From Plesiomonas shigelloides (GTDB lineage: Bacteria; Pseudomonadota; Gammaproteobacteria; Enterobacterales; CAMTGL01), in the NCBI RefSeq assembly GCF_900087055.1, contig NZ_LT575468.1, forward strand, positions 1,550,001 through 1,614,000: a stretch of DNA of 64,000 bases, in the 5' to 3' direction. A model generated the notes under the pieces. The model was not told the DNA's origin, did not search any database, and was given only the letters and a program-made list of their open reading frames with translations. Below, piece after piece: positions 1 through 64,000 of this stretch; within the stretch, counting starts at the first letter, position 1; every line of letters starts with the position of its first letter. The position numbers were made by a program, and so were the translations under genes.

Positions 1-332
1 TTTCCAATCCTGTGCATTGTAGGTGAGCGGTCGCGTTGAAGAGTCTGCGGTGTAGGCGAATGTAATCCTGTTTTCTTTCCAGTCAGCTGGTTCGGCTGCA
101 ACTGAGAGTTTTGGCATAGCAAACTTTGATACAACTGCAAAATCGTATTCTTTCCTCTTGTTTGCATGGTGTTTAGCTGCACGAAATCAGAGTTCTTTTG
201 CACAACAGGTGGCGAATGGTCGAGTCACGTGGAAGTGTGTGAATAGAATAGGGCCAGTACAATGCTCGCCAAGATCTATTGTCCTGTTTAGTTGGTCGGC
301 AAATCTAGTGTTTTTAGCTACCTTGGGGTTTC
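1..332. repeat. 75-bp-unit repetitive cassette, left end cut by window
   Basis: This is the partial first copy of the 13-member repetitive cassette family. It shows the recurring word TTCTTTCC (for example near 78 and 150) and the tail CCTTGGGGTTTCAGCTAAC that runs into the first attC. The plus strand has only short frames. The minus strand encodes degenerate KEYD-type repeats. Confidence 0.75.
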
Positions 333-454
333 AGCTAACAAAAAACTCAACAGGGACATTTTGAAATGGGCATTCGCTGCGCGAATTTTACGCCCATTTC
401 AAACCACTGCGCATGCAAGCATGCTACGTTATGCCCCTTAGTTAGAAGTTATCA
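333..454 (+). repeat. attC-A site 1
   Basis: R'' AGCTAAC and R' GTTATCA bound the site. L'' AACTCAAC pairs with L' GTTAG. The inner arm is GCATGC-AA-GCATGC. It closes the repetitive cassette at 1-332. Confidence 0.9.
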
Positions 455-568
455 GGAGTGGTTTTGAACTAAGAGTGTAGGTGAGTGCTAGAATGGTAAT
501 GTGCATTTATTAACTGAAATCGTTCAGCATTAATAAATTATGTTTTAGCTGAAGATAAGATTTTTTAA

Positions 569-865
569 TTATATTTTCTGCATGTCTTTTCTTTCTTCTT
601 GGCACTCATATGATCCCATCTCGAATTGACGACAAATCCAAGGTCTATTTTCATATATGGTGCACAGAAGAGTTTCACGATCCAAAGCAGAGCACCAACC
701 GTCCTCTAAGCGTCGCATCGTTTCGCCACCCCATTTGTCGACAGCAATATGGTGCCTAGGAACTCCAGTATCAGAAATTATCATCACTTCTAGCTTGCAA
801 CAGCAAGCCTGACAGTTTGAGCACAATATTTCGTTTTCTGGCTGAATTGTGATAGGAATATTCAT
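569..865 (-). CDS. YkgJ-type cysteine cluster protein (putative Zn/Fe chelating)
   Basis: A 98-residue protein with a clustered cysteine motif near the N terminus (CSNCQACCCKLE, residues 15-26) and later cysteines in WCSALDRETLLCTIYENRPWICRQFE. This spacing is typical of the YkgJ/UPF0153 family, small proteins thought to bind zinc or an iron-sulphur cluster; their cellular role is poorly defined. The gene fills most of its cassette in antisense orientation to the attC. No strong ribosome binding site is seen before the ATG at 865, so the start is provisional. The 249 bp upstream (866-1114) lack the promoter block found in the scaffold cassettes. Confidence 0.75.
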   Translation of the reverse strand: MNIPITIQPENEILCSNCQACCCKLEVMIISDTGVPRHHIAVDKWGGETMRRLEDGWCSALDRETLLCTIYENRPWICRQFEMGSYECQEERKDMQKI

Positions 866-1114
866 GGCGAACTTATGTAGAAAAGACAGTCTATTGTACT
901 ATAGCTAAAACCTCTAGCCATAAGCATTATGTACGTTTCAAGGCTTTATTACGAAACAAATGAATACTTGTCTTATAACTGTGGGTGCCGTGTAAATGTT
1001 AATCATCAATTTGGTTGCCCAAGGTTATCATGGGGTTACTATACCTGCTGTTTAGCAGGTTAGGTCATTATGTGGTTTTTCGTCAAACATATGGCTTATC
1101 GTACATCGGCTCCG

Positions 1115-1196
1115 TGATAACAAGAAGTTGAAGCAGGGACATTTTGAAATGGGCATTCGCTATGCGAATTTTATGCCCCTTAACTAAATGTTATCA
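1115..1196 (+). repeat. attC-A site 2, internally deleted
   Basis: It begins TGATAACAAGAAGTTGAAG and ends CTTAACTAAATGTTATCA but is only about 82 bp long. The right arm of the central structure (CCCATTTC through the GCACGC hairpin) is missing, joining TTATGCCC directly to the L' box. Both outer boxes are intact. Confidence 0.85.
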
Positions 1197-1245
1197 TAAA
1201 GGGCGATAAATTAACATTGTCGTTGCATGAGAGAGTCTTAACATT

Positions 1246-1266
1246 GCCGTAGTAGAGTACTATGGC
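1246..1266. other. left-block hairpin of scaffold cassette
   Basis: An imperfect inverted repeat GCCGTAGTA/TACTATGGC with a 3-nt loop. This is the first of the hairpins that recur 50-60 bp after attC-A in scaffold cassettes. Confidence 0.55.
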
Positions 1267-1285
1267 GAATGGGAAACTCTATATC

Positions 1286-1399
1286 TTTAACGAGGTATTA
1301 GGTGGTGAGCAACGCTGACCACCGCAATTAGCGTATTATGCTGAAAGCATAAAATTAAACGTAAACCAAAATGCCAATTATTGGGGAACAGTCTTACAT
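1286..1399 (-). repeat. degenerate attC-B (minus orientation)
   Basis: It starts CTTTAACGAGG on the plus strand, carries GGTGAGCAACGCT, and has a poorly preserved far end near AGTCTTAC. Its position at the 3' side of a minus-strand gene matches the better attC-B sites. The far box cannot be defined. Confidence 0.35.
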
Positions 1400-1410
1400 G
1401 TTTTATTGGT

Positions 1411-1695
1411 TTATTTTAATAAATACAATATATCAGCTTTAGGGACAGGAGACGCTGAGTCAAATATAATAATTAACCCACTTATAGGGGATTTGTACTT
1501 TTGAATGCATACTGTACTTTTTAACTGAATCACATATGCTTGATTTTTGTTACCTGGAGATACATTAACCACTGGTTCATTAGTGACGCCAATGTTAATG
1601 TGATTAATTGACACCGTATCTCCAATAGCTAAAGTTATTGGGCTTCCAAAAATATTGCGCAAATCTTGGTCATTGTTAATATCATAATGTGCCAT
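1411..1695 (-). CDS. hypothetical protein, beta-rich
   Basis: A 94-residue protein that I do not recognise. It has alternating hydrophobic stretches (ITLAIGDTVSINHINIGVTN, YVIQLKSTVCIQKYK, GLIIIFDSASPV) that suggest an all-beta fold, one cysteine, no signal peptide and no membrane segment. The ATG at 1695 follows GGAG by about 8 nt, supporting this start. It lies in a scaffold cassette: the conserved promoter is upstream at 1763-1791 and the junction AGCTAAC-AGCG directly precedes it. It is probably expressed from its own cassette promoter rather than from a distant Pc. Confidence 0.65.
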   Translation of the reverse strand: MAHYDINNDQDLRNIFGSPITLAIGDTVSINHINIGVTNEPVVNVSPGNKNQAYVIQLKSTVCIQKYKSPISGLIIIFDSASPVPKADILYLLK

Positions 1696-1762
1696 ATATA
1701 CTCCAATTTTAATTGTATTTCATACTGAAAGCTAACAGCGTTATTAAGCTGAAATTATTGAT

Positions 1763-1791
1763 ACAGTAACACTGTATGCACTCGGTGTCAC
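1763..1791 (-). promoter_or_regulatory. scaffold promoter for gene at 1411
   Basis: On the minus strand, -35 GTGACA (1786-1791), a 17-bp spacer and -10 TACTGT (1763-1768). Confidence 0.5.
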
Positions 1792-1901
1792 CCTGTGCAA
1801 CGAGTTACCCTGTGATTTGTTGTCATTTTTTCTATTGAAGTAAAGTTAGCTCGTGTGTTGTGAGCGGTTAGCTCACATCGCAGTGCGAGTATCGGGTTCA
1901 G

Positions 1902-2024
1902 TGATAACAAAAAGTTGAAACAGGGACATTTTGAAATGGGCATTCACTACGCGAATTTTATGCCCATTTCAAACCGCTGCGCACGCAGGCGTGCTGCGCT
2001 ATGCCCCTTAACTAAATGTTATCA
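1902..2024 (+). repeat. attC-A site 3
   Basis: R'' TGATAAC, R' GTTATCA; L'' AGTTGAAA against L' CTTAACT. The upper arm is of the ATTCAC-TAC-GCGAAT type, a partial G-to-A change. Confidence 0.93.
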
Positions 2025-2151
2025 GGAAGGGCATTTAATCTATATTTTCTGCGAATGTAGCTTTTGTAAGATTGCGTAGTACTAGGCTATAAGCTGAGGA
2101 AAGATAGCTGTTGAATTTTCGCCAATAGCGGCCATAGTTGCTGTGATTATT

Positions 2152-2616
2152 TTAGTGATACACGACCTTGAAATGCTCTAAAACTAAGATCATATCTTCC
2201 TGAAACGCTATTCCAAGCTGAGTACATTCATGTGAGAAAAACGTACGATGAGCGTTTTTCCACCACTCCAATGTGTTATCTCCTTCACCTTCTGATGCAG
2301 CGAAAGTCTCTGTAACCTGATTGTATGGACACTTAGTTACTGATGTGATTTCGATAATACATATCGGCTTGCCTTCCCAGTTAGTTACAACTTGAAGATG
2401 TCCAACTTGTGGCATAGATTCATCTCCGTGCGTATACCAATACTCCAGACTACTTGATGCACATTTTTCTCCTTTTAATATTAAATCTGCACATAAGTTT
2501 GCGTTGTATTCATCTGCGCAAAAATAGTCTGTACTAAACGAGGTGTATTTTTCAAATTCTTCATCAGGTAGTGAATTGAGATACTGCTCTAAGAATAACC
2601 GACTTCTTTCTTCCAT
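2152..2616 (-). CDS. ASCH domain protein
   Basis: A 154-residue protein matching the ASCH/YhfF-like pattern: an N-terminal helical region (MEERSRLFLEQYLNSLPDEEFEKY), KGEKCASSSLEYWYTHGDE (residues about 49-67), GHLQVVTNWEGKPICIIEITSV (about 72-93), then an acidic stretch and WWKNAHRTFFSHECTQLG. ASCH domains are beta-barrels related to PUA and are proposed to bind RNA or modified nucleotides; some act as nucleases. The function here is not known. It is antisense in its cassette. The ATG at 2616 follows AGGATTAATGAATC. Confidence 0.75.
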   Translation of the reverse strand: MEERSRLFLEQYLNSLPDEEFEKYTSFSTDYFCADEYNANLCADLILKGEKCASSSLEYWYTHGDESMPQVGHLQVVTNWEGKPICIIEITSVTKCPYNQVTETFAASEGEGDNTLEWWKNAHRTFFSHECTQLGIAFQEDMILVLEHFKVVYH

Positions 2617-2792
2617 GATTCATTAATCCTGATTAACTCATGTCAGCGTTGATAAGTGAACATCAGCGTTCATTTTCTTTAGGTTATCATATAACGTTCA
2701 GCTGTGTGAACGGGGTTATTTTCTGTAAAAGCTCAAGGTTAGGCTACTAGTATTGTTCGGGGCTTTACATTGTTTTTCTTGCATCGGCTCCG

Positions 2793-2915
2793 TGATAACA
2801 AGAAGTTGAAGCAGGGACATTTTGAAATGGGCATTCGCTGCGCGAATTGTATGCCCATTTCAAACCGCTTCGCACGCAGGCGTGCTGCGCTATGCCCCTT
2901 AACTAAATGTTATGA
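2793..2915 (+). repeat. attC-A site 4
   Basis: R'' TGATAAC, R' GTTATGA; L'' AGTTGAAG against L' CTTAACT. Confidence 0.93.
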
Positions 2916-2929
2916 TATGAAGGTGAATT

Positions 2930-3640
2930 ATGAATTCAGAAAATAATCTGGACACGTTAAATAAAATATTTGAGATGTCTGTTGAGCTTTACGATGCTAT
3001 TAAAGGCGATGGTAATGAAAATTATGCATATACAACTATGGTTGGGGTTTTTGCTTCAATGATTGAGCAAACGAAAGCATTTACTAAACTATATGAATGC
3101 GGTCTTTATGCAAGCACACAATCAATAGCTAGATGTATTATTGAATGTTATGTTGATGCAAAGAATATTGATTTGGAACCTAATTATGTAAATTATTTGT
3201 GGGCTGAGTTATTTGCTAGACAAAAAGAAATGGCAAAGTCGCGTGGTGAAAAAAGAAAATACAAGTTGCGAAGAGATGATTGCTTTAAAATCTATAGTGG
3301 AGAAGATACATATACAGAAATGTCTATTAATAAAAAATTCACTTTGGCTGGGCGCAAAAGTATTTATGAAGTGGTTTACTCAAAGCTTTCATCACATACG
3401 CATAGTGGAATTTCACTTTTAATGAATAGAGTTGAGGTGCAATGTGATGGGAATATTATATTAAATAAATTAAACAATGATTTATTTAAGAATACTCCTA
3501 GCGTGCTAGAAAAAGGAGTGATAGAGGTTTTAGAAGTATTGCTTTTAGAGGTTTGTGAAATAATAGGTGCACGATGTGGCAGAGGGGCTGAATCAAAAAT
3601 AAAGGCATTCGCTTGTGTATATCACGGAAAAGCATCATAA
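2930..3640 (+). CDS. hypothetical helical protein, DUF5677-like
   Basis: A 236-residue, largely alpha-helical protein. The region SMIEQTKAFTKLYECGLYASTQSIARCIIECYVDAKNI followed later by YEVVYSKLSSHTHSGISLLMNR resembles DUF5677-type proteins, which have a conserved Ser/His near S-x-x-T-H. That assignment is tentative and no activity is known. It is a canonical cassette gene: AAGGTG lies 5 nt before the ATG, about 15 bp after the preceding attC, and the TAA stop (3638-3640) overlaps the R'' box of the next attC. The only cysteines are scattered; there is no signal peptide. Confidence 0.7.
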   Translation: MNSENNLDTLNKIFEMSVELYDAIKGDGNENYAYTTMVGVFASMIEQTKAFTKLYECGLYASTQSIARCIIECYVDAKNIDLEPNYVNYLWAELFARQKEMAKSRGEKRKYKLRRDDCFKIYSGEDTYTEMSINKKFTLAGRKSIYEVVYSKLSSHTHSGISLLMNRVEVQCDGNIILNKLNNDLFKNTPSVLEKGVIEVLEVLLLEVCEIIGARCGRGAESKIKAFACVYHGKAS

Positions 3641-3757
3641 CAAAAAGTTGAAGCAGGGACATTTTGAAATGGGCATTCGCTACGCGAATTTTATGCCCAT
3701 TTCAAACCGCTGCGCACGCAAGCGTGCTGCGCTATGCCCCTTAACTAAATGTTAATA
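3635..3757 (+). repeat. attC-A site 5
   Basis: R'' TCATAAC overlaps the stop codon of the 2930 gene; R' GTTAATA; L'' AGTTGAAG against L' CTTAACT. Confidence 0.93.
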
Positions 3758-3826
3758 GGCTCGCATCTATTTAGCTTTCGTGCCTGTGTCCACTTACAGT
3801 ATTTATCACAGCTCAAATAACATAAA

Positions 3827-4708
3827 TCATGTGAATGCAAGTCGTGGAATTACTTCTGCAAACTCACTGTCTAGCATTTCAAGAACATCTTCAAAATCAT
3901 GATTTGGTATCCAGCCTAACGAGCTCTGAGCACTTGCTGAGTCATAAACGCGATCTAGCCTATTTGGTAGATTCCATTTGCGTTGCTCAAATGCTCTCGC
4001 AAGCTTAGGGCATTTATCTTCAATAATAGCTCTAGCATTGTTGTATAGCTGTTTACAATCTTCTGGTGTGAACGGTGTTTTTCCTGAAATTATGAATCTG
4101 TTAAATCCATTAAGGCGCTTATCAATGGCACAGAGGTGAGCATTTGCTACATCACGTGCATCAATTCCCCTTGTTAATCGATAAATAGCCATTGCGTCGG
4201 CAGGCTCGGGAAAGCACCGTGACATCTGCAAAACAGTAACAGGTAATCGATAAGTTTGAGAGATAGTTTGGAGTTTGTGTTCAGCCTCAATTTTTGTGCG
4301 GTGATAGATTGTTTTTGGTTGCGGTACAACGGATTCATTTATCCATCCGGCAATGCCGTCTGGAGTAGAAGCATATCCGTATAGTGCTGTAGTACTCGTG
4401 AAAACTAAGTGCTGAATGCCAGATTTGATGCCTAAAAGTGCGAGATTTTCGGTAGCGCTTACATTGATGCTTTTAAATTCGTCATCATCAACTAAACCAA
4501 CATGGGGGGCATGAAGTGCCGCGGTGTGTACAATGACATCAACATCTTTCAATGCTTGTGCTAGTAGGTCGAGGTCTCGAATATCGCCTACAAAATCGAC
4601 GGTTGAACAAGGCGTTTTGTCGATTCCAACAACTGAATGCTGTTTCATCAATTTGATGTATATTGCGCGACCTATTCTGCCTGCAGATCCTGTTACTAGC
4701 ACTTTCAT
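3827..4708 (-). CDS. NAD(P)-dependent epimerase/dehydratase (extended SDR)
   Basis: A 293-residue Rossmann-fold protein. It has the cofactor loop VTGSAGRIGRAI (residues 5-16), an acidic residue after beta-2 (GIDKT), VGDIRDLD, IVHTAALHAPHVG and the catalytic pair in YHRTK (around residue 135). It belongs to the NAD-dependent epimerase/dehydratase family acting on sugar nucleotides or related carbonyl substrates; the substrate cannot be read from sequence. It is a single antisense gene in its cassette. A weak AGAGAT precedes the ATG at 4708. It looks full-length. Confidence 0.85.
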   Translation of the reverse strand: MKVLVTGSAGRIGRAIYIKLMKQHSVVGIDKTPCSTVDFVGDIRDLDLLAQALKDVDVIVHTAALHAPHVGLVDDDEFKSINVSATENLALLGIKSGIQHLVFTSTTALYGYASTPDGIAGWINESVVPQPKTIYHRTKIEAEHKLQTISQTYRLPVTVLQMSRCFPEPADAMAIYRLTRGIDARDVANAHLCAIDKRLNGFNRFIISGKTPFTPEDCKQLYNNARAIIEDKCPKLARAFEQRKWNLPNRLDRVYDSASAQSSLGWIPNHDFEDVLEMLDSEFAEVIPRLAFT

Positions 4709-4838
4709 ATACGCAGTATCTCTTTTACTTGTAAGCCTATTAGCGGGAAGTTTATCACTTTTAGCATCCGAATAATCAGATCTGAGGCATGAACAGCATC
4801 AAGTAGGCTGTCTTGGTGGGGGGAGCAGGAGCAGAGCC

Positions 4839-4961
4839 TATTAACAAAAAGTTAAGCAGGGACATTTTGAAATGGGCATTCGCTGCGCGAATTTTACGCC
4901 CATTTCAAACCGCTGCGCATGCAAGCATGCTACGCTATGCCCCGGTAACTAAATGTTATCA
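4839..4961 (+). repeat. attC-A site 6
   Basis: R'' TATTAAC, R' GTTATCA; L'' AGTTAAGC against L' GGTAACT, without the usual extra base between AGTT and AAG. The inner arm is GCATGC-AA-GCATGC. Confidence 0.92.
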
Positions 4962-5010
4962 GGAAAAGTGTTTAATTATCATTTCAGGTGAATGTACAAG
5001 TTGTAATATT

Positions 5011-5031
5011 GCCGTAGTAGGGTACTACGGC
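5011..5031. other. left-block hairpin
   Basis: A perfect 9-bp stem GCCGTAGTA/TACTACGGC with loop GGG, between attC-A and the 3' end of the 5090 gene. No T-run follows on either strand, so it is not a standard terminator. Confidence 0.7.
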
Positions 5032-5089
5032 GAATTGTCAATGCTATATTTTTAACGCTGCATGAGGTGAGTTAAAAATTATGTTTAGT

Positions 5090-5770
5090 TTAATCAAAAT
5101 TTTTAAGTTTAGCCTTTCGCAAATCATGAGGTAAGAACTGAATCCATTTGCTTAAGCCGTCTACTCGACCTTTACTTAGGTAGCAATTTGACTTTAGGAT
5201 ACGCCGTAGTGAATTGACAAAATCAATTCCCGCTTTTTTTTCAAGATGGGCTTCTGTTCTGTCTAAAATAAACTTATAAGCATGGCAGGTAGATAAATTT
5301 TTAAGAGAAAGTCTAGGGTTTATGCTATTTGTTGAATACCTTTCAATGTTCAATATATGATTTACTTGTTCATCAATTAAATCTCCTGTTTCACGGTACG
5401 AATTATAGTACTTATTTAAAGTGGCATATGACAAAGAGGTACCATTTAAAGTGAAATCGTTCAAAAGCTCTTCGCGCAATAGTAAATAGGCTATAGCTAA
5501 AGATTTCTTTTGCTCTTCAGTTGCAGTTCCACCGCCACCGCTTCCCCCACCTGAGGTGTTATGTGTTCCCAGCGAAACTAAAGACTTTGTTAAATCTGGC
5601 ACATCTTTTAAATCATTGACACCATGTGTGAGAGCACACTGCTTCCCTCCATAATACACTGTCCCATCGTCTGCAAGCATATAGTATGCTGTACCTGATG
5701 ATAGTTTATGGCCTTTTGCACAGTAGGATTCTGTATTCTCATTTACAAAGTCTTTCTTGATAATTTTCAT
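5090..5770 (-). CDS. hypothetical protein: cysteine N-domain, Gly linker, helical C-domain
   Basis: 226 residues in two parts. Residues 1-70 contain YCAKGHKLSSGTAYYMLADDGTVYYGGKQCALTHG, whose spaced Cys/His residues suggest a small metal-binding domain. A glycine-rich linker (TSGGGSGGGGTA, about residues 72-83) leads to a helical C-terminal domain ending in basic residues. I do not recognise a named family. GAGGTG sits 5 nt before the ATG at 5770. The unit has the scaffold left block and a weakly preserved right block (TTATTAAGCGGAAG near 5890). Confidence 0.7.
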   Translation of the reverse strand: MKIIKKDFVNENTESYCAKGHKLSSGTAYYMLADDGTVYYGGKQCALTHGVNDLKDVPDLTKSLVSLGTHNTSGGGSGGGGTATEEQKKSLAIAYLLLREELLNDFTLNGTSLSYATLNKYYNSYRETGDLIDEQVNHILNIERYSTNSINPRLSLKNLSTCHAYKFILDRTEAHLEKKAGIDFVNSLRRILKSNCYLSKGRVDGLSKWIQFLPHDLRKAKLKNFD

Positions 5771-6047
5771 AGTGGCACCTCAAATTTCACACTTACAAAC
5801 TACCACTATCTCTCTGATAATTCATCAAATCTAGCGCAAAGGGCTAAAAAGATTCGCTAGGGAGGGGGAACTCAGAAATATCCCCATGTTATTAAGCGGA
5901 AGTGTACCGTGTAGTACCGCTACGTATCTTCTGTACCCGTTAATGAATCATGTGGTTTTGTTCTTCTTGTGAAGTTTATGGAGGGGTATGGTTAGCTTGT
6001 GTGTTTTTTGTATTGAGCTAATCATGCTTTCCAAGCATCGGGTTCCG

Positions 6048-6170
6048 TGATAACAAAAAGCTCAAGCAGGGACATTTTGAAATGGGCATTCGCTGCGCGA
6101 ATTTTATGCCCATTTCAAACCGCTGTGCACGCAGGCGTGCTTCGCTATGCCCCTTAGCTAAATGTTATCA
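6048..6170 (+). repeat. attC-A site 7
   Basis: R'' TGATAAC, R' GTTATCA; L'' AGCTCAAG against L' CTTAGCT. Confidence 0.93.
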
Positions 6171-6224
6171 GGCTGTGGCATAGCAATCTTTTGTGAGAAT
6201 GTTATATACATATCCATCATAGGG

Positions 6225-6740
6225 TTAATAGCAAGTATTACCGTCTGAAGATGACCATGAAGTTCCATCTAAAAGTTTATTAAATTGAATGTATTTTAGC
6301 AGTCTATTCTTAGTGTTAAATGTGATTGATTCTATTTCTGATACAACTTGGGTTGGTTCAATACTTTCTAGTGAGTTATTTGGTTTATTGATAAAAACCG
6401 TGTAAATGCAATTGATTGCGTCAGAGTTTCTTTTTACAATTCTTCTTGCTTTGTTTATATCATCATTCTCGACTAAAAAAATGGAGTTTAATGATTTTGC
6501 TAATTGTTAGGCTGCTTTGCTTTGTTCTCTATGGGGGTATCTTTCTTTTATATATTGGTCAATATCATCTCGAATGCTATTATGGTTTCTATCTGACCCA
6601 ATTAAAGAGTCACCTCGCTCTAAAGAGGGTGTCAATCCCGAAGCTTCTAACTTGTTAATTATATCATTTCCTGATAATGTCCTATAGCTCAATGCAATAA
6701 GTATAAATCCTATAGCCAAGAAAGAGTGTGTTCCTTTCAT
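6225..6740 (-). pseudogene. EF-hand-like exported protein, nonsense-disrupted copy
   Basis: This is nearly identical to the intact gene at 43641-44156. A single substitution at codon 78 turns GAA into TAA (plus strand TTGTTAGGC near 6506 where the intact copy has TTGTTCGGC). Translation stops after EQSKAA, leaving 77 of 171 residues. The remaining codons to 6225 are still in frame and intact, so the inactivation is recent. The N terminus is a signal-peptide or anchor-like segment (SFLAIGFILIALSY), followed by the EF-hand-like loop SDRNHNSIRDDIDQYI. Confidence 0.85.
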
Positions 6741-6960
6741 AATTATCCCATGCGCTAAAGCTGTATTGCCTATAGCGTTAGTAGTGCCAGAATGCTAGAG
6801 TTTTTTTGCGATTTAGTTTTATATTTCGAATGGCGATCTTGATAATATTTCTTTTGTGTTGTGCGAAGTATATGCAAATTTTGTATGGCAATGAAAATGA
6901 ACTATTAGTTAGTAATTGGTGTACTTCGCAAATCTATTTTTCAAGTGGATAATTATGCCG

Positions 6961-7083
6961 TGATAACAAAGAGCTCAAGCAGGGACATTTTGAAATGGGC
7001 ATTCACTACGTGAATTTTACGCCCATTTCAAACCGCTGCGCACGCAGGCGTGCTACGCTATGCCCCTTAGCTAAATGTTATCA
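6961..7083 (+). repeat. attC-A site 8
   Basis: R'' TGATAAC, R' GTTATCA; L'' AGCTCAAG against L' CTTAGCT. The upper arm is the covarying form ATTCAC-TAC-GTGAAT. Confidence 0.93.
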
Positions 7084-7137
7084 GGCTGTGGCATAGCAAT
7101 CTTTCGTGCGAATGTTATATCCATATTTATAATGTGG

Positions 7138-7653
7138 TTAATGACAAGTGTTACCGTCAGGAGATGACCATGAAGTTCCATCTAACATTTTATTAAATCG
7201 GATATATTTTAGCAGTCTTTCCTTAGTGTTAAATGTGATTGATTCTATTTCTGATACAACTTGGGCTGGTTCAATACTCTCTAGTGAGTTATTTTGTTTG
7301 TTAATAAAAACCATGTAGATGCAATTGATTGCGGCAGAGTTGCTTTCAACAATTTTTCTTGCTTTATTTATATCATTATCCTGGGCGAAAAAAATGGAGT
7401 TTAGTGATTTGGCTAATTGTTCGGCTGCTTTACTTTGTTCTCCATATGGGTATTTTTCTTTTATATATTGTTCGATATCATCTCGGATATTATTATGGTT
7501 GCTATCTGTGCCAATTAAAGAGTTACCTCGCTCTAAAGAGGGTATTAACCTTGATGCTTCTAATTTGTTAATTATGTTTTCTTCTGATGATGCCTTATAA
7601 ATCAATGCGATAAGTATAAAACCTATAGCTAAGAAAGAGTGCGTTCTGTTCAT
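7138..7653 (-). CDS. EF-hand-like exported/anchored protein (divergent paralogue)
   Basis: A paralogue of the proteins at 43641 and 57020. The start is set at ATG 7653 (MNRTHSF) to match those copies and because GGGAT lies upstream. It has an N-terminal hydrophobic segment (SFLAIGFILIALIY), a D-S-N-H-N-N-I-R-D-D loop (about residues 47-56) resembling a calcium-binding EF-hand or dockerin loop, a helical middle, and C-terminal WSSPDGNTC with one of two cysteines. It is likely secreted or membrane-anchored; function unknown. It sits next to the broken copy at 6225, suggesting tandem duplication. Confidence 0.75.
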   Translation of the reverse strand: MNRTHSFLAIGFILIALIYKASSEENIINKLEASRLIPSLERGNSLIGTDSNHNNIRDDIEQYIKEKYPYGEQSKAAEQLAKSLNSIFFAQDNDINKARKIVESNSAAINCIYMVFINKQNNSLESIEPAQVVSEIESITFNTKERLLKYIRFNKMLDGTSWSSPDGNTCH

Positions 7654-7688
7654 AAATATCCCATGCGCCAAAGCTGTATTACTTATAG

Positions 7689-7718
7689 TGCTACTAGTGC
7701 TACTAGTGCTACTAGTGC
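7689..7718. repeat. 9-bp microsatellite (CTACTAGTG x3)
   Basis: Three tandem copies of CTACTAGTG lie upstream of the 7138 gene. The sister cassettes at 6775, 44190 and 57570 have a single diverged unit. Confidence 0.8.
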
Positions 7719-7896
7719 GAGAATGCTAGAGGTGATTTATTTTGCGATTTATCATTATATTTCGAATGGCGGCCTTGATAAGAACTTTTTTGTGTTGTGC
7801 AAAGTAGGTGCATATTTTGTACAGTAATGAAAATGAACTATTAGCTAGTGATAGATTTACGTCACAATTCTATTCTTGACGTGGCAATTTAGGCCG

Positions 7897-8018
7897 TGAT
7901 AACAAAGAGCTCAAAAAGGACATTTTGAAATGGGCATTCACTACGTGAATTTTATGCCCATTTCAAACCGCTGCGCACGCAAGCGTGCTACGCTATGCCC
8001 CTTAGCTAAATGTTATCA
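7897..8018 (+). repeat. attC-A site 9
   Basis: R'' TGATAAC, R' GTTATCA; L'' AGCTCAA against L' CTTAGCT. The usual GCAGGG after L'' is altered to AAAAAGG. Confidence 0.92.
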
Positions 8019-8130
8019 GGAAAGGCATTTAACAACTTTTGCGGTGTCAAGCTGTTATTGTTGGTGCGGGCATTTTGTGGTGTGAGACAGCATCTGTGAT
8101 TTACGATTCACACCACGTTTTTTGTTATAC

Positions 8131-9321
8131 CTATATATATGCCTTTGGGTTAACTCTTTTTGTATTGATGAGCTTAAGTAAGCCTTTTTCTTCATATTGC
8201 TCAATGCATTCATTGTTACCACAAAAAATGACGATGGCTTTTTTTCCAATATTTTTAGAACTTGGGTAAATAATTCCGTCTACCTTTCTATTATCTAGAG
8301 TAGAGTGAACAAACCTGAAGTGTTCACTGACAATCTGAGTAGGAACATATTCTATATGCTCAAGACCATCCTTAGATACTGGAGCAGTAAAGTCTTCTAG
8401 AAACTCATGAATAAAGTCTAGCTTATGTCGATAGCTTCGATTGCAGCCACTAAAGAAACCTTTACGATCAGGTATTTCACTGAAATCAATAAGTCGTAAG
8501 TCCCTAGTGACTTCGAAAGTTCCTATCGTAGCCACTTTATCTTCACTAGTGACTTCGTATGTCTCAGCTATAGCTGTGCGACGTTCAAATGCACCATAAA
8601 ACATAGAAATGCCTGATGGGCTCATACGGTTAGCGAAAGTTGAATATTCTAATGGAGGAGCACCTAATTGCTTCGCGGTACTCAGCTTAACTATACGGTC
8701 GTGAATTCGCACACGTAGTATAGTGCTATTGGCTGGTAGTGTTTTATATAAGTTAAGTGACTCAACGATTTCACTTAGAGAGTCCATAAAATACTGAGCT
8801 GGGATCTCTTCATAGCCTCTATAATCATTTTCTTCTATTGTCATATAGAATGAGTAACGTGACTTATGTTTGACTAAATTGACAAATTTCTTCCAACCAT
8901 AGCTATATGCTTGCGAGGGAGATAACTGATAGAAGTCTAACTTAGACCACTGCTTATCTTGTAATGAAGAGCGGATATCATCTTGTAGATCCATATTTTC
9001 AAACGGGATACCAATTCTATCTAGCAAATCGTATGAGTCTAAAACATCTCCGCACCAACCACCATCCCAAGCAACACCGATGTCATTTGGATCTCCGTAC
9101 TCTTGCTTTATACAGGTAAGAAGATGTTCCATCATTACATCAAATTTAATAACATTCCTTAATTTTGATCCACAGTAAGAACATTCTCCTCTATGCCCTT
9201 TTTCAAGAACATACGACGCTAAATCTTTTTCTCCTACACATATTGAACAAAGATGTTTTTTGCCAATGGAGATGAAACCTCTTCGTGCTTCCTCAATTAT
9301 AAATTCTTTTATTCTTCCCAT
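8131..9321 (-). CDS. HEPN-associated N-terminal + RES domain protein
   Basis: 396 residues. The N terminus has a four-cysteine knuckle (CSICVGEKDL...GECSYCG, residues 24-52), typical of proteins carrying a HEPN-associated N-terminal region. The C-terminal half has RES-like features: LRVRIHD (R), GISMFYGAFERRTAIAETYEV (E), VPTQIVSEHFR and DGIIYPSS (S). RES domains are NAD+-degrading phosphorylases, as in RES-Xre toxin-antitoxin pairs. No Xre-type antitoxin is present in the cassette, so it may be a solitary effector. A promoter like those of the scaffold cassettes lies upstream at 9375-9403. Confidence 0.75.
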   Translation of the reverse strand: MGRIKEFIIEEARRGFISIGKKHLCSICVGEKDLASYVLEKGHRGECSYCGSKLRNVIKFDVMMEHLLTCIKQEYGDPNDIGVAWDGGWCGDVLDSYDLLDRIGIPFENMDLQDDIRSSLQDKQWSKLDFYQLSPSQAYSYGWKKFVNLVKHKSRYSFYMTIEENDYRGYEEIPAQYFMDSLSEIVESLNLYKTLPANSTILRVRIHDRIVKLSTAKQLGAPPLEYSTFANRMSPSGISMFYGAFERRTAIAETYEVTSEDKVATIGTFEVTRDLRLIDFSEIPDRKGFFSGCNRSYRHKLDFIHEFLEDFTAPVSKDGLEHIEYVPTQIVSEHFRFVHSTLDNRKVDGIIYPSSKNIGKKAIVIFCGNNECIEQYEEKGLLKLINTKRVNPKAYI

Positions 9322-9374
9322 AATTCACCACGCCAAAATATAGATAAGTAGCATTATAAATAGAAGCTATTAGC

Positions 9375-9403
9375 ATAATAATGCTATACACACTCGCCGT
9401 CAC
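9375..9403 (-). promoter_or_regulatory. scaffold-type promoter for RES gene
   Basis: -35 GTGACG (9398-9403), 17-bp spacer, -10 TATTAT (9375-9380) on the minus strand. Confidence 0.5.
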
Positions 9404-9511
9404 CTAATGTAATATGTTGTGCTGAGCAGTGTGGTTTTTTTACTGTGGAAGTAGAGTTAGATCATGTTTTTGGCGTGCAAACAAACATTGATTTTCGAAC
9501 AATGGGTTCCG

Positions 9512-9634
9512 TGATAACAAGAAATTCAAGCAGGGACATTTTGAAATGAGCATTCGCTGCGCGAATTTTACGCTCATTTCAAACCACTTCGCACGCAAGC
9601 GTGCTTCGTTATGCCCCTTAATTAAATGTTATCA
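9512..9634 (+). repeat. attC-A site 10
   Basis: R'' TGATAAC, R' GTTATCA; L'' AATTCAAG against L' CTTAATT. The outer arm is GAGC/GCTC instead of GGGC/GCCC, a compensatory pair. Confidence 0.93.
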
Positions 9635-9682
9635 GGAAGGCATTTAATTAATAATTTCGGCGCATGAGCGAATCGTAATACT

Positions 9683-9703
9683 GCCGTAGTAGGGTTCTAC
9701 GGC
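9683..9703. other. left-block hairpin
   Basis: GCCGTAG paired with CTACGGC, loop TAGGGTT. Confidence 0.6.
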
Positions 9704-9722
9704 GAATGGTAAATATTATATT

Positions 9723-9846
9723 TTTAACGCCCGCTCAAGTGGAGAGCAACGCTACCGTGACACTCAATTATTACGCCGTAAACATAAAATCCAATACAAA
9801 CCAAAACTGCCGAGCGTTGCGAATCTGCCTTAAAGCGTTGTTATGC
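9723..9846 (-). repeat. attC-B, V. parahaemolyticus-like, minus orientation
   Basis: Plus-strand ends are TTTAACG and GTTATGC. The arms are GAGCAACGCT and AGCGTTGCGAATC. The extra base of the L box (CGCTTTAAG against CGCTCAAG) places the integrase-recognised orientation on the minus strand, opposite to attC-A. The stop codon of the HNH gene overlaps its R'' box. Confidence 0.75.
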
Positions 9847-10737
9847 ATCATTCTGCATTTTGAATAAAATATCTTCTTCAACAGAAATCATTCTCTCCAT
9901 TCTACAAAATTGTGTCACACCAGATTGTTGAGATTGAATGTCCCATTCTAACTGAGGTATATCATTCGCTACCATCTCGGCTACTGATTTATCGCCAAAA
10001 AATCCAACAATCCTTAATGATTTATTCCACTCTAATGCCCATGACCAGCAACTTGTTGTTGGATGTTTTTTTATAGACACTTTAAAAAAATCATTCGCTG
10101 TTACTCCATGCAATCTTATAGGCCAATCTGTAACCACACGAGAGAAGCCTAATAGCTCATCGTTTCCCCAATCTGAGTAAATTGCTTGAGCAATTGGATA
10201 AAATCCTTCTGGCCACATAAACCCTATCTGCTGTTCCTCATTGAACGTTAAGAAGTAGAAAAAAGCCAACATGTGATATTGAGCGAGACGATAGCATCGC
10301 TCATCATCAAGTTGAGCACTTGCCTGATATCCGATATTTAAATATACATTGTTTGCTAGTTTGGTATCAAAACTACTTTTTATATCGCTATCTTTGATTA
10401 ATTTTTTAGTCTGACGACTATAGCATTTTTCTCTTTTTCTCATCGCATGAGATATTACAGTCTCCGGCAATTCTTTATGGTACATAATTGCATGATTTAA
10501 GGTTATTGCCGATATATCATTTTCCAAATCTGACTTTTCAGTATTACAACCTCTACAAGCTTGTACAATCAAATTCCATTGATTATCAAGAGAACGTTCA
10601 GGTACAAAGTTACGACCAATAACATGCTCTCTCGTTTTATTGCTCTTGTCTAATTCAACCCCACAATATGGGCATGTTTTATTCTCTAATCTAACAACTT
10701 TGTCTTTTCTTAGCTCAGTTAAGTAATCACCAGACAT
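9841..10737 (-). CDS. HNH endonuclease-like protein
   Basis: 298 residues from ATG 10737, chosen because GGAGAG precedes it; a GTG two codons earlier is possible. The N-terminal part is an HNH-type zinc nuclease core: CPYCG (about residue 22), REHVIGRNFVP (the E-H pair), NQWNLIVQACRGCN with a second CxxC, then KSDLEN. The rest is a long helical/mixed domain of unknown role (LAQYHMLAFFYFLTF, GFMWPEGFYPIAQAIYSDWG). HNH proteins cut DNA in defence, mobile and repair systems. It is an inverted insert in the scaffold, followed by an attC-B. Confidence 0.75.
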   Translation of the reverse strand: MSGDYLTELRKDKVVRLENKTCPYCGVELDKSNKTREHVIGRNFVPERSLDNQWNLIVQACRGCNTEKSDLENDISAITLNHAIMYHKELPETVISHAMRKREKCYSRQTKKLIKDSDIKSSFDTKLANNVYLNIGYQASAQLDDERCYRLAQYHMLAFFYFLTFNEEQQIGFMWPEGFYPIAQAIYSDWGNDELLGFSRVVTDWPIRLHGVTANDFFKVSIKKHPTTSCWSWALEWNKSLRIVGFFGDKSVAEMVANDIPQLEWDIQSQQSGVTQFCRMERMISVEEDILFKMQNDA

Positions 10738-10786
10738 TATCACTCTCCAAATTGCATAGCAGCGTTATTAAGTAGAAACTTTCCGC

Positions 10787-10815
10787 ATAGTAACGTGACA
10801 TACAGTTTGCGTCAT
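10787..10815 (-). promoter_or_regulatory. scaffold promoter for HNH gene
   Basis: -35 ATGACG (10810-10815), 17 bp, -10 TACTAT (10787-10792). Confidence 0.55.
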
Positions 10816-10925
10816 CTAATGTAACTAGGTGTTCGGTGTTGCATGTGCGGTTTTACTCTAGAAGTAGAGTTAGCTCATATGTTGGTGGGGGCTAACATGC
10901 ATGGCATTCCAAACATTGGGTTCCG

Positions 10926-11048
10926 TGATAACAAGAAGCTCAAGCAGGGACATTTTGAAATGGGCATTCACTACGTGAATTTTACGCCCATTTCAAACCG
11001 CTTCGCACGCAGGCGTGCTACGCTATGCCCCTTAGCTAAATGTTAACT
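10926..11048 (+). repeat. attC-A site 11
   Basis: R'' TGATAAC, R' GTTAACT; L'' AGCTCAAG against L' CTTAGCT; arm ATTCAC-TAC-GTGAAT. Confidence 0.93.
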
Positions 11049-11134
11049 GGCTTAATGCCCATAGTGTTCACGTAGAATTATCTCTTATTTATGTGTATCC
11101 TTCATCTATGTCCGCATAAATGTGCGAGGAAATG

Positions 11135-11593
11135 ATGAAGTACGAAATGCTAGTCTTAGCCGCAATGACAAGGCTACATAACCCGAACACTAAGGCTATT
11201 GTCGAGGCCACCGGCATTTCTGAACGTAAGGTTCAAACTGTCGTGAATGGCCTTATTGATAATCTTGGTATGAAAATCAAACGGATACCTACCGGACGTA
11301 CATTTACCTTCTCCATTGAGAGCTGGGGTGTATTTGAGTCTGGTGAGCAGGTACGCTCGCGCTTAACGGATATCCAGTTACTACCTTCAGAACGGCCTAG
11401 ATCTTCTTATGCAGCTAAACATGCCTATTTTGAATCAGTCAAAATGCAAAACTTTAAGGAGAGCATGAGACTTGAGGGGTTTGAGGTTGAACCTTCAGCG
11501 TTAGTAAGTTCAGCCGCAGATCGTTCAGCAATTCGACTTCAACTGATTGAAAAATATAAAATGCTGGGGAATGTGGGGCTGCTTCATGGGTGA
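11135..11593 (+). CDS. Fic antitoxin: winged-helix domain fused to YhfG-like inhibitor
   Basis: About 152 residues from ATG 11135 (the GAGGAA at 11126-11131 favours it; an ATG at 11120 would add five residues). The N-terminal half (LVLAAMTRLHNPNTKAIVEATGISERKVQTVVNGLIDN) is a helix-turn-helix. The C-terminal half contains YFESVKMQNFKESMRLEGFEV, matching the YhfG-type inhibitory helix. In it, S-M-R-L-E-G fits the (S/T)xxxE(G/N) motif known to block ATP binding by Fic enzymes. The likely role is neutralising the overlapping Fic protein and perhaps repressing the pair. The HTH-YhfG fusion differs from the short stand-alone YhfG. Confidence 0.75.
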   Translation: MKYEMLVLAAMTRLHNPNTKAIVEATGISERKVQTVVNGLIDNLGMKIKRIPTGRTFTFSIESWGVFESGEQVRSRLTDIQLLPSERPRSSYAAKHAYFESVKMQNFKESMRLEGFEVEPSALVSSAADRSAIRLQLIEKYKMLGNVGLLHG

Positions 11594-12188
11594 CAAGTAT
11601 GGCGCAGGGCAAGATCCTTACACCTATGAAAATAGCAATGTTTTAATCAATAACTTCAACATCCGTGATGAGTCTATACTGGATGAGGCTGAGCGTGAGT
11701 TGTCAACGGTAGCTGCAATGGATATTGAATTTGCTTTGCCACCTTATGACTTGAGTTATCTTTGCGAGCTTCACCGGAAATTGTTTTCTGATCTATTTTC
11801 ATGGGCTGGTTGCATCAGAACAATCGATATATCAAAGGGTAATACTCGATTTTGTAATGTAAGTTATATAAATAAAGAATCTGCTCGTATTTTCACACAG
11901 CTGAAAAATGATAATTTTCTTGAGGGTTTACCTTTAGATACTTTCATCAAGAAAATGGCTGAATACTATTGTGATATTAATGTTCTCCATCCGTTTAGAG
12001 AGGGGAATGGTCGAACACAACGAGTATTTTTTGAACATTTGGCAATCAACTGTGGCTATAACCTGAACTTTAGTGGCGTGACTGCGGAAGAGTGGGTGCA
12101 TGCAAATATACATGGCTATCACTGTAACTATAAGCCAATGGAAAATTTATTGCACCGTTGTGTGCAGTCAGTTGAAAAGCTCAGTTAA
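11586..12188 (+). CDS. fic: Fic domain toxin (AMP-transferase)
   Basis: 200 residues from ATG 11586, which overlaps the antitoxin stop by 8 bp. It contains the full Fic active site HPFREGNGRTQR (HxFx(D/E)GNGRxxR, about residues 136-147) preceded by the helix LDTFIKKMAEYYCDINVL. Fic enzymes transfer AMP from ATP to hydroxyl side chains of target proteins; the target here is unknown. No inhibitory helix is visible inside the protein, so control depends on the upstream partner. The TAA stop lies in the R'' box of the next attC, as is standard for a cassette. Confidence 0.88.
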   Translation: MGDKYGAGQDPYTYENSNVLINNFNIRDESILDEAERELSTVAAMDIEFALPPYDLSYLCELHRKLFSDLFSWAGCIRTIDISKGNTRFCNVSYINKESARIFTQLKNDNFLEGLPLDTFIKKMAEYYCDINVLHPFREGNGRTQRVFFEHLAINCGYNLNFSGVTAEEWVHANIHGYHCNYKPMENLLHRCVQSVEKLS

Positions 12189-12304
12189 CAAAGAGTTAAG
12201 CAGGGACATTTTGAAATGGGCATTCGCTACGCGAATTCTATGCCCATTTCAAACCGCTGCACACGCAAGCGTGCTACGCTATGCCCGGTAACTAAATGTT
12301 ATAA
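12183..12304 (+). repeat. attC-A site 12
   Basis: R'' AGTTAAC contains the Fic stop codon; R' GTTATAA; L'' AGTTAAGC against L' GGTAACT. Confidence 0.93.
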
Positions 12305-12327
12305 GAAAATATGGATTTGGAGGCTGT

Positions 12328-13128
12328 GTGGATTTAATTTATCACTATACAAGTGCTGCTGGTTTGCGTGGAATTTGTGGTCAGGAAAATGTGATGCTTA
12401 GAGCAACTGACTCTCGGTATTTAAATGATGTTATGGAAATTTCAAGAGGGGTTGATAGGGCTAGGCAACAAATTGAACATCACTTGAGTAGTGATCATAT
12501 TCGGAGCTATATACCTAATGCCAAAGAGTTTGCTTTATATCTTCTTAAAGAGGTTGATGAATCAGTTTTTTATACAATATCCTTTTGTAAGGATGGCGAT
12601 AAACTTGCTCAATGGCTGTCCTATTGTCCACAAGTTGGAGGCTATTCAATAGGTTTTGACCGTAAAAAGATTGATGAAGAAATTGATAAGTCACCATTTA
12701 ATCTTGCTGATGTTAGTTATACAGATAAAGTATACGAGTTTGTGTCTAGAGCAAAATGTATAGAAAATGATATCGATCCAATAGAGCATCGTGTTGAACG
12801 TGATTTGGAAATGTATAAGATATTTTCATCTGTCATACAAGAAATAGCGTTGTTTAAAGATGAAAAATTTCATACTGAGGATGAGGTTAGGCTCTTTTAT
12901 TGTCGAAGAAGAGGTCACAAACCATGTGGTACACTTGACTTTTTCGAAAAGTCAAGTTTGCTTATTCCATATATGCCATGTAAGCTCGATAAAAGCTCTA
13001 TTAAGAGGGTAGTTATTGGGCCAATGCAACATCAAGAATTGGCGTTTAAATCATTACATGATTTCAAAACATCCTTCGGATACGAATTTAGTATCGAAAA
13101 GTCGTCAATTCCACTTAGGTCATTCTAA
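12328..13128 (+). CDS. DUF2971 protein
   Basis: 266 residues starting at GTG 12328 with TTGGAGG upstream. The N terminus LIYHYTSAAGLRGICGQENVMLRATDSRYLNDVMEI is the DUF2971 signature. It continues with FYTISFCKDGDKLAQWLSYCPQVGGYSIGFD and EDEVRLFYCRR. DUF2971 proteins are common in accessory regions and are suspected, from fold comparisons, to be related to ADP-ribosyltransferases; I know of no proven activity. It is a canonical cassette gene whose stop is 6 bp before the attC. Confidence 0.8.
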   Translation: MDLIYHYTSAAGLRGICGQENVMLRATDSRYLNDVMEISRGVDRARQQIEHHLSSDHIRSYIPNAKEFALYLLKEVDESVFYTISFCKDGDKLAQWLSYCPQVGGYSIGFDRKKIDEEIDKSPFNLADVSYTDKVYEFVSRAKCIENDIDPIEHRVERDLEMYKIFSSVIQEIALFKDEKFHTEDEVRLFYCRRRGHKPCGTLDFFEKSSLLIPYMPCKLDKSSIKRVVIGPMQHQELAFKSLHDFKTSFGYEFSIEKSSIPLRSF

Positions 13129-13133
13129 AATTC

Positions 13134-13256
13134 TTATAACAAAAAGTTGAACAGGGACATTTTGAAATGAGCATTCGCTGCGCGAATCTTATGCTCATTT
13201 CAAACCGCTGCGCATGCAAGCATGCTACGCTATGCCCCGGTAACTAAATGTTATGT
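13134..13256 (+). repeat. attC-A site 13
   Basis: R'' TTATAAC, R' GTTATGT; L'' AGTTGAAC against L' GGTAACT; outer arm GAGC/GCTC. Confidence 0.92.
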
Positions 13257-13355
13257 AATCTTAACATCTTGAGGATTATCATTTTTTTATATTACTGACT
13301 GACATATAATAGCAAGATGTCACCTTTAATGTGAAATTTGGTAAGGAACCGCGTC

Positions 13356-14366
13356 TTGAACAAGAAAAGAGTAAGAAAATCAGTTGTATATAAGAAGGCG
13401 GAGATTGCGGGCTTAACTCAAAAGAAAAGTTTGAGTCAGTTGATCGCCGAATCTTTAAAAGTTTTCTCTAAACCCTCGCAAAGACGCGAAAGTCTAGGTA
13501 GTGCTGGCGAAGATAGTGGAGTAAGGCGCGTTATAGGAAGCACTGATGAAATAGAAAATATGCTATTTGGTACAGTACTACTGTATGAGGTAGGTAAAGA
13601 TGTTACCTTTGTTGTTGAAGATGATGATGCAGAAGAGTTTATCATTGAGTCACAGAATCCTGCTGTAGGGACAGAGGATGAAAGTGATAAGAAACGGAGA
13701 GAGGTACTACAATCGGCTTTATATTTTGGTGTGTTAGACAATCATGTAGTTCTTGTTCAATCACACGCGTTAAAAAGCCGAGACCTAGAAAGTCACTTAG
13801 GATGGTTACTTACAAGTGCAAATATAATTTCTGATAGTGTAGCATTTTCTCTTAGCGATGAACCAACAGTTGAGGCAAGAAAAAAATTAAATAATTTGCC
13901 GGTAAAGTCAGTCGAAATTGGAACTCCAGTTGAAACGAAACCTATTAACTCACAAGGAGCTGCTGGCGTTAATTCAATTCAAACAACAACATCTGATCAT
14001 AGACTGACAGGCCGTGCAAAAGATTTTATTAAATCATTACTCGGTGAGGGTTTTGTTAATAGCTTGGATTTGCCCACAGATCTAAACGACTCAAACCTTG
14101 AAATTGTGTTACAATTAAGGTACAAGCGGAAAACTACTGATTCAGGCCATAAAGCGTTAGATCATATTGCAAGAGCTATGAGACATGCAGAACCTGAAGA
14201 TACAAAGGTGATTACCAGCTCAGGGACTGTGATTCATGGTAACGAGCTGAAGTTAACAGGGCACGTAAACTGTGATTCTTATAATGGAGTTCCTGATGCG
14301 AAAGATCTATATAACCAGATGTTTACTTGGCTTGAAGAGAGGGTGAAAGAAGGCTCAATAGGCTAA
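13356..14366 (+). CDS. hypothetical cytoplasmic protein of two-gene cassette
   Basis: 336 residues if translation begins at TTG 13356, which has AAGGAA 7 nt upstream; an upstream TTG at 13338 lacks a binding site. It has a basic N terminus (NKKRVRKSVVYKKAE), a middle with acidic patches (VEDDDAEEFIIES, VGTEDESDKKRR), SALYFGVLDNHVVLVQSHALKSRDLESHLGWLL, and a C-terminal domain from about residue 220 (RLTGRAKDFIKSLLGEG). I recognise no family. It is followed after 3 bp by a small membrane protein gene, implying co-transcription and joint function. Confidence 0.7.
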   Translation: MNKKRVRKSVVYKKAEIAGLTQKKSLSQLIAESLKVFSKPSQRRESLGSAGEDSGVRRVIGSTDEIENMLFGTVLLYEVGKDVTFVVEDDDAEEFIIESQNPAVGTEDESDKKRREVLQSALYFGVLDNHVVLVQSHALKSRDLESHLGWLLTSANIISDSVAFSLSDEPTVEARKKLNNLPVKSVEIGTPVETKPINSQGAAGVNSIQTTTSDHRLTGRAKDFIKSLLGEGFVNSLDLPTDLNDSNLEIVLQLRYKRKTTDSGHKALDHIARAMRHAEPEDTKVITSSGTVIHGNELKLTGHVNCDSYNGVPDAKDLYNQMFTWLEERVKEGSIG

Positions 14367-14369
14367 TTA

Positions 14370-14861
14370 ATGAAACTTCTATCTTGGCTAGTGCTAGCAT
14401 TAGTTGGTTACTCCACTGCCAAATATATTTTAAGTAGTGGGTTCTCCGACATAAGTACTGTACTGAAGATTATATCTCCGGTAGGTGTTCTTTTATGCGC
14501 TCCTCTATGGAAGTTATATGATAATTTAAAGAAAGTACGTGATAACGATGAGCTTTCTAAGTCAGAGTTTAGAGAGGTTGCATATAAGATAGAGTTAAAT
14601 GTAAGGAAAATACTGTTCAATATTAGCTATATGCTTATTGTTGGTGTAATTATAAATATCTCTACTTATCTACTTCTTAATGCCGATAGAATTAGGATTC
14701 TCTTTGTAGTAGCTGTTATATTTTTATTTACTTGCATAGGCATATTTGCAAATGCAATTTATAACATTAAAGAACTAGAGAACTACGAAAATATTTTATT
14801 CGAACGCAAGAATGCTAAGAAGAGAAGTGCGGAAATCCTCGATAGAATGAAAAAGAAATAA
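14370..14861 (+). CDS. small membrane protein, partner of 13356 gene
   Basis: 163 residues with about four hydrophobic segments: residues 2-19, about 27-47, about 84-104 and about 108-128. A basic/acidic loop (KKVRDNDELSKSEFREVAYKIELN) lies between segments 2 and 3, and there is a charged C-terminal helix (ENILFERKNAKKRSAEILDRMKKK). The arrangement of a soluble sensor-like protein and a membrane protein resembles membrane-effector pairs of abortive-infection systems, but nothing in the sequence proves it. The last stop is 16 bp before the attC. Confidence 0.75.
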   Translation: MKLLSWLVLALVGYSTAKYILSSGFSDISTVLKIISPVGVLLCAPLWKLYDNLKKVRDNDELSKSEFREVAYKIELNVRKILFNISYMLIVGVIINISTYLLLNADRIRILFVVAVIFLFTCIGIFANAIYNIKELENYENILFERKNAKKRSAEILDRMKKK

Positions 14862-14876
14862 TACCGGCCAAGGAAT

Positions 14877-14999
14877 ACATAACAAAAAGTTGAAGCAGGG
14901 ACATTTTGAAATGGGCATTCGCTACGCGAATTATATGCCCATTTCAAACCACTGCGCACGCAAGCGTGCTACGCTATGCCCCTTAACTAAATGTTATCT
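14877..14999 (+). repeat. attC-A site 14
   Basis: R'' ACATAAC, R' GTTATCT; L'' AGTTGAAG against L' CTTAACT. Confidence 0.93.
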
Positions 15000-15049
15000 G
15001 GAAGTGTATTGAATTCATAATTACTGCGAACGTAATTACTTGTAATAGT

Positions 15050-15069
15050 GCCGTAGTGAATACTACGGC
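15050..15069. other. left-block hairpin
   Basis: GCCGTAGT paired with ACTACGGC, 4-nt loop GAAT. Confidence 0.65.
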
Positions 15070-15077
15070 GAATGTTT

Positions 15078-15626
15078 TTATTGGTCTAATTCTTTAATTG
15101 TTTTTGCTGGCGTGCCGCCAACTAACGTATCTGGCGGAACATCTTTTGTGACAACAGAGCCAGCGGCTATCACTGAGCGTGCGCCAATAGTTACGCCCTG
15201 ACAAATCACCACATTTCCTCCGATCCATACGTCATCTTCAACCACGATTGGTAGGCTGCTGCATTCCCAGTTTCTACGCTGTTTGTAATTAAGTGAATGT
15301 GTAGGTGTGTAGAACTGAGCGTTGGGGCCAATCAGTACGTTGTTTCCGATAGTGATCGGGGCATTGTCGAGCATTGTAGCGCCCATATTGATGAATGTAT
15401 TATCACCAATAGAAATGGTTTTACCGTATTCACATAGGAAGGGCGGGCAAATGACAGAGTCTTTACCTACATGTTTGAGTAGTTGAGCAACAAAGGGTTT
15501 TCCGTCCTCAAATTGATGTGAGTTGATCTTTTGGAGCAGGGTAAATGCTTGTTTTCTCAGGATCCCAAATTCAGGGCTAAAGGCATCATACTCCAAGCCT
15601 AAGCACATCTTTTCGAATTCAGTCAT
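15078..15626 (-). CDS. sugar O-acetyltransferase, hexapeptide-repeat (maltose/nodulation type)
   Basis: 182 residues of the LbH_MAT-like family. An N-terminal helical Mac region (MTEFEKMCLGLEYDAFSPEFGILRKQAFTLLQKIN) is followed by a left-handed beta-helix of hexapeptide repeats (ISIGDNTFINMGATMLDNAPITIGNN and VWIGGNVVICQGVTIGARSVIAAGSVVTKDV). The catalytic His is in PTHSLN and the end is GGTPAKTIKEL. It transfers acetyl from acetyl-CoA to a sugar hydroxyl; the acceptor is unknown. GGAGAC precedes the ATG. It is antisense, and the protein is full-length. Such acetyltransferases are frequent integron cargo. Confidence 0.9.
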   Translation of the reverse strand: MTEFEKMCLGLEYDAFSPEFGILRKQAFTLLQKINSHQFEDGKPFVAQLLKHVGKDSVICPPFLCEYGKTISIGDNTFINMGATMLDNAPITIGNNVLIGPNAQFYTPTHSLNYKQRRNWECSSLPIVVEDDVWIGGNVVICQGVTIGARSVIAAGSVVTKDVPPDTLVGGTPAKTIKELDQ

Positions 15627-15791
15627 AGTGTCTCCATCTCAACAACAGTTCAGCAACTCAACTCGGCTTGTGATAGTACCAAACGGCTGAAATTATACTG
15701 TGACTGGAGCGGCATCATGCAGTCTGTTTGAAAAGAAGAGTAAGGTAGGGTGTTGGGGCGGAAACATTGCGCTTTTAGCAGCATCGGTTCC

Positions 15792-15913
15792 AGATAACAA
15801 ACAGCCAAACAGGGACATTTTGAAATGGGCATTCACTGCGTGAATTTTACGCCCATTTCAAACCACTGCGCACGCAAGCGTGCTTCGTTATGCCCCTTAG
15901 CTAGAAGTTAGCT
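15792..15913 (+). repeat. attC-A site 15
   Basis: R'' AGATAAC, R' GTTAGCT; L'' CAGCCAAAC against L' CTTAGCTAG; arm ATTCAC-TGC-GTGAAT. Confidence 0.9.
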
Positions 15914-15941
15914 GAAAGTCGGTCTTGGCTATTTTAAAGTT

Positions 15942-16445
15942 TTAGTCACAGTTTAAATCATAGTGAAGTTGATCTTTTGTTACCGTAATTATCTTAATAA
16001 TAGAATCCTTAGGTAACGATAACCCATAATACCAAACCCAGTGTTCATCATCGGCTGGACACGCTGGATTGCTGATGCAATCATTTACTTTTATGATTTG
16101 TGTACTGTGATCCAGTAGTATTTTTACTGATAATTGAATGACTTTTCCTGACTGATACTGACCATTAGCAAGTGCATATCTTCGCGCAACATTGAAATCT
16201 GGAGTCGTTGATAACCCTCCTGTAGGTTCTCCGTTACCTCCATATTCATGAGAATGAATAGTGTTTGCAACTGATAAACCTGACATAAAATCATTATCAC
16301 CACATTGAACGCGAGAGTCTCCACACTGTGCCCCAGTTTCGAATGCACCATGTGCATTTTTTGGAGATATGGCTTGTTCAAGTGATATATTCGAGTTGAA
16401 ACCTCTATATAAATAATCCATAGAATTTATACTCTGATTGCTCAT
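15942..16445 (-). CDS. hypothetical protein, possible ADP-ribosyltransferase-like fold
   Basis: 167 residues; a start at Met9 (MDYLYRG) is also possible. LYRGFNSN near the N terminus and GGLSTTPDFNVARRYALANG (about residues 77-96) resemble the Arg and Ser-Thr-x strands of R-S-E ADP-ribosyltransferase folds, but no matching Glu motif is obvious. It contains repeated CGDS/CGDN and a C-terminal pair of cysteines (CISNPACPADDEHW). No signal peptide. The family was not recognised with confidence. It is antisense to the attC. Confidence 0.6.
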   Translation of the reverse strand: MSNQSINSMDYLYRGFNSNISLEQAISPKNAHGAFETGAQCGDSRVQCGDNDFMSGLSVANTIHSHEYGGNGEPTGGLSTTPDFNVARRYALANGQYQSGKVIQLSVKILLDHSTQIIKVNDCISNPACPADDEHWVWYYGLSLPKDSIIKIITVTKDQLHYDLNCD

Positions 16446-16734
16446 GTAATCTCTAGACTATACCAGGATTAACTTTTTGTCAGTATTGTTACTTTGTCCC
16501 AGCACTAGCGTATGATATACGTCAACAAGGCCATAAAACCGCAGGAATAGTTTATGTATTTGTGTCGCGTGAATACTTTGGAATAGACAGGCTATAGGCA
16601 TTTTATTCTATGCAACTACACTCACACCTAAGAGGAGCTATCTGCTAGATAAATTCAACTCTTCAATGGCATATCTTCATTTCTTATGAGGGTAGTAGCC
16701 GGAAACTATATAGTGCTAGTTATCTTGTGGCTGC

Positions 16735-16856
16735 AGCTAACAAATAACTAAACAGGGACATTTTGAAATGGGCATTCACTGCGTGAATTTTATGCCCATT
16801 TCAAACCGCTGCGCACGCAGGCGTGCTCCGCTATGCCCCTTAGCTAAATGTTATCA
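16735..16856 (+). repeat. attC-A site 16
   Basis: R'' AGCTAAC, R' GTTATCA; L'' AACTAAAC against L' CTTAGCT. Confidence 0.9.
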
Positions 16857-16904
16857 GGAAAGGAATTTAACTATATTGTAGGCGAATGAGAAAATAGTGA
16901 TATT

Positions 16905-16925
16905 GCCGTAGTAGAGGACTACGGC
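16905..16925. other. left-block hairpin
   Basis: GCCGTAGT and ACTACGGC around a short loop. Confidence 0.6.
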
Positions 16926-16976
16926 GAATTGAAATATGAAACCTTCAGTGGTGCAATAACTGACTGGACATGCGAT

Positions 16977-18380
16977 TTAGCCTGTTTTTTTGCTAGATTC
17001 GGAAATTATATCGTCTGCTATTTTGTTAAGATTAATTCCTAATCCAGCAATGTTTGGCTGTAAGATTAAATATCTGGTTGTGAATTTGAGCATTTTCTTT
17101 AACATGCCTAATAAATCCACTCTTCTTTCTTGTTTTCCATTTTTATATAGAAGAGATATTTTCGTGATTAATGCTGACTTTTGTTTTTCAAAAATAGGAG
17201 CCAGCGAAGGTGTTGCATTCAAATAATCCAAAGCCTTATCAATCATTTCTTTTTGTCTAAACGCTACACCAACAGCCGCATATGTGAATATGAAATCTAA
17301 TCTTTCTGATTCAGATAAGTTAGAGAGATTACTTTCTACGTTTTTGATTGTACCGATTGCATTTGTATCATTTAGTTCGATCTGCGATTGAGATAGAAAA
17401 ACTTTTACTATTTCTGATGGCTTTATCTCTAACGATTTCCTATATTTCTCAATGGCTTCGTCAAACCTTTTAATGTGAAATAGAGACTTCCCAATTTCGA
17501 AATTGATATCAGCCACGCCAGAATCTGTCCATGAGTAATTTTCCAGAAGAGATTGAAGCTCTTCAATTGACAGAGTCTTTAACGTGGTAGAGTGTTTTAA
17601 ATCGGCTAATAAACTTATCGCCATTGCATGCTGCATGTGTCCATATGAGTTATCACTACACCAGTCTGTTAATTCATAATCAGTTATTGCTTTTTCAATT
17701 AACCTCTCAGATTCAACTTCATCTCCGATGCAAAGATATTTTATAGCTTTCACGACCGTATATTGAAGTTTTTCTGATGGTTTTTCTATTAAAGAAATGA
17801 GTCGATCTAAAATGTCTATGTTTTTCTTAAATGAAAGGTCATCAGAGCAAAAATGGAGATATAGCTGAAGAATGTCAGTGTCACATTCTTCATCTAAAGG
17901 CATTAGCTTTTTTAATTCCATTTTTCCTTTATTTTCAGACCAGTCATCACCTAGTGATGCTATGATTTGAAAATATGTTATTTTTCTTTGCCACCGAACA
18001 TCAGAAATGTTACGCCTTAATCTTTCCAAATCATGTTTGAATGATTGGTAGTCATGTAAACCTCGATAACAATCAAGTAAGGATTCCGTAAGTTCGGAGA
18101 GGGCTTTAATATCAACGGTTAAAAGCCACATTATACCTTTGTTATTGCTGCTAATATATGGGGCAGTGTTGGTGTTATGTAATATTGTATAGTTGGTTAT
18201 TCCGAGCCTTACGTATTTGAGTGCCGTTTGATAATCACAACTTGCCATTAAGTCTCTAGCTTTGTCGATCATAGTTCCACAAGCAACATCGTTATCTCCT
18301 AGACAACAACGTTTAAATTTCAATCCTGAACCACATAGACATTGAGAGTTTAATGACGGTTTATATCTAACATGCCTCAT
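16977..18380 (-). CDS. SEC-C motif and TPR-containing protein
   Basis: 467 residues. The N terminus has a SEC-C zinc motif, CLCGSGLKFKRCCLGDN (about residues 15-31), known from the SecA C-tail and many stand-alone proteins. The rest is helical with degenerate tetratricopeptide repeats, best seen in EIGKSLFHIKRFDEAIEKYRKSLEIKPSE (about residues 296-324). SEC-C domains bind zinc and often mediate protein contacts. TPR arrays are scaffolds. A role as an adaptor is plausible but unproven. ACGGAGAA lies 9 nt before the ATG at 18380. Confidence 0.8.
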   Translation of the reverse strand: MRHVRYKPSLNSQCLCGSGLKFKRCCLGDNDVACGTMIDKARDLMASCDYQTALKYVRLGITNYTILHNTNTAPYISSNNKGIMWLLTVDIKALSELTESLLDCYRGLHDYQSFKHDLERLRRNISDVRWQRKITYFQIIASLGDDWSENKGKMELKKLMPLDEECDTDILQLYLHFCSDDLSFKKNIDILDRLISLIEKPSEKLQYTVVKAIKYLCIGDEVESERLIEKAITDYELTDWCSDNSYGHMQHAMAISLLADLKHSTTLKTLSIEELQSLLENYSWTDSGVADINFEIGKSLFHIKRFDEAIEKYRKSLEIKPSEIVKVFLSQSQIELNDTNAIGTIKNVESNLSNLSESERLDFIFTYAAVGVAFRQKEMIDKALDYLNATPSLAPIFEKQKSALITKISLLYKNGKQERRVDLLGMLKKMLKFTTRYLILQPNIAGLGINLNKIADDIISESSKKTG

Positions 18381-18554
18381 TCAAATAGTTCTCCGTTGAG
18401 TCAGAAGTTTTTTATGCTGAAACTCTCACTCACATAGTGGCACTCGTTTCTGCTAGGTATTAATGTAACACATGGTTTTATAGTTATGCATGATATTAAT
18501 AGTTAAAGCGTGCTCTATGTCCGCAGCGTATATTTCTTATGTTGCATCGGTCCC

Positions 18555-18677
18555 TGATAACAAGCAGCTCAAGCAGGGACATTTTGAAATGGGCATTCGC
18601 TGCGCGAATTTTATACCCATTTCAAACCGCTGCGCCCGCAAGCGTGCTACGCTATGCCCCTTAGCTAAATGTTATGC
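18555..18677 (+). repeat. attC-A site 17
   Basis: R'' TGATAAC, R' GTTATGC; L'' AGCTCAAG against L' CTTAGCT. Confidence 0.93.
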
Positions 18678-18821
18678 GCTTTAAAAATCTTGAAAACACA
18701 TCTACTTCAAATTTTAGTTCTGGAGGTTATTAACAACTTTGTTTGTGTTTAGCGTGTAATTTTGTTCATAAAAATATAATGTAAGCTAACTTTTGCACAT
18801 AGCCAGGGATGGTGTTGTATC

Positions 18822-19439
18822 ATGCTGCTACTTGAACATGTCATTTTTGATTTAAAAGAAAAATACTCACCTCATACAATTATTTTGTATGGCTCACGCG
18901 CTAGAAATGAAGAGTCTGAAACAAGTGATATAGATATTGTTTGTTTTTCCGAGCATGTTAAAACAGAGGTAAAAGATGCTCGTAATTTTCATGATGTATA
19001 CCTTGATGCTTGGATTTATCCTACTGATCATATGTCTAACATCACAGAATCAGTTTTCAGGTTTAGTGATGGGGTAATCTTGGTTGATGAGTACAAGTTA
19101 GCGTCCTCCTATCTTAATGAAATTAAAACAAAAATAGGTGAGGGTAGGAAGGCCATGTCAGAGGAGGAGCTTGTGCATCTTTCTGCATGGATAGATAAAA
19201 TGCTTAGGCGTGCATCAGTCGACGATGTTGATGGGCACTACAGACGAACATGGCTACAGTTTGAATTATTAAGCATCTATTTTGAGGTAAGAGGTAAGTG
19301 GTTTTTCGGGCATAAGAAAGCCCTTCGGTATTTGGAAAAACATGATTCAGAGCTATATGAGTTGTTTTGCTTAATGTATAAGAATCCGCTTGATATTGAA
19401 TGCCTTAATCGAGTATCAAACCAAGTCCTGCGCGCATAA
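18822..19439 (+). CDS. nucleotidyltransferase with C-terminal helical domain (MNT-HEPN-like)
   Basis: 205 residues. The N-terminal minimal nucleotidyltransferase has the signature LYGSRARNEESETSDIDIVCFS (GSxAR...SDxD, about residues 23-44) and DVYLDAWIYP. The C-terminal half is helical (LVHLSAWIDKMLRRASVDDVDGHYRRTWLQFELLSIYFEVRG), as in substrate-binding or HEPN-like domains. MNT proteins add nucleotides to proteins, RNA or antibiotics, and some are antitoxins for HEPN toxins; here both parts seem fused. AGGGAT lies upstream and the TAA overlaps the attC. Confidence 0.8.
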   Translation: MLLLEHVIFDLKEKYSPHTIILYGSRARNEESETSDIDIVCFSEHVKTEVKDARNFHDVYLDAWIYPTDHMSNITESVFRFSDGVILVDEYKLASSYLNEIKTKIGEGRKAMSEEELVHLSAWIDKMLRRASVDDVDGHYRRTWLQFELLSIYFEVRGKWFFGHKKALRYLEKHDSELYELFCLMYKNPLDIECLNRVSNQVLRA

Positions 19440-19556
19440 CAAAAAGTTAAGCAGGGACATTTTGAAATGGGCATTCGCTACGCGAATTTTATACCCATTT
19501 CAAACCGCTGCGCATGCAAACATGCTCCGCTATGCCCCGGTAACTAAATGTTATCT
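19434..19556 (+). repeat. attC-A site 18
   Basis: R'' GCATAAC overlaps the stop; R' GTTATCT; L'' AGTTAAGC against L' GGTAACT; inner arm GCATGC-AA-ACATGC with one mismatch. Confidence 0.92.
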
Positions 19557-20123
19557 GAAAGGCGAATTTAATAGGCTTTCGTGGTTTAAATTTCAGGCCG
19601 TAGCCAAATTAGTTTCGCGGTACAATTGTATTCTTTCTTCGATTTAGCTTGAGGGGCGAATGGGGGAATTGCCTTGGCTACATTTGCCTAGCGCGAATAT
19701 CGCATTCTTTCCTGTAGCGTGATCAGCGGAGTCCGGCCAAGTTGTCTATGCACATTCAGTGTTCACAGAACTTCCGCATTCTTTCCATTCTTGAGCATTG
19801 TAGGCGTATGGGCACGTTGCAGTTGCGGCGGCGTAGGTGAGTGCAATCCCGTTTTCTTTCCAGTCAGTTGGTTCTGCTGCAACCGGTAGTTTTGGTATAG
19901 CATGACTTGATGCAACTGAAAAATTGTATTCTTTCCTGTTGCATGCATGGCTTTTAGCCGCACAAAATCAGTGCGTTAACGCACAATTGAAGCTTAACGG
20001 TCGAGCCACGTAGAAATTCATCGGTAGAATTGGGTAAGTACAGTGCTCGCCGAGCAAAATCGCTTTTACTTAAGGTTGTTGTGTTGGTCGGCAAAACTCT
20101 GCTTTTAGCAACCTTGGGGTTTC
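19557..20123. repeat. 75-bp-unit repetitive cassette, copy 2
   Basis: The unit word TATTCTTTC recurs several times between TCTGAAAGGCGAATTTAATAG and CCTTGGGGTTTCAG. No intact ORF is seen on the plus strand, and the minus strand is fragmented by frameshifts. It is adjacent to copy 3. Confidence 0.8.
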
Positions 20124-20246
20124 AGATAACAAAAAATTCAAGCAGGGACATTTTGAAATGGGCATTCGCTACGCGAATTCTATGCCCATTTCAAATCGCT
20201 GCGCACGCAAGCGTGCTACGCTATGCTCGGTAACTAAGTGTTATCT
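20124..20246 (+). repeat. attC-A site 19, hybrid
   Basis: R'' AGATAAC, R' GTTATCT. L'' AATTCAAG does not match L' GGTAACT, so the two halves come from different site classes. Confidence 0.88.
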
Positions 20247-20740
20247 GAAAGGCGAATTTAATAGGCTTTCGTGGTTTAAATTTCAGGCCGTAGCCAAGCT
20301 GATTTTCGCGGCGCAATTGTATTCTTTCTTCGGTTTAGCTTAAGAGTCGAATGGTCTAGTTGTCTTGGCTACTGTGCTATTTACGTAAATATCGTATTCA
20401 TTCCATTCTTGAATATAGTTGGCGAATGAGTGCGTTGTAGTTTCAGCGGTATAGGCGAATGTAATCCGGCTTTCTTTCCCGTCAGTTGGTTCTGCTGTTG
20501 CGGGGAGGTCGGGCATAGCATTGTTTGCGGAAACTGGAAAATTGTATTCTTTCCTGCTGTTAACATGGTGTGTGGTTGCACAAAATCAGTGTTCTTTTGC
20601 ACAATCTAAGCCGAATGGGCGAGTCACGTGATCAATCATCAGTAGAATCGGGTAAGTTTAGGCTCGCCGAGGAAAACTGCTTTTACTTAAGGCTGTTACG
20701 TTGGTCGGCAAAACTCTGCTTTTAGCAACCTTGGGGTTTC
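20247..20740. repeat. 75-bp-unit repetitive cassette, copy 3
   Basis: Same architecture as copy 2. The minus strand reads a partial KEYD repeat, then breaks. Confidence 0.8.
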
Positions 20741-20863
20741 AGATAACAAGAAATTCAAGCAGGGACATTTTGAAATGGGCATTCGCTGCGCGAATTTTAT
20801 GCCCATTTCAAATCACTGCGCACGCAGGCGTGCTCCGTTATGCCCCTTAATTAAATGTTAAAC
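20741..20863 (+). repeat. attC-A site 20
   Basis: R'' AGATAAC, R' GTTAAAC; L'' AATTCAAG against L' CTTAATT. Confidence 0.93.
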
Positions 20864-20898
20864 ATATTTGAGCAAACTCATTCTAGGATGGTGTGAAT

Positions 20899-22644
20899 AT
20901 GCATGAAAATTTATGTGATAAGATCACAGAGGCTCTTTCTGACGATTCTTTTCTGCCAACATTACTCATCAATGGAGTCTGGGGATCAGGGAAAACATAT
21001 TTTGCCAAAGAGATTCTGATTGAAAGATTAATTGAAGAGTTTGACTGTGGTGTGCATTATTTATCATTGTATGGCGTGTCTGGTATTGATGACTTTAGGG
21101 ACAAAATAATGTCATTGGCTTACTCGTCAAGTGATAGTGCTGCGGGATTGTTAAAAAGTGCTATGCCATTACTTGATATGGTAGCTCAAAGCAAAGGTGT
21201 GAAAGGGGCTGGACCTGTTCTTAGTGGGCTTGCAAGTATTTGTAAACAACAGTTATATGCAAAAATAAGCAATTGTATCTTTATACTTGATGATTTAGAG
21301 CGAGTAGCTAATTTCGTATTGATAAAAAACATAATTGGCGATATTTTTGACCTTGCTGATAATAAGAAAATAAAGTTTGTTGTGTTAAGTAACGATATGG
21401 CTATGCCATCAGATGTGATATCAGATATTGAAAAGGTGTTTGTAAATAAACTTAACTTTAAATCAACTCGTCTGGCAATGGTTGAGGTGATAAAGAAAGA
21501 GTTTGGTAATGATTTCGAAGATGAGGTGTTTGACATAATTCTTTCTGAGATTTCATTATTGGAAATGAGCAATATTCGTGTATTGCGAAGGGTTGCGCAC
21601 AAATTCAGCAAGATTCATGAGATTGTAAGCGAGCTTAATGACGTTCCTAAAATTGCAGCTTATAAGTCTATTCTGCCCAAATTGATAAGGATTTGCTACG
21701 CTATTTATGAGGCTGGGTACTCTAAGCAAGAGATTATAAATGTCGATGCTTATGGTCTAAATAAAGCTGTAAAAAAAGTTTCAAAAACATCTATTGAAAC
21801 TAATGAAAGAATGGATGAACTTGAAAAAATAATAAGTGGATTTGTAAACATACCTCTCCTAGATTATTGTTGCAATGATAAACTTGGATTCGATGACATA
21901 GTTTCGGAGTTATCTTTGCCGAAAAATAAGAGTATTTTAGAATGTATGCTTTCTGATTATCTTCAATACAATCTTGATGAAAGCGAGTTTCGTAATGGAG
22001 TCGTTGCATTGGAGGAATATATCAATAATATTAATGAGGAAAAAGATCTCTCTAAAGCATTTCAAGTAATTAATACATATTATACTATCATTGAAAACAG
22101 CATGTATAATAAATGTTCTTATACGAAAGAGAGTCTATTATCATTATGCAGGGAATTAGATGTAGATAACTTCTTGCCTATGCACTATAACTCTTATAAT
22201 GAACCATATTCATTTGTGACAGGTTTTTCCAATGAAGAAATAAGTGATATCTATAAGATTAAAAGAAGAGAATTGATAGATTTTATGGAATGCAAAAATG
22301 ATGAAAAATTTGTTTCTGATTTCATTGAGTCTTGGTCAAAAGTTTCCCCTGAATTGACGCGGAATGGAAGGGTTACTCCGATTTTTAATATGCTTGGATG
22401 TAATAATACAATCATGGCATTAAAAAATTGGACATGTCTTGATGTATTTGAATTTTCTTCATTCCTCTCTCTTAGGTATCGGCCTGATAACATTGGAAGT
22501 TTTTTGTCCGTAGAAAATGAATCAATTCGTAATATAATTAATGAGTTGCAATTGTGGATTGATAAGTTAACGTATGATAGAAAAAAAGCACTTCTGTATA
22601 CAATAAAATGTTGCTTGTCTGATGCGCTCACTAAAATGGAATGA
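20899..22644 (+). CDS. KAP-family P-loop NTPase
   Basis: 581 residues from ATG 20899 (a GTG at 20893 is also possible; AGGA lies upstream). Walker A is LLINGVWGSGKTYFAKE (about residues 23-39), with the Trp-Gly pair typical of KAP NTPases. Walker B is CIFILDDLERV (about residues 129-139), followed by KFVVLSNDM. The rest is a long helical C-terminal region without recognised domains. No membrane insert is evident, unlike many KAP proteins. KAP NTPases occur in phage-exclusion and other conflict systems. It is a canonical cassette gene with its stop 28 bp before the attC. Confidence 0.8.
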   Translation: MHENLCDKITEALSDDSFLPTLLINGVWGSGKTYFAKEILIERLIEEFDCGVHYLSLYGVSGIDDFRDKIMSLAYSSSDSAAGLLKSAMPLLDMVAQSKGVKGAGPVLSGLASICKQQLYAKISNCIFILDDLERVANFVLIKNIIGDIFDLADNKKIKFVVLSNDMAMPSDVISDIEKVFVNKLNFKSTRLAMVEVIKKEFGNDFEDEVFDIILSEISLLEMSNIRVLRRVAHKFSKIHEIVSELNDVPKIAAYKSILPKLIRICYAIYEAGYSKQEIINVDAYGLNKAVKKVSKTSIETNERMDELEKIISGFVNIPLLDYCCNDKLGFDDIVSELSLPKNKSILECMLSDYLQYNLDESEFRNGVVALEEYINNINEEKDLSKAFQVINTYYTIIENSMYNKCSYTKESLLSLCRELDVDNFLPMHYNSYNEPYSFVTGFSNEEISDIYKIKRRELIDFMECKNDEKFVSDFIESWSKVSPELTRNGRVTPIFNMLGCNNTIMALKNWTCLDVFEFSSFLSLRYRPDNIGSFLSVENESIRNIINELQLWIDKLTYDRKKALLYTIKCCLSDALTKME

Positions 22645-22672
22645 AACTTTACTAATAAATTTTTAAGTAAAT

Positions 22673-22795
22673 GTTTAACAAAAAGTTAAAGCAGGGACAT
22701 TTTGAAATGGGCATTCGCTACGCGAATTTTACGCCCATTTCAAACCGCTACGCACGCAAGCGTGCTACGCTATGCCCCTTAACTAAATGTTATCA
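22673..22795 (+). repeat. attC-A site 21
   Basis: R'' GTTTAAC is a perfect consensus; R' GTTATCA; L'' AGTTAAAG against L' CTTAACT. Confidence 0.93.
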
Positions 22796-22911
22796 GGAGA
22801 GTCATTTAATCTATACTTTCTTCGAATGTAAAATTAATAAATTGCTGTAGCCGAGAATAAGTTGGTGCGAAATGACTACTGAGTTTTTTCCTTTCGCACC
22901 ACAGCCATTAT

Positions 22912-23373
22912 TTAGCTGATAAAACTTACTATTAGTACTTCATTGATACTACTCATCGGTACAAACTCTGGATATCCAATTTCGATTCTGGGTACCACTT
23001 TTAGTGTGTATGCTTCTTCCTTTTCCCACGCCGTCCAGGATTGTAGGTTTGGGTATGCATCCTTTGAAAGGACTAACACAGCCATTGTAGTGTACTTTTG
23101 AGCAATATTAGTCGGAATGCATTTGTACAAGTGTTGATATACTTTCTTATCGCCTAAATTGCGATAATCAAAAAACGATACGCAAGAACGTAATCGAAAG
23201 AAACCGTTTGAGTTACCAAACACCGAACTGCGTGAACCATCCAAATTGGCGAGCAATCCACCGGAAGATAATATGGACTCATAATTTTCTAGTGTGGTGG
23301 CATGAAATACTAAGCCACGCATTTTTCTTACAAAGTCATCAAAATCATGGATTTTCAAATTACGAACTAACAT
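22912..23373 (-). CDS. hypothetical protein, possible ART-like fold
   Basis: 153 residues. GLVFHATTLENYESILSSGGLLANLDGSRSSVFGNSNGFFRLRSCVSFFDYR (about residues 20-71) resembles the start of proteins with an ADP-ribosyltransferase-like fold (His near the N terminus, then IL-x-S-G-G-L). The C terminus YTLKVVPRIEIGYPEFVPMSSINEVLIV is beta-rich. No catalytic Glu can be assigned. GAGAG precedes the ATG. The cassette's own attC-A has been almost wholly deleted (vestige at 23451-23469). Confidence 0.6.
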   Translation of the reverse strand: MLVRNLKIHDFDDFVRKMRGLVFHATTLENYESILSSGGLLANLDGSRSSVFGNSNGFFRLRSCVSFFDYRNLGDKKVYQHLYKCIPTNIAQKYTTMAVLVLSKDAYPNLQSWTAWEKEEAYTLKVVPRIEIGYPEFVPMSSINEVLIVSFIS

Positions 23374-23416
23374 TTTACTCTCATCAGCTAAAGCATTAAT
23401 GGTTTAAATGTTCCAT

Positions 23417-23445
23417 ATAGTAACGATAAATTTATTCTGCGTCAT
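23417..23445 (-). promoter_or_regulatory. scaffold promoter, truncated right block
   Basis: -35 ATGACG (23440-23445), 17 bp, -10 TACTAT (23417-23422). The block is cut just upstream by the deletion. Confidence 0.5.
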
Positions 23446-23450
23446 CTATA

Positions 23451-23469
23451 CCTTAGCTAAATGTTATCA
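23451..23469 (+). repeat. vestigial attC-A (L'-R' end only)
   Basis: Only CCTTAGCTAAATGTTATCA remains. The rest of the site and the distal right block are missing, fusing two cassettes. Confidence 0.8.
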
Positions 23470-23517
23470 GGAAAGGCATTTAATTAATTTTTACGGCGTA
23501 TGAGAGAATATTAATAT

Positions 23518-23538
23518 TGCCGTAGTAGGGTACTACGA
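23518..23538. other. left-block hairpin
   Basis: GCCGTAGTA/TACTACGAC with loop GGG; one end pair is mismatched. Confidence 0.6.
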
Positions 23539-23557
23539 CAAATGTGGAATATTATAT

Positions 23558-23683
23558 CTTTAACGCCCTGTTAAGGGGTGAGCAACGCAATACCAAAGCC
23601 GCTGCATACCACCTTAAACACTAAAACCAATGCATAGTAAAAATGCCATGCGTTGCGAATCTCTCTTTAACAGTTTGTTAGGT
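23558..23683 (-). repeat. attC-B, V. parahaemolyticus-like
   Basis: Plus-strand boxes are CTTTAAC and GTTAGGT (consensus GTTRRRY). The inner arms are GAGCAACGCA and TGCGTTGCGAATC. It lies at the 3' end of the minus-strand gene, whose stop overlaps it. Confidence 0.82.
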
Positions 23684-23971
23684 GTTGTACGGGCTATGAA
23701 TACTATTGTTCTTCCAGTCTACTTCATGTGCAATCTTCATGATTTTATCAGACAACCTCTTCATTTCTTCTTCGGAGTGCAGTTCTCCACGATAACTATA
23801 CTTATTTGGAAGGCACTTTATGGTTAATTGAATACCCTCGAAACCACTAATTGATGTTTCAATAACTACATCATCAGCCATTACATACCTACTTGAAGTT
23901 TCAGAATAAATGATAACGGCATAAAACTTACCATTTATAACTTCCTCAACAACATCATCGAAATAATACAT
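23678..23971 (-). CDS. hypothetical protein
   Basis: 97 residues, not recognised. The N-terminal half is beta-rich (FYAVIIYSETSSRYVMADDVVIETSISGFEGIQLTIKCLPNKYSY), followed by a charged helix (SEEEMKRLSDKIMKIAHEVDW). No signal or membrane segment. AGGAAAGG precedes the ATG. The stop codon lies inside attC-B, and the junction ACCTAAC-AGCG upstream is complementary to the GTTAGGT box, as expected for a complete inserted cassette. Confidence 0.65.
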   Translation of the reverse strand: MYYFDDVVEEVINGKFYAVIIYSETSSRYVMADDVVIETSISGFEGIQLTIKCLPNKYSYRGELHSEEEMKRLSDKIMKIAHEVDWKNNSIHSPYNT

Positions 23972-24034
23972 AGTGAACCTTTCCTATATTGTAAACATGA
24001 ACACCTAACAGCGTATTATGCGGAAACTTTCCGT

Positions 24035-24063
24035 ATAGTAACGCGGCATGTACTTTGAGTCAT
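24035..24063 (-). promoter_or_regulatory. scaffold promoter for gene at 23678
   Basis: -35 ATGACT (24058-24063), 17 bp, -10 TACTAT (24035-24040). Confidence 0.55.
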
Positions 24064-24170
24064 CAGATATAACGTTCTGTAGTGTGCTATGTAGTGATTT
24101 TAACTGCGAAAGCAGAGTTGGCTCATGTTTGGGTTACGCAATACACATTGCAGTGTGAGCATTGGCTCCA

Positions 24171-24293
24171 TGATAACAAAAAGTTCAAGCAGGGACATTT
24201 TGAAATGGGCATTCGCTACGCGAATTTTATGCCCATTTCAAACCGCTGCGCACGCAGGCGTGCTGCGCTATGCCCCTTAACTAAATGTTATCA
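24171..24293 (+). repeat. attC-A site 22
   Basis: R'' TGATAAC, R' GTTATCA; L'' AGTTCAAG against L' CTTAACT. Confidence 0.93.
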
Positions 24294-24341
24294 GGAAAGC
24301 ATTTAATCTATTTTTGAGGCGAATGAGAAAATCGTAATTTT

Positions 24342-24362
24342 GCCGTAGTAGGGTACTACGGC
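24342..24362. other. left-block hairpin
   Basis: A perfect 9-bp stem GCCGTAGTA/TACTACGGC, loop GGG. Confidence 0.7.
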
Positions 24363-24380
24363 GAATGGGAAATATTATAT

Positions 24381-24452
24381 CTTTAACGCCCGTATTTGTG
24401 GCTGGTTTGGAGCGCAGCGGAAAAACAGTCCGGCAACATGCGCTTGTTAGGC
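24381..24452 (-). repeat. attC-B, short type
   Basis: Only about 72 bp, bounded by CTTTAAC and GTTAGGC. Its L region (GCGCATGTTGCCGG on the minus strand) is unlike attC-A. The stop of the 24447 gene is inside GTTAGGC. Confidence 0.7.
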
Positions 24453-25310
24453 TGTGACTTCATCGCCAGTAATTCTCTGCAAGGATATAAAAGCTTCATC
24501 AACATAGGATTTCCCAGTCTTTTTCTCGAACGCCTCTAAAAGATAGTCCTCGAACCACAGCCAATAGCCTGTACTATTTTCTCTATCATCATATTGCCCT
24601 CGAATACACTCTGAGTAACGTGAGGTGCTTTTCAGAACTTCTTTATCAACAAGAAAGTCATTGACCTGATTATTTTCCTCAAGTAACTCAAGTAATTTCT
24701 CTGCATGATAGTTATATTCTAGGAACGATTTTACCTTTGACTCTTTTTCGGCTGACCATTGCTCTTTAATGAAGTCACTGATCAGGGGATTAATTTGGGT
24801 CAAGTAATCTGTAACCCTGACATGTACTAGTCTTTGAATGTATCCATTTTTTTCTAGCGCTGAGTTATTTGACTCAGACATATCTAGCGTTTCATTTTTC
24901 AGGGTTAATTTTCTTAAAGTGGATTTCTGTTCGAAATGTAGATGCTCAAACGAACTTTGAATCTTTGTTAATAGCAACTTTTCATTTTGTTCTTTCTCAA
25001 TTCTTTCACGCTTGGCTTCTTCTAATTCCATCTCTTGTTTAAGCGCCGCTTCTTTTTTTGACTTATGCTTTTTCCATAAGAACTCAGCAGCCCAGGATAT
25101 TGCTTGTCCTACAAGTGAGCCACACCCTACGCCAAGAAGGAGCAGGACAATTGATAATTGTTCTTTTGATATTTGAGTCTCTGAGATAACTGGCTCAAGG
25201 TATTTCCAGGAGATCAACAAAGTCACTGCAACTGTTATATACTTAACACATGCCTTTGGTGAAGTAAGGGCTGCCAGTAGCTTTATAATCGTACCCGCAG
25301 TTTCACTCAT
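24447..25310 (-). CDS. SieB-like membrane protein (candidate superinfection exclusion)
   Basis: 287 residues. Two N-terminal membrane segments (about 20-36 and 48-71) are followed by a basic, coiled-coil-prone stretch (WKKHKSKKEAALKQEMELEEAKRERIEKEQNEK) and a soluble C-terminal domain ending YWLWFEDYLLEAFEKKTGKSYVDEAFISLQRI. The order of two helices then a helical cytoplasmic part resembles phage P22 SieB-type exclusion proteins, which kill cells infected by other phages. The match is by architecture only and is tentative. A strong AGGAGG precedes the ATG. It is an inverted insert behind the scaffold promoter at 25359. Confidence 0.6.
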   Translation of the reverse strand: MSETAGTIIKLLAALTSPKACVKYITVAVTLLISWKYLEPVISETQISKEQLSIVLLLLGVGCGSLVGQAISWAAEFLWKKHKSKKEAALKQEMELEEAKRERIEKEQNEKLLLTKIQSSFEHLHFEQKSTLRKLTLKNETLDMSESNNSALEKNGYIQRLVHVRVTDYLTQINPLISDFIKEQWSAEKESKVKSFLEYNYHAEKLLELLEENNQVNDFLVDKEVLKSTSRYSECIRGQYDDRENSTGYWLWFEDYLLEAFEKKTGKSYVDEAFISLQRITGDEVTA

Positions 25311-25358
25311 TTGTACCCTCCTGAGAGCCTAACAGCGTATTATGTGGAGACTTTCCGT

Positions 25359-25387
25359 ATAGTAACGCGGCATGTACTCTGAGTCAC
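25359..25387 (-). promoter_or_regulatory. scaffold promoter for SieB-like gene
   Basis: -35 GTGACT (25382-25387), 17 bp, -10 TACTAT (25359-25364). The insertion junction GCCTAAC-AGCG lies about 25 bp further on. Confidence 0.6.
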
Positions 25388-25495
25388 TAAATGTAACGTT
25401 CTGTAGTGTTCTGCGTAGTGATTTTAACTGCGAAAGTAGAGTTAGCTCATATTTTGGGTACGAAAAAAAATATTGCTGTTCGTGCATCGGTTCCG

Positions 25496-25618
25496 TGATA
25501 ACAAGCAGCTCAAGCAGGGACATTTTGAAATGGGCATTCGCTACGCGAATTTTATGCCCATTTCAAACCGCTGCGCACGCAAGCGTGCTACGCTATGCCC
25601 CTTAGCTAAATGTTATGA
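25496..25618 (+). repeat. attC-A site 23
   Basis: R'' TGATAAC, R' GTTATGA; L'' AGCTCAAG against L' CTTAGCT. Confidence 0.93.
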
Positions 25619-25712
25619 TTTCATTAGAACTATGCTGTTTTCTTCAAAGCTACAACAAATCGTGTTACCTTTTAGCCAGTTTTACAGGGTATCAAATAAT
25701 GCATGGAGCTGC

Positions 25713-26270
25713 ATGATGAGGGCTTTTTTTCTTGGTGCTTTACTGGTTCTTCAACCGACAGTCTCAATGAGTACTGAAAATACTCAAATCTCATCAGAGG
25801 TTACGAGGTCTTCTGCTATTCCTGAGTTCAAAGATTATCCTTCTTCTGCACCTTATATTGGCCCAGCAGGGAAGTTAATAAAAAACTCAGAACTATCTAA
25901 AACATTTCCAACTCGACTAAGCAAAGCAATGGCTGAACCACCAGTAATTGCAGGTGAGTATGTTATTACTGGTTGGGGGTGTGGTGGAGCTGGTTGCTAC
26001 GTTGAAGCATTAGTGAATAGGAAAACCGGGCAAGCGGTTGAGACCACGTTTAATGCATATAATTTGTGGCAAGAGAACGAGAATGGAGAAGGTGAGGATT
26101 TACGAGTTGGTGAGTGGATTGACTCGTACAATCTTAATAGCCGATTAGTTGTTACATCGAAAGTTGCTGAGGGCATTGATGATGGCAACTCACGAGAATA
26201 TCTAAAAAACTATTATGTCATAAATGGTAATGTTCTAGAGCTAATCAAAACTGTCAAAGAGAGCAAATAA
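25713..26270 (+). CDS. exported protein of unknown function
   Basis: 185 residues starting at the ATG-ATG pair 25713/25716, chosen for GGAG just upstream and for the signal peptide it gives (MRAFFLGALLVLQPTVSMS). The mature part has FKDYPSSAPYIGPAGKLIKN, an EYVITGWGCGGAGCYVEALVNRKTG strand region with two cysteines, and ends with NYYVINGNVLELIKTVKE. It resembles small periplasmic proteins of unknown function. A longer frame reaching back into the attC is an artefact. It is a canonical sense cassette. Confidence 0.7.
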   Translation: MMRAFFLGALLVLQPTVSMSTENTQISSEVTRSSAIPEFKDYPSSAPYIGPAGKLIKNSELSKTFPTRLSKAMAEPPVIAGEYVITGWGCGGAGCYVEALVNRKTGQAVETTFNAYNLWQENENGEGEDLRVGEWIDSYNLNSRLVVTSKVAEGIDDGNSREYLKNYYVINGNVLELIKTVKESK

Positions 26271-26301
26271 CTTATTTTTTAGGAATGTCAGTGCCCTAAA
26301 A

Positions 26302-26424
26302 TCATAACAAAAAGCTCAAGCAGGGACATTTTGAAATGGGCATTCACTACGTGAATTTTGTGCCCATTTCAAACCGCTGCGCACGCGAGCGTGCTACGCT
26401 ATGCCCCTTAGCTAAATGTTATCA
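26302..26424 (+). repeat. attC-A site 24
   Basis: R'' TCATAAC, R' GTTATCA; L'' AGCTCAAG against L' CTTAGCT; inner arm GCACGC-GA-GCGTGC. Confidence 0.93.
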
Positions 26425-26731
26425 GGAAGGGCATTTAGTTAATATTTTCTGAGAATGTGAATATTATTAACTTGCCGTAGTAGTTTTCTTTTTGAGTAAT
26501 CTGATAGTGAATTTATGCCATTCATGTTTATGCTAGGTGCTTTCTAGCCAGTGCCCACTGCTACTACACGCACAAGGCAAGATAATGATGCGCATTATCA
26601 ATGTCGGTGGTTCAAAACGCGAATCTGCTGTGTAACAGATGACTATTTTAACGCAGAAGTGAACAATAGCTTTGCCATGCACTCCTTTGCTGAGACAATC
26701 ATACCTGTGATCCCAAAGCCAATGGACAGTT
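26425..26731 (+). promoter_or_regulatory. conserved leader of RRM gene, copy 1
   Basis: 307 bp with no gene. It starts with the scaffold left block, in which the hairpin is cut to its first half (TTGCCGTAGTAG). It then carries a leader nearly identical to that at 50646-50952, including the inverted repeat GATAATG...CATTATC (26581-26599). The leader probably holds the promoter and a structured 5' UTR. Conservation in both copies suggests it moves with the gene. Confidence 0.5.
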
Positions 26732-26968
26732 ATGAAACTCTTAGTTCGCAATCTTGCTCGTTCAACAACTGAGCAATACATCCACAAGTTGTTCTCTGCA
26801 CACGGTACAGTTACTGAATGTACTCTGGTCTTAGACCAAGAAACTGGCTTGTCTAAAGGTTTTGCATTTGTTGAAATGCCAGACGAAAAAGAAGCGGCAA
26901 ACGCAATTACTGCACTTAATCAATCTACTATTGATAGCAGTAAAATCCGAGTTAAAGTAGCAGAGTAA
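26732..26968 (+). CDS. RRM RNA-binding protein, copy 1
   Basis: A 78-residue single RNA recognition motif. RNP2 is LLVRNL (residues 3-8), RNP1 is KGFAFVEM (about 42-49), and beta-alpha packing is complete to KIRVKVAE. Short bacterial RRM proteins of this type bind single-stranded RNA, and several are cold-induced; target unknown. It differs from the copy at 50953 by two residues (T13/S, I67/V). The ATG is preceded by GGACAGTT. It has its own terminator, which is unusual for a cassette gene and implies independent expression. Confidence 0.92.
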   Translation: MKLLVRNLARSTTEQYIHKLFSAHGTVTECTLVLDQETGLSKGFAFVEMPDEKEAANAITALNQSTIDSSKIRVKVAE

Positions 26969-26991
26969 AATTAAGCAAATTACCATATTAA

Positions 26992-27018
26992 AGCCGACTG
27001 TTAATGTCGGTTTTTCTT
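26992..27018 (+). terminator. intrinsic terminator of RRM gene, copy 1
   Basis: Stem GCCGAC/GTCGGT with a 7-nt loop, followed by TTTTTC. Confidence 0.8.
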
Positions 27019-27111
27019 TGTCTGACATTTAGTATTATGCGCCATATAAATAACAGTTAGGGATATTTTCCTCAGCACTAATCAACTATTGTCTATCTTG
27101 CATCGGTTCCG

Positions 27112-27234
27112 TGATAACAAAAAGTTCAAGCAGGGACATTTTGAAATGGGCATTCGCCATGCGAATTTTATGCCCATTTCAAACCGCTTCGCACGCAAGC
27201 GTGCTACGCTATGCCCCTTAACTAAATGTTATCA
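27112..27234 (+). repeat. attC-A site 25
   Basis: R'' TGATAAC, R' GTTATCA; L'' AGTTCAAG against L' CTTAACT; arm ATTCGC-CAT-GCGAAT. Confidence 0.93.
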
Positions 27235-27397
27235 GGAAAGCATTTAATCAAAATTCAGGCGAATGTAAGAATCATAATCTTGCAGTGGCAGTGTACTTCG
27301 GCGAATGGTAAATACTATATTTTTAACGTTCTGTTGAATGCTATTTAATATTCCTCTTAGGGAGTAAAATAAGCGACATATACAAGACGCTAGAGTG

Positions 27398-27976
27398 TTA
27401 CATCCCCAGTCTTATAAACTCATCAAGCTCTGCTTGTAGTCGAGCTGTTCTTTCATTAGTTAATGATTCTAGCTCTGAGAAATAGATTAAAGGATAAATG
27501 CTACCACCTTGGTAGGTTGCCGCTGCTGCTTCCGCTTGGCTTACGCTGTAGTTATTCCATTCAGTTTGACTATTCATCAATGATTGACTTTTCACGCTAT
27601 CTACCTTTCTCTCCAGCTGAGAGAATACTTCATGCATTCTAACTTTCGCGCTTTCGAAGCTTAGTGCTGCACGTGAGTTCAATTCCGATTGGGTTATTTC
27701 TTCCGCTTGGTTTTCGCCTATAAGAGGCACCGATGTCGATTGCAGGGCGATAGCATTCCTCTGAATTGCTGCGGCTTTTCCAGTCAGCTTGGCTTCTAAT
27801 TCTTTGAGTCCTTCTATATCTATGCCTTGTTCATTCATCTGTTTATGTATGTCAAGTAGTTTCTTATGCTTATCAAGAGATTCTATTTGAGGTCTATTTT
27901 CAATTTTTCGCTTTATCAGATAGCCAATAGCGCTCAGCAATATCCCAAGTAGCACTAATAAAATTTTTTCGAACAT
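27398..27976 (-). CDS. membrane-anchored LprI-like protein
   Basis: 192 residues. One N-terminal membrane helix (ILLVLLGILLSAIGYLI) is followed by a helical linker (KHKKLLDIHKQMNEQGIDIEGLKELEAKL) and a C-terminal domain. In that domain, EWNNYSVSQAEAAAATYQGGSIYPLIYFSELESLTNERTARLQAEL follows the pattern of LprI/DUF1311 proteins (lysozyme-inhibitor-like), though the usual cysteines are missing. Function is inferred only loosely. The degenerate box GTGTTACATC at its 3' end and the scaffold right block upstream place it among the inverted inserts. Confidence 0.65.
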   Translation of the reverse strand: MFEKILLVLLGILLSAIGYLIKRKIENRPQIESLDKHKKLLDIHKQMNEQGIDIEGLKELEAKLTGKAAAIQRNAIALQSTSVPLIGENQAEEITQSELNSRAALSFESAKVRMHEVFSQLERKVDSVKSQSLMNSQTEWNNYSVSQAEAAAATYQGGSIYPLIYFSELESLTNERTARLQAELDEFIRLGM

Positions 27977-28034
27977 ATGTATGACTTCGATTTGGGCTGT
28001 GCTCTAACAGCGTGAGTAAGCAGAAAGTTGTTAT

Positions 28035-28063
28035 ATAATAACGCCATATTGACTCATCGTCAT
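28035..28063 (-). promoter_or_regulatory. scaffold promoter for LprI-like gene
   Basis: -35 ATGACG (28058-28063), 17 bp, -10 TATTAT (28035-28040). Confidence 0.55.
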
Positions 28064-28174
28064 CTAATGTAATGTTTTGTGCGTGGTGTTGCGTATTGAA
28101 GTTTGCATTAAGCGTAGAGTTAGCTTGCTTGTTGGATGCATCAGCAGTCATTGCTGTGCAAGCATCGGGTTCCG

Positions 28175-28297
28175 TGATAACAAGAAGCTCAAGCAGGGAC
28201 ATTTTGAAATGGGCATTCACTACGTGAATTTTACGCCCATTTCAAACCGCTGCGCACGCGAGCGTGCTACGCTATGCCCCTTAGCTAAATGTTATCA
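28175..28297 (+). repeat. attC-A site 26
   Basis: R'' TGATAAC, R' GTTATCA; L'' AGCTCAAG against L' CTTAGCT; arm ATTCAC-TAC-GTGAAT. Confidence 0.93.
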
Positions 28298-28386
28298 GGA
28301 AAGATATTAATTAATATTTTCGGCGCATGAGAGAATCGTAATATTGCCGTAGTAGGGTGCTACAGAGAATGAAAAATATATTTTTG

Positions 28387-29103
28387 GGGGCTGTCCTAGA
28401 TAAGGTTTAAATTTTACCTTTAACTATATGTTTTAGCATAGTTAATTGCTGTTTGGCGCTTGGTGTGTTAAATCGCCACTCACACTCCTTCAGGTACAGT
28501 TCAAAATGAGCCTTAGGAATGCCGTTAAACTTACGCATATGACGTTTCGCTTGGTTCCAAAAATTCTCAATGCCATTGATGTGATTTTGCCGCTCTTTGT
28601 TGTCGACAAACTGAGTGCTGTGATTAATCCTGTAATGCTTAAAATTGCTCACATCCAGTACATCGTAACTTGCAAAGTTATCGGTATAGACGATGCTATC
28701 TGGGTAAATTTTTGACTCAATTATTGGCAGTAATGTCCGCGATTTAGCGTCAGGTATGACCTTGGTATAAACCTTTCCACCACGTTTGAGAAGCCCGAAA
28801 ACAGGCACTTTTCCAGCTGCACCTCTGCCACGCTGGCCTTTACGATGACCACCGAAATAACTTTCGTCCAATTCAATCTCGCCATCAAACCGAGAGTTAT
28901 TATCAACGTGCTCGGCTATCAGGACTCTGAGCCGGTGAAAATAGTAAGCGGCAGTGTTCCTATGGACTCCAACCAGCTCTGCGGCAATACGAGCAGTGGA
29001 GCCTGCAATAAATAGCTCAAATAACCGTTCCTGTTTGTACTGGCTGAGCCTACTTTTCCTCATGGAACAATCCTAGATCATCTTAGTTATCTAGGACAGC
29101 CCC
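28387..29103 (-). mobile_element. IS1595-family insertion sequence, complete
   Basis: A 717-bp element with perfect 17-bp terminal inverted repeats beginning GGGGCTGTCCTAGATAA (28387-28403 and 29087-29103). The 8-bp direct repeat TATTTTTG flanks it (28379-28386 and 29104-29111), as expected for this family. It contains a single transposase gene with no passenger. It interrupts the left block and attC-B of a scaffold cassette. Confidence 0.93.
28407..29063 (-). CDS. IS1595-family transposase (ISXO2-like DDE)
   Basis: 218 residues. An N-terminal helix-turn-helix (LFELFIAGSTARIAAELVGVHRNTAAYYFHRLR) is followed by an ISXO2-like catalytic domain. Acidic motifs are EIELDESYFGG (first D), SIVYTDNFASYD (second D), and NHINGIENFWNQAKRHMRKFNG with N and E near the third catalytic position. 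The length suits the small IS1016-like group, which lacks the N-terminal zinc ribbon. Intact and probably functional. Confidence 0.92.
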   Translation of the reverse strand: MRKSRLSQYKQERLFELFIAGSTARIAAELVGVHRNTAAYYFHRLRVLIAEHVDNNSRFDGEIELDESYFGGHRKGQRGRGAAGKVPVFGLLKRGGKVYTKVIPDAKSRTLLPIIESKIYPDSIVYTDNFASYDVLDVSNFKHYRINHSTQFVDNKERQNHINGIENFWNQAKRHMRKFNGIPKAHFELYLKECEWRFNTPSAKQQLTMLKHIVKGKI

Positions 29104-29108
29104 TATTT

Positions 29109-29231
29109 TTGACATCCCCTAAGGGCCTGCAACGTACTACCAATACGCTCAAACACTACAACCGAAACCATCACGCTCAACGGACTAGAGACGCCACGCG
29201 CTGACAGATCCTCTTGATGTGTTTGTCAAAT
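29109..29231 (-). repeat. attC-B, VCR-like, degenerate outer boxes
   Basis: CCCTAAGGGCCTGCAACG and CGCGCTGACAG arms match the V. cholerae-type site at 59277. The outer boxes have drifted (TTGACAT and GTCAAAT), and its left edge abuts the insertion sequence's target duplication. Confidence 0.6.
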
Positions 29232-29234
29232 AAA

Positions 29235-29663
29235 TTATTCTTTTGGTAAGTCAATATCAATCAACATCTCATACAATGAGTCATTGTTGCAGTATATTTT
29301 AGCAATTAACTTATCTTTTGACCAAACACTAATACCTGCTTCTGACTTACCTTCAGGCCTTCTTTCTTGTGACGTAAACACCTTATAAAAAACGTCTCCG
29401 CTTGGAATTGTTACATCATAATACTCATTCATACCAATACCCAACCACTGAAATGTTGAAGCGTTTTTTCTTGCAACAAGCAATTCAATCTCCGGTTTAT
29501 ATAGTTTTGTACCAAAACGGTATTGCACTAAATCACCAACTATCTGTACTTCAACTTTTTTATTGTTCTGTGTTTCGCAATAAAAAATGGTCTGAGCATT
29601 TATATGAAATGACATGAAAATCATCGATGAAAGAAGTGCAAATACTGACGTCGTATATTTCAT
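29235..29663 (-). CDS. exported protein of unknown function
   Basis: 142 residues with a clear signal peptide (MKYTTSVFALLSSMIFMSFHINA, cleavage expected after INA). The mature part has two cysteines (IFYCETQ and KIYCNND) likely forming a disulphide. It is beta-rich (VEVQIVGDLVQYRFG, FQWLGIGMNEYYDVTIPSGDVFYKVF). I do not recognise a named family. It is an inverted insert behind the scaffold promoter at 29711. The neighbouring insertion sequence lies downstream and does not disrupt it. Confidence 0.7.
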   Translation of the reverse strand: MKYTTSVFALLSSMIFMSFHINAQTIFYCETQNNKKVEVQIVGDLVQYRFGTKLYKPEIELLVARKNASTFQWLGIGMNEYYDVTIPSGDVFYKVFTSQERRPEGKSEAGISVWSKDKLIAKIYCNNDSLYEMLIDIDLPKE

Positions 29664-29710
29664 TACAAACTCACTCGTTTAACAGCGTTATTTTGCAAAA
29701 TACTTTCCGT

Positions 29711-29739
29711 ATAGTAACGTCGTATGCACGCAGTGTCAT
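29711..29739 (-). promoter_or_regulatory. scaffold promoter for exported protein gene
   Basis: -35 ATGACA (29734-29739), 17 bp, -10 TACTAT (29711-29716). Confidence 0.55.
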
Positions 29740-29848
29740 CTAGTGTAATGAGTTCTACTGTACAGCGTAGAGGCTCTAACTGCTGAAACCGAGTTAGCTC
29801 ATGTGTTGTGTGTATCAACTCTGATTGTTTTGCAGGCATGGGGTTCCA

Positions 29849-29971
29849 TGATAACAAACAGCTCAAGCAGGGACATTTTGAAATGGGCATTCACTACGTG
29901 AATTTTATGCCCATTTCAAACCGCTGCGCACGCAGGCGTGCTGCGCTATGCCCCTTAGCTAAATGTTAGCC
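29849..29971 (+). repeat. attC-A site 27
   Basis: R'' TGATAAC, R' GTTAGCC; L'' AGCTCAAG against L' CTTAGCT. Confidence 0.93.
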
Positions 29972-30018
29972 GGAATAGGTATTAACAAGCATCACAGGCG
30001 AATGTAATTATGCAATAA

Positions 30019-30040
30019 GCCGTAGGGAGCTCACTACGGC
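30019..30040. other. left-block hairpin variant
   Basis: GCCGTAG and CTACGGC with the self-complementary GAGCTC in the loop. Confidence 0.6.
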
Positions 30041-30079
30041 ATGCTTGATACTGTAAGAGATGAGTTGAATTACATGAGA

Positions 30080-30589
30080 TTAGATGTGGCGCATCATGAT
30101 GACATCTCGTTGTGCATCAGCACCTAGTTGAAATATATGTTCTCCGACTTCAACAAAATCGAATTTCTTATAGAAGGCAATTGCTCGTGGATTGTGCTCC
30201 CATACACCAAGCCATACCACATCGGTATTGCATTTTTTTAGTTCAGCTAGGCAAGCCTTCATCATTTCTTGAGCAATACCATGACCATGCCAAGGCTTAT
30301 CAACATAAAAACATAGAATTTCACGTGGAGTTTTAGCTTCTACACATGAAGGAAACTCCTCCCAACGCATTTGAGCATATCCAGCAAGCATGTTTTCACA
30401 TTCGCAAACTAGCGTGATCCAATTTGGATTTTGAATTTCTTTTAGCTGATGCTCTTTGCTGTAGCTGGATTGGCAGTGAAGCTCCATATCTTCTGGGGTA
30501 TTGCTGCTAGCAAAGGTATCTCGGAAGGTGCGTTCTGCGAGAATGGCAAGTTGTTCGGCATCTGAGGGCTGCGCAATGCGGATTAACAT
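30080..30589 (-). CDS. GNAT acetyltransferase
   Basis: 169 residues from ATG 30589, chosen because AAGGA lies 7 nt upstream; a further upstream start would add nine residues without a binding site. It is GNAT-like throughout: MLIRIAQPSDAEQLAILAERTF, AGYAQMRWEE, EILCFYVDKPWHGHGIAQEMMKACLAELKK (acetyl-CoA loop around GHGIA), VVWLGVWEHNPRAIAFYKKFDFVEVGEHIF. It transfers acetyl from acetyl-CoA to an amine on an unknown substrate. It is a single antisense cassette gene. Confidence 0.9.
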   Translation of the reverse strand: MLIRIAQPSDAEQLAILAERTFRDTFASSNTPEDMELHCQSSYSKEHQLKEIQNPNWITLVCECENMLAGYAQMRWEEFPSCVEAKTPREILCFYVDKPWHGHGIAQEMMKACLAELKKCNTDVVWLGVWEHNPRAIAFYKKFDFVEVGEHIFQLGADAQRDVIMMRHI

Positions 30590-30834
30590 AAATGAATCCT
30601 TAGGCTGGAAATACAAGTTATTTGCGATAATAGCGCAGTGTAAACCTCCGTTTTGATGTGAGTTTGCAACTGATTGTAAGAAATTGGCACGGAAGCATGA
30701 ACCGAAGCGTAATGGTTATCATAACGTTATTGGCATTTTAATTTCTTATGCCTACTAGCATGGGTATTGCAAAATGTTAAGTTAGGTCGTAAATGGAACG
30801 AACAATACACTTGTTTTAATGGGCATGGGGTTCC

Positions 30835-30956
30835 GGCTAACAAAAAACTCAACAGGGACATTTTGAAATGGGCATTTGCTGCGCAAATTTTACGCCCATG
30901 TCAAACCACTTCGCATGCAAGCATGCTCCGTTATGCCCCTTAGTTAGAAGTTAACT
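30835..30956 (+). repeat. attC-A site 28
   Basis: R'' GGCTAAC, R' GTTAACT; L'' AACTCAAC against L' GTTAG; arm ATTTGC-TGC-GCAAAT, a covarying variant; inner arm GCATGC-AA-GCATGC. Confidence 0.92.
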
Positions 30957-30973
30957 CGTATGGTCGCACTAAA

Positions 30974-31420
30974 TTACTTCTGTGAGGGCAGAGTGCTTAC
31001 ATCCAACTTGAATGCTCGTCCCATTGCCTTCATTGCAGCTGCAAGGGTGTCTATTTTTGTTGCATGTTTTAGATTAATAATGCGCTGCATTTCCTGCTTA
31101 CGAATTCCCATCATATTAGCAAGTTCAGTTTGAGATAATTCATTCTCAATCATAGCATTCAATACAAGTATCTTTGCCCAAATACTAATAGGAACTTCAA
31201 CAAAGTCACAACCTTCAACTGTAGAAGGCATTGGAACTATACGTTCATCTTCAAAGTAAAATTCGAATGCGGTAAGTAAAGCATCAAGAGCCATTTCTAA
31301 TGTTGATTTATGGTCGTCGTGACCAGTTATTGCTTCAGGAATATCAGGAAAAGTTGCTAAGAACCCGTCTTCTTCTTTTGTTATTACAACTGGATACCTC
31401 AAGAGTTGCTCCAGATACAT
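30974..31420 (-). CDS. hicB: HicB-type antitoxin without a HicA partner
   Basis: 148 residues from ATG 31420. The HicB partial RNase H-like fold is clear: LRYPVVITKEEDGFLATFPDIPEAITGHDDHKSTLEMALDALLTAFEFYFEDERIVPMPS. It is followed by a helix-turn-helix domain (ENELSQTELANMMGIRKQEMQRIINLKHATKIDTLAAAMKAMG). HicB normally neutralises the mRNA interferase HicA and represses the operon. Only about 190 bp lie upstream before the attC and they hold no HicA-sized frame, so this is an orphan antitoxin. A perfect palindrome just upstream is the likely operator. Confidence 0.88.
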   Translation of the reverse strand: MYLEQLLRYPVVITKEEDGFLATFPDIPEAITGHDDHKSTLEMALDALLTAFEFYFEDERIVPMPSTVEGCDFVEVPISIWAKILVLNAMIENELSQTELANMMGIRKQEMQRIINLKHATKIDTLAAAMKAMGRAFKLDVSTLPSQK

Positions 31421-31430
31421 TTGATTGTTG

Positions 31431-31448
31431 GTAATCAATATTGATTAC
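31431..31448. promoter_or_regulatory. palindromic operator of hicB
   Basis: A perfect 18-bp palindrome GTAATCAATATTGATTAC, 10 bp before the hicB ATG. This is the expected target of the HicB HTH domain (inference). Confidence 0.7.
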
Positions 31449-31613
31449 TTTTTTCCGTGTGTGCAATGTTGAAATATAAAAGTGTGAAATTGGTACAACA
31501 ATTGTGGAAGTTATCATATTTACTTGCAGAATATTGAACTGTGAGTCGTCACAAATTGGTTAGTACTACTGTGGTAACTGTTAGTCTGCATGCTTATCCA
31601 GCTTGTGGCATAC

Positions 31614-31736
31614 GGTTAACAAAAAGTTGAACAGGGACATTTTGAAATGGGCATTCGCTGCGCGAATTTTATGCCCATTTCAAACCGCTGCGCATGCAAG
31701 CATGCTACGCTATGCCCCGGTAACTAAATGTTATGC
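31614..31736 (+). repeat. attC-A site 29
   Basis: R'' GGTTAAC, R' GTTATGC; L'' AGTTGAAC against L' GGTAACT; inner arm GCATGC-AA-GCATGC. Confidence 0.93.
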
Positions 31737-31749
31737 TTATGGAGGAGTT

Positions 31750-32592
31750 ATGGCTGTTACATTAATCCCATTTGGTATTGATCGAAAAACTGGAATGTTT
31801 GTCGATGTTGCTAATGTACCTAATGGCCGTAAGTGTAATTGCATATGCCCGCTGTGTAATTTGTCATTAGTTGCGAGGCAAGGCGATAAAAATCGATGGC
31901 ACTTTGCGCATGACCCAACAGGTCCTATGAGTGAAAATGTAATTTCGTTATGCAAATACTCATTTTTCACTTCTATCAGAATGATGGCTCAGCAACTGGC
32001 CGATTCTTTTAAAACATTGAATGTGCCGAGATTAGAATTCCACGGTTCACATGACGATGCTATAGAGGTTAGTGTTGATAGTGTTGATAGTGTTGAGATT
32101 AATGCGATTTTTTGCGGTACTACATTTGATGTGTTAATTCATAGTGGATGCTATCAGTTATATGTTTTCTTTAGCCATGATGGAAGAGGTTTCCCGTCAG
32201 GAGTGTCTGTTGATAATGGTGAGAAAGTAGGGGTGCTAGAGATAAATATTGGTAAAATTAAGTATATACTTGAAAATGATAAATTTGGTGTGGCAACTGA
32301 CATTCTATTCGACTTAGTCGTAAATGAAATATTTAATAAACGTTGGCGTTTCCATCCTAGAAAAACAACGCAAAAAAATCATAATGCAACACACTTGAGT
32401 ACGAGAAAGCGGCCTGATGATACATTTGGTGGTGGTTTTCATTCTATCCCGCAACCTAAAAATAAAACATTTGAATGTAGGGCCTGCAATGCGATGTGGT
32501 CTGGAACTTCTCCTGCGGATCGTCACTGCAAAAAATGTAATACTCATGTATACATCGTTGAACATGAAAGTAATAGCATAACAAAAAGTTGA
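31750..32592 (+). CDS. CoiA-like zinc protein with C-terminal zinc ribbon
   Basis: 280 residues from ATG 31750 (GGAGGAG just upstream). The N terminus CNCICPLCNLSLVARQGDKNRWHFAHDP (about residues 24-51) is the CoiA-type zinc-binding segment with the conserved HFAH. The middle may hold a divergent nuclease-like domain (INAIFCGTTFDVLIHSGCYQLYVFF). The C terminus ends in a four-cysteine ribbon, CRACNAMWSGTSPADRHCKKCN. The reading frame passes the usual stop position and ends at a TGA inside the attC, adding Ile-Thr-Lys-Ser. A 9-bp repeat (GTTGATAGT) lies at about 32072-32098. Confidence 0.75.
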   Translation: MAVTLIPFGIDRKTGMFVDVANVPNGRKCNCICPLCNLSLVARQGDKNRWHFAHDPTGPMSENVISLCKYSFFTSIRMMAQQLADSFKTLNVPRLEFHGSHDDAIEVSVDSVDSVEINAIFCGTTFDVLIHSGCYQLYVFFSHDGRGFPSGVSVDNGEKVGVLEINIGKIKYILENDKFGVATDILFDLVVNEIFNKRWRFHPRKTTQKNHNATHLSTRKRPDDTFGGGFHSIPQPKNKTFECRACNAMWSGTSPADRHCKKCNTHVYIVEHESNSITKS

Positions 32593-32697
32593 ACAGGGAC
32601 ATTTTGAAATAGGCATTCGCTACGCGAATCTTATGCCTATTTCAAACCGCTGCGCACGCAAGCGCGCTACGCTATGCCCCTTAACTAAATGTTATCA
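32576..32697 (+). repeat. attC-A site 30
   Basis: R'' GCATAAC, R' GTTATCA; L'' AGTTGAAC against L' CTTAACT; outer arm AGGC/GCCT, a third compensatory form. The upstream ORF's stop codon is within L''. Confidence 0.92.
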
Positions 32698-32742
32698 GGA
32701 GTCGCGCTGAATTTAGAACTGTGGCGCATGAAATAATCGTAG

Positions 32743-33402
32743 TTAATTGTCTTGGCTACAATTTCTCATTTTGCCAGAAAGCAGTATTCTCATGCCAACT
32801 GTATCTGGGGTTGCATTCACTAACGATTTTGCTACAGAAATGGCGGTAATGGGTTTGTAGTTTTTAGGAATAAAGCTCATCAATGCATTAGCGAATAGCT
32901 GACTGTAATGCTCATTACTTCTTTTCGGTTGGCCCAATGCATCACGATCACCTAATAGCATAGAGGGGCGAGCAATGGTCACACCTTTAAAGCCTAAATT
33001 TTCAACTGCCATCTCTAATTCGCCTTTGACTCTGCTATAAAACACTGCAGAGTTTGGGTTAGCGCCCATTGCACTAACAATTCCTATGCGGTCTACGCCA
33101 ACTTTTCGGGCCGCTATTGCTACGGCGAGGTTTGCATCAAAATCCACTGCACGAAATGCATCTTTGCTACCTGCATCTTTGATAGTTGTTCCAAGTGCGA
33201 GATACACTTCGTTTGCGCTAGGTAATGCGGGTAAGTCCTTAAAATTCACAACCAGCTGAACAAGCTTCGGATGATCCAGTTTCAGCTTGCGTCTCGTTAA
33301 ACTGTATACTGTACGAACAGTGTCGTCGTTCAAAAGCTGTTTGAGGATCTCGCTGCCAACCAGTCCGGTACTTCCTGTAGTAATCACATCGCGATTTGGT
33401 AG
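32743..33402 (-). CDS. NAD(P)-binding SDR-like oxidoreductase, copy 1
   Basis: 219 residues from ATG 33402 with AAGGAA 7 nt upstream. It is an atypical SDR: ITTGSTGLVGSEILKQLL (cofactor loop TGxxGxVG, residues 8-25), VYSLTRRKL, EVYLALGTTIKDAGSKDAFRAVDFD, IGIVSAMGANPNS and FYSRVKGELE (YxxxK). It resembles the HTATIP2/TIP30-like NAD(P)H-binding family; substrate unknown. Almost the same cassette recurs at 56036-56842. The C terminus differs because one copy reads GCCAAGACAATTAA where the other stops sooner. Confidence 0.88.
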   Translation of the reverse strand, partial: LPNRDVITTGSTGLVGSEILKQLLNDDTVRTVYSLTRRKLKLDHPKLVQLVVNFKDLPALPSANEVYLALGTTIKDAGSKDAFRAVDFDANLAVAIAARKVGVDRIGIVSAMGANPNSAVFYSRVKGELEMAVENLGFKGVTIARPSMLLGDRDALGQPKRSNEHYSQLFANALMSFIPKNYKPITAISVAKSLVNATPDTVGMRILLSGKMRNCSQDN

Positions 33403-33504
33403 CATCTGAGTGTTCCTTGATATTCTGTATGTTCTGGTTGTAACCAAGGTTAGCGCAGTCTAAGTGTTTTGGTAATCCATTTTGTTTGGTCTACATTGGC
33501 TCCG

Positions 33505-33627
33505 TGATAACAAAAAATTCAAGCAGGGACATTTTGAAATGAGCATTCGCTACGCGAATTTTATGCTCATTTCAAACCACTGCGCACGCAAGCGTGCTCC
33601 GTTATGCCCCTTAATTAAATGTTATCA
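33505..33627 (+). repeat. attC-A site 31
   Basis: R'' TGATAAC, R' GTTATCA; L'' AATTCAAG against L' CTTAATT; outer arm GAGC/GCTC. Confidence 0.93.
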
Positions 33628-33677
33628 GGAAGTGCATTTAACTACACATCGCAGGCGAATGATAAAATCGTAATATT

Positions 33678-33698
33678 GCCGTAATAGGGCACTACGGC
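33678..33698. other. left-block hairpin variant
   Basis: GCCGTAAT paired with ACTACGGC with one mismatch. Confidence 0.55.
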
Positions 33699-33710
33699 AA
33701 ATGAAAAATA

Positions 33711-34574
33711 TTATTTAGCTATGTTGATTTCTTTGTTATTTAGCATTAAAACACGTTGTGGATGAATGGGGGTGCAACCGTATATTTCATGGGTGGTCAA
33801 CCCATTGTCTTTTCCAAACATAATATACGAATTTCTTACATCTTCGACAAACATAAAACAAATTTCATTTAGCTTAATTAATCCATGTAAATCATTTTTC
33901 AAGCTACAATACCATTTAGACTTACTATTGTAAGAAGGATGAATCTTGCTGGGGTACATATCCATAGTGTATACACATTCATTTTTTTCAGAATTCAACT
34001 GAATAAGATCGATTTCATTATTGAATTTTTTAACCCGACTAAGAGTTATTACAAAAAGCGGGTCACCATGAGCGATAACGTTTCGTATTGTCTTCATGGT
34101 CTCATACAAATACCAGAACTTATATTTCTTTAAGGCTATTTTACCATTAGTCATTTCATTTATTTTACTGGCAGCTTCAAAACTATCTGAGAAATTCATT
34201 CCGTCGGAAAAGTATCGCGTCTTATACTCTGAATGTTGATACATTGTAGTTAAGCACCAAAATAAATTGACAATCATGTTTTCTACTAGTGCGACATGTT
34301 TTACAAGCATCAATTCGTTTTGAAACTGCGCAAGTGATTTTAGATTTTGACAAGGCTCTGTAAACTCTCGTTCTTCTATATTTATCTCATACAGAAGATC
34401 AAAATTTTTATTTTCTTGCGCTGCATTTTTACGTTCTATAAATGAGCGTTTAACACTAGAGTACCTTTCATCATACTCTTTGTAATCAGAGTGATAGTTT
34501 TCAATTAATTTTTTAATTACCCCTGATAATTTTGTGATTTCTCTTTTAACATAATTCATTCTCATTAATGACAT
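33711..34574 (-). CDS. helical protein with HEPN-like R-x4-H motif
   Basis: 287 residues, mostly alpha-helical. The N-terminal half is coiled-coil-like and charged (KLIENYHSDYKEYDERYSSVKRSFIERKNAAQENKNFDLLYEINIEEREF). The region YLYETMKTIRNVIAHGDPLF (about residues 154-173) contains R-N-V-I-A-H, the R(N)x4H signature of HEPN domains, which are often RNA-cleaving toxins. A toxin role is therefore possible, but the rest of the domain is not diagnostic. It is a scaffold-type unit with the promoter at 34658, but no attC-B is seen at the 3' end. Confidence 0.65.
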   Translation of the reverse strand: MSLMRMNYVKREITKLSGVIKKLIENYHSDYKEYDERYSSVKRSFIERKNAAQENKNFDLLYEINIEEREFTEPCQNLKSLAQFQNELMLVKHVALVENMIVNLFWCLTTMYQHSEYKTRYFSDGMNFSDSFEAASKINEMTNGKIALKKYKFWYLYETMKTIRNVIAHGDPLFVITLSRVKKFNNEIDLIQLNSEKNECVYTMDMYPSKIHPSYNSKSKWYCSLKNDLHGLIKLNEICFMFVEDVRNSYIMFGKDNGLTTHEIYGCTPIHPQRVLMLNNKEINIAK

Positions 34575-34657
34575 AGATTATCCGTATTAAATATTTAAGC
34601 TATTCGACTCTATCAATACTGCTAAATAAAAACGTCATAAAGCAGGGTTCTTTCTTT

Positions 34658-34686
34658 ATAGTAACGTTAAATGTGCTTTGAGTCAT
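34658..34686 (-). promoter_or_regulatory. scaffold promoter for HEPN-like gene
   Basis: -35 ATGACT (34681-34686), 17 bp, -10 TACTAT (34658-34663). Confidence 0.5.
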
Positions 34687-34867
34687 CTAGTTAACTGCAT
34701 TGTGCTATATTGTGTTTTGCGTTTTGTTGCTGAACTATGAGTGCTAAATGATCGATTGGGATTGTTTCTGCACACTTATGCTTGAATCTTAGGTTTTGTT
34801 GTAGGTGTGGAGTTAGCTTGTGTGTCGGGAAGTGTAAAGCTAAATTGCTTTGTAAGCATTCGTTCCA

Positions 34868-34990
34868 TGATAACAACAAGCTCAAGCAAGGACATTTTGA
34901 AATGGGCATTCGCTGCGCGAATTTTATGCCCATTTCAAACCACTACGCACGCAAGCGTGCTCCGTTATGCCCCTTAGCTAAATGTTATAA
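34868..34990 (+). repeat. attC-A site 32
   Basis: R'' TGATAAC, R' GTTATAA; L'' AGCTCAAG against L' CTTAGCT; CAAGGAC replaces CAGGGAC. Confidence 0.93.
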
Positions 34991-35011
34991 CTTTTTCGAG
35001 GTACCAGTTAG

Positions 35012-35839
35012 ATGAAAAATTTGAGCTACATCGTCTCGTTGCTTCTGCTAAGCATTGTGATGTTAATTTGTTGTGTGATTATCTATTTCGGAACCTTAGA
35101 AAGTAGTGCTGTCGAGCTTTCTAAAGTATTGTTACCAAGTATAGCTCCATTAATCACAGTACTTTCAGCTCTTTATATTTTTAAGCTGCAACAAGATGCA
35201 GAGCGAGCTATAGGTGATAGGACTAAACTGGAAGAAAAACAGCGTTTAGCTGCAACAATTTACAAGGAAATTAAAGGAGCACAAGACTCAATTGAGCGCA
35301 TAAAACTAGAACATCTATCAAAAAAACAGCGTGGAGTTAATGATTTTGCTATCAATGAGTTCTCTCCTCCAATATTACCTTATGAGTCTTGGAATCAGAA
35401 TAAGCATCTTTTCATAAAAGAACTTAATCAGGAAAATTTTGATTTAATTGATGCATCATTTAATGCTGCACTTCAAGCTGAAGATTGTAGACGGTGGGCG
35501 ACAAGTCTATTTCGTGAGCAAGTGACTCAGAAAGCAGCGTCTCGAATGTCTGCTGCTTGTATGATAGCAAAAGATCTAGCGATGGAAAAATTAAAATCAG
35601 AAATAACGAATATCGAGTCTACACCAGTGTCTCAAGTGCCTATAAGTGCGGAAAGTATTGCTAATTGGAAGATAAGTTGTGAGCGAGACTTTAGCATGTT
35701 GACTGATGCCCCAAGTTTTATATTTAAACCTAAAGAATTGAATGATCGTGGTGATATAGCTTTAGAACAGTTCAAAGATGTAGTAAATACGCCTGCTGGT
35801 CAACAGTTACGTGAGTTGTGCGGTGACTTTTTGTTATAA
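35012..35839 (+). CDS. membrane protein with cytoplasmic helical domain
   Basis: 275 residues. Two membrane segments at the N terminus (about 7-27 and 37-57) are followed by a coiled-coil-like, charged region (LQQDAERAIGDRTKLEEKQRLAATIYKEIKGAQDSIERIKLEHLSKKQ) and a soluble domain rich in Ala and Trp (ALQAEDCRRWATSLFREQVTQKAASRMSAA). No named family is recognised. GAGGT lies upstream of the ATG. The TAA stop lies in the R'' box of the following attC, a canonical sense cassette. Confidence 0.72.
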   Translation: MKNLSYIVSLLLLSIVMLICCVIIYFGTLESSAVELSKVLLPSIAPLITVLSALYIFKLQQDAERAIGDRTKLEEKQRLAATIYKEIKGAQDSIERIKLEHLSKKQRGVNDFAINEFSPPILPYESWNQNKHLFIKELNQENFDLIDASFNAALQAEDCRRWATSLFREQVTQKAASRMSAACMIAKDLAMEKLKSEITNIESTPVSQVPISAESIANWKISCERDFSMLTDAPSFIFKPKELNDRGDIALEQFKDVVNTPAGQQLRELCGDFLL

Positions 35840-35956
35840 CAAAAAGCTCAAGCAGGGACATTTTGAAATGGGCATTCACTGCGTGAATTTTATACCCATT
35901 TCAAACCGCTGCGCACGCAGGCGTGCTGCGCTATGCCCCTTAGCTAAATGTTATCA
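35834..35956 (+). repeat. attC-A site 33
   Basis: R'' TTATAAC contains the preceding stop; R' GTTATCA; L'' AGCTCAAG against L' CTTAGCT; arm ATTCAC-TGC-GTGAAT. Confidence 0.93.
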
Positions 35957-36005
35957 GGAAAGGCATTTAATTAATATTTTTGGCGCATGAGAGAATCGTA
36001 ATACT

Positions 36006-36026
36006 GCCGTAGTAGGGTACTACGGC
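36006..36026. other. left-block hairpin
   Basis: A perfect 9-bp stem GCCGTAGTA/TACTACGGC, loop GGG. Confidence 0.7.
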
Positions 36027-36045
36027 GAATGGGAGATATTATATT

Positions 36046-36143
36046 TTTAACGCCGTTGTAACCGGCTAAAAATAGTTGACTACAATTTGTGAGGCACGAA
36101 CAAAGCCAACTGTTTTTTGTTCGCGTTTACAACCTTGTTATGC
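36046..36143 (-). repeat. attC-B, about 98 bp
   Basis: Boxes TTTAACG and GTTATGC. L'' on the minus strand, GTTGTAAAC, pairs with GTTGTAACC and carries an extra A. The central arm GAACAAA is partly self-complementary with TTTGTTC. The edge word GTTATGCGAAC is exactly mirrored by GTTCGCATAAC upstream of the TIR gene. Confidence 0.78.
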
Positions 36144-36146
36144 GAA

Positions 36147-36551
36147 CTAAGTTAATATTCCAAACATAGCGATTAGTAATACGCCTATGATGCAACCGTA
36201 AAAAGGTAATAGTGTTTTAGAAAAAATTACTTTTGTATAACTATCCACTTCACGCTCCACTGGTTGCGTATTAAGAGTATATTTATCACTCTTTATAATA
36301 TCTTCAGCAACCTTCTCATAAAGCTTGCGGTACAGTTTTTCTTGATGCAAGAAAAAAGCATCCAAGAACCAAAACATGAACGCAGGAAAATACGCTATAA
36401 GTGCAAACATTTTATTTGAGTCTTTTGCAGCTAACGCAAATAAAGCTGCGACAATAGTGACACTCCAACCTTTAAGCAAGAAGGAGTTTTGCCCCATTCT
36501 ATTAATTACCCCTTGTATAAAAGTTAAATGCGCAATTTTTTGCTCAATCAT
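36147..36551 (-). CDS. small membrane protein overlapping TIR gene
   Basis: 134 residues with three hydrophobic segments (about 27-43, 47-66 and 113-132). Between segments 2 and 3 is a charged loop (FFLHQEKLYRKLYEKVAEDIIKSDKYTLNTQPVEREVDSYTK). The ATG (36549-36551) overlaps the 3' end of the TIR gene by 8 bp (ATGATTGA) and has GGAGA upstream, so the two are translationally coupled. It is probably the membrane component or effector of a TIR-based system; no named family is recognised with certainty. Confidence 0.8.
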   Translation of the reverse strand: MIEQKIAHLTFIQGVINRMGQNSFLLKGWSVTIVAALFALAAKDSNKMFALIAYFPAFMFWFLDAFFLHQEKLYRKLYEKVAEDIIKSDKYTLNTQPVEREVDSYTKVIFSKTLLPFYGCIIGVLLIAMFGILT

Positions 36552-37149
36552 CCAGCTTTCTCCACGTTAGCTCTCTTCGAGAAGTTTTCAGCCAAGCTTC
36601 ATATACGAGATAGTGACTTTTATCTTTATGAATCCACAGGCGAGGTATCTGTGCCATATCATTTCCCTTCAAGCAATATGGGTACAAACCTAGATACTCT
36701 TGTCCTATATACTCATTATCATACGAGTATTTTTTTATAGGTAGAATTGCTACTTTCTCTTTTATGCCATCAAAGTAGCCACACTCCCAAGGCATCCACT
36801 TTGAAGCTTCTGCATTTTCAGTTGTGACATAGAATAACGACTTAGAAGCATCCATTCTTTCTCTGAGTAATTCAGCTGTACTTTCATTGACTTTACTTCG
36901 ATCAAGTTGAGCATCATCAACCCAGTCGACATAGACAGAGTAACCCATATCTTCAAGTGTAGCTTTAACACCAAGTATCAACTCAGCGTCTTTCGAGCTG
37001 TGAGACAAGAAAATGTCGTAAGTTTTATATTTATTAAAAACAGAGGCGGATTCGGAAAGAATTTTACTCTTTGACTTATATATATTAGTTGCCCGTTGGC
37101 TCTCTTGTTGGGCACGAGCTCTAATACTACTTTCATTAAATAATGCCAT
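36544..37149 (-). CDS. TIR domain protein
   Basis: 201 residues. A helical N-terminal extension (about residues 1-40) is followed by a TIR domain starting YKTYDIFLSHSSKDAELILGVKATLEDMGYSVYVDW (residues 41-76) and continuing with ASKSLFYVTTENAEASKWMPWECGYFDG. The conserved WECGYFDG box lies at about residues 120-127 and contains the Glu at the usual NADase position. Bacterial TIR domains hydrolyse or cyclise NAD+ in antiphage defence. It is the first gene of a two-gene operon with a membrane protein. GGAGATGAT lies before the ATG. Confidence 0.87.
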   Translation of the reverse strand: MALFNESSIRARAQQESQRATNIYKSKSKILSESASVFNKYKTYDIFLSHSSKDAELILGVKATLEDMGYSVYVDWVDDAQLDRSKVNESTAELLRERMDASKSLFYVTTENAEASKWMPWECGYFDGIKEKVAILPIKKYSYDNEYIGQEYLGLYPYCLKGNDMAQIPRLWIHKDKSHYLVYEAWLKTSRRELTWRKLDD

Positions 37150-37216
37150 ATCATCTCCATAATTAGCACAAAACTACATGTTCGCATAACAGCGTTATTA
37201 TGTGGAAACTTTCCGT

Positions 37217-37245
37217 ATAGTAACGTGACTTGTATCATGTGTCAC
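37217..37245 (-). promoter_or_regulatory. scaffold promoter for TIR operon
   Basis: -35 GTGACA (37240-37245), 17 bp, -10 TACTAT (37217-37222), about 70 bp before the TIR start. Confidence 0.6.
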
Positions 37246-37354
37246 CTAATGTAACGAGTTGTACCGTGTTGCATATTAGGTTTTACTGTAGAAGTAGAGT
37301 TAGCTCATTCGTTGGCTATGTCTGCACACACTGCTTTCCAAACATCGGGTTCCG

Positions 37355-37476
37355 TGATAACAAGCAGCTCAACAGGGACATTTTGAAATGGGCATTCACT
37401 ACGTGAATTTTATGCCCATTTCAAACCGCTGCGCACGCAGGCGTGCTACGCTATGCCCCTTAGCTAAATGTTATCA
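37355..37476 (+). repeat. attC-A site 34
   Basis: R'' TGATAAC, R' GTTATCA; L'' AGCTCAAC against L' CTTAGCT; arm ATTCAC-TAC-GTGAAT. Confidence 0.93.
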
Positions 37477-37563
37477 AGAAAGACATTTAATTAATGTTTT
37501 CGGCGCATGAGAAAATCGTAATACTGCTGTAGTAGGATGATGTGGTGAATAAAAATAATTATC

Positions 37564-37673
37564 TTTAACGTCCATTCAGGGGGGGAGCACACAAATCAAT
37601 TTTTCTTAGACCACTTTCTCCGCATACCAAAAATGTAACGTGGCATGAATCCCACTTAAACGCCTTGTTAGTT
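37564..37673 (-). repeat. attC-B, about 110 bp
   Basis: Boxes TTTAACG and GTTAGTT. L regions are CCATTCAGG and CCCACTTAAACGCC. The box is mirrored by GGTGACAACTAGC after the NACHT gene, so the insert it closes runs to about 39494. The insert's gene runs opposite to this attC, unlike all other inverted inserts. Confidence 0.72.
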
Positions 37674-37737
37674 GTCACCCTGACAGTAAAATATTACTAT
37701 TCATCATATATCACGCGAAATTTATGAGAGGGAAACC

Positions 37738-39456
37738 ATGCTTGGAGAAGCAATTGTAGCAGAGTCTTTTAAACTAGGATTAGCAGAAGCTATTAGTTTT
37801 CTAAAAAGCAAATCCTCAAGTTTTAAGAATGCACATAAGATAAATATTGAACAAGCATATCTGAAAGCTTCAAATGTAGAGAATGTTAAAACAATATGGC
37901 AAGTTGATAAAAGCGTGAATTTAAATGAGTTTTATTATCCGTCAAATATTCTTGTTGAAGATAAAGTCATTCAAGTTGATTCATTAGATGTATTTCCAGA
38001 AAATGGAAAGGTTGTAATACAGGGAACTGCAGGTCAAGGTAAGTCCATACTTTTGCGTTATTTAACAGGTGTCGCACTAAGGAAAAGTAAAGTTATTCCA
38101 CTTTTTGTTGAATTAAGGAAGATAACTGATAGAACTGATTTACCGACACTTATCTGCCAATCTTTAAGTGAACTTGGAATTCAAGCTACTGAAACGGAGT
38201 TAGAGTATATCTATTCTAGTAATAAATTCACTTTATTATTCGATGCATTTGATGAAATACCAGATAAGAACTTAAAAGATACTTTGATACATATTGAAAA
38301 CATCTGTGCAAAATATTATCGGCAGCAGGTAATAATAACATCCAGGCCTGGAGCGGAAATACAAAAAGTACCATCATTTGATGTCTTCAACTTAGAGCAA
38401 ATTGAACTATCAGACTTCAAACCAATGCTATTAAGATTTTTTAATAACGATGAAGTTACTGTTCATCAAATAATGAAAAGCTTACATGAGAATAACAATG
38501 AAATCATTAGCCTGGTTACGACACCATTGTTATTAACCTTGCTGGCTATAACATATAAAACTTACAATAAAATCCCAACACAGTTACACGAATTTTATGA
38601 GAATATCTTTCATGTTCTTGTAAATCGGCATGATGCTACTAAACCTGGATTTAGAAGAGAATATAAATCTAATTTAAATGAAAGAGAGCTTGAGGATTTA
38701 TTTTGTGGGTTTTGTTTCTATAGCATGATTGAAGGCAAAACCTCTTTATCACGACAAGAAGCATTAAAAGTAATAAAAAAAGCATGTGAGTTTTTAAATA
38801 TTACTCCATCTTCTGAGTTCAGTTTTTTAAGTGACTGCATTAAAAATACCTGTCTTTTGTTGGAAGAGGGGTTTAATTATCACTTTATTCATAAAAGCAT
38901 AAGAGAATATCATTCGGCAAAATTTATTAGCGGAAGCCCTAACGAACTGAAAGAGCGCTTCTACACTATGGCTAAAGAAAGTATACAAAAATATAGAGTT
39001 GAATTAGACTTTCTTAGCGTTATCGATGAACATTACTTTAACAAGTATTTTTTGCTCCCCACTTATGAATCTATCTTTCAAGATCTATCACAGGCCGAAA
39101 ACTACAATCACTTAGAACTTGGTTTTCTTTTGCAAGATTCACACTTATATTGTAATGAGGAGCTAAGTCAGATAATATCTTTTAGATTTAATCAAAGGCC
39201 AATTTTTTTAGTTCATTATATGAACGATGCATATAGTACCATGATCAACCTAATAATTAAAATGATAAATAATTATGAAATAAAACCAGGTAGCCAAAGA
39301 GAAATTAGTATTGTCTCGGCAATGAAAGACTGTGATTTATACGACGAAGCAGAGAATCTAATTAATCAAACCATCAAAGGGATGTATGATAAATATGTTC
39401 AAATGAAAATTCGCTTTAACCGGAAAGACGCTTTAATCGAAAGCATGAATTTTTAG
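37738..39456 (+). CDS. NACHT-domain NTPase (bacterial NLR-like)
   Basis: 572 residues. An N-terminal helical part (about 1-85) precedes a NACHT module: Walker A VVIQGTAGQGKSILLRYL (about 95-112), Walker B FTLLFDAFDEIPD (about 165-177) with the small-residue/acidic arrangement of NACHT proteins, QQVIITSRPGAEI (sensor), and the winged region ending YHFIHKSIREYHSAKFI (about 383-399). A helical C-terminal domain of about 170 residues lacks clear repeats. Bacterial NACHT proteins act in phage defence. GAGAGGG precedes the ATG. The scaffold promoter at 39520 points antisense to it, so it needs another promoter. Confidence 0.85.
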   Translation: MLGEAIVAESFKLGLAEAISFLKSKSSSFKNAHKINIEQAYLKASNVENVKTIWQVDKSVNLNEFYYPSNILVEDKVIQVDSLDVFPENGKVVIQGTAGQGKSILLRYLTGVALRKSKVIPLFVELRKITDRTDLPTLICQSLSELGIQATETELEYIYSSNKFTLLFDAFDEIPDKNLKDTLIHIENICAKYYRQQVIITSRPGAEIQKVPSFDVFNLEQIELSDFKPMLLRFFNNDEVTVHQIMKSLHENNNEIISLVTTPLLLTLLAITYKTYNKIPTQLHEFYENIFHVLVNRHDATKPGFRREYKSNLNERELEDLFCGFCFYSMIEGKTSLSRQEALKVIKKACEFLNITPSSEFSFLSDCIKNTCLLLEEGFNYHFIHKSIREYHSAKFISGSPNELKERFYTMAKESIQKYRVELDFLSVIDEHYFNKYFLLPTYESIFQDLSQAENYNHLELGFLLQDSHLYCNEELSQIISFRFNQRPIFLVHYMNDAYSTMINLIIKMINNYEIKPGSQREISIVSAMKDCDLYDEAENLINQTIKGMYDKYVQMKIRFNRKDALIESMNF

Positions 39457-39519
39457 TTTGCCAATGCTACATTCTTGTAATGGTGACAACTAGCTGCGTA
39501 TTATGCCAAAAGTTTCTGT

Positions 39520-39548
39520 ATAGTAACGTGACATATACTCTGAGTTAC
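39520..39548 (-). promoter_or_regulatory. scaffold promoter, antisense to NACHT gene
   Basis: -35 GTAACT (39543-39548), 17 bp, -10 TACTAT (39520-39525). It would transcribe the non-coding strand of the NACHT gene. Confidence 0.45.
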
Positions 39549-39680
39549 CAGATGTAACGTTACGCCGTGTGCTGAGTAGTAGTTTTTGCAGCGGCGGCGT
39601 AGTGATTTTTACCGTGGAAGTAGAGTTAGCTCATGCGTTGGGTATGCAAACACTCATTGTTGTCCAAGCATCGGGTTCCT

Positions 39681-39803
39681 TGATAACAAGAAGCTCAAGC
39701 AGGGACATTTTGAAATGGGCATTCGCTGCGCGAAATTTATGCCCATTTCAAACCGCTGCGCACGCAAGCGTGCTGCGCTATGCCCCTTAGCTAAATGTTA
39801 TCA
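39681..39803 (+). repeat. attC-A site 35
   Basis: R'' TGATAAC, R' GTTATCA; L'' AGCTCAAG against L' CTTAGCT. Confidence 0.93.
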
Positions 39804-39852
39804 GGAAAGGCATTTAATTAAAATTTTTGGCGCATGAGAGAATCGTAATACT

Positions 39853-39873
39853 GCCGTAGTAGGGTACTACGGC
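39853..39873. other. left-block hairpin
   Basis: A perfect 9-bp stem GCCGTAGTA/TACTACGGC, loop GGG. Confidence 0.7.
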
Positions 39874-39891
39874 GAATGGAAAATAACATAT

Positions 39892-40016
39892 TTTAACGCC
39901 GCGTTAAGGTGTGAGTAACGCAATAACGAAGTTTCGGCATTGCGCCTTAAACACTGAAGTTACCTCAAAGCAAAAATGCCACGCGTTACGAATCACTCTT
40001 AAACGCTTTGTTATGA
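39892..40016 (-). repeat. attC-B, V. parahaemolyticus-like, best preserved
   Basis: Boxes TTTAACG and GTTATGA, 125 bp. L'' on the minus strand, GCGTTTAAG, has one extra T against GCGTTAAG. The arms are GAGTAACGC and GCGTTACGAATC. Orientation is opposite to attC-A. Confidence 0.85.
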
Positions 40017-40936
40017 CTACGTGTACCTGCATTAGTTAAAGCCTCTTTCCATTTTTTTGTGTTAAGACGTATCTTGATCCCGTCACTAAACACTTTGAAG
40101 CCACTGCTATCTTTATAACTTTCATTAGCTTGCTCTTTAAAACGGCTGAAGTCTCTAGACTCAAGAGCCCCCTCTAGCTCTTGTGTGAATCCTATTTCTA
40201 TACCAAACCTTTTCAAAGCTTGAGTAGTTTCATCACTTAAGTTACTCAGTAAATGGTAGTAGGCGCTAAAATACTCGTTTTCTTCAAATTCAATTTGAAG
40301 CCCATCACGCTCCGGCTCGGGGTCTTGAAAGTACACGGACAGCTCATCCGAAAAGTATGCTTGCGACGCAATTCTTACAACAGGAGCCTTTCCATTGACA
40401 GTACCAATGACGGTGGTTTGTTGCTTCGCTTTCACTTGAGTAGAGCTATTAAACTTACCGGAAGTACCCTTTGCCTCCACAATAACGAATTCACCTCTAA
40501 TGTTACGACCAATAAGATCTGGACGAGATTTAGTTACTTTACCTGACGCTCCCACTGGAATACCAAGGACACTCTTTAAGCAATGAACATGTGCCAACCA
40601 TGGCGTTTGAATTAACTTTTCGGAAAATAGTTTAGACATAGCCATACCAAGCATAAAAGAAGTAAACGTCTTTTCTGTTGGGTCAGAATCGCTATAAATA
40701 TCAGAAGTATATATATAGCCTCTCGATTCAGTTAGGTTAGCTAGCAACAAGTAAATCCTATTTAAGATTTCCGCGTGGGAATAAAAACCATTTGAATACA
40801 AAGCTCTTCGATGCCGCTTGCCTACAGTCATAATTGCCCAAAGTAGGTCTTCCCAATCGACAGTCAATGAACTGTTAGCTGAATTCAGATGGGAGTATGT
40901 CCCCTTAAAATCGCAACAATCATATGAAATTTTCAT
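39986..40936 (-). CDS. PD-(D/E)XK-type nuclease-like protein
   Basis: 316 residues. The central segment SRPDLIGRNIRGEFVIVEAKGTSGK (about residues 137-161) has the D...E-x-K pattern of restriction-type nucleases, with D in RPDLIG and E-A-K in IVEAKG. The N-terminal domain (TVDWEDLLWAIMTVGKRHRRALYSNGF) and helical C-terminal region are unassigned. The frame runs through the R'' and L'' boxes of the attC-B, adding the tail NKAFKSDS, a common read-through signature in Vibrio cassettes. Possibly a defence nuclease; no partner gene in the cassette. Confidence 0.75.
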   Translation of the reverse strand: MKISYDCCDFKGTYSHLNSANSSLTVDWEDLLWAIMTVGKRHRRALYSNGFYSHAEILNRIYLLLANLTESRGYIYTSDIYSDSDPTEKTFTSFMLGMAMSKLFSEKLIQTPWLAHVHCLKSVLGIPVGASGKVTKSRPDLIGRNIRGEFVIVEAKGTSGKFNSSTQVKAKQQTTVIGTVNGKAPVVRIASQAYFSDELSVYFQDPEPERDGLQIEFEENEYFSAYYHLLSNLSDETTQALKRFGIEIGFTQELEGALESRDFSRFKEQANESYKDSSGFKVFSDGIKIRLNTKKWKEALTNAGTRSHNKAFKSDS

Positions 40937-40991
40937 TGATACAATACTCTAGATAGTTGTCATAACAGCGTATTATGCGGAAACTTTCCGT

Positions 40992-41020
40992 ATAGTAACG
41001 TGACATGTATTCTTCGTCAC
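40992..41020 (-). promoter_or_regulatory. scaffold promoter for PD-(D/E)XK gene
   Basis: -35 GTGACG (41015-41020), 17 bp, -10 TACTAT (40992-40997). Confidence 0.6.
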
Positions 41021-41129
41021 CTAATGTAACGAGTTGTGCAGTATTGCATATGCGGTTTTAGTGTAGAAGCAGAGTTAGCTCATGTGTTGGGTGTGTAAAC
41101 AGGCGTTGTTTTCCAAACAATTGGTTCCG

Positions 41130-41252
41130 TGATAACAAGAAGCTCAAGCAGGGACATTTTGAAATGGGCATTCGCTACGCGAATTTTACGCCCATTTCAA
41201 ACCGCTGCGCACGCAGGCGTGCTGCGCTATGCCCCTTAGCTAAATGTTATCA
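41130..41252 (+). repeat. attC-A site 36
   Basis: R'' TGATAAC, R' GTTATCA; L'' AGCTCAAG against L' CTTAGCT. Confidence 0.93.
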
Positions 41253-41332
41253 GGAAAGGCATTAAATTAATATTTTCGGCGCATGAGCGAATCAGAACGG
41301 TACCGTAGTAGGGTACTACTGCGAATGAGTTA

Positions 41333-41366
41333 TTTAACGTTGAGCGAATGACGCTAGTTGTTATGC
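41333..41366 (-). repeat. possible remnant attC-B (34 bp)
   Basis: TTTAACG and GTTATGC are only 20 bp apart, with AACGTTGAGCG loosely complementary to CGCTAGTTGTT. It is probably a collapsed site. Confidence 0.35.
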
Positions 41367-41370
41367 GATT

Positions 41371-41775
41371 TTACTTGTTTTTATTCATCCTTAACGTATA
41401 GACCGATACCTCATCTTTAAATGCTGGCCATGTATTGTTGAACTCCAACATGGAAACCTCGTTGTTTTTTATAGATTCTATTTTATATAGCCAACTACGT
41501 GGAGGGCACTCAGTACAATTTCGTCCATTTTCGACCATATAGAAAAAATTGTTGCCTATCCATTTTACGCGAGCTTCTACAATTGGCATATCTCCTGTAA
41601 TTTCAGCGTACATAACGACCTTATCAGAACCTATGAATTCTATACCACTTGATTCAGCGCCTTTCAGGATTAATCGATGATTTATTACTGACTTCTCGTA
41701 GTTTTCAGCATGTGAATTACCAGAAAGAAGTGCAATAAATGATATTAATGCGACGATTTTTATATTCACAGTCAT
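41371..41775 (-). CDS. exported protein of unknown function
   Basis: 134 residues with a signal peptide (MTVNIKIVALISFIALLSGNSHA, likely cleaved before ENYE). The mature part is beta-rich (HRLILKGAESSGIEFIGSDKVVMYAEITGDMPIVEARVKWIGNNFFYMV). It contains a NCTECPP motif with two close cysteines followed by RSWLYKIESI. No family recognised. AGGATAT precedes the ATG. It lies behind the scaffold promoter at 41908. Confidence 0.7.
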   Translation of the reverse strand: MTVNIKIVALISFIALLSGNSHAENYEKSVINHRLILKGAESSGIEFIGSDKVVMYAEITGDMPIVEARVKWIGNNFFYMVENGRNCTECPPRSWLYKIESIKNNEVSMLEFNNTWPAFKDEVSVYTLRMNKNK

Positions 41776-41907
41776 TTATATCCTATGCTTACACGTAACA
41801 GAAAAAAGAACCGCATATCAGACTATTTCTATGAATGTGTCTTAAAATTCTTTCATGTCGAAGTGTCAATTTTTTCATGGCAGCATTATTATGCTTAAAC
41901 TTTCCGT

Positions 41908-41936
41908 ATAGTAACGCGGCATGTACTCTGAGTCAC
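41908..41936 (-). promoter_or_regulatory. scaffold promoter for gene at 41371
   Basis: -35 GTGACT (41931-41936), 17 bp, -10 TACTAT (41908-41913). Confidence 0.55.
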
Positions 41937-42045
41937 GCGATGCAACGGTGTGTAGTGTGTTGATAAGTGATTTTTACTGTGGAAGTAGAGTTAGCTCATA
42001 CGTTGGGCGTGTAAACACACATTGCATTTCTAACATCGTGTTCCA

Positions 42046-42168
42046 TGATAACAAAAAGTTAAAGCAGGGACATTTTGAAATGGGCATTCGCTACGCGAAT
42101 TTTATGCCCATTTCAAACCGCTGCGCACGCAAGCGTGCTGCGCTATGCCCCTTAACTAAATGTTATCA
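42046..42168 (+). repeat. attC-A site 37
   Basis: R'' TGATAAC, R' GTTATCA; L'' AGTTAAAG against L' CTTAACT. Confidence 0.93.
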
Positions 42169-42229
42169 GGAAAGGCATTTAATCTACATTTTTGGCGAAT
42201 GTAAGTTTTGCAAAATGCCGTGTAGGACA

Positions 42230-42289
42230 CTTATTGGTGCGAAATTGCAGCTGAAATTTCGCCATTCGCACCATAGTCGTTTGCTAAGC
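42230..42289 (-). repeat. attC-B-like remnant, GGTGCGAA type
   Basis: Arms TTGGTGCGAA and TTCGCACCA flank a loop, and the gene-side box is GCTAAGC. The far box is not recognisable. Confidence 0.5.
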
Positions 42290-43279
42290 AGATGTATTCC
42301 AACAACCTTTGCTTGAGCTATCAAAGAAAATAACCTCAAGCTGACCTAGTTCTTTTCGGATAAGCTCATACACATAATTACAATAACCTTGGTTAGCACC
42401 AAAAACAGAAACAGCAATTTTTTTGATTTGAGATTCTCTGATTCGACGTAAAATATGCACATCGTGTTCACCGAAACCCCAGCCATAAATTACAAGTGTT
42501 TCCCCTAAATCAGCAAAAACTTCTCGATATACGACACTCAAGTAATGGCTATTTGTAATGGCTACTACTTTTTGATTTGATGTCCCCTCACTAACAAATA
42601 AGGGAACGCAGCTTTCTGATTCCCAGTTTTTAAGGATTGAATCTAAGAGGTCATCATGTACACCGACATCAATTTTATACTCATTGTCTACAACATTTCG
42701 TGCGAGCAATAGATTACCATGAGGATAAAACATTAAAGTATTTGAACTTTCTCTATATAACTCACGGTATTTTTTCCAATCATCAGCAAATACCCCATGA
42801 TACATTGCATCTTTGAATCGGTGACTTGTTCCTTGTCTATTGGCGTACATCGCTACCCAATATAGTGTTAGATCATAATTCAAACTAAGAACGGTATCGA
42901 AATTACGTAAAAATGAGGCTATGTTGTCAAATTGTGACTCAACATCACTATATGCTGGATGAATATCCCTAACTGCATTAATAAGGCAATCTCGAACATG
43001 CTCATAAGCTCTTTGAGTCTTGTTATCCATTATATTGAGAGCTTTATTCACTCGACTAGCTTGCCATACAAGCCTTAAAACTAGTTCAAAATCGTCGGTT
43101 TTAAAATATTCAAACAGTGCTCTAACGTGATGAGTAAGTAAGCCATGTTTAATTGAATGCTCTCTTAATGACTTGTACATAAAGCTCTTATCGATAGCGA
43201 TAGAAGCACCATTTCCAAGTAACAATGAATCTTGAAATTCACTTGAAATATTGTGCCAATGATATATTTTGTATGTCAC
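42284..43279 (-). CDS. DUF4917 / SIR2-like protein
   Basis: 331 residues starting at GTG 43279, preceded by GGAGG. Motifs of the DUF4917 (SIR2-like fold) family are LLLGNGASIAIDKSFMYKSL (about residues 19-38), VLSLNYDLTLYWVAMY (about 133-148), LMFYPHGNLLLARNV (about 180-194) and LVIYGWGFGEHDVHILRRI (about 262-280). Related SIR2-like proteins consume NAD+ in antiphage defence; activity here is inferred from the family. The stop lies at the edge of an attC-B-like arm. Confidence 0.82.
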   Translation of the reverse strand: MTYKIYHWHNISSEFQDSLLLGNGASIAIDKSFMYKSLREHSIKHGLLTHHVRALFEYFKTDDFELVLRLVWQASRVNKALNIMDNKTQRAYEHVRDCLINAVRDIHPAYSDVESQFDNIASFLRNFDTVLSLNYDLTLYWVAMYANRQGTSHRFKDAMYHGVFADDWKKYRELYRESSNTLMFYPHGNLLLARNVVDNEYKIDVGVHDDLLDSILKNWESESCVPLFVSEGTSNQKVVAITNSHYLSVVYREVFADLGETLVIYGWGFGEHDVHILRRIRESQIKKIAVSVFGANQGYCNYVYELIRKELGQLEVIFFDSSSKGCWNTSA

Positions 43280-43326
43280 TAAACCTCCAAATCTGCTTAA
43301 TAGCGTATTATACGGAAAGTTTCCGT

Positions 43327-43355
43327 ATAGTAACTCGGCATGTACTCCGAGTCAC
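43327..43355 (-). promoter_or_regulatory. scaffold promoter for DUF4917 gene
   Basis: -35 GTGACT (43350-43355), 17 bp, -10 TACTAT (43327-43332). Confidence 0.6.
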
Positions 43356-43463
43356 CAGATGTAACGTTCTCTAGTGCGCTGAGTAGTGATTTTAACTGCA
43401 GAAGTAGAGTTAGCTCATGTTTTGAGTACGCAAAACACATTGCAGAGTGAGCATCGGGCTCCG

Positions 43464-43586
43464 TGATAACAAAAAGTTGAAGTAGGGACATTTTGAAATG
43501 GGCATTCGCTACGCGAATTTTATGCCCATTTCAAATCACTTCGCACGCAAGCGTGCTGCGTTATGCCCATTAACTAAATGTTATCA
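43464..43586 (+). repeat. attC-A site 38
   Basis: R'' TGATAAC, R' GTTATCA; L'' AGTTGAAG against L' ATTAACT, where GCCCAT replaces GCCCCT. Confidence 0.92.
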
Positions 43587-43640
43587 GGCTGTGGCATAGC
43601 AATCTTTTGTGCGAATGTTATATACATATCCATCATAGGG

Positions 43641-44156
43641 TTAATAGCAAGTATTACCGTCTGAAGATGACCATGAAGTTCCATCTAAAAGTTTATTAAA
43701 TTGAATATATTTTAGCAGTCTATTCTTAGTGTTAAATGTGATTGATTCTATTTCTGATACAACTTGGGCTGGTTCAATACTTTCTAGTGAGTTATTTGGT
43801 TTATTGATAAAAACCGTGTAAATGCAATTGATTGCGTCAGAGTTTCTTTTTACAATTCTTCTTGCTTTGTTTATATCATCATTCTCGACTAAAAAAATGG
43901 AGTTTAATGATTTTGCTAATTGTTCGGCTGCTTTGCTTTGTTCTCCATGGGGGTATCTTTCTTTTATATATTGGTCAATATCATCTCGAATGCTATTATG
44001 GTTTCTATCTGACCCAATTAAAGAGTCACCTCGCTCTAAAGAGGGTGTTAATCCCGAAGCTTCTAACTTGTTAATTATATCATTTCCTGATAATGTCCTA
44101 TAGCTCAATGCAATAAGTATAAATCCTATAGCCAAGAAAGAGTGTGTTCCTTTCAT
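43641..44156 (-). CDS. EF-hand-like exported/anchored protein, intact copy
   Basis: 171 residues. An N-terminal hydrophobic segment (SFLAIGFILIALSYRTLSG) acts as signal or anchor. The loop SDRNHNSIRDDIDQYI (about residues 48-63) has D, N, N and D at calcium-loop spacing. The C-terminal half is helical and ends WSSSDGNTCY, with one of two cysteines. The cassette is almost identical to the broken one at 6171-6960 and close to that at 56966-57756. GGGATAATT precedes the ATG. Function unknown; an envelope location is likely. Confidence 0.78.
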   Translation of the reverse strand: MKGTHSFLAIGFILIALSYRTLSGNDIINKLEASGLTPSLERGDSLIGSDRNHNSIRDDIDQYIKERYPHGEQSKAAEQLAKSLNSIFLVENDDINKARRIVKRNSDAINCIYTVFINKPNNSLESIEPAQVVSEIESITFNTKNRLLKYIQFNKLLDGTSWSSSDGNTCY

Positions 44157-44376
44157 AATTATCCCATGCGCTAAAGCTGTATTGCCTATAGCGTTAGTAG
44201 TGCCAGAATGCTAGAGTTTTTTTGCGATTTAGTTTTATATTTCGAATGGCGATCTTGATAATATTTCTTTTGTGTTGTGCGAAGTATATGCAAATTTTGT
44301 ATGGCAATGAAAATGAACTATTAGTTAGTAATTGGTGTACTTCGCAAATCTATTCTTCAAGTGGATAATTATGCCG

Positions 44377-44499
44377 TGATAACAAAGAGCTCAAGCAGGG
44401 ACATTTTGAAATGGGCATTCACTACGTGAATTTTACGCCCATTTCAAACCGCTGCGCACGCAGGCGTGCTACGCTATGCCCCTTAGCTAAATGTTATCA
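44377..44499 (+). repeat. attC-A site 39
   Basis: R'' TGATAAC, R' GTTATCA; L'' AGCTCAAG against L' CTTAGCT; arm ATTCAC-TAC-GTGAAT, same as site 8. Confidence 0.93.
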
Positions 44500-44561
44500 G
44501 GAAAGGCATTGAATCTAGACTTTTGGCGAATGTAAGTTTTGCAAAACTCCGAGGTAGGGCA

Positions 44562-44620
44562 CTAGTTGGTGCGAAGTAGCATCTGAATTTTGCCTTTCGC
44601 ACCATAGTCGTTTGTTAAGC
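44562..44620 (-). repeat. attC-B-like remnant, GGTGCGAA type
   Basis: Arms TTGGTGCGAA and TTCGCACCA, gene-side box GTTAAGC (consensus). The stop of the 44615 gene is inside this box. Confidence 0.55.
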
Positions 44621-45172
44621 CTCTGGCTCAGGCACCCATGTGAATACATTTTGATGAACAAATGACTTCAGTATATCTAGTGATTTTAATGCGTCTGACT
44701 TAGCTAGTTCTTCAGCAGATTCAAATCTGCCATCGATCAATTTTTTAACCAATGAACCATTTTTAAGCCCTGCTTTCGCATGAACATAAGGGTTGCGGAT
44801 TTTTCGTAAAACTTCCAATTGTTCAAAAAGTGTTTCACTTATAATTTCAGCGTCTTTTGCGGATTCGAGGATTTTCTTAAATGAGGATTCAGCTATCGTA
44901 TTCTGCCCTCTCATGTTGAACTCACCGGACAGTGAGTGTTCAATAAAAGCTTGGCACAATAATACAACCGCCATGTAATTACCGTTAACGTAACTATTAG
45001 CTAACTCATGAAAAGCTAAGTGAGACTGTAAACCTCCGGTTAAAAGCATATCACCCTGTGGCGAAAACAATTCATTTAGCTCGACAAATCTAACAATACG
45101 TTCTGGTCTAGTTTGTTCTTCATCTTCGAGAAAATCAGCGATACCTTGTCGTTTTATTTCTTCGTAGTCCAT
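44615..45172 (-). CDS. HEPN-like helical protein
   Basis: 185 residues, all-helical. HLAFHELANSYVNGNYMAVVLLCQAFIEHSLSGEF is followed by EVLRKIRNPYVHAKAGLKNG (about residues 118-137). There R-N-P-Y-V-H matches the R(N)x4H motif of HEPN proteins, many of which are RNases or toxins. No fused nucleotidyltransferase is seen. GAGGACAAT leads directly to the ATG. The promoter is at 45221. Confidence 0.68.
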   Translation of the reverse strand: MDYEEIKRQGIADFLEDEEQTRPERIVRFVELNELFSPQGDMLLTGGLQSHLAFHELANSYVNGNYMAVVLLCQAFIEHSLSGEFNMRGQNTIAESSFKKILESAKDAEIISETLFEQLEVLRKIRNPYVHAKAGLKNGSLVKKLIDGRFESAEELAKSDALKSLDILKSFVHQNVFTWVPEPEA

Positions 45173-45220
45173 ATTGTCCTCATTGAATCTTAACAGAGTT
45201 ATTAAGCAGAAACTTTTCGT

Positions 45221-45249
45221 ATAGTACCGATAATTACCCTCTTAGTCAT
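45221..45249 (-). promoter_or_regulatory. scaffold promoter for HEPN-like gene
   Basis: -35 ATGACT (45244-45249), 17 bp, -10 TACTAT (45221-45226). Confidence 0.55.
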
Positions 45250-45357
45250 TTAATGAAACATGTAGTTTTGTGTTGCATGTGAAGTTTGCGGAGGGGGTAT
45301 GGTTAGCTTGTGTGTTGGGTGTGTCAGCATACATTGCTGTTCAAACATCGGGTTCCG

Positions 45358-45479
45358 TGATAACAAAAAATTCAACAGGGACATTTTGAAATGGGCATTC
45401 GCTACGCGAATTTTACACCCATTTCAAACCACTGCGCACGCAAGCGTGCTCCGTTATGCCCCTTAATTAAATGTTATCT
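45358..45479 (+). repeat. attC-A site 40
   Basis: R'' TGATAAC, R' GTTATCT; L'' AATTCAAC against L' CTTAATT. Confidence 0.92.
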
Positions 45480-45974
45480 GAAAGTCGAATTTAATAGGCT
45501 TTCGTGGTTTAAACTTCAGGCCATAGTCACGTTACTTTTCGCGGCGCAATTGTATTCTCTCTTCGATTTAGCGTTGTTGTCGAATGGGGGAGTTGTCTAG
45601 GTAACAGCATTGTTTACGTAAATATCGTATTCTTTCCATTCTTGAACATAGTTGGCGAATGAGCGCGTTGTAGTTTCACCGGTATAGGCGAATGTAATCC
45701 GGCTTTCTTTCCCGTGAGTTGGTACTGCTGTTGCGGGGTGATCAGGCATAACATGGTTTGCTGAAACTGGAAAAATCGTATTCTTTCCTGCTGTTAGCAT
45801 GGTGTGTGGTTGCACAAAATCAGTGTTCTTTTGCACAATCTAAGTCGAATGGTCGAGTCACGTGATAAATCATCGGTAGAATAGGGTAAATTCAGGCTCG
45901 CCGAGGAAAGCTGCTTTTACTTAAGGCTGTTACGTTGGTCGGCAAAACCCTGCTTTTAGCAACCTTGGGGTTTC
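45480..45974. repeat. 75-bp-unit repetitive cassette, copy 4
   Basis: Four-unit form. The minus strand reads KESRITFAYTGETTTRSFANYVQEWKEYDIYVN before a stop. An extra base (GGAAAAATCG) breaks the frame. Confidence 0.8.
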
Positions 45975-46097
45975 AGATAACAAGAAATTCAAGCAGGGAC
46001 ATTTTGAAATGAGCATTCGCTGCGCGAATTTTATGCTCATTTCAAACCACTTCGCACGCAAGCGTGCTTCGTTATGCCCCTTAATTAAATGTTAGCT
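45975..46097 (+). repeat. attC-A site 41
   Basis: R'' AGATAAC, R' GTTAGCT; L'' AATTCAAG against L' CTTAATT; outer arm GAGC/GCTC. Confidence 0.93.
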
Positions 46098-46669
46098 GAA
46101 AGGCGAATTTAATAAGCTTTTGTGGGTTAAATCTCAGCACTTAGCATAATGAATTTTCACGGCTCAATTGTATTTGTTCTTCGATTTAGCCGTTGCGTCG
46201 AATGAGTGAGTTGCCTTGGCTGCTTAATCGTTTACGTAAATATCGTATTCTTTCCCGTAGCGTGATCAGCGTAGACCGGCCAAGTTGCCGATGTATCTTC
46301 AGTGTTCTCGGTAAGTCATTACTCTTTCCAATCCTGTACATTGTAGGTGAGCGGTCGCGTTGAAGTGTCAGAAGTGTAGGCAGCAAATGCAATTCTGTTT
46401 TCTTTCCAGTCAGCTGGTTCGGCTGTAACTGACAGTTTTGACATAGCAAGCTTTGCTACAACAGAAAAATCGTATTCTTTCCTATTGTTTGCATGGTGTT
46501 TGGCTGCACAAATCAGCGTTCTTTTGAACAATTAAAGGCGAATGGTCGAGTCACGTGCATCATTGCGAATAGAATAGGGCCAGTACAATGCTCGCCAAGC
46601 TCTATTGTCCTTACTTAAGGTTGTTTAGTGGGTCGGTAAGTCTAGTGTTTTTAGCTACCTTGGGGTTTC
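46098..46669. repeat. 75-bp-unit repetitive cassette, copy 5 (long form)
   Basis: The unit word starts near 46173, 46248, 46322, 46400 and 46475, giving spacings of 75, 74, 78 and 75. The minus strand has the longest uninterrupted repeat reading (RKEYDFSVVAKLAMSKLSVT continuing to WKENRIAFAAYTS), opening near 46531. It is then lost at the 74-bp unit. Confidence 0.82.
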
Positions 46670-46791
46670 AGCTAACAAAAAACTCAACAGGGACATTTTG
46701 AAATGGGCATTTGCTGCGCAAATTTTACGCCCATTTCAAACCACTGCGCATGCAAGCATGCTACGTTATGCCCCTTAGTTAGAAGTTATCA
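46670..46791 (+). repeat. attC-A site 42
   Basis: R'' AGCTAAC, R' GTTATCA; L'' AACTCAAC against L' GTTAG; arm ATTTGC-TGC-GCAAAT. Confidence 0.92.
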
Positions 46792-46831
46792 GGAAAGGCA
46801 TTTAACCTATATTTTCGGCGAATGTTTGTTT

Positions 46832-46914
46832 TGTAACGCTACCATAGCAAGACGCTCATTAGTGCGAAATAGCAAATGAAATTTGGTCATTCGCACCATA
46901 GTCGTTTGTTATTC
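46832..46914 (-). repeat. attC-B-like site, GGTGCGAA type
   Basis: GTAACGC at the far end, arms TTAGTGCGAA and TTCGCACCA, gene-side box GTTATTC. It is the most complete member of this type. Confidence 0.55.
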
Positions 46915-48051
46915 CTTTGCCAACATAAACTCCGGACTATTTAAAAATACTGTCGCATCTTGGATGAAATCAGTAATGCCAAATAATAAGTCCTCGTTAT
47001 TTTCTGAACGACGAGCTAACTCCTGAAGAATCATACCATTTCGCAGAGCTTCCATTCGACTTGGATCTATATGGTCAAAATCAGGAAATACACTTCCATA
47101 AGTCACGACATCTTCAATTAAATCACGCCATTTAATGGCGAATTCATCTTGATTGTTACGATTACAAGCATATGAAAATGCAGCAGCTACAGCGTCTGCG
47201 AGTTGAACTCCAGCGTAATCTTGTGAGTCAACAAGATTAATTGATTCAGTAAGATTGAAGGTTATAGGGATCCTTTGATCTCCAAATGTCGAATAAACCT
47301 TGTCTTCTCTACCAACCATAGCATCTAGCAGCTCATGATCTGTCTCTAGAGGTTTGGACTTGTCACAATACGCCGTTAGAGTTTCATAACTCTGTCCCCA
47401 ATCAGACAGCAAGGTGTATAAGCTAGTATTTGTTAGATCCAAGCTCCATTTACCAGAACCCTCACCAATATAACCATCGAGCTCTTTTTCTACATTTGTT
47501 TTGTTTTTCAAGGTAAATGTAAGTATGTACCCCATGGTTTGTGTCAGTCTGTCATCTGTGTGCCCCCCAAACAATAATTTCAAGTTAGTGAAATCTCCGC
47601 TCCGCATTAACTCTTCAAATTCTTCGAACAGGTATTCTGCTGCGGTTTGGTTGTTGACAAGTTCCAAGTAGAGCATAGTGCTAACAAACTTGTGGAAATT
47701 TAATTGATAAAAAATCGAGTTTATACGCGCAAGGGAAGGTTCAAATATATACTCGAAAAACTTTCCTGCTAAGGCATACTTTTTATCTGATACTGATACT
47801 TTCATTTTTCCATGCAATGCAGTAAGTATCTCATCAATCGCTCGGCGACCTTTATTTTTCTTGACTAACTTTCCACCTTTTATCTCGCCATTTTGAATTT
47901 TGTACTTTTTAATGATGTATTCTACTAGCAACTTTGCTTCTTCGTCTTCGATGACAACAGATGCATAACAAAAAATTGGTTGTTGAACGTCTAATAGCTT
48001 ATTTCCTGTGAAACCTGATTCGTCGAAATAGACGTTTGCATGATTTTTCAA
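46909..48051 (-). CDS. DUF3800 protein
   Basis: 380 residues if started at TTG 48051, which has AGGAGG 4 nt upstream; an ATG at 48069 would add six residues without a clear site. NVYFDESGFTGNKLLDVQQPIFCYASVVI (residues 6-34) is the DUF3800 signature. The second conserved acidic element is in GEIKGGKLVK, and AGVQLADAVAAAFSYA (about residues 288-303) is the C-terminal DxxA-type element. The family has an RNase H-like fold and is often found in defence and phage regions, with no established activity. The stop overlaps an attC-B-like box. Confidence 0.8.
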   Translation of the reverse strand: MKNHANVYFDESGFTGNKLLDVQQPIFCYASVVIEDEEAKLLVEYIIKKYKIQNGEIKGGKLVKKNKGRRAIDEILTALHGKMKVSVSDKKYALAGKFFEYIFEPSLARINSIFYQLNFHKFVSTMLYLELVNNQTAAEYLFEEFEELMRSGDFTNLKLLFGGHTDDRLTQTMGYILTFTLKNKTNVEKELDGYIGEGSGKWSLDLTNTSLYTLLSDWGQSYETLTAYCDKSKPLETDHELLDAMVGREDKVYSTFGDQRIPITFNLTESINLVDSQDYAGVQLADAVAAAFSYACNRNNQDEFAIKWRDLIEDVVTYGSVFPDFDHIDPSRMEALRNGMILQELARRSENNEDLLFGITDFIQDATVFLNSPEFMLAKE

Positions 48052-48099
48052 TTTACCTCCTAAAGGCATAGTAGCATTATTGAACTGAAATATTTATGT

Positions 48100-48128
48100 A
48101 TAGTACCGCTACTTATCCTCTTAGTCAT
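48100..48128 (-). promoter_or_regulatory. scaffold promoter for DUF3800 gene
   Basis: -35 ATGACT (48123-48128), 17 bp, -10 TACTAT (48100-48105). Confidence 0.55.
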
Positions 48129-48235
48129 TTAATGAAACATGTAGTTTATTTTGCATGTGAAGTTTGCGGTAGGGGTATGGTTAGCTTGTGTGTCGAGGAA
48201 GTCAGCATACATTGCTGTTCAAAGCTCGGGTTCCT

Positions 48236-48358
48236 TGATAACAAAAAATTCAAGCAGGGACATTTTGAAATGGGCATTCGCTGCGCGAATTTTATGCCCA
48301 TTTCAAACCACTGCGCACGCAAGCGTGCTCCGTTATGCCCCTTAATTAAATGTTAGCT
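48236..48358 (+). repeat. attC-A site 43
   Basis: R'' TGATAAC, R' GTTAGCT; L'' AATTCAAG against L' CTTAATT. Confidence 0.93.
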
Positions 48359-48854
48359 GAAAGGCGAATTTAATAAGCTTTTGTGGGTTAAATCTGAGCA
48401 CTTGGCATAGTGAATTTTCACGGCTCAATTGTATTTGTTCTTCGATTTAGCCGCTGCGTCGAATGAGTGAGTTGCCTTGGCTACTTAATCGTTTACGTAA
48501 ATGTCGTATTCTTTCCAATCGTGTGCGTTGTTGGTGAGCGGTCGCGTTGAAGAGTCTGCGGTTTAGCCGAATGTAATCATGTTTTCTTTCCAGTCAGCTG
48601 GTTCGGCTGCAACTGACAGTTTTGGCATAGTAAGCTTTGGTACAGCTGCAAAAACGTATTCTTTCCTCTTGTTTGCATGGTGTTTAGCTGCACGAAATCA
48701 GCGTTCTTTTGCACAATTGAAGGCGAATGGTCGAGTCACGTTCATCATTGCGAATAGAATAGGGCCAGTACAATGCTCGCCAAGCTCTATTGTCCTTACT
48801 TAAGGTTGTTTAGTGGGTCGGCAAGTCTAGTGTTTTTAGCTACCTTGGGGTTTC
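48359..48854. repeat. 75-bp-unit repetitive cassette, copy 6
   Basis: It begins CTGAAAGGCGAATTTAATAAG and carries unit words near 48508, 48584 and 48659. It ends CCTTGGGGTTTCAGC. Confidence 0.8.
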
Positions 48855-48976
48855 AGCTAACAAAAAACTCAACAGGGACATTTTGAAATGGGCATTCGCT
48901 GCGCGAATTTTACGCCCATTTCAAACCACTGCGCATGCAAGCATGCTACGTTATGCCCCTTAGTTAGAAGTTAGCT
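48855..48976 (+). repeat. attC-A site 44
   Basis: R'' AGCTAAC, R' GTTAGCT; L'' AACTCAAC against L' GTTAG; inner arm GCATGC-AA-GCATGC. Confidence 0.92.
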
Positions 48977-49545
48977 GAAAGGCGAATTTAATAGGCTTTT
49001 GTGGGTTAAACTTGAGCACTACGCATAGCTTATTGTCACGGCTAAATTGTATTTGTTCTTCGATTTAGCTGCTGTGTCTAATGAGTTAGTTGCCTTGGCT
49101 ACTTAATCGTTTACGTAAATATCGTATTCTTTCCAGTAGCCTATTCGGTGTAATCTGGCCAAGTTGCCGATGCATCTTCAGTGTCACGGTAAGTCAGTAT
49201 TCTTTCTAATCCTGTACATTGTTGGTGAGCGGTCGCGTTGAAGTGTCTGCGGTGTAGGCGAATGTAATCTTGTTTTCTTTCCAGTCAGTCGGTTCGGCTG
49301 CAACTGACAGTTTTGGCATAGTAAGCTTTGCTACAACGGCAAAAACGTATTCTTTCCTCTTGTTTGCATGGTCTTTAGCTGCACGAAATCAGAGTTCTTT
49401 TGCACAACTGGTGGCGAATGGTCGAGTCACGTGGAAGTGTGTGAATAGAATAGGGCAAATACAATGCTCGCCAAGCTATATTGTCCTTACTTAAGGTTGT
49501 TTGGCGGGTCGGTAAGTGTAGTGTTTTTAGCTGCCTTGGGGTTTC
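48977..49545. repeat. 75-bp-unit repetitive cassette, copy 7 (long form)
   Basis: Very similar to copy 5 and adjacent to copy 6. The plus strand has only short frames that also occur in other copies. Confidence 0.8.
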
Positions 49546-49667
49546 AGCTAACAAAAAACTCAACAGGGACATTTTGAAATGAGCATTCGCTGCGCGAATT
49601 TTACGCTCATTTCAAACCACTGCGCATGCAAGCATGCTCCGTTATGCCCCTTAGTTAAAAGTTATCA
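49546..49667 (+). repeat. attC-A site 45
   Basis: R'' AGCTAAC, R' GTTATCA; L'' AACTCAAC against L' GTTAA; outer arm GAGC/GCTC. Confidence 0.92.
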
Positions 49668-49716
49668 GGCAAGGCATTTAATTAATTTTTTCGGCGCATG
49701 AGAGAATCGTAATATT

Positions 49717-49737
49717 GCCGTAGTAGGGCACTACGGC
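49717..49737. other. left-block hairpin
   Basis: GCCGTAGT paired with ACTACGGC, loop AGGGC. Confidence 0.65.
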
Positions 49738-49755
49738 GAATGAGAAATATTAAAT

Positions 49756-49830
49756 CTTTAACGCTGCAAACAGCGGCGGAGCGAAGCGACGTCCGGGCCC
49801 GAAGGGCCGAACTGCTTTGCCTTGTTAGGA
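49756..49830 (-). repeat. attC-B, short GC-rich non-Vibrio type
   Basis: 75 bp bounded by CTTTAAC and GTTAGGA. L'' GGCAAAGCAG pairs with GCAAACAGC with an extra base. The centre CGGGCCCGAAGGGCC is far more GC-rich than the surroundings and resembles the short sites of Pseudomonas or class 1 integron cassettes. Confidence 0.8.
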
Positions 49831-49848
49831 GCGTCATGCCGCGCCACG

Positions 49849-50346
49849 TCATAAGCTTTTTGAAAGGTTAACAAGCTTTTCAAACACATTGTTTTTTTCC
49901 TTATCAAAGCTCACTCGTAAGGCATGAAAATCATTTAGGGAAATTTTTGACGCGACATTTTCATCTGCTCTTTTTGATGCCTCATTAATATACGAAATAA
50001 GTGCCTGCTTATTTTGGAAGTACAACTCTATCTCTGTTGAGAGATTTTCGGCATAAAGAGCCACAAGCATTAGCACTTTTGCCTTCGTATCCATAGTCGT
50101 GGTAGAGGCTCGATTCTTCAACTGACTTAGCGGAAGTGCTCCTTCAAATACTGCCATATAGCCAAGATACCATTTTGCAAAATCAGTACTATCTTTGGCA
50201 ATAAGGTCATAAATCTCTTCATATTTTTTCTTTGTGTAATTTTTTTGATCTCGCCTACTTGTCAGGATCGAGGTTACAAATGCAGACGCAACACCCCCAC
50301 CCAATACGGTTAATAGCGCTATTAATATAGTTTGTTCGAATGTCAT
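49849..50346 (-). CDS. membrane-anchored protein of unknown function
   Basis: 165 residues. A single N-terminal membrane helix (TILIALLTVLGGGVASAFVTSIL) is followed by basic residues (TSRRDQKNYTKKKYEE, suggesting a cytoplasmic C terminus) and a soluble helical domain (KVLMLVALYAENLSTEIELYFQNKQALISYINEASKRADENV). I recognise no family. AGGAGT precedes the ATG. It arrives with a foreign-looking attC-B and lies behind the scaffold promoter at 50385. Confidence 0.7.
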   Translation of the reverse strand: MTFEQTILIALLTVLGGGVASAFVTSILTSRRDQKNYTKKKYEEIYDLIAKDSTDFAKWYLGYMAVFEGALPLSQLKNRASTTTMDTKAKVLMLVALYAENLSTEIELYFQNKQALISYINEASKRADENVASKISLNDFHALRVSFDKEKNNVFEKLVNLSKSL

Positions 50347-50384
50347 CTAGACTCCTAACAGCGTATTATGCAGAAACTTTCCGT

Positions 50385-50413
50385 ATAGTAACGATATCGG
50401 TACTCTGCGTCAC
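50385..50413 (-). promoter_or_regulatory. scaffold promoter for gene at 49849
   Basis: -35 GTGACG (50408-50413), 17 bp, -10 TACTAT (50385-50390). Confidence 0.58.
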
Positions 50414-50522
50414 CTGATGTGACGAGCTAAAGTGTGCTGCTTAGTGATTTTTACTGTGGAAATAGAGTTAGATCATGTTTTTGGTGCGTACAAAAACATT
50501 GCAGTGTGAGCAACGGGTTCCG

Positions 50523-50645
50523 TGATAACAAGCAGCTCAAGCAGGGACATTTTGAAATGGGCATTCACTGCGTGAATTTTATGCCCATTTCAAACCGCTG
50601 CGCACGCGAGCGTGCTACGCTATGCCCCTTAGCTAAATGTTATCA
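50523..50645 (+). repeat. attC-A site 46
   Basis: R'' TGATAAC, R' GTTATCA; L'' AGCTCAAG against L' CTTAGCT; inner arm GCACGC-GA-GCGTGC, as at site 24. Confidence 0.93.
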
Positions 50646-50952
50646 GGAAGGGCATTTAATTAATATTTTCTGAGAATGTGAATAATATTAACTTGCCGTA
50701 GTAGTTTGCTTTTGGAGTAATCAGATAGTGAATTGATACCATTCACGTTTATTCTAGGTGTTTTCTAGCCAGTACTCACTGTCACTACACGCACAAGGCA
50801 AGATAATGATGCGCATTATCAATGTCTGTGGTTCAAAACGCGAATCTGCTGTGCAACAGATGACTATTTTAACGCAGAAGTGAACAATAGCTTTGCCGTG
50901 AACTCCTTTACTGAGACAATCATGCCTGTGATCCCAAAGCCAATGGACAGTT
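50646..50952 (+). promoter_or_regulatory. conserved leader of RRM gene, copy 2
   Basis: 307 bp without a gene, almost identical to 26425-26731, including the truncated left-block hairpin and the GATAATG...CATTATC inverted repeat (50802-50820). Differences are scattered substitutions, so this is an older duplication rather than an assembly artefact. Confidence 0.5.
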
Positions 50953-51189
50953 ATGAAACTCTTAGTTCGCAATCTTGCTCGTTCAACATCTGAGCAATAC
51001 ATCCACAAGTTGTTCTCTGCACACGGTACAGTTACTGAATGTACTCTGGTCTTAGACCAAGAAACTGGCTTGTCTAAAGGTTTTGCATTTGTTGAAATGC
51101 CAGACGAAAAAGAAGCGGCAAACGCAATTACTGCACTTAATCAATCTACTGTTGATAGCAGCAAAATCCGTGTTAAAGTAGCAGAGTAA
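50953..51189 (+). CDS. RRM RNA-binding protein, copy 2
   Basis: 78 residues, the sister of the 26732 gene. RNP2 LLVRNL and RNP1 KGFAFVEM are intact. The two substitutions relative to copy 1 are conservative (Thr to Ser, Ile to Val), suggesting both remain functional. The whole transcription unit, from leader to terminator to the TTGCATCGGTTCCG stretch before the attC, is shared with copy 1. Confidence 0.92.
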   Translation: MKLLVRNLARSTSEQYIHKLFSAHGTVTECTLVLDQETGLSKGFAFVEMPDEKEAANAITALNQSTVDSSKIRVKVAE

Positions 51190-51211
51190 AATTAAGCAAC
51201 TTACCATATTA

Positions 51212-51239
51212 AAACCGACTGTTTATGTCGGTTTTTCTT
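51212..51239 (+). terminator. intrinsic terminator of RRM gene, copy 2
   Basis: Stem AACCGAC/GTCGGTT and TTTTC tail. The stem's base pair is A-T where copy 1 has a G-T wobble. Confidence 0.8.
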
Positions 51240-51332
51240 TGTCTAACGCTCAGTATTACGCGCCCTATAAATAACAGTTAGAAATATTTACCTTAGAACT
51301 AACCAGCTATTGTCTATCTTGCATCGGTTCCG

Positions 51333-51455
51333 TGATAACAAAAAGTTCAAGCAGGGACATTTTGAAATGGGCATTCGCTGCGCGAATTTTATGCCCATTT
51401 CAAACCACTTCGCACGCAAGCGTGCTACGCTGTGCCCCTTAACTAAATGTTAGGC
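51333..51455 (+). repeat. attC-A site 47
   Basis: R'' TGATAAC, R' GTTAGGC; L'' AGTTCAAG against L' CTTAACT. Confidence 0.93.
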
Positions 51456-51614
51456 TACGATTTAGATAGGTGTGACATGTGACTATTGTCACACTTTATT
51501 GAGTTGTTAATGTTGAAAATATCATAATTAGGAACTATTGATCTCGCGGTCAAGCTGAGATTGTGAAAGAATAATCGTAAATGAGATTTAATGTTTTTGA
51601 TTAAGGGCAATCTG

Positions 51615-52826
51615 ATGTCGGATCTTAGTTGTTGGTTATCTGAAAAGGCCGATAGAAAAGACTATCTCCTCGTTAAGCGATTATCCGCAAATGATACTGG
51701 AGCAACAGGTGGGCACCAAGTAGGCTTGTATATTCCATCTGCCATGGTTGAAAAATTATTCCCATCTATAAATATTACGTCTGTAAAAAATCCCGATACA
51801 AAAATAACTGCGCATGTGTCTTCTCATGATTGTCCTGATAGCTTAGCTAGAGCTATCTATTATAATAATAAATATTTTGGTGGGACTAGAAATGAAAAAA
51901 GGATTACAAGGTGGGGTAGGAATAGTCCTTTGCAAGATGCCGAAAATACAGGAGCTCTTGCTATTTTGGCATTTCAAAATAATGATGGTTTAGATTCTAA
52001 CTTTGTAGATATCTGGGTGTGCCGTTCTCTAGGAGAGGAAGATTTAGTAGAGTCAGTTATCGGTGAGGTTCTGCCAGGGGTACTCTTGTTTGGTACTTCA
52101 AGTAAAATCATTAGTTCTTCAGCGTTAGGGAATATATCTTCTCGTGGTACATATATCATCCCAGATGATTGGAAAATCAATTTCCCATCAGGCAGGGATA
52201 TAGTGATGTATGCTAATGAACATTGCGCCTCAAGATCAAAAAATCCTGATGTGCAGTTACTTGAACGTCGGAATTATGAATATGAGATTTTTTTATTAAT
52301 CGAACAAGCCCATGTTCTAGATTTAATAAAAAAAGGATTTGGAACTGTTGATGAGTTTATAGCACTGGCGAATTCCGTCAGCAATCGACGTAAATCACGA
52401 GCGGGGCGATCATTAGAACTACATTTGGAGCAGTTGTTCATTGAGCATGGATTACTAACCTTTTCTACCCAGGCTGTTACTGAAGGAAATAAAAAACCTG
52501 ACTTCTTATTTCCTTCCTCAGATGCTTATCATAACTTATCATTTCCATCAGAAAAGCTTAACATGTTAGCAGTGAAAACTACTTGTAAAGATAGATGGCG
52601 GCAAGTATTAAATGAGGCCAATCGAATAGAAAAAATTCATCTATTCACTTTACAAGAGGGGGTTTCTGTAACTCAATTTGAAGAAATGCAGCAAGCAGGT
52701 GTAAATCTCGTCGTGCCGTTATCCTTGCATAAGAAATATCCAGAGAAAATTAGAGGGCACTTGATATCATTAAGTGATTTTATAAATGATCTTGCTAAGT
52801 TATATCAGGAAGAGGTTGGCGCATAG
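51615..52826 (+). CDS. EcoRII-like type II restriction endonuclease
   Basis: 403 residues from ATG 51615 (AAGGG 8 nt upstream; an in-frame ATG at 51591 is possible). The N-terminal half matches the EcoRII effector-binding domain (KRLSANDTGATGGHQVGLYIPSAMVEKLFP, and FGGTRNEKRITRW). The C-terminal half is the EcoRII catalytic domain: SRAGRSLELHLEQLFIEHGL, KKPDFLFPS (Asp) and LAVKTTCKDRWRQVLNEA (K-x-x-x-K). EcoRII cuts before CCWGG and needs more than one site copy; the same specificity here is inferred from the partner methylase. It converges on the methyltransferase gene with a 17-bp gap. Confidence 0.88.
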   Translation: MSDLSCWLSEKADRKDYLLVKRLSANDTGATGGHQVGLYIPSAMVEKLFPSINITSVKNPDTKITAHVSSHDCPDSLARAIYYNNKYFGGTRNEKRITRWGRNSPLQDAENTGALAILAFQNNDGLDSNFVDIWVCRSLGEEDLVESVIGEVLPGVLLFGTSSKIISSSALGNISSRGTYIIPDDWKINFPSGRDIVMYANEHCASRSKNPDVQLLERRNYEYEIFLLIEQAHVLDLIKKGFGTVDEFIALANSVSNRRKSRAGRSLELHLEQLFIEHGLLTFSTQAVTEGNKKPDFLFPSSDAYHNLSFPSEKLNMLAVKTTCKDRWRQVLNEANRIEKIHLFTLQEGVSVTQFEEMQQAGVNLVVPLSLHKKYPEKIRGHLISLSDFINDLAKLYQEEVGA

Positions 52827-52843
52827 TGCGCCAACTTTTAAAT

Positions 52844-54265
52844 TTATTGTTTTTTTTCTAAAGATACAGCTTTTATAATGAATGGCTCAAGTAAATTTGC
52901 TACTGCCTCAAATACTGGTACTACAACGGAGTTTCCAAATTGTCGGTATGCTTGAGTGTCAGATACTGGTATTCTAAATTTATTTTCACCTGGTTTTTCA
53001 AAGCCCATAAGCCTTGCACATTCTCTCGGAGTTAGTCGGCGAGGTCTATGGTTTTGATTCTGCTCGTTTGAGAAATCTTTTTCTCCTAGAGCCATATCCC
53101 AACCTCTATCAATTAAAATTTCAGAACCATCTTTATGGTATCTTGCTGATAAAGTTCTTGTTACACAACTTTCATTATTTGGATTCACTAAACCAAATCC
53201 AAAACCATTACCTTTCGCTGCATGCTTTTTAGCATAGTTATATAAGTATTCCCAAAGTTTCGGAGTTAGAATGTACTTGCTATCTACGGATATATCTAAT
53301 AACTCCCGTAATGTAGGTCGTCTTTCTGGATAAAAGCGATAGACATCTTGTAAACTAAAGCCATGATGAATATTTAGATCTCTACGAAAGCCTACTAAAA
53401 TAATTCGCTCTCGATGTTGTGGCAAGAAGTGTTTCCCATCTATAATTTTAGGATCGTTTTTATCTTTAGTTAATGCATCTGATACTTCGTAACCTAATTC
53501 ATCAAGAGCATTCATGATTATTTTAAATGTCTTTCCCTTATCATGACTTTTAAGGTTTTTAACATTTTCTAGGACAAATATAGCTGGTCTTTTTGCTTGA
53601 ATGACTCTTGCTACATCAAAAAAAAGTGTTCCTTGAGCTTCACATTCAAATCCATGAGCTCGACCTAGAGAATTTTTTTTGCTAACACCCGCAAGGCTAA
53701 ATGGTTGGCATGGGAAACCAGCAAGTAAAACGTCATGATCTGGTATAGATCTGTCAATAAATTTATATGCTTCAAATTCAGATATTTCTGGTTTATCACT
53801 CAGAGTGACTTCACGTATATCAGAGTTAAATCTATGACTCTCTGCATCATTATACCAGTTTGCTTTATAGGTCCGAACAGCCTCTTTATTCCATTCACTA
53901 GTGAATACGCATTGTCCACCAATCTCTTCAAATCCTTTACGAATACCACCTATCCCTGCAAATAAATCAATAAATTTAAATGAGTAGTTAGGATGATTTT
54001 TTGGTGGTTGAGGCAGCATCTTACGTAAGAGAGATTCTTCTGCATAAGTAAGCGATTTCGGTGCGCTTTTCCCATTTACCCAGCGATTAAGTGTTTCTCG
54101 ACTCCAATCATTTTTACCGACCATGCGCAATAACTCAGCAACATACTTTTGGTCGTATATTTCAAGTACTTGGCTAATTAGTTTTTTGTCATTTTCTTGT
54201 TGTTTTTTTTCTTCTGACTCAGCTTTAGCAAGTAAATCTTGCGCGAGCAATTCAAATTCGGACAT
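52844..54265 (-). CDS. Dcm/M.EcoRII-like DNA cytosine-5 methyltransferase
   Basis: 473 residues, the usual length for Dcm/M.EcoRII. An N-terminal HTH-like region ([28 protein letters not shown]) precedes the m5C motifs: [33 protein letters not shown] (catalytic Cys), [46 protein letters not shown] and [13 protein letters not shown]. It methylates the cognate site, probably the inner C of CCWGG, to protect from the convergent nuclease. GGAGGAAGT lies before the ATG. This is a complete restriction-modification cassette of nearly 3 kb, large for an integron. Confidence 0.93.
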
Positions 54266-54447
54266 ACTTCCTCCGTGGGTGTTATGGGTGAGATACTATC
54301 ACTCATTTGACCCAGATGGAATGGTGGGCATGGATATTTAACCAGTAATTTGATGATGAGAAATTAATTTACGTGGTTTTCATAAAACAAATGTGTCGTA
54401 ATGCATTGATATATAATGTTTTATTGTGCAGTATAGATCGTGCTAAA

Positions 54448-54569
54448 GCCTAACAAAGAGTTAAACAGGGACATTTTGAAATGGGCATTCGCTACGCGAA
54501 TTTTATGCCCATTTCAAACCGCTGCGCACGCAGGCGTGCTGCGCTATGCCCCTTAACTAAATGTTATGC
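54448..54569 (+). repeat. attC-A site 48
   Basis: R'' GCCTAAC and R' GTTATGC; L'' AGTTAAAC against L' CTTAACT. Confidence 0.92.
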
Positions 54570-54935
54570 AAAAGGCTAGAGTCTGCAACGGTTCACGGTT
54601 TAAAAATCAGTGTCCACCGTGCTGAAGTTTATTTGAATATTATTCACTAATTGATTCTCTGAGTTATTTGGCATCAGATATTCATAAATCCACATTAAAT
54701 ACCGCAATTAATACGTCGTTATGCTTTGGTATTGTAACGCTGAATAAGTAGGTTTTTTCCTACTAGCTACAGATAAATCAATCTTTGCTTACTTTGGGAA
54801 TGCGTTTATAGTGGTGTCATTCAGCGTTTTGTACTCTCAACATGGTTTTAAGATGATCTTGAGAAGGCAAATGTGCTAATAAAAAATTGGTGGCTAGAAA
54901 TATATCGGTAAAGCTCCTTACTTACACAACATGAG
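54570..54935. other. gene-free leader of cupin cassette
   Basis: 366 AT-rich bp. No ORF, scaffold block or repeat is recognised. It presumably holds the promoter of the cupin gene, but no clear -35/-10 pair stands out. Confidence 0.4.
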
Positions 54936-55292
54936 ATGGATATCATGGCAATAGTTTCAACCGAAAATGCTTTGCACTACGTCTGGGGTTTATCTTGTGA
55001 TGGCTGGCATTTAGCTAAAACCTCAGGGCTAAGTGTTATACAAGAGCGCGTACCCAGCGGTGCAGGTGAAGTTAGGCATTTGCATGAGAACGCTGAACAA
55101 TTTTTCTATGTCTTATCTGGTATAGCAACTCTTGAGGTTGCTGGTCATGTACACAAAATAAAGCCGTTACACGGGATACACATTCCAGCGAAAACACCGC
55201 ATCAACTAAGTAATCAAGGTGATTCTGAACTGACATTTTTGGTCATTTCCACACCGCCAAGTCACGGTGATAGAGTTGAGTTATTTGCATAA
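54936..55292 (+). CDS. cupin domain protein
   Basis: 118 residues (a start at ATG 54945 is equally possible). It is a single cupin barrel: motif 1 is PSGAGEVRHLHENAEQFFYVLSG (G(X)5HXH...E, with His-Leu-His and Glu at about residues 48-55) and motif 2 is HGIHIPAKTPHQLSN (about residues 79-93). Residues HLH, E and H can coordinate a divalent metal. Small cupins bind sugars or act as dioxygenases or isomerases; the substrate is unknown. It is a canonical sense cassette with its TAA inside the attC. Confidence 0.88.
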   Translation: MDIMAIVSTENALHYVWGLSCDGWHLAKTSGLSVIQERVPSGAGEVRHLHENAEQFFYVLSGIATLEVAGHVHKIKPLHGIHIPAKTPHQLSNQGDSELTFLVISTPPSHGDRVELFA

Positions 55293-55409
55293 CAAAAAGT
55301 TAAGCAGGGACATTTTGAAATGGGCATTCGCTACGCGAATTTTATGCCCATTTCAAACCGCTGCGCATGCAAGCATGCTACGCTATGCCCCGGTAACTAA
55401 ATGTTATCT
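55287..55409 (+). repeat. attC-A site 49
   Basis: R'' GCATAAC overlaps the cupin stop; R' GTTATCT; L'' AGTTAAGC against L' GGTAACT. Confidence 0.93.
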
Positions 55410-55912
55410 GAAAGGCGAATTTAATAGGCTTTCGTGGTTTAAATTTTAGGCCGTAGCCAAGCTAATTTTCGCGGCGCAATTGTATTCTTTCTTCGGTTTA
55501 GCTTCAGCGTCGAATGGTCGAGTTGTCTTGGCTACAGTGCTATTTACGTAAATATTGTATTCTTTCCATTCTTTCCATTCTTGAACATAGTTGGCGAATG
55601 TGCGCGTTGCAGTTTCAGCGGTATAGGCGAATGTAATCCAGCTTTCTTTCCCGTCAGTTGGTTCTGCTGCAACGAGTAGTTTTGACATAGCATAGCTTTC
55701 TGCAACTGAGAAATTGTATTCTTTCCTGTTGGACGCTTGGTTTTTAGCCGCACGAAATCAGTGCTTTTTCACACAATTGAAGCTGAACGGTCGAGTCACG
55801 TGATAAATCATCGCTAGAATAAGGTAAGTTCAGGCTCGCCGAGGAAAACTGCCTTTACTTAAGGCTGTTACGTTGGTCTGCAAAACTCTGCTTTTAGCAG
55901 CCTTGGGGTTTC
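55410..55912. repeat. 75-bp-unit repetitive cassette, copy 8
   Basis: The minus strand reads an unbroken AAEPTDGKESWITFAYTAET onward to KPKKEYNCAAK, with a small internal expansion (TTCTTTCCA duplicated near 55560, adding Trp-Lys-Glu). Confidence 0.8.
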
Positions 55913-56035
55913 AGATAACAAGAAATTCAAGCAGGGACATTTTGAAATGAGCATTCGCTACGCGAATTTTATGCTCATTTCAAACCACTGCGCACGCAAG
56001 CGTGCTCCGTTATGCCCCTTAATTAAATGTTATCA
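55913..56035 (+). repeat. attC-A site 50
   Basis: R'' AGATAAC, R' GTTATCA; L'' AATTCAAG against L' CTTAATT; outer arm GAGC/GCTC. Confidence 0.93.
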
Positions 56036-56089
56036 GGAGTCGCGCTAAATTTAGAACTGTGGGTCATGAAGTAATCGTAGTTAATTGTC

Positions 56090-56740
56090 TTAGCTACAAT
56101 TTCTCATTTCGCCAGAAAGCAGTATTTTCACGCCAACTGTATTAGGAGTCGCATTCACTAGCGATTTTGCTACAGAAATGGCGGTAATGGGTTTGTAGTT
56201 TTTCGGAATAAAACTCATCAATGCATTAGCGAATAGCTGACTGTAGTGCTCATTACTTCTTTTCGGTTGGCCCAATGCATCACGATCACCTAATAGCATA
56301 GAAGGGCGAGCAATCGTCACACCTCTAAAGCCTAAATTCTCAACTGTCAGCTCTAATTCGCCTTTTACTCTGCTATAAAACACTACAGAATTTGGGTTAG
56401 CGCCCATTGCACTAACAATTCCTATGCGGTCTACGCCAACTTTTCGGGCAGCTATTGCTACGGCGAGGTTTGCATCAAAATCCACTGCACGAAATGCATC
56501 TTTGCTTCCTGCATCTTTGATAGTTGTTCCAAGTGCAAGATAGACTTCATTTGCGCTAGGTAATGCGGGTAAGTCCTCAAAATTCACAACTAGTTGAACA
56601 AGCTTCGGATGATCCAGTTTCAGCTTGCGTCTCGTTAAACTGTATACTGTACGAACAGTGTCGTCGTTCAAAAGCTGTTTGAAGATCTCGCTGCCAACCA
56701 GTCCGGTACTTCCTGTAGTAATCACATCGCGATTTGGTAG
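56090..56740 (-). CDS. NAD(P)-binding SDR-like oxidoreductase, copy 2
   Basis: 216 residues from ATG 56740 with AAGGAA upstream. It is a close paralogue of the 32743 gene with the same TGSTGLVGSE cofactor loop and FYSRVKGELE active site. It is shorter by three residues because the codon after NCS is TAA (plus-strand CTTAGCT instead of CTTGGCT). Substitutions such as Glu-Leu-Thr for Glu-Met-Ala in the last helix of the active-site region are mild. Both copies keep the same flanks, so the cassette was duplicated as a unit. Confidence 0.87.
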   Translation of the reverse strand, partial: LPNRDVITTGSTGLVGSEIFKQLLNDDTVRTVYSLTRRKLKLDHPKLVQLVVNFEDLPALPSANEVYLALGTTIKDAGSKDAFRAVDFDANLAVAIAARKVGVDRIGIVSAMGANPNSVVFYSRVKGELELTVENLGFRGVTIARPSMLLGDRDALGQPKRSNEHYSQLFANALMSFIPKNYKPITAISVAKSLVNATPNTVGVKILLSGEMRNCS

Positions 56741-56842
56741 CATCTGAGGGTTCCTTGGTATTCTGTATGTTCTGGTTGTAACCAAGGTTAGCGCAGTCTA
56801 AGTGTTTTGGTAATCCATTTTGTTTGGTCTACATTGGCTCCG

Positions 56843-56965
56843 TGATAACAAAAAATTCAAGCAGGGACATTTTGAAATGGGCATTCGCTACGCGAATTTT
56901 ACGCCCATTTCAAACCACTTCGCACGCAGGCGTGCTCCGTTATGCCCCTTAATTAAATGTTATCA
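56843..56965 (+). repeat. attC-A site 51
   Basis: R'' TGATAAC, R' GTTATCA; L'' AATTCAAG against L' CTTAATT. The outer arm is GGGC here but GAGC in the sister cassette's site 31. Confidence 0.93.
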
Positions 56966-57019
56966 GGCTGTGGCATAGCAATCTTTTGTGCGAATGTTAT
57001 ATACATATCCATCATATGG

Positions 57020-57535
57020 TTAATAGCAAGTATTACCGTCAGAAGATGACCATGAAGTTCCATCTAAAAGTTTATTAAATTTAATATATTTTAGCAGTCT
57101 ATTCTTAGTGTTAAATGTGATTAATTCTATTTCTGATACAACTTGGGCTGGTTCAATACTTTCTAGAGAGTTATTTGGTTCATTGATAAAAACCGTGTAA
57201 ATGCAATTGATTGCGTCAGAGTTGCTTTTTACAATTCTTCTTGCTTTGTTTATATCATCATTCTCGACTAATAAAATGGAGTTTAATGATTTTGCTAATT
57301 GTTCTGCTGCTTTGCTTTGTTCTCTATGGGGGTATTTTTCTTTTATATATTGGTCAATATCATCTCGAATGCTATTATGGTTTCTATCTGACCCAATTAA
57401 AGAGTCACCTCGCTCTAAAGAGGGTGTTAATCCCGAAACTTCTAACTTGTTAATTATATCATTTCCTGATAATGTCCTATAACTCAATGCAATAAGTATA
57501 AATCCTATAGCTAAGAAAGAGCGTGTTCCTTTCAT
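57020..57535 (-). CDS. EF-hand-like exported/anchored protein, second intact copy
   Basis: 171 residues, about 95% identical by eye to the 43641 product. The signal/anchor segment SFLAIGFILIALSYRTLSG, the SDRNHNSIRDDIDQYI loop and the C-terminal SSSDGNTCY are conserved. Differences include KLEVSG for KLEASG and ILLVEND for IFLVEND. It shows that the family is maintained as full-length proteins, in contrast to the broken copy at 6225. Confidence 0.78.
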   Translation of the reverse strand: MKGTRSFLAIGFILIALSYRTLSGNDIINKLEVSGLTPSLERGDSLIGSDRNHNSIRDDIDQYIKEKYPHREQSKAAEQLAKSLNSILLVENDDINKARRIVKSNSDAINCIYTVFINEPNNSLESIEPAQVVSEIELITFNTKNRLLKYIKFNKLLDGTSWSSSDGNTCY

Positions 57536-57756
57536 AATTATCCTATGCGCTAAAGCTGTATTGCCTATAGCGTTAGTAGTGACAGAATGCTAGAAGTTTT
57601 TTTGCGATTTAGCATTATATTTCGATTGGCGATCTTGATAATATATATTTTGTGTTGTGCGAAGTATATGCAAATTTTGTCTGGCAATGAAAATGAACTA
57701 TTAGTTAGTAATTGGTGTACTTCGCAAATCTATTCTTGAAGTGGATAATTATGCCG

Positions 57757-57879
57757 TGATAACAAAGAGCTCAAGCAGGGACATTTTGAAATGGGCATTC
57801 ACTGCGTGAATTTTATGCCCATTTCAAACCGCTGTGCACGCAGGCGTGCTACGCTATGCCCCTTAGCTAAATGTTAGCT
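57757..57879 (+). repeat. attC-A site 52
   Basis: R'' TGATAAC, R' GTTAGCT; L'' AGCTCAAG against L' CTTAGCT; arm ATTCAC-TGC-GTGAAT. Confidence 0.93.
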
Positions 57880-58449
57880 GAAAGGCGAATTTAATAGGCT
57901 TTTGTGGGTAAAATTTGAGCACTACTCATAGTTTATTGTCACGGCGCAATTGTATTTTTTCTTCGATTTACCTTTTGCGTCGCATGGGTGAGTTGGCTTG
58001 GCTGCTTCATCGTTTAAGTAAATATCGCATTCATTCCAGTAGCGTATTCGGCGGAGTCCGGCAAAGTTGCCGATGCATCTTCAGCATTCACTGTAAGTCA
58101 GTATTCTTTCCATTCCTGAACATTGTTTGCGAATGGCCGCGTTGAAGTTTCTACGGTGTAGGCGAATGTAATCCTGTATTCTTTCCCGTCAGCAGGTTCT
58201 ACTGCAACAGGTAGTTTTGGAATAGTAAGGTTTGCTACAACTGCGCAATCGTATTCTTTCCTCTGGTTTGCATGGTCTTTAGCTGCACGAAATCAGAGTT
58301 CTTTTGCACAACAGGTGGCGAATGGTCGAGTCACATGGAAGTGTGTTAATAGAATAGGGCCAGTACAATGCACGCCAAGGTCTATTGTCCTTACTTAAGG
58401 TTGTTTAGTGGGGCGGCAAGTCTAGTGTTTTTAGCTACCTTGGGGTTTC
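57880..58449. repeat. 75-bp-unit repetitive cassette, copy 9 (long form)
   Basis: Long form similar to copies 5 and 7. It ends CCTTGGGGTTTCAGCTAAC. Confidence 0.8.
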
Positions 58450-58571
58450 AGCTAACAAAAAACTCAACAGGAACATTTTGAAATGGGCATTCGCTGCGCG
58501 AATTTTACGCCCATTTCAAACCACTGCGCATGCAAGCATGCTACGTTATGCCCCTTAGTTAGAAGTTATCT
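58450..58571 (+). repeat. attC-A site 53
   Basis: R'' AGCTAAC, R' GTTATCT; L'' AACTCAAC against L' GTTAG; AGGAACATT replaces AGGGACATT. Confidence 0.92.
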
Positions 58572-59065
58572 GAAAGGCGAATTTAATAGGCTTTCGTGGT
58601 TTAAATTTCAGTCCGTAGCCAAGCTAGTTTTCGTGGCTCACTTGTATTCTTTCTTCGGTTTAGCTTCAGAGCCGAATGGTAGAGTTGTCTTGGCTACAGA
58701 ACTATTTACGTAAATATCGTATTCTTTCCATTCTTGAACATAGTTGGAGAATGAGCGCGTTGCAGTTTCAGCGGTATAGGCGAATGTAATCCGGCTTTCT
58801 TTCCCGTCAGTTGGTTCTGCTGTTGCGGGGAGGTCGGGCATAGCATGGTTTGCGGAAACTGGAAAATCGTATTCTTTCCTGCTGTTAGCATTGTGTGTGG
58901 TTGCACAAAATCAGTGTTCTTTTGCACAATCTAAGTCGAATGGTCGAGTCACGTGATCAATCATCGGTAGAATAGGGTAAGTTCAGGCTCGCCGAGGAAA
59001 ACTGCTTTTACTTAAGGCTGTTACGTTGGTCGGAAAAACTCAGCTTTTAGCAACCTTGGGGTTTC
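58572..59065. repeat. 75-bp-unit repetitive cassette, copy 10 (type copy)
   Basis: The unit word begins at 58647, 58722, 58797 and 58872, exactly 75 bp apart. The minus strand reads three consecutive 25-residue units starting RKEYDFPVS, GKESRITFAYT and WKEYDIYVNSS, then KKEYK. A TGA lies just upstream of the first unit. Confidence 0.85.
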
Positions 59066-59188
59066 AGATAACAACAAATTCAAGCAGGGACATTTTGAAA
59101 TGAGCATTCGCTGCGCGAATTATACGCTCATTTCAAACCACTGCGCACGCAATCGTGCTCCGTTATGCCCCTTAATTAAATGTTATCA
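59066..59188 (+). repeat. attC-A site 54
   Basis: R'' AGATAAC, R' GTTATCA; L'' AATTCAAG against L' CTTAATT; outer arm GAGC/GCTC; inner arm GCACGC-AA-TCGTGC. Confidence 0.92.
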
Positions 59189-59276
59189 GGAAGGGCATTT
59201 AATTAATATTTTTGGCGTATGAGAGAATCGTACTATTACCGTAGTAGGGTACCACGGCGAATGAAAAATATTATAT

Positions 59277-59403
59277 TTTAACGCCCGTCTAAGGGGCTGG
59301 CAACGAACTATCACTAAACTCAAACACAACAACTGCAACCACCGCGCCTCAATGGGACTAGAAGCGCGGCGCGTTGACAGTCACATTGAGGCGTTTGTTA
59401 TAT
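59277..59403 (-). repeat. attC-B, V. cholerae VCR-like
   Basis: 127 bp between TTTAACG and GTTATAT. Minus-strand features AACAAACGCCTCAA, GACTGTCAACGCG, GTTGTTGTGTTTGAGTTT and CAGCCCCTTAGACGGGCG closely follow the published V. cholerae repeat. It is the clearest foreign-type site in the window. Confidence 0.85.
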
Positions 59404-59410
59404 GTGTGAC

Positions 59411-59692
59411 CTAAACAAGGCACCAGCTTGGGCATGTAGCATCGTCCTCTTCCATATCACGCTGGTTGTCAAGGAAGAACGTTACAAATTGATTGGCCGC
59501 ATCAACTACACACATATCCTCTGGAATTTGTTTGCTACACCGAATAGCATCGTGGGCAATATTGAAAAAACCAGTCCCAGATATAACATGTCTGTATTTG
59601 TTTATAGCATCATCGCCTTGTGTAGAAAGGTTGATCGCATTACCTATTGCTGTCATTTGTACTATGTACAAAAATTCTTCTTGTTTAGTCAT
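59411..59692 (-). CDS. hypothetical small protein
   Basis: 93 residues, not recognised. It is helical and acidic (MTKQEEFLYIVQMTAIGNAINLSTQGDDAINKYRHVISGTGFFNIAHDAIRCSKQIPEDM), ending ATCPSWCLV with paired cysteines. AGGAAGT lies 5 nt before the ATG. An overlapping 103-codon plus-strand frame has no binding site and is rejected. Upstream, ATATAAC-AGCATTATT complements the GTTATAT box of the downstream VCR-like attC, marking this gene plus attC-B as one complete inserted cassette. Confidence 0.6.
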   Translation of the reverse strand: MTKQEEFLYIVQMTAIGNAINLSTQGDDAINKYRHVISGTGFFNIAHDAIRCSKQIPEDMCVVDAANQFVTFFLDNQRDMEEDDATCPSWCLV

Positions 59693-59728
59693 GTTTACTT
59701 CCTATTTCCCTAGCATATAACAGCATTA

Positions 59729-59989
59729 TTATATTTTGTCTACCCATGTGTGACACAACTCTTTCTCGAAATTGAGGTATATATCGTAGTACCCAACTTT
59801 ACTCTGGGTCGTTGTTAATAACACCTTTAGATACTCGCGTCGTGCATTCGTTAAGTTTGATATTACGTTGTTTGTAATCTGGTATCTTCCACAATTTGAA
59901 CAACATACATCAAATCTATTGTCATGGTCTGTTTTAGCTGCTTGCGCTGTGGTGCCACAAACGAAACAATTATTATCAAAAATTTCCAT
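59729..59989 (-). CDS. small zinc-ribbon protein
   Basis: 86 residues with two CxxC knuckles: NNCFVCGTTAQAAKTDHDNRFDVCCSNCGRYQI (residues 5-37). This is a four-cysteine zinc ribbon followed by a helical C-terminal half (NVISNLTNARREYLKVLLTTTQSKVG). Such ribbons bind nucleic acid or protein; no specific role is evident. GAGGAT lies 6 nt before the ATG. It shares the scaffold with the 59411 gene and is nearer the promoter at 60103, so both may be co-transcribed. Confidence 0.68.
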   Translation of the reverse strand: MEIFDNNCFVCGTTAQAAKTDHDNRFDVCCSNCGRYQITNNVISNLTNARREYLKVLLTTTQSKVGYYDIYLNFEKELCHTWVDKI

Positions 59990-60102
59990 TTATTTATCCT
60001 CTAAATTAAGGCTCTTAACGCAGCAGCAATAAATGCAAAAATCATTTTTTAACGGATTTTTTCACTAGAAACACAACAGCGTATTATGCGGAAACTTTCC
60101 GT

Positions 60103-60131
60103 ATAGTAACGTGACATGTATTCTTCGTCAC
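60103..60131 (-). promoter_or_regulatory. scaffold promoter for 59729/59411 genes
   Basis: -35 GTGACG (60126-60131), 17 bp, -10 TACTAT (60103-60108). Confidence 0.58.
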
Positions 60132-60238
60132 CAATGTAACGAGTTGTGCAGTATTGCACATGCGGTTTTAGTGTAGAAGTAGAGTTAGATCATGTGTTGG
60201 GTGTGTAAACAAGCGTTGCTTTCCAAGCAATGGGTCCG

Positions 60239-60361
60239 TGATAACAAGAAGCTCAAGCTGGGACATTTTGAAATGGGCATTCACTACGTGAATTTTATGC
60301 CCATTTCAAACCGCTGCGCACGCGAGCGTGCTACGCTATGCCCCTTAGCTAAATGTTATCA
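60239..60361 (+). repeat. attC-A site 55
   Basis: R'' TGATAAC, R' GTTATCA; L'' AGCTCAAG against L' CTTAGCT; inner arm GCACGC-GA-GCGTGC. Confidence 0.93.
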
Positions 60362-60410
60362 GGAAGAGCATTTAACAGGCAGTTGCTTAGAATGTTAGTA
60401 TGGTAATGTT

Positions 60411-60434
60411 GCCGTAGCAGGGGGAGGCTACGGC
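60411..60434. other. left-block hairpin variant
   Basis: GCCGTAGC paired with GCTACGGC around AGGGGGAG; the stem has a compensatory C-G change relative to the common form. Confidence 0.6.
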
Positions 60435-60448
60435 AAATGGAAAATACT

Positions 60449-60919
60449 TTACGATTCCGTATTGCCACCACGTGGATGCTCTAGTCCTCGTAGGAAAGCT
60501 TTTATAACGTGGTCTTTACATTCCCTATAATGCTTATTATCTGGCTTACGGAAAAATGCACTCAATTCATGTTTGCTTAAACGAAAATCTTCAAATTGCA
60601 AAATTTCTAAAATATCTTCAGCTTTCAAGTTCAAAGCTATGCGCAACTTTTGGAATACAATATTGTTGTTTACTATTTCTTCATTCCGTGATTCTACGCC
60701 ATCAAGCTTGCCACGCTTATAATTGATAAAACCATTTAAAAATAACGCAAGCTCTTTATCGCTGAATTCAAGATAAGAGCCGTCACTCTCTTTTTTAAGC
60801 CAGCAAGAGAGTTGTTCATCTTGAACAGAAAAGTCTGCTAAAGAAAATATCTTTGACAATTCATGAACATCTAGTTCAAAAGCATAACTTACGTAGCGTA
60901 AAACATCATTGTTGGTCAA
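60449..60919 (-). CDS. DUF1456 (YehS-like) protein
   Basis: 156 residues if translation starts at TTG 60919, which has AGGA upstream and gives the typical DUF1456 N terminus TNNDVLRYVSYAFELDVHELSKIFSLADFSVQDEQLSCWLKKE. The domain is repeated after a linker (NNNIVFQKLRIALNLKAEDILEILQFEDFRLSKHELSAFFRKPDNKHYRECKDHVIKAFLRGL). The two-repeat layout matches E. coli YehS, a protein of unknown function. This is a chromosomal-type gene captured as an antisense cassette. Confidence 0.85.
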   Translation of the reverse strand: MTNNDVLRYVSYAFELDVHELSKIFSLADFSVQDEQLSCWLKKESDGSYLEFSDKELALFLNGFINYKRGKLDGVESRNEEIVNNNIVFQKLRIALNLKAEDILEILQFEDFRLSKHELSAFFRKPDNKHYRECKDHVIKAFLRGLEHPRGGNTES

Positions 60920-61201
60920 AATAGTTCCTAGTCTTAGGTAAATCCAGTGCAATCAATGTGATTACTGAAACGCTCGTATTTTAGCAGATTTGGAGCCTGT
61001 ACCCTATCAATTGCGTGGTTTTATGAGTGAACATAAGAATGTTATCAAGCGAAATTTTTGTGTCGTAGTGTTGCATTAACTCAGTGCAACAAAACGCAAC
61101 AATGTGTTATATGGAGGGTGTTTGCTTTTGCGGTAAAGAGTCAGCGTTAGCGAGTGTTGTTGATTAGGCAACAATAATTGCTATGCAAGCATCGTGTTCC
61201 T

Positions 61202-61324
61202 TGATAACAAAAAATTCAAGCAGGGACATTTTGAAATGGGCATTCGCTACGCGAATTTTACGCCCATTTCAAACCACTTCGCACGCAGGCGTGCTCCGTT
61301 ATGCCCCTTAATTAAATGTTAACC
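61202..61324 (+). repeat. attC-A site 56
   Basis: R'' TGATAAC, R' GTTAACC; L'' AATTCAAG against L' CTTAATT. Confidence 0.93.
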
Positions 61325-61398
61325 GGAATTTTCTATTAATTACCAATTGAGCCGAATGCTAAATCGCTAATGGGCATAATTTCTCATCACCTAAAAAT

Positions 61399-62199
61399 TT
61401 AAGCCCACAAAAACATGCTCGTTTCTTTGTTCAGAATTTCTAATTCAAATGCTTGTGTACATGCTGAACCCGCGAATCCATAGCAAACATGTAAAGGCAG
61501 TAAGTGCTCTTCGCGTGGGTGGCAATAGCGAGAAAAGGGGGCTTTGTCCCAGTTGGTTAGACGGTCACATCGTTCGTTTTCTGACAGTTCTTGGCTTGTA
61601 CATGTAGCAATGAGCCACTGTTGGAATGCGTTGTTTGCGGCTCTCATCTCGGTTGTTTCTGGGGTGAAGAATGCTCTCATGTTGTGAAATGAAAAACCTG
61701 ACCCGATAAGAAGTATCGATGGATCATTTAAATCTCTTAATGCTTTACCTATCCTAATGTGAGATTCAGGATTCAAGCTGCTCAGTAATGAGAGCTGTAC
61801 GCAGGGTATATCGGCTTCTGGGTACATTATTTTCAATGGTACAAAGAGCCCATGATCAAACCCGCGATTTGGGTCTGCAGTTACTGTTATACCAGCCGAT
61901 TTAAGTTTGGTTGTGATGTCGTGAGCTAGTTTTGGTGAGCCAGAGCAAGGGTATTGAATGGTGTATGATTCAGGTGGAAATCCACCATAGTCGTAAATCA
62001 ATGTTGGCATAGCTCCTGAGGTCACTGCAGCACTATGCGATTCCCAATGCGCACTCACCATCATGATCGCTGACGGTTTCGAAATCTGTTTGGCTATCGT
62101 TTGTAGGCACGAAACCATCTGCGCATGTTGAGGATCGCCAAGGAGGGGTAATGGGCCACCGCCGTGAGAAATGAAGAGTGCTCGGTGTTGGGTAGCCAT
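61399..62199 (-). CDS. DODA-type extradiol aromatic dioxygenase
   Basis: 266 residues from ATG 62199 (AGGAA 8 nt upstream). It belongs to the LigB/DODA (YgiD-like) family: ALFISHGGGPLPLL (first metal His), IMMVSAHWESHSAAVTSG (second His), GFDHGLFVPLKIMYPEADIPCVQLSL (catalytic HG), LIGSGFSFHNM and RYCHPREEHLLPLHVCYGFAG. The enzymes open catechol rings, for example of DOPA, using Zn or Fe. It is full-length, and is a metabolic gene of chromosomal origin captured as an antisense cassette. Confidence 0.9.
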   Translation of the reverse strand: MATQHRALFISHGGGPLPLLGDPQHAQMVSCLQTIAKQISKPSAIMMVSAHWESHSAAVTSGAMPTLIYDYGGFPPESYTIQYPCSGSPKLAHDITTKLKSAGITVTADPNRGFDHGLFVPLKIMYPEADIPCVQLSLLSSLNPESHIRIGKALRDLNDPSILLIGSGFSFHNMRAFFTPETTEMRAANNAFQQWLIATCTSQELSENERCDRLTNWDKAPFSRYCHPREEHLLPLHVCYGFAGSACTQAFELEILNKETSMFLWA

Positions 62200-62350
62200 A
62201 TACAAATTCCTATTGGTCAGAATTGAATGCTATTGGTCAGTATAGTCTTTTGCTAGCACTCAAAACTGCGTCTGCGCGTCAAAATATCAGAGAAAAATTT
62301 AAGGCAGTTCGGTGAGTCTTCTATACCAAGCTTCTACCAGCATCGGTTCC

Positions 62351-62473
62351 GGTTAACAAAGAGCTAAAGTAGGGACATTTTGAAATGGGCATTCGCTGCG
62401 CGAATTTTATGCCCATTTCAAACCGCTGCGCACGCAAGCGTGCTGCGCTATGCCCCTTAGCTAAATGTTATCT
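62351..62473 (+). repeat. attC-A site 57
   Basis: R'' GGTTAAC, R' GTTATCT; L'' AGCTAAAG against L' CTTAGCT; GTAGGGAC replaces GCAGGGAC. Confidence 0.92.
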
Positions 62474-62892
62474 GAAAGGCGAATTTAATAGGCTTTCGTG
62501 GTTTAAATTTCAGGTCATAGTCATTTTACTTTTAGCGGCGTAATTGTATTTTTTCTTCGATTTAGTGCTTTTGTCGAATGGTGAAGTTGTCTTGGCTACA
62601 TTTCCCTAGAGTGAATATCGTATTCTTTCCAGTCAGTTGGTTCTGCTGCTACGGGTAGTTTTGGCATAGCATGGCTTGCTGTAACTGAGAAATTGTATTC
62701 TTTCCTGTTGGATACATGGTTTTTAGCCGCACGAAATCAGTGCTTTTTCGCACAATTGAAACCGAATGGTCGAGTTACGTGGAAGTTCATCTGTAGAATA
62801 GGGGCATTACAGTGCACGCCGAGCAAAATCGTTTTTACTTAAGGCGGTTACGTTGGTCGGCAGAAGCCAGCTTTTAGCAACCTTGGGGTTTC
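62474..62892. repeat. 75-bp-unit repetitive cassette, copy 11 (contracted)
   Basis: About 75 bp shorter than copies 3, 10 and 12. TATTCTTTCC near 62621 is joined directly to AGTCAGTTGG, which belongs to a later unit, as expected from recombination between units. Confidence 0.8.
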
Positions 62893-63015
62893 AGATAACA
62901 AGAAATTCAAGCAGGGACATTTTGAAATGAGCATTCGCTGCGCGAAATTTACGCTCATTTCAAACCACTGCGCACGCAAGCGTGCTCTGTTATGCCCCTT
63001 AATTAAATGTTATCT
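62893..63015 (+). repeat. attC-A site 58
   Basis: R'' AGATAAC, R' GTTATCT; L'' AATTCAAG against L' CTTAATT; outer arm GAGC/GCTC. Confidence 0.92.
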
Positions 63016-63509
63016 GAAAGGCGAATTTAATAGGCTTTCGTGGTTTAAATTTCAGTCCGTAGACAAGCTAGTTTTCGTGGCGCAATTGTATTCTTTCTTC
63101 GGTTTAGCTTCAGAGTCGAATGGTCGAGTTGTCTTGGCCACTGTGCTATTTACGTAAATATTGTATTCTTTCCATTCTTGAACACAGTTGGCGAATGAGC
63201 GTGTTGCAGTTTCAGCGGTATAGGCGAATGTAATCCAGCTTTCTTTCCCGTCAGTTGGTACTGCTGTTGCAGGGTGATCAGGCATAGCATGGTTTGCGGA
63301 AACTGGAAAATCGTATTCTTTCTTGCTGTTAGCATGGTATGTGGTTGCACAAAATCAGTGTTCTTTTGCACAATCTAAGTCGAATGGTCGAGTCACGTGA
63401 TAAATCATCGGTAGAATAGGGTAAGTTTAGGCTCGCCGAGGAAAGCTGCTTTTACTTAAGGCTGTTACGTTGGTCGGCAAAACCCTGCTTTTAGCAACCT
63501 TGGGGTTTC
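63016..63509. repeat. 75-bp-unit repetitive cassette, copy 12
   Basis: Four-unit form very close to copy 10. The minus strand reads PTDGKESWITFAYTAETATR onward to KPKKEYNCATK without interruption. Confidence 0.82.
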
Positions 63510-63632
63510 AGATAACAAGAAATTCAAGCAGGGACATTTTGAAATGAGCATTCGCTGCGCGAATTTTACGCTCATTTCAAACCACTTCGCACACAAGCGT
63601 GCTTCGTTATGCCCCTTAATTAAATGTTAGCT
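63510..63632 (+). repeat. attC-A site 59
   Basis: R'' AGATAAC, R' GTTAGCT; L'' AATTCAAG against L' CTTAATT; outer arm GAGC/GCTC. Confidence 0.93.
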
Positions 63633-64000
63633 GAAAGGCGAATTTAATAAGCTTTTGTGTGTTAAATTTGAGCACTACGCATAGCTTATTGTCACGGCTC
63701 AATTGTATTTTTTCTTCGATTTACCTTTTGCGTCGAATGGTTGAGTTGGCTTGGCTGCTTCATCGTTTAAGTAAATATCGCATTCATTCCAGTAGCGTAT
63801 TCGGTGGAGTCCGGTAAAGTTGCCGATGCATCTTCAGCGTTCACTGTAAGTCAGTATTCTTTCCATTCCTGAACATTGTTTGCGAATGGCCGCGTTGAAG
63901 AATCTGTGGTTTAGGAGAATGTAATCCTGTTTTCTTTCCAGTCAGCGGGTGCGGCTGCAACTAACAGTTTTGGCATAGCAAGCTTTGCAACAACTGCAAA
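63633..64000. repeat. 75-bp-unit repetitive cassette, copy 13, right end cut by window
   Basis: Long form starting CTGAAAGGCGAATTTAATAAGC. It is close to copy 9 and runs off the window. Confidence 0.78.

Follow-up and report, generated by a model that had tools for sequence, protein, structure and literature searches.

Integron cassettes are generally held to be free of pseudogenes, and this is taken as proof that they are frequently under selection (PMC11014356). The same study, which concerns gene-less cassettes from Vibrionaceae superintegrons, found promoter activity in most of the 29 Vibrio cassettes of this kind that it assayed; in-silico prediction of such promoters is said to fail, and one gene-less cassette, P3, resembles a degenerated gene with three stops (PMC11014356). 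Two further papers serve as background (PMC11023631, PMC11551772).

Here we describe a family of cassettes from the chromosome of Plesiomonas shigelloides, each containing a tandem array of 75-bp units. These cassettes probably carry a dead repeat-protein gene that was multiplied in place, with no working gene left among them. Because cassettes are thought to be without pseudogenes, a dead family occupying 17 places is mildly surprising, and a dead cassette present that many times in a single array would clearly break the no-pseudogene rule. We saw no description of this KE-repeat family in a literature search, and do not claim that it is unpublished.

The cassette family and its integron setting

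The window, by which we mean the whole stretch of 64,000 nucleotides analysed (bases 1,550,001-1,614,000 of a 3.4-Mb single contig), is part of a ~80-kb chromosomal integron. An integrase gene, intI, lies ~1.3 kb to the left of the window (1,547,778-1,548,725, minus strand), with an integron integrase score of 447 bits against a cut-off of 265, and is followed by dozens of attC sites, each ~115 bp long and spaced every ~0.35-3 kb, up to ~1,630,600.

When the host's own whole genome was searched, the family was found in 17 places, every one inside this array; sixteen were located by their end motifs, and the seventeenth is a truncated copy at 66840-67301. Thirteen of the 17 overlap the window, where their bodies cover 6,541 bases, attC not counted, and the other four lie within 16 kb to its right. 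A first-pass annotation of the window, made from its letters alone, had counted thirteen copies totalling about 6 kb, and both figures hold. The copy on which it focused, placed at 58572-59065, is real, with a body slightly wider than stated; this body, at 58565..59072, is the cassette studied in detail here and is one member of the multicopy family. The features to which we refer, within the window, are as follows.

58565..59072, minus strand: body of the cassette studied, from R' to R'', with complementary terminal 11 bp (GTTATCTGAAA / TTTCAGATAAC)
59069..59185, plus strand: its attC, from R'' TAAC to R' GTTA
58806..58880, minus strand: its unit U1 (RKEYDF...), 25 codons
58731..58805, minus strand: its unit U2 (GKESRI...), 25 codons
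58656..58730, minus strand: its unit U4 (WKEYDI...), 25 codons
58641..58910, minus strand: its stop-free run in KE, the presumed ancestral frame, 90 codons, with no start before U1; read as a pseudogene
58706..58891, minus strand: its ATG-started 61-aa ORF in frame KE+1; considered and disfavoured
1..339, minus strand: family copy whose body begins 234 bases before the window does
19550..20130, minus strand: family copy with U3
20240..20747, minus strand: family copy
45473..45981, minus strand: family copy with a frameshift in U1
46091..46676, minus strand: family copy with U3
48352..48861, minus strand: family copy without U3
48970..49552, minus strand: family copy with a 73-bp U3
55403..55919, minus strand: family copy in which 9 bp are tandemly duplicated
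57873..58456, minus strand: family copy with U3
62467..62899, minus strand: family copy without U2 and U3
63009..63516, minus strand: family copy with a 100-codon stop-free run
63626..64000, minus strand: family copy with U3, extending past the window end to 64209

The family sits between attC sites in an array beside an integron integrase, as gene cassettes do, with an attC directly to the right of every aligned copy (n=15); the exception is the truncated copy at 66840-67301, which ends in U4 and is joined to an attC fragment. That copy is omitted from the alignment of 16 copies, and copy c79514, which has a large deletion, was additionally excluded from the sets of 15 used for the Mantel test, codon scores, substitutions, codon positions and consensus folds. 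The dN/dS sets comprised 13 copies, and one family alignment covers 14 of the 17 places, one of them partially.

Other cassettes of the array share features of their own. A common leader stands at their right ends (for example 37138-37361, 25274-25502 and 43248-43470, minus strand), and a profile of it has 24 matches covering at least 160 of its 243 positions, among them all 19 cassettes, picked by eye, from which the model was built. These matches lie mostly upstream of differing minus-strand genes, and a -35/-10-like pair was spotted in the leader by eye. Beyond the host genome, only short partial matches to the leader were found, in 2 of 393 genomes of the order, and the KE-repeat family is without it (best E 1.8, profile search). 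Further cassette genes are duplicated within the array (7138-7671, 43641-44156 and 57020-57535; 32743-33447 and 56090-56785). Inside cassettes at ~59240-59410 and ~23578 are sites in reversed orientation that resemble the Vibrio VCR.

Repeat units and their spacing

The word TTCTTTC occurs at 58647, 58722, 58797 and 58872, as first annotated. Over both strands of the window it has 61 matches against 14.9 expected, a number reached in 0/100 shuffles, and on the plus strand 23 of 53 successive spacings are exactly 75, whereas 1,000 trials of random placement averaged 0.04 such spacings and never exceeded 1. The initial description of the units as exact is slightly overstated, since spacings of 74 (two), 76 (one) and 73 (one) are also present, owing to one-base indels. 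On the minus strand the units run in the order U1, U2, (U3), U4, U5, in steps of 75 bases with few exceptions, and a conserved KE opens each unit of 25 codons. U3 is present in 8 of the 17 places, with a length of 74 bp in 7/8 of these copies and 73 bp in 1/8; it precedes U4 in those eight and is missing from the cassette studied in detail. Copies differ from one another in which whole units they have, and two of them also show 9-bp tandem steps.

Beyond the shared motif, profiles of U1-U4 agree at 0.35-0.40 in register versus ~0.26 at other offsets. The in-register match is the highest in five of the six unit pairs, in two of them barely, and in the U2-U3 pair the off-register value is higher (0.403 vs 0.351). 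This in-register likeness points to an old tandem duplication of the 25-codon unit in one ancestor, from which the 75-bp spacing is apparently inherited. Because all copies have a single ancestor's spacing, the suggestion that 75 bp, as about 7 helical turns, reflects a DNA role is left without independent support.

A probable former coding frame

Codon usage was scored with a table trained on 32 of the longer ORFs in the window (42 were listed), and the scoring ignores stops. For gene pieces of 240 bases, taken from the same training ORFs, the correct frame scores 0.217 +/- 0.072, and the highest-scoring incorrect frame 0.094 +/- 0.049. The KE frame scores 0.16-0.31 in 13 of 15 copies; by way of control, 15 pieces of leader plus attC score 0.073 (maximum 0.145), and the 99.9th percentile of one copy's shuffles is 0.180. 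KE is the best of the six frames in 14/15 copies and beats nearly all shuffles (P <=0.007) in 13. The two exceptions lie at 45473, where a single base is inserted in U1, and at 48970, a copy in which KE no more than ties (0.08, P 0.2). Along the cassette, profiled from 5 + 7 copies, the signal begins at the repeats and is missing from most of the cassette leader. Within the subfamily that bears U3 it is partly weak, at 0.03-0.10 for the 75-base windows that begin at 275 and 300. It survives removal of the motif codons in 6/6 copies tested (of 15). As the copies share one ancestor, this codon evidence is effectively that of one sequence.

Stops tell a similar story. Counted over U1, U2 and U4 plus the beginning of U5, the KE frame contains 7 stops in 1,037 codons versus 59 +/- 21 in column shuffles, 0/400 of which were as low (13 copies). 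U0 and U3, outside this region, bear a stop at the equivalent unit position in many copies, so the depletion depends in part on the region chosen. The codon-usage test, which lay outside the first-pass proposals, points to a putative coding role in the ancestor, and the minus-strand 25-residue KE repeat described there is thereby borne out as a former coding frame, by codon usage and stop depletion together. Gene-like codon usage is combined with disabling changes, as in a pseudogene.

Present substitution pattern

A dN/dS and stop-density comparison had been proposed at the outset. In the KE frame, dN/dS is 0.74, within the range of shuffled columns (0.84 +/- 0.17; 13 copies), alongside the 7/1,037 stops given above. 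Among distinct single-change codons, 32/137 (0.234) are synonymous against 0.242 expected, and events per site reach 1.05 in the repeats (251 in 240 sites) versus 1.02 in the cassette leader (184 in 180). New stops arose at 4 codon sites, mildly fewer than the expectation of 9.2 stop-making events. In two families of duplicated genes from this array, dN/dS is 0.18-0.48 (4 comparisons). Substitutions since the copies split look near neutral, and no coding constraint is evident now, although codon positions are uneven: events over U1-U4 number 105, 59 and 81 by position (permutation P 0.014), a bias that is beyond what simple neutrality explains. The first-pass annotation had named a neutral pattern, with no periodic copies elsewhere, as what would speak against its reading, and as regards present coding this is what we found.

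Search for relatives

No relative of the family was found outside the array in searches by DNA, protein, profile and pattern. Searches of 394 genomes of the order (the host's own included) by protein and DNA, of 369 genomes of the class, partly overlapping the order set, by profile, of plasmids by DNA and protein, and of phages by protein returned none; several of the collections searched may omit the host genome or records of its nearest relatives, and the host's family is represented in the collection by two genomes. The order-wide DNA search gave a 41-base match in one other genome (E 1.9e-4), which we took as chance, a profile search of that locus giving nothing at E <=10. Peptide patterns matched 308 stretches in genome contigs and 37 in viral contigs, none of which was confirmed; the DNA pattern had no match in viral contigs. 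The 75-bp-spaced pattern was matched by 37 stretches from genome contigs and by 11 from viral ones, and a profile search showed none of these to be related. One further genome represents the genus and is 75% complete; it had no match to the KE-repeat family, though it does have an integron integrase above cut-off and a 27-base attC match.

At the protein level, Pfam, NCBIfam and PDB sequences gave no match to the repeat protein. In PHROGs, three families had a match, each to a single row of the six (best E 0.0083), and no known repeat-protein family could be assigned by profile match. A long intact homologue with tandem 25-residue repeats, which the initial annotation had suggested seeking, was not found in the collections searched. 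With no intact relative in these collections, all that is known of the ancestral gene comes from its remains. AlphaFold predicted no fold (mean pLDDT 44.4), which counts somewhat against a former repeat-protein gene.

Multiplication as whole cassettes

Distances between cassette bodies correlate with distances between their attC sites (Mantel r 0.76, P 0.0002; 15 copies). The copies fall into two subfamilies, with ends GTTATC/GATAAC vs GTTAGC/GCTAAC, whose paired end bases covary (T-A in 8/13 and G-C in 5/13 complete rows). Bodies differ by 0.144 and 0.114 within subfamilies and 0.255 between them, and attC sites by 0.075 and 0.027 within and 0.114 between. Because bodies and attC diverged together, whole cassettes have multiplied; the duplication of cassettes proposed at first pass agrees with this correlation, and body and attC appear, from their divergence, to have moved or multiplied as a unit.

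We infer the following order of events and copying mechanism. A repeat-protein gene, whole or in part, would first have become a cassette bounded by attC. Its coding ability would then have been lost, through a frameshift in U3, stops and the lack of a usual start codon; on our reading, the gene was dead by the time the cassette spread, or became so soon after spreading began. The integrase, or else recombination, would next have copied whole cassettes with their attC into further places of the array, and the copies may since have drifted almost neutrally, with 75-bp units lost or kept via recombination between repeats.

Alternative readings

Any present function would have to be at the level of DNA or RNA, for example that of a putative promoter cassette, which would be compatible with the dead-gene reading. 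One possible, if unlikely, form of this is that the cassette is at present a DNA-level promoter or antisense-promoter cassette whose dead gene body has been kept for that role, a proposal likewise compatible with a pseudogene origin. Promoter activity is common in the gene-less Vibrio cassettes (PMC11014356), and here seventeen places persist. Between subfamilies the cassette ends are conserved at 0.93 (first 20 columns), 0.97 (columns 560-579) and 0.88 (last 8), versus 0.41-0.88 away from those ends; such conserved ends may, however, instead serve recombination, and the cassette leader changes at the same rate as the repeats. Over 57860-59200 we found one promoter-like site, in attC, against a shuffle mean of 1.9, a scan that is weak evidence because these promoters are held to be unpredictable in silico. 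More doubtful is a fuller version, in which selection for a DNA-level job would have maintained copy number: the dead repeat gene would be a regulatory or promoter cassette distributed over the 17 places, and the number of units would provide a tunable spacer.

A structured non-coding RNA built of 75-nt modules is very improbable. One of four whole-cassette folds is unusually stable (plus strand, 58565-59072; z -2.58, 0/100 shuffles), but the other three have z of -1.32, -0.39 and +0.31. The 15-copy consensus fold is lower in energy than 30/30 column shuffles on both strands, by a crude control that scatters gaps and breaks neighbour effects, for a fold that includes the complementary cassette ends. 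Covariation, however, is unfavourable, both in the set of 14 sequences, one of them partial (plus strand, +1.34; 4/66 pairs changed on both sides), and in 15 copies (+1.08 on the minus strand, 3/74 pairs; +0.16 on the plus strand, 4/77 pairs). Neither covarying pairs nor, within the window and at gathering scores, a match to an Rfam family was found, and we rejected RNA structure on the unfavourable covariation on both strands and the lack of an Rfam match.

It is equally hard to credit that a few open copies still encode a working minus-strand repeat protein. Stop-free KE-frame runs span 25 to 106 codons across the 15 copies examined, wider than the 60-80 codons first reported, whereas the frameshifts and the want of clear starts noted at the same time stand: ATG, GTG and TTG are absent before the first unit in 14/15 copies, and the copy at 46091 has TTG. 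Four copies are open over 103 (55403), 100 (63009), 106 (72280) and 90 codons (58565), but none of these has a KE-frame start before U1, the substitution pattern is neutral, and the libraries searched hold no relative. Present coding in the KE frame was rejected on dN/dS and on the synonymous share, which is at expectation, and the minus-strand repeat gene of the first-pass annotation does not survive as a working gene today, given the neutral pattern, the broken state of most copies and the lack of an intact relative.

Least credible of all is a new 61-residue protein read from KE+1, with an ATG ~182 bases into the cassette: the ATG is present in 13/16 copies, the length of 61 residues recurs in 5 copies spanning both subfamilies, dN/dS is 0.45-0.47 (P 0.003, as one frame among six) and stops number 10/778 vs 43 (P 0.017), but the codon score is negative in 13/15 copies, unlike that of the array's genes, 8 of the 13 ATG copies are frameshifted or stopped early, and dN/dS is also low in U4 (0.47, P 0.07), which the 61-aa ORF does not translate, so that the low value is not tied to this ORF; present coding in KE+1 was rejected on these three grounds.

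Comparison with known systems

If the cassettes do carry a dead repeat-protein gene, the family would offer a natural way to learn if cassettes are able to multiply in the absence of a coding benefit, and codon usage would be a means of exposing the lost frame of a cassette when a homologue is lacking. Like tandem short-repeat proteins, the family has a regular period, here 25 codons, each unit opening with a conserved KE; it differs in having no Pfam, NCBIfam or PDB match.

Like Vibrio superintegrons of the VCR type, the locus has intI beside a long array with near-identical attC sites. Unlike in VCR-type arrays, the longest ORF (>=80 aa) is here antisense to the attC direction in 47/62 array segments, often with the common leader, by a crude segmentation in which some segments are two merged cassettes and three are copies of the KE-repeat family.

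Compared with the gene-less cassettes of Vibrionaceae superintegrons (Blanco et al. 2024, PMC11014356), the KE-repeat cassettes are alike in being ~500-600 bp long, bounded by attC, part of a chromosomal array and without an evident gene. Against the definition of gene-less given there (no ORF >=70 aa; PMC11014356), 11/14 copies do have an ORF, of 73-87 aa, and 3/14 are without any. These ORFs are inconsistent in frame and strand and look like chance ones; because the 70-aa cut-off is exceeded, we do not file the family as gene-less. It is further unlike the cassettes of Blanco et al. in standing in 17 places of one array, in being a tandem-repeat relic, and in having its frame antisense to attC.
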